Shown here one piece after another: positions 1-44,652 of a stretch of 44,652 bases of DNA. Within the stretch, counting starts at the first letter, position 1; every line of letters begins with the position of its first letter. The notes beneath the pieces were generated by a model that worked only from the letters and a program-made list of their open reading frames with translations, was not told the DNA's origin and ran no database searches. The position numbers were made by a program, and so were the translations under genes. The DNA lies in NCBI GenBank assembly GCA_023515795.1, contig JALGPX010000014.1, positions 72,614-117,265 of the forward strand, written 5' to 3'. The stretch is from Amoeboaphelidium occidentale (Eukaryota > Aphelidiomycota > Aphelidea).

Positions 1-818
1 GTGAATCTCTGCCCTTCTTTCTCAAACGCACCTCGTTTGTTCAATAATCTTACAAAATCACCACGTTTAATTACAGAATTGGTGACCTTATTATTGTAAG
101 CTATACTTTTCCTTATCAGGTCAGCTTCATCAAACGTTTCTAGCTGCTCGGGTATGTTCGAGATGCTACTATGAAAGGAAGAGTTGTAGTTTTGAACAAA
201 ATCTGGCAACTTATCAATCCATCTATTGGTATTCTTACTTGTTAGATACTTTTCTATCATGAGTTTAATTGTGCGATTGAACCTCTCTGCTACTCCTAGA
301 CACTTCTTATCATCCTTTTCACAATATTGTGATGTTATGTTATGCTCATTCATCCAATTTGCAATGTGATTGTTTTGGAACTCTTTACCATTATCCGTCT
401 GAAGAACTTTCAATGGTCGCCCATCATTGATTGATTTCTGGTGTATTTTGTCCAATGCATTCAATACTGTTCCTTGCGTTTTATCCCTCAGGGCAGCAAC
501 ATATGCATACTTTGTATTCACATTAATCACAACTAGCAAGATGTGATAATTGGAGTTTTGTCTTTGATATCGCGTCAGAAAAGTCAAATCAGCCTGGTAA
601 TGGCCTAACTTACCATGAATTTTTGGCGTGAGCTTGGCATTCTTTGGCTTCTGAAACACTTGATTTATTGGATTTTGGGCGAGGAATTCCTTCACTTGTT
701 TCATGGTGATCTTTGAGTTGATGACTTTTGCACGTCTCAACAATTTTTCGGCACCCACAAAGCCAGTCTTGGGATCATTAAAGAGTTGATTTTGTACTTG
801 ATTAACACTTGTCATCAT
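1..818 (-). CDS. Polinton/Maverick integrase (RVE family), partial
   Basis: This reading frame is open on the minus strand from an ATG at 818 (or 815) to the window edge, at least 272 residues; its C-terminus lies outside. It shows the DDE core of a retroviral-type integrase: a first Asp in YQADLTFL, a second in LQTDNGKEF, and the Glu in GVAERFNR exactly 35 residues after the second Asp (DD35E). Integrases of this type insert the linear DNA of Polinton/Maverick elements. It starts 37 nt after the stop of the protein-primed polymerase on the same strand, which is the diagnostic gene pair of these elements. An LTR retrotransposon is less likely because no reverse transcriptase is present. I see no break in the visible part. 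Confidence 0.88.
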   Translation of the reverse strand, partial: MMTSVNQVQNQLFNDPKTGFVGAEKLLRRAKVINSKITMKQVKEFLAQNPINQVFQKPKNAKLTPKIHGKLGHYQADLTFLTRYQRQNSNYHILLVVINVNTKYAYVAALRDKTQGTVLNALDKIHQKSINDGRPLKVLQTDNGKEFQNNHIANWMNEHNITSQYCEKDDKKCLGVAERFNRTIKLMIEKYLTSKNTNRWIDKLPDFVQNYNSSFHSSISNIPEQLETFDEADLIRKSIAYNNKVTNSVIKRGDFVRLLNKRGAFEKEGQRF

Positions 819-855
819 GCTATATTTCAAAAAAGATAATCTTTTGAGATAAAAA

Positions 856-3800
856 TTATTTATTTGAAGGAATGGAAGCATGGTAATGTGGCACTGAATC
901 GTTACCAATGAAGTGTCTTCCCTCCCAGTGCACTGTGTTGATTTGTTTGGCTAAAGTATCCAGTTTCAAAATGCTAAAGTTGTCAATGAGTTGTTGCTTT
1001 GAACTTCGATTTACATTAACACGTTTGAAATCACGATGCATATCAATGGTAATTGATTTACCTAACATCATTGATTCAAACAAGTCCACATTCAATTGAC
1101 TTTTAGGTATACCTTTCCCTCGCAAATGATACTTGATCTCCTCAACATCACCGTGTTTCTCTACATACTCCAAAAAGTAAAGTTTAGGAGCAATCCATCC
1201 GCCATATAGAATTTTACAATTGTCACCAAGATCGTCACTGATCCCTCCAATATCATTATTTAAGACCAGCCCTCTCAAGTTCCTTGAATGGATTTGAATA
1301 CTATCAGTATCTGTATAATAGGGAGAGTTTGCTAGCTGGTTCTTGGTATCATTACTATTAAAGAATGAATTTGTCTTTTGCAGATACTGAAGCATAATCC
1401 TCCGACTGAAACCCAATATAAAACTTCCTAAATAGCATGGCTTTGAAATCTTTGAAGCTAGATTCTCCTCATCCTGATACGTCAGATAGAAGCTTCCATC
1501 ACTTAAGGTTCTCATTGATAAACTTCCATACTTGATGTGGTACTTGATGAATTCTTCATGGAGATGAATAATCACATTTTCATCAAGTATGGGTCTTTGG
1601 ATTGTCTTGCCATATAATCCATTCATCATCAACTTTGCAAGTTTATACAATGCCGTGCCCTTTCTAGCATTTTTTTTGAACTCATACAGATAATTGATAT
1701 AGTTCCCAAAAACATTCTGAGTCTGCTCCCAATAGTAGCCTTCTACTATTGTCACTTTGTACCCATTTGCCAATGCATTGTCAATATCAACAGAGTTGTA
1801 GATTCCACATCCATCACGTAGATCCCATATCAAACGCCCTTCTTCTCTGCGAGGGAGTATGCCATCCAAAAGATTCTTATTAGTTACATAGTTGATTTGA
1901 TAGATGCCCATTTTAGGACATTTGGCAGTCCTTTGAATCAATTCATTAAAGTATATAAGAGACGGAGAATTTGGTTTCAAAGTGTTTGGAATACCTACAG
2001 GAAATTCATTTTGCATAGCTGCAGGATATAGTGAGTTCACGTCTGCATCAACAAGATAGTCTTCAATATCTTCAAATGGGATCTGTTTGTTCATGTATGC
2101 TTCTCGTTGACTGCTGACAAACTTGTGCTTATACTTATATGTTCTTCCCCCATATATCGACTCTCTAAAGAACGTTTCTTGTTCAGCTGTGGGCAAGAAT
2201 ACTGGGTCATTAGTATCACTGTACAAGAAGTTGATCCATGAAGCATAAGTAAGTTGAGATGTTGATAAATACTTGTAGAGATTTACACCAAATTTCTCAT
2301 AGCAGCTTTGGTTCAATCTTTCTGACAGTTTTTTTAAGCCCAATACATCTCCCTGCAAATACTTCAAACAGTCTGCCTGATCATCAATAGACATACATTC
2401 CCAGTCATCACCTAAATTATAATCAAACTCGCCCTTCTGAATGGTGCAGCCCAACTCTTCTAAATTCTGTCGCAAAGTCCCAGTGGTATGTTTCGAAATA
2501 TCAAAGCATGATATATTCCCAACACTTGCCTTAAGGATCACACCATTATTCAACAATAACTCATCAAGCTTGATGGAGTCATCTTTTGAGTGCATTTTGT
2601 TGATCTTCTTAACCAGCTCGTAGTGATCAAACTTGCTACCATTGTAGGCATTAACAAAAACTGATGTGTAATCAGAGTAGCCAAGTAGATGGTTCACAAA
2701 CTTTTCCATGCAATCTGTTCCTGTGAAGTATTGAAAAGTATTCTCAATATTGTCAACAAAACCAAGAATGTATGGGGTATGAATTTTGACATTTCCAACT
2801 GCTTTTCTTGTGTCGGTCTCTATATCGTAATGAACTATCACAATTTTATCATTCTTGCAATCAAAATTGAACTTGTCTTGTTTAAACGGATTGATCACGT
2901 ATCTATGCTTGCCCTCCTTGATCATCTTGTAGACAATCATATTGGTATTGCATGTATGTCTTGTAAGATACTTCCTACCACAGTCTGCACATTGTTGATA
3001 CTTCTTTATTTCGATCAACGAATAATGATCATCCTCCAGCAACAACTTGACAAGATCTTCTTTCCCAACTAATTCTCCTACAACAATATCATTTGACCAT
3101 ATTTCTAGACCGTGTTTGCCATCACAGCTATATTCACGAAAGATATCCAGGGCAGATTTAACATCAATCAATGAGTTCTCTTCATGGTTAAATTGCTGCC
3201 TTATTTGATTACAAAGGTTTTTAGTAAGCTTTTGTCTAATACTTGGAATATAACTCTGAATGCACTTGAAAAAGCAATTGTTATTTGAAGCCTTTGGATG
3301 AATGACTCTTTTTGTAGCATCATTTGTTTTAAGTTCTCGTTTGTTACAACCTCCCTGAATAGCCTTAATGATATCAATCTCAATTCTATTAAGGTCTTCA
3401 GAGTAATCTTCATTCTTACCAAAGAATCCATCTGCATATACATTGATCATGTGAACCAGGGTACTCTTGTTCTGAACATCAACACTCTTGAAAATCTTGT
3501 ATATGGCAAAATTGTCACAATCAACCAACTGTACATATTTCAACATGATGATGTCATTTGGTTTCAATTGTTCGTCTGTTATAACTTTGTCAATAAAAGC
3601 AGATACAACCATTGTCTGAGATGTCGTGATATCAACATCAAAAGGAATAGTTTTAATCCACTTGCCCCTTTCCCTCCCCTCACTCAATTCCTTGGCATAC
3701 TTCTTCTCTTTGTTTGCAAAGTATACTAGATCCCTTATTGGCAATAGTTCATTCTTTCCAATTAAATAACCAATATCATTGACTTTGCATTGCAATAGAT

Positions 3801-4023
3801 GTTCAACTTTGCCTTTGAAGATCTGAAATTCCAACTCATAATAGTCTCTTGTTAAGTCGTTTAAAGAATAGGTGAGCTCCTGTGATAATAGGGAAGAATT
3901 CTTCAATTTTTTCTTGAGCCGCAGGTGTTTCACATCAAAGACAAGATCAAACTCATCAATGAGATAGTCCAAGGATGGAAGCCTCTTGGGTTCATTGAAG
4001 GAAATCCGACTGGCTTTGACCAT
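856..4023 (-). CDS. Protein-primed family B DNA polymerase of a Polinton/Maverick
   Basis: This is a full-length 1055-residue ORF with an ATG at 4023. It has exonuclease motifs near residue 398 (HYDIETD), then YNGSKFDHYE and YLQGDVLGLKKL. Polymerase motif A (DADVNSLYPAAM) lies near 661, motif B (KLMMNGLYGK) near 803 and motif C (YYTDTDS) near 904. Protein-primed polymerases copy the element from terminal proteins, without RNA primers. The N-terminal third has a Cys-rich patch (CADCGRKYLTRHTC) and an NNNCFFKC stretch faintly like an OTU protease core; that resemblance is a guess. No stop or frameshift is visible, so this copy may be recent. A linear mitochondrial plasmid polymerase is the alternative, but the adjacent DD35E integrase argues for a Polinton. 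Confidence 0.9.
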   Translation of the reverse strand: MVKASRISFNEPKRLPSLDYLIDEFDLVFDVKHLRLKKKLKNSSLLSQELTYSLNDLTRDYYELEFQIFKGKVEHLLQCKVNDIGYLIGKNELLPIRDLVYFANKEKKYAKELSEGRERGKWIKTIPFDVDITTSQTMVVSAFIDKVITDEQLKPNDIIMLKYVQLVDCDNFAIYKIFKSVDVQNKSTLVHMINVYADGFFGKNEDYSEDLNRIEIDIIKAIQGGCNKRELKTNDATKRVIHPKASNNNCFFKCIQSYIPSIRQKLTKNLCNQIRQQFNHEENSLIDVKSALDIFREYSCDGKHGLEIWSNDIVVGELVGKEDLVKLLLEDDHYSLIEIKKYQQCADCGRKYLTRHTCNTNMIVYKMIKEGKHRYVINPFKQDKFNFDCKNDKIVIVHYDIETDTRKAVGNVKIHTPYILGFVDNIENTFQYFTGTDCMEKFVNHLLGYSDYTSVFVNAYNGSKFDHYELVKKINKMHSKDDSIKLDELLLNNGVILKASVGNISCFDISKHTTGTLRQNLEELGCTIQKGEFDYNLGDDWECMSIDDQADCLKYLQGDVLGLKKLSERLNQSCYEKFGVNLYKYLSTSQLTYASWINFLYSDTNDPVFLPTAEQETFFRESIYGGRTYKYKHKFVSSQREAYMNKQIPFEDIEDYLVDADVNSLYPAAMQNEFPVGIPNTLKPNSPSLIYFNELIQRTAKCPKMGIYQINYVTNKNLLDGILPRREEGRLIWDLRDGCGIYNSVDIDNALANGYKVTIVEGYYWEQTQNVFGNYINYLYEFKKNARKGTALYKLAKLMMNGLYGKTIQRPILDENVIIHLHEEFIKYHIKYGSLSMRTLSDGSFYLTYQDEENLASKISKPCYLGSFILGFSRRIMLQYLQKTNSFFNSNDTKNQLANSPYYTDTDSIQIHSRNLRGLVLNNDIGGISDDLGDNCKILYGGWIAPKLYFLEYVEKHGDVEEIKYHLRGKGIPKSQLNVDLFESMMLGKSITIDMHRDFKRVNVNRSSKQQLIDNFSILKLDTLAKQINTVHWEGRHFIGNDSVPHYHASIPSNK

Positions 4024-4080
4024 GAGACATGTATATATAGGGAACTATTAAAATTCTGAAATTAAATAATTAATAGTTTG

Positions 4081-4184
4081 CACCTTTGCACCTTTGCACC
4101 TTTGTACCTTTGTACCTTTATATCTTTGTACCTTTGCACCTTTGTACCTTTGTACCTTTGCACCTTTGTACCTTTGTACCTTTG
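4081..4184. repeat. 8-bp minisatellite, 13 units of YACCTTTG
   Basis: Thirteen tandem octamers (CACCTTTG or TACCTTTG, two with one or two changes) lie just upstream of the Polinton polymerase start. Degenerate CCTTT words continue to about 4255. It is either part of the element's 5' flank or terminal region, or simple host repeat. Confidence 0.9.
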
Positions 4185-4650
4185 GATGTTTTCAACTTTA
4201 CACATTTTACCTTTGCATGCTTGACCTTTGATGCTTTACCTTTTACCCTTCACCTTTAATTAATTAATTTATTTCGAAAATATCTCGCGATATATATAGA
4301 TGGTTTGAAACAATTGGAGTTTCAAATGATGACCGAGTGAAACATCAAAGGTTCAAAGGTTAAAGGTGTCAAAGGTCAGATCTCAAAGATCAGCATCATC
4401 AAAGACAAACATCAAAACTGAACTCAAGCAAGGGTGAAACGTGAAAGCTATCACCCCTATCAAGTGCATCTGGTGAGACCTTTATATCATCATTGAAACG
4501 AGATTATCAAGCTCATTCTTGACACATGTTAGCCATAGCCGAGACTCATCACAAACGATTCAATAGAGAACAGCAGAGAGCACAATCACAAGTGAGGAAT
4601 ATCAAGGTGTGTTTAAGATCTGTTAAAACTTTTTCGAGGCATATTTAAAG
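4185..4650. other. Noncoding stretch between Polinton polymerase and MITE-like element
   Basis: I see no supported gene here. The first 70 nt carry degenerate ACCTTT words; 4345-4400 carries the opposite-strand version (AAAGGT words), so the two flanks form a loose inverted arrangement around an AT-rich core with TCGCGA at about 4285. This could be the end of the Polinton, but its terminal repeat cannot be placed from one side. Confidence 0.5.
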
Positions 4651-4761
4651 ATCGTTTATTTGGTACCAAAGTGTACTGAAAAAGTATGATCATTTTGATT
4701 ATATCATTATGACAATAATGATAAAATAGGATCATTTTCAGTTTGGTACCAAATAAACGAT
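4651..4761. mobile_element. MITE-like 111-bp element with perfect 20-bp terminal inverted repeats
   Basis: 4651-4670 (ATCGTTTATTTGGTACCAAA) is the exact reverse complement of 4742-4761. The interior also pairs imperfectly (CTGAAAA..TGATC arms around 4676-4741), so the whole unit folds into one long hairpin. There is no coding capacity, as expected for a non-autonomous miniature element. No convincing target-site duplication is visible, so the superfamily is unknown. It abuts the broken 5' end of the ABC transporter fragment. Confidence 0.75.
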
Positions 4762-4773
4762 ATTACTTCTGAT

Positions 4774-5367
4774 GTGTTCACAGGCGACCACACCAATAAG
4801 GCTAGAAAGCCAAGCTCAGAAGTCGAAAAGGGAAAAGAAAAATCAAAATCTGACGTTCTCGCTTTAGATTATGAGCAATCCAAGAACTTCAAGGATACTC
4901 AATCGGCCATCCAAGTTGCGACTCAGTCTAAGTCAACAGGAAATTCCAAGAATTTCGTAAGAAGAAACAAATCCATGTTGAAACAAACATGGCTTCTTAT
5001 TAAAAGAACTTGGATCAACACAACAAGAGACACTGGAATCATGTATGTTCGGACTCTGTCTGCTTGGGGAATCCCATTATTGGTTGGTTTAATCTTCTTT
5101 CAAATGCCAAATGAAGCATCTTCTTCGAGAAACAGAATTAATGCTCTCTTGTTCTTGATGTGTGTGTTCTCCCTGTTTTGCCTTCCTGCAATATCAAAAA
5201 TTCTTGAAGATCGATTGTTATTTCAACGAGAAAGAGCATCTGGTGCATATTCCACAGTCCCCTATTGGTTTGCAACGTCCATTGTTGAGGTTCCTATTCT
5301 TCTATTGATTGCTGTTGGATATGGTTCTATTGTCTATTACATGTGCAATTTACTACTTTCACCATGA
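4774..5367 (+). pseudogene. ABCG-type ABC transporter, internal fragment
   Basis: The frame encodes a linker rich in Lys and Ser, then a connecting helix (KQTWLLIKRTWINTTRDTG) and about three membrane helices (GIPLLVGLIFF, NALLFLMCVFSLFCLP, IVEVPILLLIAVGYGSIVYY). This order is typical of the transmembrane half of ABCG/WHITE-type exporters. The ATPase domain that should precede it is absent: homology begins at once after the MITE-like element, with no ATG at the start (the frame opens at a GTG in DVFTGD). At the 3' side homology stops near 5343 where the opposite-strand kinase fragment begins. It is therefore broken at both ends and unlikely to be functional. An upstream exon lost in assembly is the alternative. 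Confidence 0.8.
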
Positions 5368-6100
5368 AATCTGTCAGAGCAATATCAAACGGCGCAAAAT
5401 GGCACACATAAAAATGCTGAACCTTAACCGCGACATCTTCGCCAGTCTTTAACCGAGCACGATGAACTTGCGCCAAAGAAGCGGAACCAACAGGATCATG
5501 ATCAAACTCGGCAAAGACTTCATGGAATGGCTTACGAAGATCAGCCTCTATAACCGACTTGACGGCATCCAGTGAAGACTGTGGGCACATGTTCTGCAAC
5601 ACCTTCATCGTTTCCGTGTATTCATCAGGCAGTAAATAAACCAGGGCCGAGATGTGTTGACCAAATTTGATGTAATCTCCTTCATTCTTCTTAAATGTAT
5701 CCAAAAGCTTTTCGGCTAACCTCTTGTGGCATTTCGACCATATTAACTCAGCTTCTTCTTCGGAAAGTCCCTTTGTAACAGAATCCCTTAGCGATAACTT
5801 GTAATCAGCCATGATGGAAGTCACAGAGATGCCCACACGCACACAGCGGACTATCGCGGAGTAGTAAATGTATGCCTTTGATATCAAACCATCATCATCT
5901 TTCGAGCCGTAGCTTCCAGTGTATGCGCCCGTAAACTTTGCTGCTCCAAGTATTACAGCATTCTTGAAATCATTATTTAATGCAGAAATCTCAATAAAGA
6001 AGGACGTTGAAATTCCAGCCAATTGAACTTCAAACAAGGGCCTTTCAGAATCTTTCAACAGATTTGGAATACGTATGTCGGAAACACCATATGGCCCCAT
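5327..6100 (-). pseudogene. ADCK1/UbiB-like atypical kinase, N-terminal fragment
   Basis: From the ATG at 6100 the frame gives 257 residues. It contains the family's KxGQ motif (YIKFGQHISAL), a stretch like ADCK1 (LVYLLPDEYTETMKVLQ), the Ala-rich nucleotide loop (VGSASLAQVHRARL) and the Lys of DVAVKVQH. These mark the ABC1/ADCK/UbiB family, atypical kinases of mitochondria linked to coenzyme Q and lipid homeostasis. Homology continues only to about DIALTDFMVKVVN, then ends at 5327 inside the opposite-strand ABC transporter fragment. The catalytic half of a protein normally near 500 residues is missing. The first 60-70 residues are not obviously conserved. I read it as a truncated gene; an intron with distant exons is less likely, because the break coincides with the break of the convergent gene. 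Confidence 0.75.
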
Positions 6101-6489
6101 GTTCTGTTCGCGATCGCGCTGTTTCAATCGAAAAGGCAAAGACTATCGAAATAATTAGAACCCTTCTCGTTTCAAGTCACTCTTTGAGCCTTATTTTTAT
6201 TTGAAGCCGTAACTGAGCAACTTTAGTGGGTTTGACTGTGGCAAAAACGCCTTAAGCACCTGGTGCCATGACTAATTGGGACACAAATGAAACCAACAGT
6301 AACTTAAATAACTTTCCGCACTAAAACAGATTTATTGTTATCCATGGTCTACTTTAACCTTAAGCGTATACGCATATCGTGTGATTATTGATCATGCGTA
6401 TTGTAACATCAATTACCGCGCTTTTGGGCAGAATCAAAACCTATGGTCCAATCGTTTCAACAAAATTTTGCTATTTTATTCATTTAGTC
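6101..6489. other. Noncoding spacer, upstream of the Fanzor gene
   Basis: No gene is supported. An in-frame ATG at 6394 would add 32 residues to the Fanzor protein, but the next ATG, at 6490, opens a basic, NLS-like N-terminus and is preferred. The left end of the Fanzor element should lie here, but I find no repeat that defines it. Confidence 0.45.
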
Positions 6490-8295
6490 ATGCCTGTTAT
6501 CACAAGATCGCAGAAAAAACCAAAGCACCACCCATATCAGACACGTCAGAGACCTCCTAGAGCTACAGCAGCTCCGAAGGCACCTGTTACAACTACTCAA
6601 GCGAAACAAGCGCAACAATTGAAGCACGCGCCATGGTGGACAGACCAGTCTAAAGTTATGTCTCAGAGACTAGCAGTCCAGTCTTCTGGAACACGATCAG
6701 CTCAAAGCGCTTTAACAAAGTTCAAAGTGACGAAGAAGAAGATATCTTGGTGTACGGCAAACTACTACGAACCACTGGCAAAGCTGAACAACAAGATTGA
6801 AATCCATGAGAATCCACCGGCGCCGTATCATTTAAATCGGCAGAGCCCTGAAAGTAAAAAGAGAAAGAAAACAAAACCACTGCAATCTGGTATGTCCTCT
6901 TACGACAAGAAGATTTGCAGCAGAATGAAATCTGGGCCAGACGAAAATGAAACAATGCGATCCGTCAAGATTCGTGTCTATCCCGAAGCCACACAGAAAG
7001 CCGCACTAAAACAGATATTTGGAATTGTTCGCGTGGTTTGGAACCAAGGGCTGGATGAAATGTTCCTCCGTGGCCACCCAAAGAACTGGCAGTCTCTCCG
7101 CAACAAGATTGTGACTGCATCAAATGTTTCCGAAGAAGAACAAGCAAGCCGTCCATGGCTGTACGATGGAAGCATTTGTTCAGCTTCAATTAAAGGGGAG
7201 GCAATCCACAAACTGGTCTCCTCCATCAAAGCCACCGAGGAATTATTAAGAGCTCAAAACAGAGCATTCAACTATCAAATGACACGAAAAAAGAAAAAAG
7301 ACTCTCGTCAAAGCTTAAGCTTCTACCCAGGAGGCGCCTACGCGCTTAGATGCATTGAGTCCACCAGCACCAGAAACGGTACAAAAAAGAACAACTTTGG
7401 CTTAAAACTTCCTTTCGATGCACTAGCACAGCCTTTGAAGGTCACATCAGAGTCTGAATTTCAGGGGGCCAAATCAATCATGGAGAATGAAATGGATAAA
7501 AAAGAATCCAATGAATACAAGAGGCTAGTTGAAGTTGTTTGGGAGAAACCGGATCAATACTACGTTTGCTTCCCATACACCAAGGCCAATCAAGAGAAGA
7601 CTATAGATGATCATCCAATAGCTGCTGCATTGGACCCCGGAGTTCGTACGTTTCAAACCGTGTACGACAGCTCCGGGAACTTCTTTGAAGCCGGGTAAGG
7701 TGACATAAGAAGAGTTGAAAGGCTTTGTGTTAATTTGGATCGCCTGATATCAAAAGCAGCTGGGGTCAAAACCGGTCGCAAGAATCGGTACAAAAGAAGA
7801 AGAATGAACGCGGCCATTCAAAGAGCCAGACAGCGAATTAAGAATTTGATTTCAGACTTTCATGGAAAACTCGCACACGATCTAACCAGTCGTTACAATG
7901 CGATTTTGATTCCTACTTTTTATGTCAGCAAGATGGTTATCAAGAACAATCGCAAGATCAACTCCAAAACGGCTAGAAACATGCTAAATTGGTCACATTA
8001 CAAGTTCAAACAAAAGTTGCTGCAAAAAGCGGAGGAAAATCCAAACTGCGAAGTTCATGTTGTCACCGAGGAATACGCTTCAAAAGCATGTGGAATTTGT
8101 GGGAGACTCAACCACAAACTAGGAGGAAACAAAACGTTTAATTGTACACACTGCGGTTTCAAGTTTGATCGAGACATGAATGCAGCAAGAAATATCATGA
8201 TCAAGAATTTGGAATCAAGTGGATACAAACTCGCGAGCCTTCGGGCCTGTAGGCTACTACCAGTCGCAAGACCGCAGAATCGGTATTACCAGTAG
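6490..8295 (+). pseudogene. Fanzor (eukaryotic TnpB-like RNA-guided nuclease), one nonsense codon
   Basis: Two stretches in the same frame, 6490-7695 and 7699-8295, read as one protein of about 600 residues split by a single TAA at 7696-7698. The N-terminus is basic (MPVITRSQKKPKHHPYQTRQ), followed by a helix-turn-helix-like IRVYPEATQKAALKQIFG segment. RuvC-I Asp is in AALDPGVRTF, RuvC-II Glu in VVTEEYASKACGICG, a four-Cys zinc finger is CGIC..CTHC, and RuvC-III Asp is in FDRDMNAARN. This set and spacing match Fanzor/TnpB proteins, which cut DNA guided by an RNA from the element's own 3' end. The TAA sits in EAG*GDIRRVERLC, where relatives usually have Lys or similar, so one base change explains it. 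All catalytic residues remain. Either a recently dead copy or a sequencing error. Confidence 0.88.
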
Positions 8296-8391
8296 TATCA
8301 GGTTAACGTAGCAGGTAATTTTTTATTTTTTTTACTATCTAATTCTGAATGCTGCGCGTCGGCTTGACAAGCCGGCTTGCGGCAACCTTAG
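8200..8391 (+). ncRNA. Putative Fanzor guide-RNA scaffold and element right end
   Basis: The last 96 nt of the reading frame and the next 96 nt are conserved in two further copies, well past the stop codon, so selection or recent descent acts on the nucleic acid. 8235-8258 contains GCC-UUCG-GGC and GCC-UGUA-GGC mini-hairpins. 8350-8384 forms a terminal hairpin: CGGCTT-GAC-AAGCCG (8360-8374) inside an outer TGCTGC/GCGGCA stem with a 4x4 internal loop. All three copies end in CTTAG. In TnpB and Fanzor systems the omega/f RNA overlaps the 3' coding end and right end and takes its guide from DNA just beyond. Transcription is inferred, not seen. Confidence 0.6.
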
Positions 8392-8516
8392 ATTTCAGCA
8401 TGATGATCAAACGCTTCTTTGCATCAAGACCAAATTGGTAATAAATTTTCTAAGTCTCGCTCATGCGTGTGTAGTTCTAATGCATGGAAGAACAGACAGA
8501 ATAATGATCACTTCGN
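8392..8516. other. Unique flank of Fanzor copy 1, ending in a contig join (N at 8516)
   Basis: 8392-8515 matches neither of the other two Fanzor flanks and has no supported gene. The single N at 8516 is followed directly by sequence from inside a second Fanzor copy. It reads as a contig end joined to another contig, so the real distance and the missing part of copy 2 are unknown. Confidence 0.7.
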
Positions 8517-8735
8517 TGATCGAGACATGAATGCAGCAAGAAATATTATGATCAAGAATTTGGAATCAAGTGGATACAAACTCGTGAGCCTTCGGGCCTG
8601 TAGGCTACTACCAGGGAAAGCTGCAGAACCGGTTACAAGTTTATCAGGTTAAAGTAGTAGGTAATTTTTATTTTTTTACTATCTAATTCTGAATGCTGCG
8701 CGTCGGCTTGACAAGCCGGCTTGCGGCAACCTTAG
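8517..8735 (+). mobile_element. Fanzor copy 2, right-end fragment
   Basis: It begins inside the RuvC-III/zinc-finger coding end (DRDMNAARNIMIKNL) and ends at the shared CTTAG. It is a distinct copy: it differs from copy 1 at several places, notably the block after CTACTACCAG, and shares that block with copy 3. Its own frame runs a little further, to about 8652. The 5' part is missing at the N, so a complete element may lie in the gap. Confidence 0.85.
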
Positions 8736-9107
8736 CTGCCCTATTTGTGTACGGGCACCGCAAGAAACAAGGTTAACCAATAAAACGAATGCGAGAAATG
8801 TAAAATAAAAGATCTTTACATTGAAATGTTGTCAGCTAATGTTGATTCCTTGCTTAATTAATGGTTCGGCTTGATATAGTGAAGGATCATTGTCTACGTG
8901 ATCTTAATGAATTGTTTCAACTAATCCAACCGACATTATGATCTCGCCTCTCCTCATTCTCGTATTTGCATGCTCTCATCGTTGCTTTGAAATACGATTC
9001 TAATGTGTGGCCCAGAGGTTTCCAGAACTGTGCAACAAATGCTATAAATAGATCGGCGCAACCAATGATCGAAGGCTGCAGCTTTTACCATTTCTTCTTA
9101 TGCACAG
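8736..9107. promoter_or_regulatory. Intergenic region with TATA box for the C1-domain gene
   Basis: No gene is seen in this 372-nt stretch. A good TATA box (TATAAATA, 9043-9050) lies 57 nt before the ATG at 9108, a normal distance for a short 5' leader. The rest is AT-rich and featureless. Confidence 0.5.
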
Positions 9108-10880
9108 ATGAACCAAAACGCACCGCAGACGCATTCGGATAATGTGCAAAGTATAGATCTCAATAAAAGAGCAAAACTCAATCTGGATACGGGTAATTAC
9201 AAACCGATGGATCTTATGCCACAACCACAACCAAACAGAAAGAAGGCAACTGAGCTAGAGTTGAAAGAAGAACCTCTTAAAGGCCCAGCTACTGATCAAC
9301 CAGAACTACCGCTCAACACGATAGTGAAACGTTTTCATCATACAACCTCATCGTTTGTCGCAAGATGTTACTTATTCCCGTTGGTTGGAGACGGAATAGA
9401 GCGCGATCACGCCTTGCTCATGGTTGATGTTCTGAGATCAGTGAAACAGGTATTATTATGGTTCGCTACACATGAAAAGTCTCCGAGCTTCGAGTGGACT
9501 CTTATTAGGGCTAAATCTTTGGATTTGGTGAAGAAATGGAAACGAAGTGTAATTCTTAAAGCACACGAAATGACAAAGAACCGCGCTGTAGATTTTCGAG
9601 AAGAATCCAGAAAAATGATGGACCAGTTCATAGAGGAGTTCGAAGAGTTTGTGACTTTCCTCAATGCTCAATTAGGATACTACAACAAGACAAAATCATT
9701 AATGTCTGTTGATGATTATACATTAATGAGGAATAAGGTCCATGCATCTTCAAGAGCACAGTCTCGAGAGAAGAATCCAAAGATAGATATACAAGAACAA
9801 GGATCCAGAATAGCAAGGTCGCGTTCAACTCCTCATATTTATCCAGACGATCAACCAAACAATTCTTCCACCGAGAAAACACATATCCAAACTGTTCTAG
9901 TACCATCACCAGATGATTCTGATACCGCTACCATCATTCCTGAAGTCACATCGCCAGTCGAATCAATCAAGACACTACATCGCCATTCAAATATTCGGCC
10001 TCGAGCGAGAACTGTTGAGTTTGAACACGAGAGTGAACCTTTGTCTCCAACTAAACTTTCGAAGCCTCAATGGGACATTAAGAAACTGTTTGATAATTTG
10101 CAAGAATTGAAACAGAAATATGAAGAAGATATCAATGAAAAGAAAGAAAAGCAGAAAATGCTTATAAACACAATCCGAAGATATTCCAAGGACGATCCAA
10201 ATACTAATTATGTCAAGTTAGCATCTGCTCTTGATGCTGTTCTTCCTTCTGCTATTCTGCCTTCTGCTGCCACTGATTTATCTAAATTTGACACTGGGAA
10301 CTCTGTCAATGTTCCAATATCAGCTATTGATCCACATACATCAGGAACAAAATCTTTGTCGGCAGAACAGAATGCAGCACTGAAACGATCCCACACTATT
10401 AATGTACCATCCAAAGCTGTGGCACCTTCATTGACACTTGTTATTCCCGACTACGTTCCTCCTCCCATTCCTAAACTAGAATCAGCAAAACTACGACCAT
10501 CGAATTCTATGGACGTTATTGTGAAGGATAAGAAAACGAAAGCATTTAGTCCTTCAATAAGTGCACCGAATCTTGTGAACAAGGCTCAAAATGAAGTTAT
10601 GGCCGCACCAGGAGACGGCAATCATAGATTCAGGAAGGTTGCTCTATTAGAAGATATTAGACATTCATTTAGAACTCTATTCAGTCGGACAGACAAGAAA
10701 AAGCTTGTGAAGGGAGTTGATTTCAAATCAACAAAGAAATATGAAGGCCATGAGAAATGTCAAGTCTGCGAGGACCGCTTTTCTTTTGGTGGCGGTAAAG
10801 TTAAATGTGTTCAATGTGATTTGATCGTTCATCAAAAGTGCAGAGAGAATGCGGATCTTGGTTATTTTGACTGCTTATAG
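9108..10880 (+). CDS. Protein with C-terminal C1-type zinc finger, function unknown
   Basis: A 590-residue intronless ORF. The last 45 residues form a C1-like (diacylglycerol/phorbol-ester type) finger: KCQVC, then KCVQC, then VHQKC and a final FDC, with a His just before the first pair. Such fingers bind membrane lipid or proteins. Residues 330-355 are a charged coiled coil (LKQKYEEDINEKKEKQKM). Residues about 65-190 are a helical, conserved-looking segment (TIVKRFHHTTSSFVARCYLF onward) that I do not recognise. The remainder is low-complexity Ser/Pro-rich, typical of signalling scaffolds. No kinase, GAP or GEF domain is visible. The TATA box 57 nt upstream supports the start. Confidence 0.75.
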   Translation: MNQNAPQTHSDNVQSIDLNKRAKLNLDTGNYKPMDLMPQPQPNRKKATELELKEEPLKGPATDQPELPLNTIVKRFHHTTSSFVARCYLFPLVGDGIERDHALLMVDVLRSVKQVLLWFATHEKSPSFEWTLIRAKSLDLVKKWKRSVILKAHEMTKNRAVDFREESRKMMDQFIEEFEEFVTFLNAQLGYYNKTKSLMSVDDYTLMRNKVHASSRAQSREKNPKIDIQEQGSRIARSRSTPHIYPDDQPNNSSTEKTHIQTVLVPSPDDSDTATIIPEVTSPVESIKTLHRHSNIRPRARTVEFEHESEPLSPTKLSKPQWDIKKLFDNLQELKQKYEEDINEKKEKQKMLINTIRRYSKDDPNTNYVKLASALDAVLPSAILPSAATDLSKFDTGNSVNVPISAIDPHTSGTKSLSAEQNAALKRSHTINVPSKAVAPSLTLVIPDYVPPPIPKLESAKLRPSNSMDVIVKDKKTKAFSPSISAPNLVNKAQNEVMAAPGDGNHRFRKVALLEDIRHSFRTLFSRTDKKKLVKGVDFKSTKKYEGHEKCQVCEDRFSFGGGKVKCVQCDLIVHQKCRENADLGYFDCL

Positions 10881-10919
10881 GCACATGAAACAAAATTAAG
10901 TTCAATAGATGAATGTTTA

Positions 10920-12470
10920 TTAGAACTTTTCTGCATAGAAATCTAGTTTAAAGTTATCTTCAGAGTGTGCCGTTACTGTATTCCTCAAGCTTTTTCTAAA
11001 GTTGTATGGCCCGCAAAAGAAGATTCCGGCCGTATGTGTCCTTCGTGGATGAGATTGTCTTATACTTTCTTTGATTTGCTTAAGGTATACATCAAAGTTC
11101 GGTCTACCGAAAGTTGTCTTACTTCGCAATTGAGTTATTGGATCCAAACAATTGTCGTTTTTCAAGGATGCTGCGTGCACATGATCTTGATCCACTTCTC
11201 CAGTCATGTGTATGTGGATTTTCAAGAATCCATCTTGACATTCCTGTTCCATCACTTTCAATAAGTTTTGAAACCATTCAAAACTGTTTGCTGCTCGGCT
11301 AACCCAGAATAAGTGTAAAGTCTTCACTTTTTGGCCAGATTCAGGATCATAATGATTAAACCAAAGATGTTTGAGAATTGAGACATAAGGTGTTATCCCC
11401 ACACCACAAGCAACAAGGACAACATGCTCGTAATCGACAACTTGTTGTGTAGGCGTTCCAAAGGGACCATCAATTAGAATAGGAGGTAAAGTTGTGACTG
11501 GAAGATCAGGAACTGGATCGTAGTAACCTATTTCAGCCGCTACAGCCTTTGACCAGTCTCCACGGATCTTGACATGAATAGAAAGGAAATTTTCGCCCGG
11601 ACAAGAACTCAGTGTGTAAGGATGCCATTCAAACTTTCGAACATTTGGAAAATTAACAAAGACATACTGACCAGTCTCGTAACTGAATTGCGGCTTCTTA
11701 AATTGAATTTCAAAAGTATCTCCAGGATGCTTGATGATTTTTGATATGTAAGTTCTTTCCCTTGATCTTGCAAACCGCAAAACCCTCTCGATAGCATAGA
11801 AAATAAGGGGTATCATAAGAAGCCTATAAGTACCATATGGCTTACACGATCCATCTTCCTTCTTGACAAAACAGCCAGAGGAATGAACGCATTGTATAAT
11901 CAGTCCAAGTATTCCAAGATGATGCGTGTACCAAAACATTTCAAAGCAATGTGTTCTTATAGCTTGCATCGCGCTTGTATAAACCAAAAAGAAGAATACC
12001 ACCATTAAAACTCCAGTAATACCTGCAGGATGCGTATAGAGTAAATACAATGCTGTTTTCCCAGGTCCAAGAATCTCGAGATTCTCCACTTGCTTGAAGT
12101 TGAACAAGTGGGCAAATATATGAACCATGGAAAAGGAAAAGTAGGTCCATGCAACGATTTTGTGGAAATGAATATTCTTGTCGAATTTGATATAACCTCT
12201 CACAAACTTGAAATTCCTCATGGATGACAATATGTTCCGACATACTGGAAGCAGAAGGAAGAATGCATCAAATATCAAAACAAGTCCAGCCCCTCTAGAA
12301 AAGTAAATACTTGTACCGATAGGCGCGTTAAGGTGCAAAAGTGCAGGATCATTCATCTGTTCCAGATATCCAAGCATGAACACTGCAACATTACATATGA
12401 TCCACCATAGCAAGAACAGCCCAGCTCTCCACCCAGTGACTCCAAGAGTTAAAATGCTTCGTAATGACAT
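10920..12470 (-). CDS. NADPH oxidase (Nox family)
   Basis: A 516-residue intronless protein from the ATG at 12470. It transfers electrons from NADPH through FAD and two hemes across a membrane to oxygen, making superoxide. N-terminal membrane helices carry the heme-ligand His residues: NIHFHKIVAW near residue 100, MVHIFAH just after, and YTHHLGIL with QCVH near 182. The FAD site HPYTLSS is near 283, the NADPH site GVGITP near 357, and the C-terminus has FFCGPYNFRKSL. The CRNILSSMRNF stretch between helices is Nox-like rather than ferric-reductase-like. No EF hands are present, as in fungal NoxA/NoxB. The downstream convergent C1 gene ends 39 nt away. Confidence 0.88.
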   Translation of the reverse strand: MSLRSILTLGVTGWRAGLFLLWWIICNVAVFMLGYLEQMNDPALLHLNAPIGTSIYFSRGAGLVLIFDAFFLLLPVCRNILSSMRNFKFVRGYIKFDKNIHFHKIVAWTYFSFSMVHIFAHLFNFKQVENLEILGPGKTALYLLYTHPAGITGVLMVVFFFLVYTSAMQAIRTHCFEMFWYTHHLGILGLIIQCVHSSGCFVKKEDGSCKPYGTYRLLMIPLIFYAIERVLRFARSRERTYISKIIKHPGDTFEIQFKKPQFSYETGQYVFVNFPNVRKFEWHPYTLSSCPGENFLSIHVKIRGDWSKAVAAEIGYYDPVPDLPVTTLPPILIDGPFGTPTQQVVDYEHVVLVACGVGITPYVSILKHLWFNHYDPESGQKVKTLHLFWVSRAANSFEWFQNLLKVMEQECQDGFLKIHIHMTGEVDQDHVHAASLKNDNCLDPITQLRSKTTFGRPNFDVYLKQIKESIRQSHPRRTHTAGIFFCGPYNFRKSLRNTVTAHSEDNFKLDFYAEKF

Positions 12471-12655
12471 TCCTCTCAAATAACAAATCCATTACCATCA
12501 TTAAGTCATTATAAAACCAAAGATCTGAGACATGGTTTGAGTTTGGTCCAATCAGCATGTCAGTATAAATCATGTCGTGATATTTATCAACCCGGATAAT
12601 GACAAAAAACAAGGGACAAATAGTGATATCGGAACTTTGACGACTGCTTTTGAGT

Positions 12656-15631
12656 TTATTCCTGGTTGTCAGGGTCCACCGGTGGACATGAGCAGAATAA
12701 GTGACGATCACCATAAGTATCATCTAGACGTCCTGTAGTTGGCCAGAACTTACCTCTTGACCCAGAGCGCAAACTCTTAAGTGGATATGCTGCTCTTTCT
12801 CGAGAATAAGGTTTATCCCACTTATCTGACATGATAACTTCAATAGGATGGGGAGCGTTGACTAGAATGTTGTTGTCCTTTGGTTGTTTTCCTTCTTCAA
12901 CTTCTCTTATTTCCTCCCTAATAGCAATCATTGCATCACAAAATCTATCCAATTCAGTTAAAGGTTCCGATTCTGTTGGTTCAATCATCAGGGTGTTTGT
13001 TACTGGCCAAGACATTGTTGGAGGATGGAATCCATAATCTTGCAATCTCTTTGCAATATCGACACCTTCAATTCCAAACTGAGAGAATGGACGCGCATCG
13101 AGAATAAATTCATGAGCACATAAACCATTCTTGTTTGTATACAAAATCTTGTAGTGCTTTGCCAAACGAGAAGCCATGTAATTCGCATTGAGAATCGCCA
13201 TCTTAGTAGCATTTGCAAGTCCTTCACTTCCCATCATTCTGATATAACTCCAAGAAATAGGCAAAATCGAAGCTGAACCAAAAGGAGCTGCAGAAATAGG
13301 ATCAATAGCCAACTCTCCTCCTGCCTTTACTACAGGATGACCTGGTAAGAAGGGAACCAAGTGTTGCTTAACTCCGATAGGGCCAACGCCAGGACCGCCA
13401 CCACCGTGAGGAATACAAAAGGTCTTATGTAAGTTCAAGTGACATACATCAGCTCCATAATCTCCAGGCCTACAGATGCCAACCTGCGCATTCATATTCG
13501 CACCATCCAAGTAAACTTGACCACCTGCTTCATGAACCATCTTACAAACATCTTCTACACCTTCATCAAAGAAACCATAAGTAGAAGGATAAGTGATCAT
13601 GATAGCAGCCAGATTTGGTCCATGTTGCGCCAACTTCGCTTTCAAGTCATTGAGCTCTAAATTTCCTCTAGAATCACACTTGACAGGAACGACATCCATG
13701 CCAGCCATAAAGGCGGAAGCAGGATTTGTACCATGAGCCGAAATAGGAATTAAGCAAATGTTTCTGTTCTTCTCGCCAATCGACTCAAGGTAAGCCTTGA
13801 TAACTCTTAGACCGGCATACTCTCCTTGAGCTCCAGAATTAGGCTGTAATGAAACACCATCGAATCCAGTAATATCAGACAAAACATGTTCCAAATCTTG
13901 CATCATAGTGTGGTAACCTTCAGCTTGATTAATTGGAACAAAAGGGTGTAACTTTGCAAATTCAGGCCAAGTAATAGGTAACAACTCAGTAGTTGCATTG
14001 AGTTTCATAGTACACGAGCCAAGTGGAATCATAGCATGAGCCAGAGACAAATCTTTGGATTGTAATCTGGTGATATATCTCAACATTTCAGTTTCGGAAT
14101 GATACTTGTTAAAAACTTCATGAGTCAAGTAAGGCGTGGTTCTCAAGAACTGTTCAGGAATACCAGCAGGCTTATCAAGAGAGATATGTAAATCTTCAGC
14201 AATCTTATCTAAATCCGGAACAGCCATTGGTTTTGTGTCACGACCTTCAATTGCAGAAGGCTCTGCAAAGACCTCGAGAAGTTGCTGTAAGTCAGATTTT
14301 GTAGTGCTTTCATCGATGGAAATACCAATAGTGACGTTATCAATATGTCTGACATTAATACCACGAGCTTCAGCTTTGGAAATAAATTCTTGACTTGGCA
14401 TTTTTAAGCTAATGGTTAAAGTATCAAAGAATGTTTCGTTCTTAATAGTATGCCCAAGCTTCTTCACAGCTTCAGCAAAACAGAAAGTCATATTGTGAAC
14501 TCTAGTAGCAATATTCTTTAAACCAGCTGGTCCATGATAAACAGCATACATTGCAGACATATTTGCTAACAGAGCCTGTGCGGTACAAATGTTGCTTGTT
14601 GCCTTTTCTCTTCTAATGTGCTGTTCTCTTGTTTGCAAAGATAAACGATATGCTCTTTTTCCTGATGAATCCTTGCTAACACCGATTAAACGACCAGGCA
14701 TTCTCCTCTTGTGTTCATCTTTACATGCAAAGAATGCAGCATGAGGACCACCGTAACCCATAGGAACACCGAATCTTTGACTGTTTCCGAAAGCAATATC
14801 AAAGCCGTATTCACCAGGTGATTTCAACAGTGTCAAAGCGAGTAAGTCAGTTGCGCAACAAATCTGAGCACCACAATCATGTGCCTTCTTAATATACTCT
14901 GCAGGATCTAAAATTCTTCCATCTGTTGTCGGATATTGTAAAAGCACACCACAAAGCTGGTCCTTGTTTGCCTCAAAGTCAAAGTCTGCAACATTACCAA
15001 CGACAACTTTAATGCCAAACCCTTCAGCTCTTCCCTTGATACAAGCAATTGTTTGAGGATGTACATCAAGGTCCACAACGAACAACTTTCTAGCTCTTTT
15101 CAAAGCAGAAAAACACATAAGCATCGCTTCAGCTGCGGCAGTTCCTTCATCTAACAACGAAGCGTTCGCGATACTCATACCAGTCAAATCAGTAACCATA
15201 GTTTGGTAGTTCAACAGAGATTCCAAGCGACCCTGAGATATTTCAGGTTGATAAGGCGTGTACTGAGTGTACCACAACGGATTTTCAAGAATGTTTCGTT
15301 GCAAGACAGCTGGAGTCAAAGTGTCATAGTAACCCATACCAATGTAACTCTTGTAAAGCAAATTACGGCTGGCCATATTCTTCAACCTTTGAATAATTTC
15401 ATTCTCAGGAATGCCGTCACCAACTTTAAGTTCTTGTTTAACTAAAATCGATGATGGCACAGTTTTAGCGATGAGCTCATCCATAGAGGACAGCTTCAAC
15501 TGCTTAAGCATGGCCTTGACTTCGCTTTCATTGGAGCCCAAGTGACGCTTCTCAAAAGAGTCAAGTGGCTCATAAATGCTCTTCTTCAAAGAAGCCAAGT
15601 TTCTTTTGAAGATTCGGGCAACAAATTTCAT
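12656..15631 (-). CDS. GCV2: Glycine dehydrogenase (decarboxylating), P-protein of the glycine cleavage system
   Basis: A complete 991-residue intronless ORF. The P-protein uses pyridoxal phosphate to decarboxylate glycine and pass the aminomethyl group to the lipoyl H-protein in the mitochondrion. The N-terminus (MKFVARIFKRNLASLKKSIY) is a basic targeting peptide. The PLP Lys lies near residue 735 in LNLHKTFCIPHGGGGPG, followed by the Gly-rich loop. Both the N-terminal (GYYDTLTPAVLQRNILENP) and C-terminal halves of the long eukaryotic form are intact, and the length matches the family. It starts 19 nt after the stop of the SdpI-like gene on the same strand. Confidence 0.97.
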   Translation of the reverse strand: MKFVARIFKRNLASLKKSIYEPLDSFEKRHLGSNESEVKAMLKQLKLSSMDELIAKTVPSSILVKQELKVGDGIPENEIIQRLKNMASRNLLYKSYIGMGYYDTLTPAVLQRNILENPLWYTQYTPYQPEISQGRLESLLNYQTMVTDLTGMSIANASLLDEGTAAAEAMLMCFSALKRARKLFVVDLDVHPQTIACIKGRAEGFGIKVVVGNVADFDFEANKDQLCGVLLQYPTTDGRILDPAEYIKKAHDCGAQICCATDLLALTLLKSPGEYGFDIAFGNSQRFGVPMGYGGPHAAFFACKDEHKRRMPGRLIGVSKDSSGKRAYRLSLQTREQHIRREKATSNICTAQALLANMSAMYAVYHGPAGLKNIATRVHNMTFCFAEAVKKLGHTIKNETFFDTLTISLKMPSQEFISKAEARGINVRHIDNVTIGISIDESTTKSDLQQLLEVFAEPSAIEGRDTKPMAVPDLDKIAEDLHISLDKPAGIPEQFLRTTPYLTHEVFNKYHSETEMLRYITRLQSKDLSLAHAMIPLGSCTMKLNATTELLPITWPEFAKLHPFVPINQAEGYHTMMQDLEHVLSDITGFDGVSLQPNSGAQGEYAGLRVIKAYLESIGEKNRNICLIPISAHGTNPASAFMAGMDVVPVKCDSRGNLELNDLKAKLAQHGPNLAAIMITYPSTYGFFDEGVEDVCKMVHEAGGQVYLDGANMNAQVGICRPGDYGADVCHLNLHKTFCIPHGGGGPGVGPIGVKQHLVPFLPGHPVVKAGGELAIDPISAAPFGSASILPISWSYIRMMGSEGLANATKMAILNANYMASRLAKHYKILYTNKNGLCAHEFILDARPFSQFGIEGVDIAKRLQDYGFHPPTMSWPVTNTLMIEPTESEPLTELDRFCDAMIAIREEIREVEEGKQPKDNNILVNAPHPIEVIMSDKWDKPYSRERAAYPLKSLRSGSRGKFWPTTGRLDDTYGDRHLFCSCPPVDPDNQE

Positions 15632-15650
15632 TGGTCAGAAATAAGGTTTA

Positions 15651-16199
15651 TTATTGCCATGTGTTTGAACTTGGAATTGGCGGTGCAGAGGGCTTTTGCA
15701 TACCCTTCTTTATCATAACTCCTACGAAAGCGAATACCACCATAACGATAAGTATCGACAGAGCAACAATCACGCCAGAGTTCACTTGATCAGATTTTCT
15801 TACAGTCTCAAATATGTAACCATAAAGTGCGATAAAGAACGTACTCAGAGCAACACCCATCCATATTAAATAGTCACCATAAGTCAAGATCAGTCTCTGT
15901 AGCAACGGTCTATTCTCCTCTCTAATCCACCACGCTTTGTTGGGTACATTGAGGTACTTGTGAGGGATCTTATGAATGATAAGACCAAAAAGAACAAAGA
16001 ACCATCCGATTGTAAGGGATAAAGCTGTAAAAGTCGAAACAGCTTCTGATCTTGTAGTGAACATATCAGGATTTCCATTGGTATCAAAGTGAATAGGAAC
16101 CTTGTCTGGCAGTTCAGATGAGAAGAATGAAGCCATTGTGATGATCACACCTGCAAGAATGACCATCATAATTAAGCCATATACTCGTAGGTGGCGCAT
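15651..16199 (-). CDS. SdpI/DUF1648-like four-helix membrane protein
   Basis: A 182-residue protein with four predicted membrane helices. After the first helix comes LPDKVPIHFDTNGNPD, the hallmark of the DUF1648 domain found in bacterial SdpI-type immunity and related membrane proteins. The later helices (FFVLFGLIIH, YLIWMGVALSTFFIALYGY, GVIVALSILIVMVVFAFVGVM) match the architecture, and the C-terminus is a short Pro/Ser tail. The family is mainly bacterial, so its presence between two eukaryotic genes hints at an old transfer. Base composition does not stand out from the neighbours. Its function here is unknown. Confidence 0.7.
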   Translation of the reverse strand: MRHLRVYGLIMMVILAGVIITMASFFSSELPDKVPIHFDTNGNPDMFTTRSEAVSTFTALSLTIGWFFVLFGLIIHKIPHKYLNVPNKAWWIREENRPLLQRLILTYGDYLIWMGVALSTFFIALYGYIFETVRKSDQVNSGVIVALSILIVMVVFAFVGVMIKKGMQKPSAPPIPSSNTWQ

Positions 16200-16371
16200 T
16201 ACTTTGCAGAAATGAGGTGAAATCTATAAATAGCATTGATTCATCAGTGGTGTCTGCTTGAGGGCCAGAACGTTCAACAATGCGCTCAAGTGAGATCAAA
16301 TTAATGTGATGCGCTAAATACTTTCTTGCTTTACTCGAGGTTGCGATTACAGATTATTTTTTTTGATCAAG

Positions 16372-18270
16372 ATGGAACAATTCAACACGGAAGAGGAAGA
16401 ACTTGCACCGAAGGAAAATTTGCCGATGGTATTTCCGTTTGAGTACAAACATTATTACGTTCGTAAATGCTACAAATCCCTCTATAAGCTCATAATTGAC
16501 GCGCTGTCTGCTGATTCATTACCCAAAACGTATATAACGGTAACTGGAACTCCTGGAGTTGGAAAGTCAGTATTCTATAATTATGTTTTCAGAAGATTAC
16601 GAGAGGCTGATCCGGAAAAGGTTATAATCGTGGCTACTTTTGACAAAAGACAGCTGCAAGAAGCGTATATTTTTAGCAAAGAGGAAAATGGCAGACGCCT
16701 GGATGAAGCAGAATTTGATCTGAGTGCAACAAAATATCCTTCTTCAGTTCACCTATATGACGCTGCTCCGAAAGTTAAGATTAGCGAACTACAGGGAAGC
16801 AAGATGATCACATTTACAAGTCCCAACGCTAGCTGGAAAAATTCGATGAGAAAAGTCGGCAACCACAAAACGTTTTATGTAGATTTATGGACACTGGAAG
16901 AGCTGAAAATTGCAAAAGATTTGATAGCCGAACTAAAAAGTATTGATGACGAGACATTACGCAAACGTTTCATCAAGTTTGGAGGAGTAGCTAGATACAC
17001 TCTTTGCAGCGAGGACGTTTATTCGAATGGAGAAGAAGACTTGAAAAATGCGATAAAACAAACGAATTCACTTAATGATCTGATGAGATATCTTGATTTA
17101 GACAACGTTTACCCAACCGGAATTTCACATCGCTTGATTTATTTTGTTCCTGAAACTAATCGCACGTCCTATAAGCTAGACTTTGGATCAGTTGAAATAT
17201 TTGTTATGATCGATGAGCGACTGAAGAAAGTCATTCATGATGATCGATTGAAGTTGATGTGGCAACTTGAAAAAAACAGCAAGTGTAGCGTGTTTCGAGG
17301 ATGGCTGTTTGAAGGTGAGGTTCATGACGTTTTATCAAAGGGAGGAAACTTTTCATGCAGACCACTGAAATCTGCTTCTAGCAAGATTAATGAACAAAAT
17401 GTGACTTTGACAATTAATAGTNAGACTTTGGATCAGTTGAAATATTTGTTATGATCGATGAGCGACTGAAGAAAGTCATTCATGATGATCGATTGAAGTT
17501 GATGTGGCAGCTTGAACATAACAGCAAGTGTAGCGTGTTTCGAGGATGGCTGTTTGAAGGTGAGGTTCATGACGTTTTATCAAAGGGAGTAAACTTTTCA
17601 TGCAGACCACTGAAATCTGCTTCTAGCAAGATTAATGAACAAAATGTGACTTTGACAATTAATAGTGAATGCGAGATTAAACCATTAAAAACAAGAGAAA
17701 CCTTGAACGAAATATTCGCAAAAATGTATTTAAAACCAGACATCTCCAACTTTGCTTCACTGGATTCTTGCTACTTTGATGATAAAGAGTCAATATTATG
17801 GGGTTTTTCAAAGTACTCTGTCTAGACAGCATCCTATGAAAACAAAAGGTTTACTGGAAATTCTTAACGTACTTGGGAAGTTAGAAGAATTTAAGAATGA
17901 TTTGATTTCGTTGCGAATTGTATTTGTTGTACCTAGCAGAATTGAAGCATCTTATACTCTGCAACAAATTTTAACGGAAGCCAGGGTTCCGTCTCGTGAA
18001 GAATTAAAGGATACATTTACTATAAAAGGAGTTGGCGAGAAGAGGAAATCAACGCTAGAAAAAAAAGGAATTACTGGTGACAAAACTCTTTACGATGCTG
18101 TAAAAAAGCGCCAAACAGAAAACTATTCATGCATTAAAGTAGCAGCTGAGAAATTTGTCGCTGATGTTGATAAACAAGAATTGAGCTTCGAACTTGAAAC
18201 AAAGTTGAAAAACACCCAGCAATTCGTTCTAGGTTTGGATCTTGACTATGAGAAAAACAGTAAAGATTAA
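16372..18270 (+). pseudogene. Crinkler/RHS-type P-loop ATPase, interrupted by an assembly duplication and a frameshift
   Basis: From the ATG at 16372 a P-loop (GTPGVGKS, residues about 60-67) is followed by DLWTLEELKIAKDL and RFIKFGGVARYTL, the LWT/EEL and GG-R-L signatures of RHS/Crinkler ATPases. The frame is split twice. At the N (17422) 244 nt are repeated; ignoring the repeat keeps the frame. Then at GGGGTTTTT (17800-17808) the frame shifts by one base into the downstream frame, which runs to 18270 and carries the family's conserved QHPMK-type region. Allowing for both, the protein would be about 550 residues. The C-terminal part has IKGVGEKRKSTLEKKGIT, like a helix-hairpin-helix. The N-terminal ubiquitin-like Crinkler header is absent. 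It may be a real gene with a homopolymer error. Confidence 0.65.
17178..17666. repeat. Contig-end overlap around the N at 17422
   Basis: 17178-17421 and 17423-17666 are the same 244 nt with only a few substitutions (for example GAAAAAAAC versus GAACATAAC, and GGAGGAAAC versus GGAGTAAAC). The first copy ends and the second begins exactly at the N, which is how two unmerged overlapping contigs or alleles look. Confidence 0.88.
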
Positions 18271-18369
18271 ATAACGAAGCACGGAGGCAATTAATTTAAA
18301 TCTTTCTAACAACCACGTCCAAAGAAATTCACTTGGAATAAATCATTCACTTTTAAATTGTATTTTTGA

Positions 18370-19614
18370 ATGTGTGAAAGAATCTCCATCCCAATTCCAT
18401 ACGATCTGAGATTCGTACCTCATAATTTTTCGAAAGAATGGAAATCCGATGGTTTCCTTGAGACACAGAGCGCACTAGATGTGTGGAATAATGTGCAAAA
18501 AGCTGTTAATGATGATCTTCATCCTGGTTTGTATTTAGACGGTCCTGTGGGTATTGGTAAGAGCTCGATTATGTACTATGATGTTCACAACGCTCGTCAA
18601 TTAAAATGGTTTGTTATTTACATTCCGCGTTGTGGCTCGTGGATTTTAGACAGCCTAATACTCAAAACCGGCTGGTTTGAGTATTTTTTTGATGCTGTGC
18701 TGGCAGGTCTTGAATTTGTCAATCCTCAGATCCGAAAGAAATACGAATACTGTTTTCCACCGGAAAACTATTCCACTTGGTTTGACGCAGATATTGACCA
18801 GAAAGTGACATTGAAGTTCTTGGAGGGCCTGTTGGATCGTCTGTGTTGCGATTTACTCGAGGAGAATGATGTTGAAGTTCTTGTTGCGATAGATGATTCA
18901 CAGGAGTTGTTTGAAAGTCACGAGAACCTGTTGAACACTCCGCCATTTACAATGATCAATCGGTTGGAGAACTTAAAGAAGGGATGCGTATTTGTTACTG
19001 GCATTTCTGAGACACAGTATCGTTGCAATCTTGGAGGTGGTTATGAACAAAACAAACTAATCATTGGTTGTCTTTCAGATGATGAAGTCAAGACTTGGTT
19101 TGAGATGCCCCAGTTTGCAAATATCGCTAAACATCCTGAGTTCAACGAAGACATAATTCCCGAAATAAGATTTATCACTGGAGACAGCCCAAGGGAGTTG
19201 GTTATGTTGAACGATAGGTTCGGCCAATGCAATGATTCTACACTCAATGAAATATTTAGAACGTTTAGTAGCGACCGCATGCACTTTTATGAATTATGGT
19301 TTAACAGGTTAACAAAGGGTTACCCCGACATGCCGCAAGTCTATAGGTCTCTCATCAAATTCTTCACAGAAGTTTACATCACGAAAGACGATATTTATTT
19401 GAAACTCTTTGAAACTGGGTTAGTTTGCATCAATGAAGGTCGCGTTACACCGCTCAATTCAAACGTTTCGAAGGTCTTTTTCAAAATTCTGAATCTCTCT
19501 GAAAGAGCAGAGTTGGACCTTGCAGTCCAGGAAGAGTTGAAGCAACTGGAAACTGGTGATAAAAGCAAGAATTGGGGTGGCATCAACCAGCATCGAAAAA
19601 TATCCTTTGAATAA
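18370..19614 (+). CDS. Second P-loop ATPase, RHS/Crinkler- or DAP3-like
   Basis: A 414-residue ORF with ATG at 18370, 99 nt after the previous P-loop gene. Walker A is GPVGIGKS (about residues 58-65), followed by VHNARQLKWFVIYIPRCGSW, which resembles the ATPase core of DAP3 (mitochondrial ribosomal S29) and RHS-type proteins. A Walker B-like stretch is LVAIDDSQELFES near residue 172, and a sensor-like GDSPRELV is near 275. It lacks a targeting peptide, so a mitochondrial ribosomal role is unlikely; the neighbour suggests the Crinkler/RHS group. The stop at 19612-19614 is genuine in this frame, but only 109 nt remain before a contig join, so the true 3' context is uncertain. Confidence 0.6.
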   Translation: MCERISIPIPYDLRFVPHNFSKEWKSDGFLETQSALDVWNNVQKAVNDDLHPGLYLDGPVGIGKSSIMYYDVHNARQLKWFVIYIPRCGSWILDSLILKTGWFEYFFDAVLAGLEFVNPQIRKKYEYCFPPENYSTWFDADIDQKVTLKFLEGLLDRLCCDLLEENDVEVLVAIDDSQELFESHENLLNTPPFTMINRLENLKKGCVFVTGISETQYRCNLGGGYEQNKLIIGCLSDDEVKTWFEMPQFANIAKHPEFNEDIIPEIRFITGDSPRELVMLNDRFGQCNDSTLNEIFRTFSSDRMHFYELWFNRLTKGYPDMPQVYRSLIKFFTEVYITKDDIYLKLFETGLVCINEGRVTPLNSNVSKVFFKILNLSERAELDLAVQEELKQLETGDKSKNWGGINQHRKISFE

Positions 19615-19724
19615 AGTTCAGGCTGGTCAGACTCTTCAAACACGTTTTAAAACTTTTGTTCCGCGGAATCAAAACAAGCTAAACCAACTGTTGCAAAAAA
19701 GAAATGTCCCTTCAGAGCCTACCN

Positions 19725-19917
19725 AATATTATGATCAAGAATTTGGAATCAAGTGGATACAAACTCGTGAGCCTTCGGGCCTGTAGGCTACTACCAGCGA
19801 AAGCTGCAGAACCGGTAACAAGTTTATCAGGTTAAAGTAGCAGGTAATTTTTATTTTTTACTATCTAATTCTGAATGCTGCGCGTCGGCTTGACAAGCCG
19901 GCTTGCGGCAATCTTAG
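19725..19917 (+). mobile_element. Fanzor copy 3, right-end fragment
   Basis: It starts directly after the N at 19724, inside the last codons of a Fanzor frame, and ends at the same CTTAG. It has the UUCG hairpin and the terminal hairpin. It shares the AGCTGCAGAACCGG block with copy 2, not copy 1. The 19615-19723 stretch before the N has no supported gene and is probably the end of another contig. Confidence 0.85.
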
Positions 19918-19969
19918 TAGGCGAACATCACGCCAGTTGGTAAAGCCTCTGGAAAAATCATATTCGCTT

Positions 19970-20698
19970 CTATTTGAGCTGTTTAGGTGTCTCATAAACG
20001 TTGAATAAACTGCGATCCTTCATAGACTTTTCTGCATGTGCGACTGCATCTTTAATTCTCTGAGGATATTGATATTTTTCAGAATTAAGAACATCGTTCA
20101 GCTTCAAGGCTTTCAAATGTGCAGCCATCGCATCAAATTCTACAGCTGAAAGATCTGTCTTATCCACAGGCGGTAATTTTGATAAATCGACCAATTCGAA
20201 GTGTCTTTTGCCGTCTACACCACGGACATAAACGGAGTCATTGCGCCAGCCTTCTGACACTTTACTTCTGAACTCTAAATCAAACGTGTCAGAGTTTTTC
20301 TTGTCGACTTCATTGGGATTCCATTCAACCACGCTAATAACGTTGCGATTCCTCACAGGATCTCTAGAAAAATGAACATATCCGGGCATTAGCGCGTATA
20401 TCGAGAAATCTCTTCCCAAAGCGACCTATAATAAACTGAGTTAAAGGACATTATAAAATCTTTTGCGTACATTTCGTCCGGGATGGTTCTTTGTGCCGTG
20501 TTGCTTAACGATCACGTTTCCTGTTTCCACGTATTCGCCAGGATACTTCTTTAAACCTAATCTTTTCCCTTCAGGTCCACGCTTTTGTCGCGCTTTAGCT
20601 GCTGCAGATTTCTTAGTGGCAAATCTCTTTGAATTTTGAAGAACGACTGAGAGTATTGTGTTGCTAGAAGTTCTTGAAGTGATCGAAGCAGCGAACAT
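19970..20698 (-). CDS. MRPL27: Mitochondrial large-subunit ribosomal protein bL27
   Basis: Two exons, 20698-20471 and 20425-19970, joined across a 45-nt intron (GTACGC..TATAG), give 227 residues. The first exon has a targeting peptide, the typical [23 protein letters not shown] start of the mature protein and [11 protein letters not shown]. The second begins [12 protein letters not shown], which continues the bL27 fold. The last 120 residues are a fungal-type extension. bL27 lies near the peptidyl-transferase centre of the mitoribosome. It is divergent from the acetyltransferase gene, with 44 nt between start codons, so they probably share a promoter. Confidence 0.93.
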
Positions 20699-20742
20699 GA
20701 TTATCAAAAATTGAAAGATAACACAATTCTTAACAGTACAGT

Positions 20743-21270
20743 ATGACTCAAACAGATTTAAAAGATATAAAGAACCGCATAGATATTCGACCTCTGAGGG
20801 AAACAGATTGTGATAAACTTTGCTCGTTGCTATTTGATGAATGGACCGAAGACTATGTGGAATTCACAGAATGGAAAACCAAAGAGCTTCTATCACAATA
20901 TTACAAGAGCGTGATAAGCAGTGAAAGCACGGATATTCCATTCTGTAACGTGTGCGTAGAGAAAACTACTGGTCAACTACTTGGTGCAGTTGTGTTCGCG
21001 AATGAAGATATGAAAATGCGACCAGATCTTTTCCCTTGGCTGTGCGCATTATTTGTAGTGCCTGAATACAGAAAAATGGGGATTGCAAGACTTCTGGTAG
21101 AGCACGGCATGGAGCATTGTCGGAACAATCTCAAATTAAGCACGGTATATCTCTGGACATTTGATGAACCTTTAGCAAACTATTACAAAACATTTGGCTT
21201 TGAAACAATAGAATGCGTAGATCATGGTCATAGGCAGATGGCCATCGTGATGCAGAAGCGATTATATTGA
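20743..21270 (+). CDS. GNAT-family N-acetyltransferase
   Basis: A 175-residue intronless ORF. It starts [14 protein letters not shown], has the acetyl-CoA motif in [18 protein letters not shown] (about residues 104-121) and ends with the YYKTFGFE strand-helix. The acceptor is unknown. The closely divergent start from mitochondrial L27 suggests a shared promoter, but not a shared role. Confidence 0.88.
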
Positions 21271-21591
21271 TCATCAGTTTGATCTTGTATGGACAGGGAT
21301 GAGAAGTTTATGCAAGAGGTTGTCAAGCAGGTAATTAATAAATTGATAAACTTAACTATGAGCTTCTATTATGGCTTTAAACTTCATACGAAATTAGTGT
21401 GATCATGTCATGTCATCGATAATAGAATTATCAATAAAGAATATCATTTATGGCATTAACAGATGCACTTGATATGGATTGGTCTTTACCCTTATATTTT
21501 CATGTTTGAAGTTTTGTTTTTTATAAATTGATCTTTGACATACAACATTTGATGTTCTCGATTGTGTAATTTAGTCGATCCTTTTGTCAAA
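21271..21591. other. Intergenic region without recognisable features
   Basis: AT-rich spacer between two plus-strand genes. I see no RNA gene, repeat or clear promoter element. Confidence 0.5.
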
Positions 21592-22590
21592 ATGAGAGGC
21601 GCCGATTTCTTAAAGATGTACCGTATAAACCCCTTTGACGAAGAACCTTCCAATGTGGATATTATCAAATTTTTGATCAAGGCCTCATTCGTCCTACCAT
21701 TCGTATGCGGGGTGTTTGGTGTGTTTTCAGGGTTATCTGCGGTATTTTCGCGCAACTTGGCTACTACGATCATTTTGCCGCATAATGCCGAGGGTCAGGC
21801 TGTATTTGGTAGAGATGCTGCATTAGCATCCAGAATGCAGGGTTTATTTTCTAAAACTAACTTCACGACCTTGTTCAAGTACAGCGACGCGGAGCCGTTG
21901 CTTAACGTTACTGGAACTCGCGAGATCGCAAAGCAGATCGACTTTTTCAGCGGTGGTAGCTTTGCCTTGAAGTTGGCTGCAAGCGTGGGTAAAATTGCTT
22001 TCAAGTACCGTCTTACGGATCTTGGCTCCGACGCAATGCTTTCCGTGAAAGCTAAAGACTGGGATTACAACATGGCGCACTATTTTCCGCTCAATGAGGG
22101 ATCTGGTGTGATTAATGTTAGGTCTGTTAAGTTTGATTCGCATCATAAACCTGAAAGATCTGACGTTTCATTATTGGTTCCTGTCGAGTATGAGTTTGTT
22201 TTGAAGTCATCAAGCGGAAATGGCTCCATTGCTATTATTATTGAACGTGGTGAATTTGTTTTCCCGTCTAATGCAACAGTTAAACAGGTCATTGGTACTG
22301 AATTTGATCAAAGTGTCGAGGGAAGTTTGTATGTGGTCGCGAACGTCTCTTCTGCTGGTAATTTCAAAGTTGCAGCGTATCCAATTTTGTCGCAGCTACC
22401 AAAACATGTGCTTTTATCTATGGCCGAAGGTGCATGGATCGGATTAATGTTCGAGGGGTATTATGGTGGTTTAATCCTGTTGGGCGCCGTGGTATTTTAC
22501 ATAATTGTTGCGTTGAGTTATTTGGTCGCGAAATGGTGCAACGGAGAGCAACATAAGAAAGAATCTTTTGCCTTCTCGTCAAAGGTTTAA
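21592..22590 (+). CDS. Unrecognised two-helix membrane protein with a glycosylated lumenal domain
   Basis: The first ATG in frame is at 21592 and gives 332 residues. A membrane helix near residues 20-45 (FLIKASFVLPFVCGVFGVFSG) and another near 285-310 (LILLGAVVFYIIVALSYLV) bracket a loop of about 240 residues. The loop carries several N-glycosylation sequons (NFT, NVT, NGS, NAT, NVS), so it probably faces the ER lumen or cell exterior. The topology recalls CDC50/LEM3 flippase subunits, but I see none of their motifs. I do not recognise the family. Confidence 0.7.
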   Translation: MRGADFLKMYRINPFDEEPSNVDIIKFLIKASFVLPFVCGVFGVFSGLSAVFSRNLATTIILPHNAEGQAVFGRDAALASRMQGLFSKTNFTTLFKYSDAEPLLNVTGTREIAKQIDFFSGGSFALKLAASVGKIAFKYRLTDLGSDAMLSVKAKDWDYNMAHYFPLNEGSGVINVRSVKFDSHHKPERSDVSLLVPVEYEFVLKSSSGNGSIAIIIERGEFVFPSNATVKQVIGTEFDQSVEGSLYVVANVSSAGNFKVAAYPILSQLPKHVLLSMAEGAWIGLMFEGYYGGLILLGAVVFYIIVALSYLVAKWCNGEQHKKESFAFSSKV

Positions 22591-23087
22591 TCATCGTAAT
22601 AAACAACCTCTATAGTTGTCACCATATTTGAAAGTCGCTCTTTGATCGACGATATTCTCACTGATGAAGAATATGAGCTTACAATCTAATTGTTGTTCAG
22701 GAGGCCTGTCTCTGAAGAATCTACTTAAATGGGCGCTTTGCCCCCGGTTGCTGCCGTAGTTTTAGGCCTTTTCAGCCATGGAGTTTATTAACCAAGAATA
22801 GATCAACTATTACTTCTAGTAAGGGTAACGGACCTCTTGTCTTACACTCGTCAATGGACTCAGTAAAACACATCTTAGCAACGGTTATCAACGAGTTATC
22901 AAGCAACGGTCTCTCCTGATCAATCGATAGATCAATTTTACGCTATTCAGCTTAACATGCCGTATTTTCCAACAACTAGCGCGTCAGTGTCACTGTTTGG
23001 GAAAACGCCACATCGATTACAGGTTGTGACGATCACTTTGACGGTCGACAAAGTTTTGCACCAACACCCTATTTTCAGAGTTAACTA
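22591..23087. other. Intergenic region, about 500 nt
   Basis: No ORF, RNA gene or repeat that I can support. The stretch ends at the start codon of the desaturase gene. Confidence 0.5.
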
Positions 23088-24504
23088 ATGGGTGTTGTAA
23101 GAAACAATTACGAAGTTAAAGAACAAAGAGTGTGGCCATGGAATATTCTGGGTTTGTTTTTAATGTCAATTGTTGAATGATTAACTGTTGCATTTAGGAG
23201 ACAACTTGTCGGCTGCATGGGGAGTTTTGCTAATAGCTCTTCCCTCCCCAATTATGATTCCTACAATGATGGTCAGTGTTAAGATTTGGGACTGGATCCA
23301 AGCGTACATTATTTCCAAAGAGAAAATTGTTTCACTGGTTGATCAAGCTTCTTCTGGTACTTTTGCCCCCTGGAGCCCCGGTTAATGTTTGAACTAGTGA
23401 TCTTCAATGCTTCATTCAAAAAACATTATCTCAGAAATCCCAAGGATGTTGCCCTGATGCCCATGGCGTTTTTCATCACGTTGTATGCTCCGCTGCTTTA
23501 TGCTGCAGCTGTTTACTTTAATTACCATTACCGATTCAGTATTGTTATGATGTTGCTATATCATCAACTCAGAATAGGTTTGATATTGCGTACCATCTGA
23601 GGATTTATTTATAGGCCCACGCTTTCGATTTTTTGCACACACTCAGGTTTTGTTGCACAGAGAAGGACATGATCACAAAGGTGCAATTTGTAGTATTGCC
23701 AATAATCTTTTAATTTTAGGATGGTTTAAAGGGCCATTGGAGTTTCTAAATCATAAAATGATCCAATTCATTTCTGGGGTGTTGTATGGAACTTTGCCTT
23801 ATCAGTACATGATATCTCATAATAAGATACACCACAGATATCACAACAATTTGAAGGATGTTCATACCAATTTTGATCTAGACAGGACCAAATTTAAATC
23901 GTTCCTTCAGTTTGAGCCAAGATTCTTTTTGTATTGGATCAGTGTAACTCCTTTAATTGAATTTTGTTCCAGAAAACACGTTGAAACAAAGTATATTTTA
24001 AGCCTTTTGGGTGGTATTGTTTATTGGGGACTTTGGGTTTACTTGAATTATCGATTTGTTGGATTTTGGTTTGCTTTAACTTATTGTGTTTATCCCTTGT
24101 TTGAGGCAACAGCTTTCCTTGGTGCGATCGCGTATCTGTGGCACGCTTTTGCTGATGCTGATGACCCAAGTAATCCACAGATTGTTTCATTCACTATTCT
24201 TAATGGTATGGACAATATTTGGAACGAGGATTATCATTCAATACATCATCACTCTCCTTTGGTACATTTTGCTGATGCTCCGCAGCATTTTCTTGATCAC
24301 CAAAAAAATTATGAAAACTGTACAGGGACAGTATTTGCCGACACCGAAGAGGGGGAATTGCTGTATTGGCTGTTTGCAAAGAAGTGGGATAAGATGGCAG
24401 AACATTTTGTAGATCTTAGCGGAACATTATCCCACGAGCAGAAGAAAGAATTGATTTTACGGAGACTAAGATTTAGACTTCCTGTTGATGCTCTGACACA
24501 ATAA
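23088..24504 (+). CDS. Membrane fatty acid desaturase-like protein, with introns and one unresolved frame break
   Basis: Three His boxes mark the membrane desaturase superfamily: HREGHDH, HNKIHH and HSIHHH, with membrane helices between. Proposed exons are 23088-23151, then 23198 onward after a 46-nt intron, and 23615-24504 after a 76-nt intron (23539-23614), which restores the frame at the first His box. Between about 23330 and 23385 the frame changes from the second exon (ending FAPWSPG) to the next (MFELVIFNAS). I could not find an intron of normal size there, so a missing base in the CCCC/GG run at 23375-23382 or an unseen intron is likely. The acyl substrate is unknown. The stop lies 30 nt before the Sen2 start. 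Confidence 0.75.
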
Positions 24505-24534
24505 ACCACTTTTTTGGACATTTGACTTCCGACA

Positions 24535-25500
24535 ATGTTGCAGATTGAACAGACCAAAAGACGCGGAAAAGATATTGAGAAGTATAGCCTGTTTCCAAAG
24601 CTAGATCAATTTAAGAAAGAACCGATAGATTGTGTGTGTTATGCCAGCCCTGACCTCGTGTTCGCGCATGATAGAGCAGAGATCGAGGCAATTTGGTACG
24701 GCGGATCGTTTGGCAAAGGAACACTAAATAGGAGTCAACCATTCAGCGAGGCTAAACGACGACCAAAGAAGGCAGCTAACGCGATAGTGAACAGGGACGT
24801 GTCGATGATCAAAGACGAAGATCCAACATCAGATTCCATCGTCGAAGAAATGAAATTGAGTTCTTTAGAAGTCGTGTATCTGACGTTCTTTGGTATTTTA
24901 CGTATAAAGGACGAATTAAACTATGAAATACCGCTCCGCACATACTGGAAAGACTGCCTCTTCAATAGTATACAGCAAGATCTCGGGAGTGATGTATCAA
25001 GTGATGTGCTTGATGCATTAAGACGTTTCGTGTATGCGAAAAGGTTAGAACAGGCTGAAAGTGCGCTAAATTCTATATCAGAAGACTATTATATGTTTCT
25101 CCTAAATAACAAGTTCATGTCGCTCTATGCTGCTTATTTCTACTATCGTAATTTGGGCTGGGTTTGTCGAAGCGGCATTTTGTATGGTGTTGACTTCATG
25201 CTGTACAACAAGGGGCCTGTATTCACTCATGCTGTACACGGTGTGCATGTGACACATGAAGTAAGTGTTAATAACGAAAAATTGGGTACTGATGTCTCTT
25301 GGAAAGATGTGTTATCCAGCGTTAGGTTGCACCATCAAGTTAAGAAAGGATGGCTTGTTTGCAATGTGTCATGTAATCTTGCTGAGAAGAATATCAACAC
25401 TGTATGGGACTTATATCAATCCCCGCTGGAGTGTTTAAAACTGTTCCAAGTCAACGAAACTCCAATTGTACGATGGGTTCCAGAAAAAACTCGAGAGTAA
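24535..25500 (+). CDS. SEN2: tRNA-splicing endonuclease catalytic subunit Sen2
   Basis: A 321-residue intronless protein. The C-terminal domain reads YFYYRNLGWVCRSGILYGVD, then MLYNKGPVFTHAVHG near residue 232 and VKKGWLVCNV near 268, giving the family's Tyr/His/Lys catalytic set. Sen2 cuts the 5' splice site of intron-containing tRNAs within the Sen2-Sen34-Sen54-Sen15 complex. The N-terminal IWYGGSFGKGTLNRSQP is also typical of Sen2. The protein is somewhat shorter than yeast Sen2. It converges on urease, with stop codons 21 nt apart. Confidence 0.9.
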   Translation: MLQIEQTKRRGKDIEKYSLFPKLDQFKKEPIDCVCYASPDLVFAHDRAEIEAIWYGGSFGKGTLNRSQPFSEAKRRPKKAANAIVNRDVSMIKDEDPTSDSIVEEMKLSSLEVVYLTFFGILRIKDELNYEIPLRTYWKDCLFNSIQQDLGSDVSSDVLDALRRFVYAKRLEQAESALNSISEDYYMFLLNNKFMSLYAAYFYYRNLGWVCRSGILYGVDFMLYNKGPVFTHAVHGVHVTHEVSVNNEKLGTDVSWKDVLSSVRLHHQVKKGWLVCNVSCNLAEKNINTVWDLYQSPLECLKLFQVNETPIVRWVPEKTRE

Positions 25501-25521
25501 AAAAGGAGATATGATTTAGTG

Positions 25522-28082
25522 TTAAAATAAATTGTGTAACTGAGCTAACGGCAGAAGAGTCGCTGGCGCCATCTTTACGACTGTCCCATCAATTGTTACT
25601 TCATAAGTTTCGGGGTCAACTTTCAAGTCAGGCATGTAATCATTCAGCTTCATGTCTTTCTTTCCAATAGTTCTGCAATTCTGAACAGCTACCACCTTCT
25701 TTTTTAAACCATAGAGTTTCTTGACATCTTTTTGGGCTGCATGTTTAGAAACAAATGTAACGGCAACAGTAGAACTTTCATTTTGAATTGCACTAGGAAA
25801 ACCACCAAACATAGATCTGCCTAAAACAGGCTGAGGAGTAGGAATACTAGCATTTGCATCTCCCATATTAGCCCAGGCTATGACTCCGCCTTTCAAGACC
25901 ACCTCTGGTTTAGATCCAAAAAATGCAGGATCCCACAAAACCATATCAGCCAACTTGCCGACTTCCAACGAACCCACTACACGTGATAAGCCATGTGCTA
26001 TAGCTGGGTTGATTGTGTATTTAGCAACATATCTTTTAATTCGGGCGTTATCAGCTTTTGCGTCTGAGCTCAACACTCCTCGATGTTTCTTCATCTTATC
26101 TGCTGTTTGCCAAGTTCGACATATCACTTCACCAATTCTCCCCATAGCCTGTGAATCGCTGCTTATAACGCTGATGGCCCCTATGTCATGCAAAACATCT
26201 TCTGCTCCGATTGTCTCAGCTCTGATTCTACTTTCCGCAAATGCAATATCCTCCGGAATATTCTTATCTAAATGATGACAAACCATAAGCATATCCAAAT
26301 GTTCGTCAAGTGTATTAACAGTATAAGGTCTTGTCGGGTTAGTTGAAGATGGTATCACATTAGGAAGAGAACAAACTCGGATGATATCTGGCGCGTGCCC
26401 GCCTAAACCTAAGTAGCTGAAACTGAAAATTTACCTCCAGCGCCTTCGGTATGATAAGCATGAATGGTTCTGTTCTTGAATGCGCTAATTGTATCTTCTA
26501 CGAACCCAGATTCGTTCAATGTATCAGTGTGGATTGTAACTTGTACATCTTCTTCGTCACAGACTGATAAGCAGTTATCGATCGCAGCCGGAGTTGTTCC
26601 GTAGTCTTCGTGAAGTTTAAGACCCACAGCACCAGCATGAATTTGTTCCCTCAAGGCTTCAGGAGAGCTGCAATTTCCTTTACCTGTAAATCCAAAATTC
26701 AAAGGCAAGCCATCTACAGCTTGCAACATGAATTCAATATTTTTTGGACCAGCAGTACATGTAGTCGCATTGGTGCCAGTATTCGGACCAGTTCCTCCAC
26801 CAACCAAAGTCGTTAAACCGCTAGAAATAGCTTCAGTGGCTAATTGCGGACAAATGAAATGGACATGAGTGTCGATGCCTCCAGCTGTTAGAATCTTGCC
26901 TTCTCCAGCTAAAACTTCAGTGGAAGCACCAAACACTAAACTGGGGTCTACTCCATCCATCACGTCCTGATTACCACTCTTTCCAATGCCGCAAATAAGT
27001 CCATTTTTAATTCCAACATCTGCCTTGTAAATTCCTGAATAGTCAACGATCAAAGCATTTGTTATCACCAAATCAGGCGATTCTGCAAATAGGCAGTAAT
27101 TTGATTGTCCCATACCTTCTCTCAACACTTTGCCGCCTCCGAAAACAGCTTCATCGCCATACCTGCACATATCTTTTTCAACTTCAATCCACAAACAAGT
27201 ATCTCCTAGTCTCACTCTATCACCAGTAGTTGGACCGTAGCTCTGAGCGTAAAGTTCTCTCGGAAGTTTGAATGGAGCAATATCGTGTATTTCATGTTGA
27301 GTTTCCTTTTTGTGAAGAAAACCTGCCTTAACCATGTCTGAGACAATTTGTTCAGTCCTTTTCGTGTCAACCTTGCCCTTTGAAAAACCATTTCCACCAG
27401 ACATGATCATATTTCCACCGAAATCAACAAGAGACACCGTCTTTGTTTCTCCTGGTTCAAAACGCACTGCAGAACCTGCAGGTATATCGAGCTTTTTACC
27501 ATACGACAATGATCTATCAAACTCCAGAGCTTTGTTTGTTTCCATGAAGTGATAATGACTTCCAACTTGAATAGGTCTATCCCCTGTATTTGTGACCTTT
27601 AGAGAAATCCTTTTTCGCTCTGGAACTAAAACAATAGGATCTGCTTTTGCTGTCAGAACACAACCCGGCCCTCTGTTCTCTCCATAGTATTCGTTTAACT
27701 CAGCGAGCGGAAACTTGACTTTAGATGGTACCGGCAGGAAGCTTCCATACAATGCTAACTCTAAATCGCCATCATCTGTACAAATTGGTTCATGAATCGT
27801 GATAAGTTTCGTGCCATCCTTAAATGTTCCTTCGACTTGAATTTCATGCACACAATGACAGACTTCAGGCATAACATGTCTCCTTCCCAAAATGCGTGTC
27901 CCAATGTCCATTAGCTCTGCAACAGTATGCTTTCCATCTCTTATGAATTCCAAAAGCTGAGCAGATATCAGCGCAACAGTTTCAACGTAATTCAGCTTCA
28001 CGCCGCGAGCCAAGCGCTTCTGAGCCAGTGAGCCAACTTGATGAATTATAAGCTTGTCCAATTCTCGAGGCAGCAATTTCAT
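25522..28082 (-). CDS. ure1: Urease, single-chain fungal/plant type
   Basis: Exons 28082-26435 and 26402-25522, joined across a 32-nt intron (26403-26434, GTAAAT..TTTAG), give 842 residues. The ORF fuses the gamma, beta and alpha parts of bacterial urease. It starts [11 protein letters not shown]. Nickel ligands and catalytic residues are visible: THVHFICP, the Lys to be carbamylated in [35 protein letters not shown] (spanning the intron) and the flap Cys/His of MVCHHL. Urease hydrolyses urea to ammonia and carbamate, and needs accessory Ni-delivery proteins not present in this window. The start codon lies 8 nt from that of SRP receptor beta on the other strand. Confidence 0.97.
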
Positions 28083-28090
28083 TCCGAACA

Positions 28091-28822
28091 ATGAATTTTA
28101 CATTTCTAGACTTGTCGCCCAGTTTATCGATCGCTTTAATTGTGGTAATCCTTACCACGGCGTTCATTGTCCTCCGATACCTTCCGGCCGCATCGAAAGT
28201 TTCTTATGGCGTTGGCAATAATAGGAAAACTGTTCTTTTAATGGGCCCTAGCGGCTCTGGTAAAACTTCACTGTTTTGCGAATGGATTTACGAGCACATT
28301 CCACCAACTGTTCCATCAATGAAAGAGTCCAAAGGAAAGTATAAAGGCATGGAAATATTGGATTTGCCTGGAGCCTCAAGACTGCGGAATTTATACGAAA
28401 ATCATTTACAAAGTGTCAGAACTATAATTTTTGTTCTGGACAGTTCAAGCACAGCATTGCAAAGGGACCTTCATAATATTTCAGAGCAGATTTACGATGT
28501 GCTTGTGAATGAAACTGTACAAAAGAATTATAAGAACATTAAGTTCATAATTCTCTGCAACAAGCAGGATGAAGTACTTGCACATGCAACAGGAAAAATA
28601 CAGGAAATGCTGGAGCACGAAATGAATGCTTTGCGGAATTCAAAGACTTCCTTTCAGCAGCTGAAGCACGGACAGAAGCCAGGCGTAGAAGAAAGAGATT
28701 TATTTTTGGGCATTGACGGTGAAGCATTTAAGTTTGAGCATGTTGAAAATGATGTCGTAGTTTTGGGCGGTTCAGTTGTTCAAGGAAGTCTAGAAGAGCT
28801 GGAAGCTGCGGTATTCAAGTGA
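28091..28822 (+). CDS. SRPRB: Signal recognition particle receptor beta subunit
   Basis: A 243-residue intronless protein. A single N-terminal membrane anchor ([17 protein letters not shown]) is followed by a small GTPase domain: P-loop GPSGSGKT near residue 51, [10 protein letters not shown] near 92 in switch II, and NKQDEV near 157 (the NKxD motif). This matches the ER-anchored Arf-like beta subunit that docks the SRP-ribosome complex. The start is set by the ATG at 28091. Its promoter must overlap urease sequence. It converges on the next gene with one base between stop codons. Confidence 0.9.
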
Positions 28823-28823
28823 G

Positions 28824-29222
28824 CTACTTAAGGCTCTGTTCAATATAAAGAATTAGCTCTTCTTTTGAAATTCTGGTGTTCCGAATGACTTGATCGTATT
28901 TAGTAAGCGTTGCATGGGGTGGAAATGAAGCAGCCGTATTGCTCTTTTGAAAAACATCCGAATTATCGTGAAGGCTCATATAAGAGGCCATGTTTTGACG
29001 ATTTTCTTTGAGTATTTCAGGTGTACTGTGCGCAAGTTCTATATTGCAATGCAAGCTGTGCACAACCTCTGGTCTTGTAGCGATTATCGCACGACGACCA
29101 GGAACCTCTCGAACCTGAAAAGAATTCTTCAGCTGACAATCGTATGCGTAATCTGACAGTTGGATATCTTTTTCTAAATTATTCCGCCTTTTAATTGCAT
29201 TAGATCGCTTCAATTGTGCCAT
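28824..29222 (-). CDS. Small conserved-looking protein of unknown function
   Basis: 132 residues from the ATG at 29222. It is mostly polar, with a basic N-terminus (MAQLKRSNAIKRRNNLEKD), a possible LHDNSDVF region and a helical C-terminus (SKEELILYIEQSLK). No membrane helix or known domain is apparent. Support comes from the compact convergent fit with SRPRB and the long uninterrupted frame; I do not assign a function. Confidence 0.5.
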   Translation of the reverse strand: MAQLKRSNAIKRRNNLEKDIQLSDYAYDCQLKNSFQVREVPGRRAIIATRPEVVHSLHCNIELAHSTPEILKENRQNMASYMSLHDNSDVFQKSNTAASFPPHATLTKYDQVIRNTRISKEELILYIEQSLK

Positions 29223-29404
29223 GAACAAGATGTCGAAATCTGGCTGCTTTCACGTCGATCTTCAAAACTCCAGTTTCAACTCCGGGCGTCTCACATATCA
29301 TTCAAATCGAGAAACTTCATTCATTTATGACTCATGCTTTGCTAAAAATCAAGTTCTGGGATGCATTTTGCCGTACCTGAGTCCTGGCTATTTTTAGTGA
29401 GCGC

Positions 29405-31526
29405 ATGAAGAAGGTCGTGTACTCGGCTGTTGTCACAAAGTTTAGTACGGCAGACCAGTTGCTTATCGATAATCTTCATCAAAGCTTACAAAAGGAAGAT
29501 GTTGAGTCAATAAGCAAATACTTGGCGACTGATCCTAAAGCTCCCATGATTATGACACAACACAAATTCAAACAAGGCAATATGGCTTTACATTACGCAG
29601 TCTTATACACTGATTTGGAACTTTTCAAGTTGCTGATATCAACGGGATCTGATCCTAATGCTAAAAACGACTATGGTTGGACATGTCTCATGCTCGCGGC
29701 ATATCATGGAAAGATTGATTCTGTGCGGTACTTGTTAACTGTACCGGGAATGAAGATTTCTGAAATATCTGAGTTTGGGTTTACTGCTTTGACTTGCGCC
29801 GTTAGAAGTGGATCCCTTATCACAGTTAGAGCTCTTTTGGGCAGTAAAACGAACATACACAAGCTGGAACAGCAAGGACCAGGCCCAACAGCATTAATGA
29901 TAGCTTGTCACATGGGAAAGCTTTCTATTGTAGGTTTTTTGCTGAGGAAAGGGGCGGAGCCAAACGCGCAATGTCGATTAAATGGATGGACTGCTTTAAT
30001 GTATGCATGCAACAATTATGCGCCGATTACGATTATAAAAATGCTAGTTGAGCATAGCGCAGATATCGAATTGCGAACATGGAATGGTCTGACTGCGCTA
30101 GATATAGCAGTGTACAGAAAGAATAACGATGTTGCTGATTATTTGAAACACTTAAACAATCCTGTTTCCGCTGGATTACAGACATCAAGTGAAGGTTTGT
30201 CATTCGGAAACTAATTTAACCTTTTAAGATGTATATAGGCATGAAATATTTGACGCTATACTTAATGAGGACTTTTTAGCACTTAAAACGATGGTTGAGG
30301 AAGATCGAGAAGTTTTGGAAGAAAGAGACATTAGTGGCAGAACTCCGCTAATGGTTGCTGTCTTAGAAGGAAATGAGAATTTAGTAGAATTTCTACTCTC
30401 GAAGGGTGCTAATGTAGAAGTCGTTGATTTATCTGGCAAATCAGGTTTGAAATTGTAAATATCATGTAAAGTTTAATTTCTAGTATTACATTACGCCTGT
30501 ATGAGTATTAATGTCAAGATATGCGAGCAATTAATTAAGAAGGGAGCTTTTATTACCATGCCAATCGATCTTGAGGGCCGCAATGATGATATTCAAAATG
30601 AGCTTCGAAAACTATCAACTAACCCTGAAATCCTCACAATTATTACAACATGCGTCAAGTTCAGCAACACGCTGCAAAGTTCAACCGATATTAAGTCTTT
30701 GCGTAGTTTTAGCGAACGCTCACCTATTTCATGGCTACAAAAACTATTTCGAATCGGTTCAAAGCCATCATCCAACAGCTTAAAGTTTGGCTCTATATCT
30801 TCGGCTACGAGCCAAAAGCAGCCAAAAATGCCAAAGCAACGGAAGAAATCAAAGAATATTCCAACGTTTGATGGTGATAGTAATCATTTGGACATTCGAA
30901 GTGTTGACAAATCTGAACTGTCCAGTATTTCCTACAGTTCGTCAAAACAAGGAAGTTTGAGGGGTAAAGACTCAATAATGGCAACCAGTCCACTATCTGC
31001 TGAGAGCGAGAGCCCGGTGAAAGAGATTCTACCGACACGACAGAAAATTAGGAGCAATTCAGCTAATTCAGCACAAACAGCTAAATCACTTGACGCTTCA
31101 CAAACATGTGATGCTTTACTTTCAAAAATAGGTCTTGAGAAGCATTTTCCTTTACTAAAACGGAAAGGAATAATAAGCATCAAAGACCTCATAACAGTAA
31201 CTTATTATGAACTAGAACAAGTCGGAATCAAAAGCGAAGCAGAGCGAACAAGAATACTGAAACTGGTCGAAGAGTGGAAAACAGAGCAGAAACGGATGAA
31301 AATCGCTCAGTTCAAGAAAGAAGTAGATGATATGATAACGGGAAAAATAGCTCATACTACCAGACTGAAAAATAATTCAACAGCTCCGTTACCAAATGTT
31401 GTAAGGATACCATCAGCGAAACAAAGCCAGACAGATACTAGAAGCTTTGATATCTCTGACAAGTACGACTTGATCTTGCAGCTTAAAGCACAGAAACGCG
31501 CTCAAACGCACAAGCCAGGGTCATGA
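29405..31526 (+). CDS. Ankyrin-repeat protein with a SAM domain
   Basis: Three exons, 29405-30194, 30229-30444 and 30484-31526 (introns 34 and 39 nt), give a continuous 682-residue frame. The exact first splice site is inferred. The N-terminal two thirds contain at least eight ankyrin repeats, with LHYAV, TCLMLAAYHGK, TALMIACHMGK, TALMYACNN, TPLMVAVLEGN and LHYAC consensus fragments running across both introns. The middle is Ser/Lys-rich. A SAM domain follows near 31100-31275 (LLSKIGLEKHF, ELEQVGIKSEAERTRILKLV). Such proteins are scaffolds, as in ANKS-type proteins. The partner is unknown. It converges on RPL14 with 29 nt between stop codons. Confidence 0.85.
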
Positions 31527-31555
31527 TAAACGTCTTAGCATAATTTGTCTTTTAT

Positions 31556-32126
31556 TTAGGCTTTGCGTAAAATAGCTCTCCTTTGCTTCTTAGCCAACAT
31601 GACCTTGAATCTGTCGAAATCAGAAAGAGCAGCGCGCTTGGCTCTGGTCTGGTAAGTCTTTGAATATTTGGATTCCTTCCATTTCTTGTCGAAAGATTCC
31701 TTCTCAAGAGCCTTCTTCAATGAAGCAGTTCCGATAGTTCTTGGGATTTTAACGACCATGTCTGTCAATTGAAGGCGACGGAATGCCAAAGGCTGTCTCT
31801 TGACACCAGAGGTTGGACCATCGACAAGAGCTCTGGACTGATCAATAATATCGACAATAACTGCGTATTTTCCATACTCAGGACCATAAGTAATCTGGAC
31901 AACACGGCCGACTTCGACGAAACGAGTGTACACCTAAACAATAATTAGATTATTCTTTTAAACCATAATTGCGCTGAGGGATTGCTTGTCATATAGGAGC
32001 GAAAGATTATAATGGACATCATAATAATCAGATGAACTATGAACTAATCATTAAGCAACCACTCTATCCACGCCTTTGAAAGAAGCGATGGATAATACAC
32101 GCGCATTATACTGGAACACTTACCAT
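31556..32126 (-). CDS. RPL14: Cytosolic large-subunit ribosomal protein eL14
   Basis: The first coding exon is the ATG alone (32126-32124), followed directly by GTAAGT. After a 190-nt intron (31934-32123) the second exon is 31933-31556. Together they give 126 residues starting MVYTRFVEVGRVV, with the eL14 hallmark YGPEYGKYAVIVDIIDQ, LVDGPT, and QPLAFRRLQLTD. It belongs to the 60S subunit. The gene diverges from RPL5, which has the same ATG-only first exon. Confidence 0.93.
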
Positions 32127-32215
32127 TTTTCTCTTTGCTTTCGAAAAAAAGTTTTTGCTAGAACAACCGAATCGGTCGGATCAAAAATTTTTTCTGTTCC
32201 AAAAAGCACGAACAA
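32127..32215. promoter_or_regulatory. Shared 89-bp bidirectional promoter of RPL14 and RPL5
   Basis: Only 89 nt separate the two divergent start codons. The stretch has AAAAAAAG, TTTTTGCTAGAACAACC and TCAAAAATTTTTTC tracts, consistent with poly(dA:dT) and Rap1- or Fhl1-independent promoters of fungal ribosomal genes. No specific factor site can be claimed. Confidence 0.55.
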
Positions 32216-33158
32216 ATGGTAATGCTCTGCGCTTAGACTTAGCCTAACTCTGTTCGTATAGCCTTTCGTTAAATTAGTCAAGACTAAAGCATATTACAAG
32301 CGTTACCAAGTCAAGTACAGAAGAAGACGCGAAGGAAAGACTGATTACTACGCTCGTAAGCGCTTGGTAGCTCAGGATAAGAACAAGTACAACTCACCAA
32401 AGTATCGTTTGGTTGTTCGTATCACCAACCGTTTTACCTTGGCTCAGGTCGTCTACTCTAAAATTCAGGGTGATGTCGTGATGGCACAAGCTTCTTCACA
32501 GGAATTGCCAGAATACGGTGTCAAGGTCGGTCTAGGAAACTGGGCTGCAGCATACTGCACTGGTCTATTGGTTGCACGTAGATTGTTGACCAAGGTCGGT
32601 TTGGCTGATAAATACGAAGGTGTTGCTGAACCAGATGGTACATTTTCTGAAGTTGAGCCATTAGACGACGGACCACGTCCATTTAAAGTTTTCTTGGATG
32701 TTGGTCTACACCGCACATCTACCGGTGCTAAGATCTTCGCAGTTATGAAGGGTGCATCTGATGGTGGTTTGTATGTTCCTCACAACGAGAAGCGTTTGCC
32801 TGGATACGATGCATCTGAAAAATCTTTGGATGCTGAAGTTGTCCGTGACTACATCTTTGGTGAAAACATTGCAGAATACATGCGTTTCTTGGAAGAAGAT
32901 GACGAAGAATTGTTCAAGAGACAATTCGCTTCTTACTTGGCTGAGGAACTTACTGCAGACGATCTCGAAGAAATGTACACTGAAGCCCACCAGAAGATCC
33001 GTGAAAACCCTGTCCGCCCTGCAAAGAAGTATACTCCAGAGCAAATCGCTGAATTCAAGAAGACTTCAAAGGCTCACAGACAACAGAAGATCACATACGA
33101 GCAGAAGAGAGCTAAGGTTGCTGCTGCTAAGAAGGAATTCTTGGAAAGTCTTCAATAA
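32216..33158 (+). CDS. RPL5: Cytosolic large-subunit ribosomal protein uL18
   Basis: The ATG at 32216-32218 is the whole first coding exon. A 43-nt intron (32219-32261) follows, and exon 2 (32262-33158) continues PFVKLVKTKAYYKRYQ. The 299-residue product has the uL18 signatures KNKYNSPKYRLVVRITNR and GLGNWAAAYCTGLLVARRLL and the basic C-terminal helix. It binds 5S rRNA with uL5 in the 60S subunit. Length matches yeast Rpl5. Confidence 0.95.
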
Positions 33159-33302
33159 AGATCCACTATAAAGGGACACGAAATTGTCTTATTCGCTTTT
33201 CGTTATCGCGAGAGAACCTAAACAAACAAACAAGAATGATCGCTTGCCCTGTTTCACCTTTATATTCTTTTAAACAAGTGAAATACAAAAGCAACATACG
33301 AA

Positions 33303-36300
33303 ATGAGAGAAAAGCAAAAAAGTTCAGCCGCTTCTGCTCTGGAAAAGTTAAGACGTCAAAGACAGACAGGCAGAACTGCGCTCGATACTTACGTTCCGGA
33401 CGATGACAAAATTTACGATGAATTGGATGAAACAGATTACCAATTGTTGGCTAGGAAGCGTTTAAACGAAGAATTCGTTGTAGACGATGACGGTTTGGGT
33501 TATGCTGATTATGGTGTCGATGACTGGGATGAACCAAGAGAAGGTTATTCTTCGGAAGCCGATGATGGTGATCAAGTCAAGAAAGCCAAGACAACAAAGG
33601 CTGAAAAACAGAAGAAAGACAAAAATGCTGCCAATAGAAAGCATGGGCAGGACATTGCGGAAATGTTTAGGAAGAAAATACAGCAAGATCAGCTTGGTAA
33701 GAAGAAAGGCCTTCAGGTTGTTGGACCTCAAACAAGCAAGGTCTCTGGAGTTTCAAGTTCTGCGAATAATGACGATGATGAATTGAGTCAAATGCTTAAT
33801 GAAATCGACAATGAAACAGTCAAGATAGCCACAAATAAGGATAAAGGACAGCGTATGAAGCGCGTAGGTTCGCACCATCAAAGTTTTGCTGGTTCTAAAA
33901 GAATCAAACCAACTATAAGCAGCAAGGTATCGTTCCAAAAGAAGAAGTCCACTGTTTCTCCTACTGAAGATGTCACAGACAATTATGTTGAAGACTATGA
34001 TCATGATCAAGGTATGGGTTACAGTGCGCCAGGTGATTACACAAATGTTTACGTTCCTACTTCTGCTACAAATGCTCCGATAGAAAGCGTCCCAGAAGAA
34101 CCTGAAGAGGATTTGTCCATTAAAGTGAAAACAAAGTCATTGAAAGTATCTTCAACAAAAGATAATGCCAAGAAAGCAGTTAAAATGCCAACAAGTCAAG
34201 TCAAGCCTGTTGTCAAATATTCCGGCGAGGTTGTTGTAAAAGAAGGCAAAGGCAATGACTGGTGGAATGAACAGAAAACAAATGTGGTCGCTGGCGAGAG
34301 TTCTTCTCAGAATGCTGAATCTGGAGTTGATGCATCTTCTCAAGTTGTTGATTCAAACATAACCAAAGATTTATTCTATTGGTACGATGGCCACGAAGAA
34401 GGAAGGAATGTTTTCCTTTTCGGAAAGAAGCTTGGGAGAGACAGAAAAGAGCTTGTGAGCTGTTGTGTCAATGTTAAGAATATGCAACGAAGTGTATACT
34501 TTTTGCCTCGAGAATTTCTTTACGATTTCAGCACACAGAAAGAAACTAAAGATGAAGTTTCAGTTGAGGAATTATGGAAGGAGTTGGATGAAATCATGAC
34601 CAAAAACAAAATCAGGAACTGGACAATGAGCCAAGTTGTAAAGAAGTATGCTTTTGAAGATCCAGACGTTCCTCACGAAGCTGACTGGGTAGAAGTTAAT
34701 TATAGCTTCAGTGACCCTATGCTTGATATCAAAGAAGGAAGAACTTTTTGTAAAGTATTTGGTGCCAACACTGGTGCGTTAGAATCTTTAATTATGAGCA
34801 AGAATTTGATGGGACCAAGTTGGTTGGAATTGCTGAAACCGAAAAAATCTGAAGTTCAAAAGAGTTGGTGTAAAGAGGAGTATGAAGTTGATTATGAAAA
34901 CATATACATTCTTACTGACACTGACATCAATGACTCTGGGAAATACCCTGAGTTTTGCAAGACAGCACCATCAATGACAGTATTGAGCATTTCGATCAAA
35001 ACAATTATGAATTACAAAACTAACGATAATGAAATCATGATTTGCAGCGGAATGGTTTTCAAGGGAGTTGAAGCCAGTCTCTCAAAACATTCCAAGAACA
35101 AGAAGCCGCAGATATCTTGTTTCTCATGTGTGAGACAGGAAGCTGATTCTTCAGTTTTCCCCTTAGGATTTAACGATTTGATAAAGAAGAAGAACGTTAA
35201 TTCAGCTGAAACTACTATTAAAAGGGAAACTGCGAGAAATGAAAGGGCTTTGATCAGTTTTCTTTTGGCTTCGATTCAAAAGTATGATCCTGACATTCTT
35301 GTTGGTCACAATCTTATTGGATATGACTTGGATGTCTTGCTAAACAGAGTGAAACACCTGATGATGACGAACGATCCAGGCTGGTCCAAGTTGGGGCGTT
35401 TGAGGAGAAATAACTTTATCACTTCAATTCCAACAATTTGCAGTGGTCGATTACTTGCTGACAGTTATGTTGCTTCTCGAGACAATATCAAGAGCAAGAA
35501 TTATTCTTTAACAAACTTGGTCAAGCAGTGTCTTAATACAGACAGAGTTGATTTGGACAGAAATTCGTTCCAAGCATATTACAAAGATGCAGAGAGTCTC
35601 TTTTACTTGATTCAGCATTGTGAGAATGATGCTTTCCTTTCTATGCAAATCATTAACTACATTCAATACATTCCGCTCACAATGCAGCTTACTCAACTGG
35701 CTGGATTCTTATGGGGTAAAACTATGAGAGGTTCTAGAGCAGAAAGAAATGAATACTTGTTGCTGCACGAGTTTTCGAAACTTGGTTATTTGGTTCCTGA
35801 TAACAATAAGGGAATTTTTGCAAACCATGGAAACAATGCTCCCAAGAAGAAGGAAGATTTGAAGAAGAAATCTAAAAAGTCTGCAACTGAAAAGAAGCAA
35901 GAGAAAGAAAATGCCAATGTAGATGATAATCCATATGGTAATGTTGAAGATGTCGAAGACAAAAGCAAAGAAGACGAGTCATATGTTGGAGGTCTTGTTC
36001 TAGATCCGAAAATTGGTTTATATGATAAGTTTGTTTTGTTGCTGGATTTCAATTCTTTGTATCCTTCTATTATTCAAGAGTACAATCTTTGTTTCACAAC
36101 AATTGACAGAAATAACAACGAGCTTCCTGATCCTGGATTGCAACAAGGTGTTTTGCCACATATTCTACAAACTCTGGTGCAAAGACGTCGTACTGTGAAA
36201 CAAATGATGAAATGTTGTGATAATGATGCTGAGAGAGATCAATTGAATATTAGACAACTTGGTTTGAAGCTTACTGCGAACTCCATGTATGGTTGTTTGG

Positions 36301-37862
36301 GTTTCCAAATGTCTCGTTTCTACTGTAAACAATTAGCTGCAATGATTACTGGAAAAGGTAGAGAAATTCTACAAGAAACTGTCGATTTGGCTGAACGAGA
36401 ATTACAACTCAATGTCATTTATGGTGATACAGACAGTATCATGATTTATACCAACACAACTGATATGGCAACTGTGAAGCAGATGGGTGCGAAATTGAAA
36501 CAAAGTGTCAACAAGAAGTACAAGTTGCTTGAAATTGAGATGGATGGCTGCTTTAAGAAAATGTTGTTATTAAAAAAGAAGAAATATGCCGCTGTCACAA
36601 TTGAAGAAAGGGCTAATGGTGAACTTGTTGAAAAGAGAGAAATCAAAGGTCTTGATTTGGTTAGAAGAGATTGGTGTGGTTTGACATTTGAAATGAGTAA
36701 CTTTGTTTTGGAGAAAATCTTGTCTGATGAATCCAAGGACGAATTCCACAATGAATTGTCTTCATACTTGACTGATATGTCCAGTAAATTGAAAAACGGT
36801 GAGATCGATTTGGAGAAGTTTATTATTCGCAAAACTCTGTCGAAGAATGCTTCGTCTTACAATGAAACTAAAGCCTTGCCTCACGTAAAAGTCGCTCTGA
36901 AAATGATGGAGAAGGGCGAATGTGGTGGTAAGATTGGCGATATGATTCCATACGTCATGTGCAAGGAATTAAAGAGTGATGATGCAGAAGAGAATAGGAA
37001 ATCAGAAACAGTTCCTCATCATCCTAATGATTTATTATACCAGAATGAAGGAGGAAAGATTGTTATTGATTATGACTGGTATTTGAATGTCCAGATATTC
37101 CCTCCAATATCTCGTTTATTGTGTGTTATTGAAGGAATCGATAATCAAACCATTGCTGATTGTTTGGGCATTGAGAAGAAGTACTTCTCCACCACATCTG
37201 ACAGAGATTCTTTTGAAGAATATTTCACTCTGAATTCCCAATTGAATGATCAAGAGAGATTCAAATACTGCCAACGATTCCTTTTACCATGCAAATTCTG
37301 CAGTACTACCCTAGAAATCGAAACACCAGCAGTTAAACATGACAAATCCTATAAACCATGCTTCTACTGCACCAACTGCAATTCTCTACAACCATCTGGA
37401 TACGTTGCAATTACTCTAGTAAAACAAGCAAGAGAACACATCAAACTGTACTATATGAATTACATGGTATGCGATGATCCTTCATGCCAGCACAGAACCA
37501 GACAAGTATCTGTTGAATCAGAATTATGTTCAAAATGCGGCGGTGGCACAAACAAACCAGAATACTCTGACTCTGATCTATACAATCAACTACTATTCTA
37601 TTCCTATGCATTTGATGTAGACAGACAAATCGAGAGAACTACAGACCGCGATACCAAAGGTAAGAACAATTCTAATCAATTAATTGTTCTTGTAGATGCG
37701 TTAAAGACTATTGGTGGTGTTTATGGTCCTACTTTCCATCACATCAAGAATCTGATTGATAGATATCTAGCAAGAAACGCAAGAGGATTCGTTGATATGA
37801 ACAAGGTATTTTCAGGACTGAGAATCACCACAGTAGGGGAAGCCTCATTAGTGACTGTTTAA
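33303..37862 (+). CDS. POL1: DNA polymerase alpha catalytic subunit
   Basis: A complete, intronless 1519-residue ORF. Residues 1-340 are the acidic N-terminal domain with ALDTYVPDDDKIYDELDE. The exonuclease-like region follows (inactive in this family). Palm motif A DFNSLYPSIIQEYN is near 914, motif B ANSMYG near 993 and motif C YGDTDS near 1039. The C-terminus has the eight-Cys zinc module (KFCSTTLE and CFYCTNC, then CDDPSC and CSKCGG) needed for binding the B subunit and primase. The enzyme starts and extends RNA-DNA primers in nuclear replication. The 140-nt gap from RPL5 holds its promoter. Confidence 0.97.
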   Translation: MREKQKSSAASALEKLRRQRQTGRTALDTYVPDDDKIYDELDETDYQLLARKRLNEEFVVDDDGLGYADYGVDDWDEPREGYSSEADDGDQVKKAKTTKAEKQKKDKNAANRKHGQDIAEMFRKKIQQDQLGKKKGLQVVGPQTSKVSGVSSSANNDDDELSQMLNEIDNETVKIATNKDKGQRMKRVGSHHQSFAGSKRIKPTISSKVSFQKKKSTVSPTEDVTDNYVEDYDHDQGMGYSAPGDYTNVYVPTSATNAPIESVPEEPEEDLSIKVKTKSLKVSSTKDNAKKAVKMPTSQVKPVVKYSGEVVVKEGKGNDWWNEQKTNVVAGESSSQNAESGVDASSQVVDSNITKDLFYWYDGHEEGRNVFLFGKKLGRDRKELVSCCVNVKNMQRSVYFLPREFLYDFSTQKETKDEVSVEELWKELDEIMTKNKIRNWTMSQVVKKYAFEDPDVPHEADWVEVNYSFSDPMLDIKEGRTFCKVFGANTGALESLIMSKNLMGPSWLELLKPKKSEVQKSWCKEEYEVDYENIYILTDTDINDSGKYPEFCKTAPSMTVLSISIKTIMNYKTNDNEIMICSGMVFKGVEASLSKHSKNKKPQISCFSCVRQEADSSVFPLGFNDLIKKKNVNSAETTIKRETARNERALISFLLASIQKYDPDILVGHNLIGYDLDVLLNRVKHLMMTNDPGWSKLGRLRRNNFITSIPTICSGRLLADSYVASRDNIKSKNYSLTNLVKQCLNTDRVDLDRNSFQAYYKDAESLFYLIQHCENDAFLSMQIINYIQYIPLTMQLTQLAGFLWGKTMRGSRAERNEYLLLHEFSKLGYLVPDNNKGIFANHGNNAPKKKEDLKKKSKKSATEKKQEKENANVDDNPYGNVEDVEDKSKEDESYVGGLVLDPKIGLYDKFVLLLDFNSLYPSIIQEYNLCFTTIDRNNNELPDPGLQQGVLPHILQTLVQRRRTVKQMMKCCDNDAERDQLNIRQLGLKLTANSMYGCLGFQMSRFYCKQLAAMITGKGREILQETVDLAERELQLNVIYGDTDSIMIYTNTTDMATVKQMGAKLKQSVNKKYKLLEIEMDGCFKKMLLLKKKKYAAVTIEERANGELVEKREIKGLDLVRRDWCGLTFEMSNFVLEKILSDESKDEFHNELSSYLTDMSSKLKNGEIDLEKFIIRKTLSKNASSYNETKALPHVKVALKMMEKGECGGKIGDMIPYVMCKELKSDDAEENRKSETVPHHPNDLLYQNEGGKIVIDYDWYLNVQIFPPISRLLCVIEGIDNQTIADCLGIEKKYFSTTSDRDSFEEYFTLNSQLNDQERFKYCQRFLLPCKFCSTTLEIETPAVKHDKSYKPCFYCTNCNSLQPSGYVAITLVKQAREHIKLYYMNYMVCDDPSCQHRTRQVSVESELCSKCGGGTNKPEYSDSDLYNQLLFYSYAFDVDRQIERTTDRDTKGKNNSNQLIVLVDALKTIGGVYGPTFHHIKNLIDRYLARNARGFVDMNKVFSGLRITTVGEASLVTV

Positions 37863-38089
37863 AGTTAAAGAAGGAAGGAAGGAAGGAAGGAAGGAATAAA
37901 AAATTAAGTTCGGGATACATTTCAAGGGTTTCTTTTCTAAACAATCACACGCAATCAAGTGCAAACATTCCTCAAAACAACCATTCGACCATTCTTTAAC
38001 CAATACAATACAATACAATACAACACAACAACAAAAGATTCTAAAAAACTATAAAATCTAAACTCAAGAATTTCTTTTTTAATTTAAAT

Positions 38090-38141
<52 letters not shown>

Positions 38142-38157
38142 ACTACACATTAAAAGA
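37863..38157. repeat. Noncoding stretch with three microsatellites
   Basis: It holds a GGAA run near 37868-37897, an AATAC run (about 38002-38022) and a TAC run turning into TGC near 38090-38152. The last sits just before the PAS gene start, so it may lie in its 5' leader. Confidence 0.8.
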
Positions 38158-38751
38158 ATGAACAACTACTCAGAAGACTCAACAAGATCAGAGAAGGAAG
38201 ATGCTTCTTATAAATTATCATTCTTTGCAATATCAGACACAACACCTTCACTAACCATCCTATTTGTTTCCCCTTCAGTCAAAGTATAATGAGAATAATC
38301 CGACCGACTAATCTCTTAATTATTTTTTTTTGAAAAATGTGTAGGAAGTACTCGGCTATGACCCAGAAGATTTGATTGGCAAAAGTTCCTATGCTGTTAT
38401 AGACCCTCAGGGTAAGAAATTTTCCCTGTACTTTTACTGTTTATGTTGTTTAGTGGTGGAGGCTATTAGAAATGTATCTGTGGAAAACATTAAACAACAG
38501 AATTATAATCATTACCTCCAAATGACTATTCTACCTAAACAACATCCTCAAAGTGAACCTGTACTAATGGACTACATGACCAATTTCTGTTATGACTGCT
38601 TCGTAACTATTGGCGCTAAATCCAACAGAGGAGTACACACTGACAATTGGAAAGCACAAGCACAAAAAGTAGTCTATGCTAAAGAGAATGGGCAATTAGA
38701 GTATGAAAGTGGAGGGGATGGAAGTTGTAGAGGAATAGTATCAAGTGTAAG

Positions 38752-38787
<36 letters not shown>

Positions 38788-39246
38788 TTTACTCGTATTT
38801 TGTAGAACCATCATCATCATCATCATCCTCATCCTCCTCCTGACCTTTTAAAACATTACGATTTACAATTCAATTGGGATAATGGATTTCCTAAACATGA
38901 ACCAAGAACTTGTGTCATTCTGAACAGATTTACTTTGAATTTGACTATAATGTTTATGACTTTAGCATCTGAATTAGTTTTAGAGACTCAGAGTCAACAA
39001 GCTATAGGATCATCTTTCTATTCTTGTATACATGAATCATCCAGAAGACATGTAGAGACACAGATTGATATACTAAAGAGTACAAGAGGAATAACAAAGA
39101 TTAGATTCCTATGGGTTCCACCACCTTTAAATGATAGTAATGCTACTAATTTGATTGAGTGTGAAGCAGTGGTTACATATGCATGTGATGGTTTAGTGTG
39201 TATAGTTCGGAGGATAGTGATGACTAATAATAAAACGATCAAGTAG
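38158..39246 (+). CDS. PAS-domain protein of early-diverging-fungus type
   Basis: Four exons, 38158-38283, 38345-38411, 38454-38746 and 38806-39246 (introns 61, 42 and 59 nt), give a continuous 308-residue frame whose total length is divisible by three. The first PAS domain reads SLTILFVSPSVK joined to EVLGYDPEDLIGKSSY. A second, in the last exon, has CVILNRFTLNLTIMF and SFYSCIHESSRRHVETQIDI. The pattern of two PAS domains with ILNRFT..NLTI resembles proteins common in Mucoromycota and Mortierellomycota. A His-rich linker (NHHHHHHPHPPPD) follows intron 3, and intron 3 holds an AATC repeat. The ligand is unknown. Confidence 0.8.
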
Positions 39247-39272
39247 AACTTTATTTTTAAAGAATCAAAGAG

Positions 39273-39977
39273 ATGATGATTAGACTTTTACTATCAACTG
39301 GAATAAAAAGAATTCCAATTACAAAGAGTATTCCAATTAAAAGAAGAAATCTCATTATCCTTCCATCAATTACTGTAAAGGGAAACGCGTTATTGTATAA
39401 TTCTACAAGATGCTTCGGAACACTTGAAGATAAACTATTAAAAGCACACTATCTTTTGGATGATGCTTTGAAAGATTTATCCAATTCCGGAGAAGAAGGA
39501 GAAGGAGAAGGAGAAGAAGAAGAAGAAGAAGAAGCAATTGTGGAGAAATTGAAGAAATCTTTAGAATTGTATCCCACAGCTGCTGCTCATTATAATTTGG
39601 GAAATATACTTTTCTCTCAAAAACAATTCCAACAAGCAAAACACAATTGGGAACAGTCTATAAAGATTCTAAATGCTGATGATGATATAAAAGTTGATGC
39701 TCTTGTTAATTTGGGTAATTTGGAATTATTAGTAGAGAATAATACCAAAGAAGCCATAAATCTATTTACACAAGCACTTAAAATAAGAGAAGATGATGAT
39801 GATGGTGAGTTGAGATTTAATTTGGGTGTTGCTCTGGACAAGAATGGACAATTGAGTGAAGCCATTAAAGAATATGAAAGATCTGTAGAATTATTATCAG
39901 AGAAGGATTCAGAGAAGGTTAAACATGTTGAAATGGTTTTAAGAAATGCCAAAATAAGAAATCTAAGTAGTAAATAG
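39273..39977 (+). CDS. TPR-repeat protein, probably mitochondrial
   Basis: A 234-residue ORF with ATG at 39273. The first 50 residues are basic, Ser/Ile-rich and without acids, a mitochondrial targeting profile ending RCFGTLEDK. An acidic Glu run (about residues 72-85) is encoded by a GAA repeat. Three to four TPR units follow: AAHYNLGNILFSQKQFQQAK, DALVNLGNLELL and LRFNLGVALDKNGQLSEAIK. It is a protein-binding scaffold of unknown partner. The partial copy that follows is an assembly duplicate, not a second gene. Confidence 0.8.
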   Translation: MMIRLLLSTGIKRIPITKSIPIKRRNLIILPSITVKGNALLYNSTRCFGTLEDKLLKAHYLLDDALKDLSNSGEEGEGEGEEEEEEEAIVEKLKKSLELYPTAAAHYNLGNILFSQKQFQQAKHNWEQSIKILNADDDIKVDALVNLGNLELLVENNTKEAINLFTQALKIREDDDDGELRFNLGVALDKNGQLSEAIKEYERSVELLSEKDSEKVKHVEMVLRNAKIRNLSSK

Positions 39978-40677
39978 AAATTGATGGAGATTATTTGACT
40001 GTTCCTTATCTGATTCTATAAACAATAATTAGAAGTATTGGANCTACAAGATGCTTCGGAACACTTGAAGATAAACTATTAAAAGCACACTATCTTTTGG
40101 ATGATGCTTTGAAAGATTTATCCAATTCCGGAGAAGGAGAAGGAGAAGGAGAAGAGGAAGAAGAAGAAGCAATTGTGGAGAAATTGAAGAAATCTTTAGA
40201 ATTGTATCCCACAGCTGCTGCTCATTATAATTTGGGAAATATACTTTTCTCTCAAAAACAATTCCAACAAGCAAAACACAATTGGGAACAGTCTATAAAG
40301 ATTCTAAATGCTGATGATGATATAAAAGTTGATGCTCTTGTTAATTTGGGTAATTTGGAATTATTAGTAGAGAATAATACCAAAGAAGCCATAAATCTAT
40401 TTACACAAGCACTTAAAATAAGAGAAGATGATGATGATGGTGAGTTGAGATTTAATTTGGGTGTTGCTCTGGACAAGAATGGACAATTGAGTGAAGCAAT
40501 TAAAGAATATGAAAGATCTGTAGAATTATTATCAGAGAAGGATTCAGAGAAGGTTAAACATGTTGAAATGGTTTTAAGAAATGCCAAAATAAGAAATCTA
40601 AGTAGTAAATAGAAATTGATGGAGATTATTTGACTGTTCCTTATCTGATTCTATAAACAATAATTAGAAGTATTGGA
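39403..40677. repeat. Contig-end overlap around the N at 40043 (duplicate of the TPR gene)
   Basis: 39403-40042 and 40044-40677 are the same sequence, apart from a 6-nt change in the GAA run and one or two substitutions such as GAAGCC to GAAGCA. The first copy ends and the second begins at the N. The frame at 40097-40612 is therefore this gene's second allele or contig end. Confidence 0.9.
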
Positions 40678-41040
40678 ATTAGAGATACCTTTTATAACAA
40701 GTTGGGATTCATGTAGAGCATTAACAACTTCTTCATATAATCTTATGACGTCACTATTTATCTCCTGTTTGGTTGAAGGAAGTTGCAGATTCATTTGTAA
40801 ATACAACATTACTTGATTAGACTGATTGGAGAGTAATTCCAGTTGATTAGAAGGATCAGTAAAAGGAGGATAAGGAGGTAATTCATCATTAGAGTTAATA
40901 TTATCTTCTTCTACTAAAGATTCTCCTTCACTCAAATGATTCTGTTGTAATTGAATTGTAATTAAATCTTTCCATTTAAAGTCAAAAGAAGGATGAATTA
41001 TTCCTTTAGAATTTGAAGAGTAATTCTTTTTAGGAATCAT
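40651..41040 (-). CDS. Small protein of unknown function
   Basis: 129 residues from the ATG at 41040. The N-terminus is MIPKKNYSSNSKGI, the middle is acidic with a PPYPPF patch and the C-terminus is helical (DVIRLYEEVVNALHESQLVI). No domain is recognised. Its first residues occur again in 41194-41260 because of the contig join. It diverges from the carboxypeptidase gene and ends 38 nt after the TPR copy on the opposite strand. Confidence 0.45.
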   Translation of the reverse strand: MIPKKNYSSNSKGIIHPSFDFKWKDLITIQLQQNHLSEGESLVEEDNINSNDELPPYPPFTDPSNQLELLSNQSNQVMLYLQMNLQLPSTKQEINSDVIRLYEEVVNALHESQLVIKGISNSNTSNYCL

Positions 41041-41408
41041 TCTGAAGAAAGGAAGTCAGGTGATTCAAAACTCTTTGTTGTTTGACTTTTTCCATAACAG
41101 CAACAACAACAAACATCCAATCACAACAACAATCACAACAACTTCTTTTCTTTTCTCAAAAATCTGAAAATGCTTCTGTCCTTCTTAGTATTNAAAAGAA
41201 GGATGAATTATTCCTTTAGAATTTGAAGAGTAATTCTTTTTAGGAATCATTCTGAAGAAAGGAAGGAAGTCAGGTGATTCAAAACTCTTTGTTGTTTGAC
41301 TTTTTCCACAACAACAGCAACAACAACAATATCCAATCACAACAACAATCACAACAACTTCTTTTCTTTTCTCAAAAATCTGAAAATGCTTCTGTCCTTC
41401 TTAGTATT
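40984..41408. repeat. Contig-end overlap around the N at 41193
   Basis: 40984-41192 and 41194-41408 repeat the same intergenic sequence, with small indels in the GGAA and CAACAG tracts. It contains the shared start region of the minus-strand small gene and the first codons of the carboxypeptidase. Confidence 0.88.
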
Positions 41409-41756
41409 GTCTCTGTCTCTTGTTGTTTACACTGTTGCTATTGACCAAGTTACCTTTTCTTCTTCTTCTTCTTCTTCTTCTTCTTCTTCTTCTTCTTCTT
41501 CTTCAACTTTCATTGTTCGTTATGATGGTGACAAGTTGATTAGATTGTATAATCCTTCTAATGAATTAAAGCATGAATTATTATCTACTGAATTATATGA
41601 TGTATGGAGTGTTGCAGAAGAGTATATGGATGTTAGAATGACGTCATCAGGGTATAAAGCATTCTTAAACAATAGAGAAGATTTTGCAACAAAGTATGAA
41701 GTTATTGTTGAGAATGTACAGGAATTGATTGATTCTGAGAGGGATATGATTTCTAC

Positions 41757-41793
<37 letters not shown>

Positions 41794-42801
41794 GAGAATT
41801 GGTTTGAGAATTATCATACTTATGATGAGATTAAGGAATGGTACAAATCATTGGCTGAAGAGTATAAGGATTTGGTTGAATATGTTGCATCTATTGGTGA
41901 ATCACATGAAGGAAGGGAATTGTTTGCTTTACACTTGACATCCAACAAGAATAAGAATAAGGATAACAAGGAGAAGCCTCAAATCTACTTTCAGTGTCAG
42001 ATTCATGCGCGTGAATGGATTTCTGGTGCTACTGGTCAGTATTTGGTTTATAATTTGTTGTCAAAGTATGGTAAGGATGAGCGTATTACAGAGTTGTTGG
42101 ATAATGTTGAATTCATTGTTGTTCCTATTGTTAATCCTGATGGGTATGATTACACATGGAAGGGAGAGAGATTGTGGAGAAAGAATAGGCGCAAGAATGG
42201 TGGGTTTTCTATGGGTGTTGATTTGAATAGGAATTTCAATGTGCACTGGGAAGAGAAGAATGGAGCATCATCTTCACCATGGGCAGAAACTTATAAAGGG
42301 CCAGAAGTGTGTTCAGAGCCAGAAACAAAAGCAATAGTGTCTTATTTTTTGAAGCACAAGGGAATAGTAGGAGCAATTGATTTTCATGTACTTTTTAGTT
42401 TTTTATATAGGTTCACTGATTTTTTCGTTTAGTCGTACTCTCAGTTGATTTTGCGCTCGCCTGGGTACACTAGAAAAAAGACTCAGCATGAAAAGGAATT
42501 GAAACAGTTGGGTGAAGGAATGCGTCAAGTCATCAAGAAAAAACATGGAAAATCTTATGCTAACATTGCAGCTGTTGATTTGTATCCAACTACTGGTGCA
42601 GCATCAGATTGGTTCTATGATGATGAAGTTTACGAGGAGTTTGGGCATAGGGTTTATGGGTACACTATTGAATTGCGTCCAGAAGGAAATCGTGGTGCAA
42701 CAGGGTTTATTCTGCCACCATCGGAAATTGTACCGACAGGAGAAGAAATTTTGGAAGCCTTCTTGTACTTTTCAGAGCAAGTTGTGGAGAATCCATTGTA
42801 A
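41386..42801 (+). CDS. Secreted M14 metallocarboxypeptidase (carboxypeptidase A type)
   Basis: Exons 41386-42387 and 42433-42801 with a 45-nt intron (GTACTT..TTTAG) give 456 residues. The chosen ATG opens a signal peptide, MLLSFLVLSLSLVVYTVAID. A propeptide with two poly-Ser runs follows. The catalytic domain has the zinc ligands HAREW and DFHSYSQL (the latter formed across the intron), the substrate Arg in DLNRNF, and the catalytic Glu in IELRPEG. The enzyme removes C-terminal residues, probably outside the cell. An upstream in-frame start at 41296 lacks a signal peptide at its end and is less likely. Without splicing the frame would stop at 42432. Confidence 0.93.
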
Positions 42802-43198
42802 TAACAGCAGGCCCTTCGCAACAGGATTAGTTTTAACGAGAAATAAAACTTGCGTGGCTATTGCATAAATATCTCGATTTCTCGGGTACGCTATCGAAAA
42901 CTGTGCAAGCAAGCAAGCATAACCACCTGTCTGATATTTCGTGCAGCGTTGATTTTCGTTTTCCAAACAGGTAAGCAATCTAAATTAAATCTATTTTTTG
43001 TTCCGGAAATGTCACAGAAGCTAAAGGAGGCTGAACAGAATGTCAGTGATGCTGANAAATATCTCGATTTCTCGGGTACGCTATCGAAAACTGTGTAAGC
43101 AAGCAAGCATAACCACCTGTCTGATATTTCGTGCAGCGTTGATTTTCCTGTTCCAAACAGTTAAGCAATCTAAATTAAATCTATTTTTTGTTCCGGAA
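42802..43198. other. Intergenic region with a contig join (N at 43056) and a duplicated 189-nt stretch
   Basis: 42867-43055 and 43057-43245 are near-identical; the second copy leads into the gamma-SNAP start codon at 43199. Differences include CAGGTAAGC versus CAGTTAAGC. The remainder has no gene. The first copy contains the same start codon at 43009, but the frame runs into the N. Confidence 0.85.
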
Positions 43199-44224
43199 AT
43201 GTCACAGAAGCTAAAGGAGGCTGAACAGAATGTCAGTGATGCTGAAAAAGCTTTGAATACAGGATTCTTCAAGAGGAAACCGGACTATGATGAAGCAGCC
43301 ATGTGCTATGAGAACGCAGGTAACAATCTTTCCTTATTGCTCGAATATGTAGCAAAGGCTTTCCAGTATTTGAAACAGTTTAATGAAGCTATTGATTGCT
43401 TTTTGAAATCTGCAGACTGTAAATACAAGAATGGTGACACATACTTCAGTGCCAGATGCTACGAGAACGTTGGAATGATTCAACAGAGGGATTTGAAGAA
43501 TCAGGGAGAAGCTGCGAAATACTTCAAGTTCGCTGCGGATCGGTTCAGGCAGAATAATAATCTGGAAAGAGCGATAGAGATGTTGGAGAAGGCAGGAAAG
43601 TAAGATTTAATGTGAATTATTGTAACAAACATCTATAGATCGCTGGAACAGACGCAGCCGGAGAAAGCAGTTGTGTTTTATGTGGACGCTTGTGATATTT
43701 ACGTGGAAGAAGATAGGAAACGGTTGGCTGTTGAAACTTTTAAAAAAGTTATTGGTTTATTCCTGAAAATTAATCAGATGGAAAAGGCGATAGAGTTCTC
43801 ACAAAAGCTAGCTGACTTATTAATTGAGATTGATGGAAAACACTTGACAAATCGCTCATGTTTATCGGTGATTATTTTAATTCTATTCTTTGGAGATGAA
43901 GTCGAAGCCGGAAAAAAGTTTGAGTACTACACTGGTGCTTCTAGAGGATTTGTTTCAAGTGATGAAGGTGTGATTTCGAGAGAGCTATTGGATGCTTACG
44001 AAAAGAGAGATCAACCAAGTGTGGCTGCTTTGATGAAGAAACCATTAATTGGTTATTTGGATAATGAAATAACAAAAGTTGCGAGGAAATTGGTTGTGCC
44101 TGGTGGTATTGTTGCTGTAGATGCACAGCCAACGCTTCCACCAGAACAGACTACTTCTCTGGTTGATGATTTGCCAGATGGTAATGATATCAAAACGAAC
44201 GAAGAAACAACAGATCTTTGTTAA
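43199..44224 (+). CDS. NAPG: Gamma-SNAP, SNARE-disassembly adaptor
   Basis: Three exons, 43199-43319, 43353-43599 and 43639-44224 (introns 33 and 39 nt), give 317 residues, close to the animal protein. The start has KALNTGFFKRKPDYDEAAM, the intron-1 junction rebuilds YENAAKAFQYLKQF, and the C-terminus has IGYLDNEITKVARKLVVPGG, all typical of gamma-SNAP rather than alpha-SNAP. The helical-repeat protein links SNARE complexes to the NSF ATPase. It is absent from yeast, which supports a non-Dikarya host. Confidence 0.9.
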
Positions 44225-44264
44225 TAGAATTAAGTAAGATATGCGTATATTTCTTTTCTCTCTT

Positions 44265-44652
44265 TCATATTCTTTTTTTTGGTGGCGGGAACTGACAGAA
44301 GGAATCAAAAATTCTAACGACTTGATAAGTTCCTGCCTGACTCAATGATAATTGATAAGAGCTTTCATAAATATCACTGATTGTGTGAGTCTCTAATTCA
44401 ATTCCCATTTCATTCTTTCTTGCATAAGTAAAAGAGAATGGTGCTGTTCCTTGTGTAAATTCAATAGTCAATGTAGCTTCACTGCCTTCTCTTATAGAAA
44501 TTATGTTTGTATTTGTTAAAGATTGAACAATAGCTTTAGGAAGTGGCCGCATGAAATATGATCTTTCTACATTTCTGCAGCAAGATGATGATTCACTTTC
44601 TTCTGAACCTTCGAGAATATGATGACAGAGCTTCTTTACTTTCAACTCTCCA
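44265..44652 (-). CDS. C-terminal part of a nuclear pore membrane protein, Pom152-like, partial
   Basis: The frame is open across the right edge and ends at 44265, giving at least 128 residues. It reads as one Ig-like repeat: EGSEATLTIEFTQGTAPFSF, then YARKNEMGIELETHTISDIY and AGTYQVVRIFDSFCQFPP. The ETHTI and TYQV..D.C pattern resembles the lumenal repeats of the fungal pore-membrane nucleoporin Pom152. The identification rests on this pattern only. Confidence 0.5.
   Translation of the reverse strand, partial: GELKVKKLCHHILEGSEESESSSCCRNVERSYFMRPLPKAIVQSLTNTNIISIREGSEATLTIEFTQGTAPFSFTYARKNEMGIELETHTISDIYESSYQLSLSQAGTYQVVRIFDSFCQFPPPKKRI

Follow-up and report, generated by a model that had tools for sequence, protein, structure and literature searches.

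The cryo-EM study of the ISFba1 TnpB (PMC11061315) describes an IS607 reRNA whose apical loop pairs with U182–A186 and whose scaffold ends at G187. Pseudoknot mutants of ISXfa1 lost activity and partly regained it according to a second report (PMC10711439), which also gives the Fanzor pattern (a DPG motif in RuvC1 and a glutamate that precedes the zinc finger by six residues), describes cyanobacterial IS607 pro-Fanzors with this DPG and displaced glutamate, and predicts that the terminal repeats of other transposons carrying Fanzors form part of the scaffold. SpuFz1 of Spizellomyces punctatus, a Fanzor1, has inverted repeats of 30 bases, and small-RNA sequencing showed its scaffold to be 75 bases long (PMC10432273).

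The locus analyzed here, from the aphelid Amoeboaphelidium occidentale, shares with the cyanobacterial pro-Fanzors (PMC10711439) the RuvC fingerprint and a predicted scaffold overlapping the coding end. Also common to both are a 3-bp stem with a 6-base loop, five bases that would pair near the right end, and the end motif GTA(T/G)CAG. In the cyanobacterial pro-Fanzors the flank follows directly after this motif, whereas about 76 extra bases lie there in 15 of the 16 aphelid copies. Like the loop of the ISFba1 reRNA, which forms PK2, the aphelid loop is predicted to pair with five bases before the last base of the scaffold; the ISFba1 scaffold, however, is longer and of the RAGATH-18 type (PMC11061315), whereas the aphelid right end matched no Rfam family, RAGATH-18 included, and gave only unrelated families below their gathering scores. 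SpuFz1 resembles the aphelid case in being a fungal Fanzor present in several copies, with conserved noncoding sequence at the 3′ end and variable sequence in the flank (PMC10432273). A literature search found no work joining Fanzors with aphelids, and judged by title the literature on aphelids and transposons held none on this subject.

The window, i.e., the whole analyzed stretch of 44,652 nucleotides, carries eukaryotic genes and belongs to an assembly of 11.3 Mb in 204 contigs. An annotated A. occidentale protein matches a copy on contig C52 with 100% identity over 215 residues and 99.3% over 147, and the assembly was accordingly assigned to this species of the Aphelidiomycota. Aphelids are parasites of algae. 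The Fanzor gene of the first copy (Table 1) is interrupted in translation by an in-frame TAA at 7696–7698, and its Pfam match to OrfB_IS605 lies below the cut-off. The original prediction had called this gene a Fanzor, and by its fingerprint the protein is one: the window copy matches DPG…ExxxxxxCxxC…CxxC…D, with the internal stop shown as X, as do open C-terminal frames of three other copies (C37, C71a, and C71b), while the disrupted or truncated C52 and C54 did not match the pattern. Among solved structures the C-terminal piece comes closest to the TnpB-like protein L79 (E = 1.1e-17), which we take to be the Fanzor2 of mimivirus, and the N-terminal piece had no solved relative up to E = 0.1. 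The NCBIfam model guided_TnpB requires 100 bits, and the C-terminal piece scores 88.4. Among the 120 of 414 hits listed for this piece, nine carry the name of an organism outside A. occidentale, and all nine are cyanobacterial (Scytonema, Calothrix, Plectonema, Chroococcidiopsidaceae, Brasilonema, and Coleofasciculus), with identities of 42–50% over 62–75% of the query, and those that were aligned have DPG and EEYTS in common with the aphelid protein. On this comparison of sequences the nearest named relatives outside A. occidentale, among the hits listed, appear to be cyanobacterial IS607-type TnpBs; metagenomic proteins without an organism name scored higher in the same list (52% identity), and the true nearest relatives may therefore lie outside the cyanobacteria named. 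The cyanobacterial TnpBs among the named hits, the solved relative L79, and the RNA pseudoknot described below point to a Fanzor2 or pro-Fanzor type and not to Fanzor1. Close relatives of the protein were sought in viral and genome contigs, and none was confirmed. Right ends of this kind from Amoeboaphelidium protococcarum or other aphelids were likewise absent from the collections searched. The TNB domain was found at 90 places in the whole assembly (E up to 0.001), which is a large number of Fanzor-like genes for 11 Mb; the related genes at C196 and C40 form a family that seems to belong to another Fanzor type.

Table 1. Features of the Fanzor right end and its copies (positions refer to the window).
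Feature	Position	Strand	Remarks
Fanzor gene, copy 1	6487..8295	+	HTH_OrfB_IS605, weak OrfB_IS605, Cas12f1-like TNB (Pfam)
GCC-UUCG-GGC hairpin	8237..8246	+	Unchanged in 8/12 copies holding it
Predicted scaffold stem-loop	8249..8260	+	3-bp stem 8249–8251/8258–8260, loop 8252–8257
Predicted pseudoknot 5′ strand GCUAC	8253..8257	+	Partner GUAGC 8308–8312
Four-pair hairpin ACCG-CAGAAY-CGGT	8271..8284	+	100% of cells paired; four pairs with one-sided changes only
Stop codon, copy 1	8293..8295	+	
Putative ancestral right end AGGTTAACGTAGCAG	8300..8314	+	Compare cyanobacterial ends; C20 stops here; 8308–8312 is the predicted pseudoknot 3′ strand
76-base extension, at the presumed guide position	8315..8390	+	T-runs, terminal hairpin, CTTA
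Terminal imperfect hairpin	8350..8384	+	15 pairs, of which three are G-U in sense RNA
CTTA(G), probable outer right end of the mobile unit	8387..8391	+	13 distinct junctions
Second right-end copy, C12b	8551..8735	+	Copy starts after N at 8516
Third right-end copy, C12c	19734..19917	+	Copy starts after N at 19724

The 192-base right end used as query was found at 16 places genome-wide, and a 33-base pattern of the terminal hairpin with at most 3 mismatches at 15, the reversed control pattern giving none. Thirteen distinct junctions were considered, C54 (flank as in C12a) and C71c (flank 96.6% like that of C71a) having been dropped. All 13 diverge after CTTA, with a mean pairwise difference of 0.751 over flank positions 2–40; the next base is G in ten, C in two, and T in one. 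The common end at CTTAG noted originally is thus reduced to CTTA, since the G is not strictly part of it. The three window copies with their shared UUCG and terminal hairpins were found as first described. The UUCG hairpin, judged copy by copy, has longer, altered stems in C109, C138, and C20 and is mostly lost in C71b. The estimate of about 96 noncoding bases is correct for the first copy, but the second and third have 83 and 82, because their C-terminal tail is read in another frame. The stop codon is a TAA inside GGTTAA (8301–8306) in C54, C12b, C12c, and C109, and a TAG inside GTAGC in C138 and C20. The 5′ limits of the second and third copies are set by single-N assembly joins and not by biology. 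The window has six single Ns, and at five of them (8516, 17422, 40043, 41193, and 43056) the sequence after the N repeats a nearby stretch before it, and at 19724 the preceding stretch is not repeated; the five tandem duplications are probably overlapping contig ends joined by an N and may be assembly artefacts.

For comparison, loci of cyanobacterial relatives were fetched (the best 80 of 200 confirmed), of which 51 have a serine-recombinase motif upstream and 58 a recognizable zinc-finger motif. The motif GTATCNG occurs within 260 bases downstream in 48 of the 58 zinc-finger loci, compared with 13 of 494 background windows. The cyanobacterial elements end GGTTAAA(A/T)GTATC(A/T)G, and in 118 pairs that are more than 85% alike before GTATCNG, similarity over the following 30 bases averages 26%. 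Upstream of this end lies a stem-loop, G(A/C/T)G-(A/G)GATAC-C(T/G/A)C, with a loop GATAC complementary to the terminal GTATC. RNAalifold, applied to 20 non-redundant ends, returned the 3-pair stem around (A/G)GATAC as the sole helix; this stem is GAG/CTC, GCG/CGC, or GTG/CAC in 43 of 45 loci, i.e., fully paired and covarying. The pairing of GATAC with GTATC is itself fixed by the choice of both as search words, and independent support comes from background windows of the same loci, of which 3 in 1,200 contain the two words with a spacing of 30 bases or more. The first GATAC of each locus was taken as the loop; in L126 this choice is wrong, as it may be in the second poorly paired row, and the counts stand without correction for it. 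Among 39 loci from a viral catalogue the zinc-finger motif was recognized in three, two of which (L170 and L171) have a right end GAGGGATACCTC…GTATCAG, as in cyanobacterial pro-Fanzors.

The pairing between loop and right end was spotted by eye in the cyanobacteria, and the aphelid hairpin was then sought as a prediction, namely that a core ending GTAGCAG should be preceded by a 3-6-3 hairpin with the loop xGCTAC. Such a hairpin is present, GTA-GGCTAC-TAC, with GTAGC as its partner (Table 1). Its stem is fully paired in 11 of 12 copies and has the 3-6-3 shape of the cyanobacterial relatives, and the pseudoknot is complete in 10 of 13 copies, with four of five pairs in C71b and C57 and three in C109; an extra U within the 3′ strand of C37 and C71b was skipped in these counts. 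The stem reads GGT/ACC in C138 and C20 and AGT/ACC in C109, so that two pairs are changed on both sides, and these three rows may reflect one inherited event. When sequences were shuffled with the 3′ end fixed, a 3-6-3 hairpin complementary to GTAGC arose in 29 of 20,000 cases (373 if G-U pairs were admitted), and 19 of the 2,856 NNNNNAG sites of the window have such a hairpin upstream. The end motif is weak by itself: in a position weight matrix the block of copy 1 scores 3.7 bits and that of copy 3 8.0, and other sites of the window reach 9.2.

The original prediction had asked for covariance beyond drift, which the inner core provides. The stem, the pseudoknot, and the third hairpin together are paired in 96.7% of cells, compared with 90.9% in shuffled alignments and 15–35% in slid structures; cells changed on both sides within the family number 6 (1.6 in shuffles), and the covariation score is 0.146 (0.079 in shuffles). 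None of 500 shuffles was as high on any of these three measures. Counting pairs rather than cells gave no excess: two pairs have a both-sided change and seven further pair types occur, and 212 of the 500 shuffles were as high. With cyanobacterial and aphelid rows combined (n = 32), 250 of 256 cells are paired, and the 10 distinct rows pair in 74 of 80 cells, against a shuffled maximum of 69 in 5,000. The stem-loop is variable, with a substitution rate of 20.2%, and as far as the aligned copies tell it is the pairing and not the sequence that is kept. A scaffold RNA is thus very probably encoded at the gene end, and its predicted overlap with the coding end agrees with the stem and pseudoknot common to the cyanobacterial relatives.

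The first-marked limit of this scaffold is not supported. It had been placed at the terminal hairpin and CTTAG, but the guide-side pseudoknot strand of the relatives ends at the equivalent of 8312 and copy C20 stops at 8314, so the scaffold probably ends at 8314, 76 bases before the end marked at first. Counted from the RD.N codons, the right end lies at 111–130 bases in cyanobacteria; in the aphelid, 8314 lies at 133 and 8391 at 210. C20 and C138 are identical at 163 of 164 positions through GTAGCAG and at 7 of 40 thereafter. There is no N within 100 bases of the boundary in C20, and its flank occurs once in the assembly; an empty site for this flank was sought and none was found. The inner end of the C20 type is represented by this one copy. 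Three contigs (C179, C143, and C6) start within 1 base of the 8314 boundary, as would be expected if the assembly graph branches there. A variable flank directly after 8314 is present in C20 and absent from the 15 extended copies, whose extension measures 71–76 bases in the alignment of the other copies. C138 and C20 differ in the end they use although they are almost the same sequence, which suggests that the inner and the outer end could both be used not long ago. As on the non-IS607 transposons of the Fanzor2* group (PMC10711439), a Fanzor2-type nuclease would here be combined with an element end that is not of the IS607 kind. Fanzor2* elements, however, are described with terminal inverted repeats and target duplications (PMC10711439), whereas the outer end of the aphelid unit consists of a single hairpin and CTTA, and C20 still has the inner end.

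The first 20 bases of the extension, which occupy the presumed slot of the guide, differ by 11.3% substitutions and 8.6% gap cells, compared with 4.3% and 2.7% further on, so that conservation within the extension is lowest here. Substitutions amount to 5.9% in the core end and 2.7% in the terminal part; as both are conserved and the slot between them is less so, two separate constraints are suggested, one on the scaffold core and one on the outer end of the mobile element. This pattern also bears on the idea that the RNA is cut as in the relatives and that the fixed 16–20 bases past 8314 serve as a guide common to all copies. Homologous sequence does fill the slot of 15 copies, but its low conservation and its composition, mostly T-runs and poor as a guide, make such a frozen guide very improbable.

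Conservation past the stop codon, a main argument of the original prediction, was confirmed by the seven divergent copies, in which the differences are 3.0% at 8345–8391 but 28.5% at third codon positions, with 6.9% at first and 8.0% at second positions, and none of 20,000 permutations reached the contrast with third positions. The right end is thus conserved by constraint and not by recency. Upstream of it the tail at 8233–8295 differs by 15.6%, 8296–8327 by 8.4%, and 8328–8344 by 6.2% in these copies. The C-terminal tail after GYK is framed differently among copies, and protein sequence is therefore not the cause of the tail's conservation. In the last 16 core codons third positions differ by 0.199, compared with 0.297 (p = 0.083), which is only suggestive of constraint there.

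Within the extension the terminal hairpin folds at −22.5 kcal/mol as sense RNA and −13.0 kcal/mol as antisense, and the folding model thus favors a structure of the sense strand. It is the only structure that RNAalifold found across all 16 right ends. No compensatory change was seen in its 15 pairs, because they hardly vary, and the comparison of covariance with drift is uninformative for this part. A search of viral contigs for the hairpin core gave no matches. The fold of the whole 192 bases is ordinary (z = −1.13), but that of the 96 noncoding bases is good in sense (z = −3.59) and not in antisense (−0.78). The latter would suit a scaffold that has been lengthened to CTTA(G), with the terminal hairpin as one of its parts and each copy's own flank as guide, as would the position of the most conserved part (2.7–3.0%) at 8345–8391 and a possible pairing of AGGU at 8300–8303 with ACCU beside CTTAG (97.9% of cells, four pairs, none compensatory). 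The Fanzors carried by transposons offer a precedent (PMC10711439). However, the AGGU match is short and chance could yield it, the pseudoknot strand that adjoins the guide in the relatives already ends 78 bases short of the CTTA terminus, and both C20 and the cyanobacterial elements terminate at the inner end; a lengthened scaffold is therefore considered unlikely. It is also conceivable that the right end has no present RNA function and is kept only as the DNA end of a transposon, with the core as a relic. The in-frame stop of the window copy, the stops inside the matches at C71c, C52, C109, C138, and C20, and the terminal hairpin free of both-sided change would agree with this, but a core end differing by just 5.9% and an inner stem that pairs in 11 of 12 copies despite both-sided change at two pairs argue against a relic, which we regard as highly unlikely.

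The reading that we prefer, and consider likely, is that of a Fanzor2-type right end with a scaffold core ending at 8314 and an extension that acts as the outer mobile end; homology, covariation, junctions, and constraint speak for it at the level of sequence. The sense strand would encode a guide-RNA scaffold into which the last codons and the stop extend, and the core of an RNA transcribed through the 3′ end would bind the nuclease in the manner of IS607 TnpBs. The loop of the 8249–8260 stem-loop would pair with 8308–8312, and the guide slot would begin at 8315. In a copy of the C20 type the bases after the scaffold would be a guide derived from the flank, and in the 15 other copies a short lead and T-runs would follow. 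The RNA of these extended copies would either not be guided by the flank, or the extension would be looped out with the flank still serving. The added segment 8315–8390 would then be for movement rather than part of the scaffold, its hairpin presumably being recognized by the mobilizing enzyme. A more tentative proposal, which goes beyond what we would expect to hold, is that this fixed mobile segment of about 76 bases fills the guide slot and uncouples the nuclease from targeting encoded in the flank, both forms existing in one genome and two nested ends having been used recently. A possible parallel is TldR, which we take to be derived from TnpB. TldR is reported as a case of protein and guide RNA put to fixed use, but as a phage-encoded transcription factor (PMC13418256), and the aphelid system shows no sign of a regulatory role. 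If the preferred reading is right, a fungal Fanzor is tied to cyanobacterial pro-Fanzors via RNA as well as protein, through a link that includes compensatory changes in a pseudoknot whose counterparts in IS607 TnpBs are required for activity. The inner end, the outer end, and the near-identical copies would form a natural series in which to study the fate of an RNA-guided nuclease whose element end has shifted beyond its guide slot, and the point where copies diverge, a natural marker of the boundary between scaffold and guide, can mislead.

The mobilizing enzyme was sought near the gene and in the assembly. Unlike in the cyanobacterial pro-Fanzors, no TnpA-like serine recombinase gene was found beside the aphelid Fanzor gene. 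The sole Resolvase hit of the assembly (C172:89432-89881) has no TNB hit within 60 kb on its contig, and its best NCBIfam match is the IS607 transposase with 50.7 bits (cut-off, 110). Y1 transposases of the IS200/IS605 type gave no hits in the assembly, the family being detected in 5 of 14 control genomes, and Helitron_like_N gave no signal in the assembly or in its controls. A Helitron2 origin was considered, as TTCAGAAT at 6044–6051 and ATTCTGAA, which precedes the terminal hairpin, are complementary and resembled the asymmetric repeats of Helitron2; this match was discarded as a left end because the 5′ block around it runs about 250–510 bases further left at C40, C153, C26, C168, and C52. 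This block (6006–6237) matches 15 other places on 11 contigs, and at C196 it lies upstream of the different Fanzor family. A left end was sought and established in no copy. The minus-strand ORF at 5327–6139, a candidate for a divergent partner gene, proved to be an ABC1-kinase fragment and not a transposase, and inspection by eye of the reverse-strand ORFs at C52 and C168 revealed none that was transposase-like. Elsewhere in the window, 856–4023 holds a 1055-residue DNA polymerase ORF (DNA_pol_B_2, organellar and viral), beside which lies an 8-base tandem array of TTTGCACC/TTTGTACC (4077–4188), and 26409–28091 contains a fused urease gamma-beta-alpha ORF with a partly covered amidohydrolase domain.
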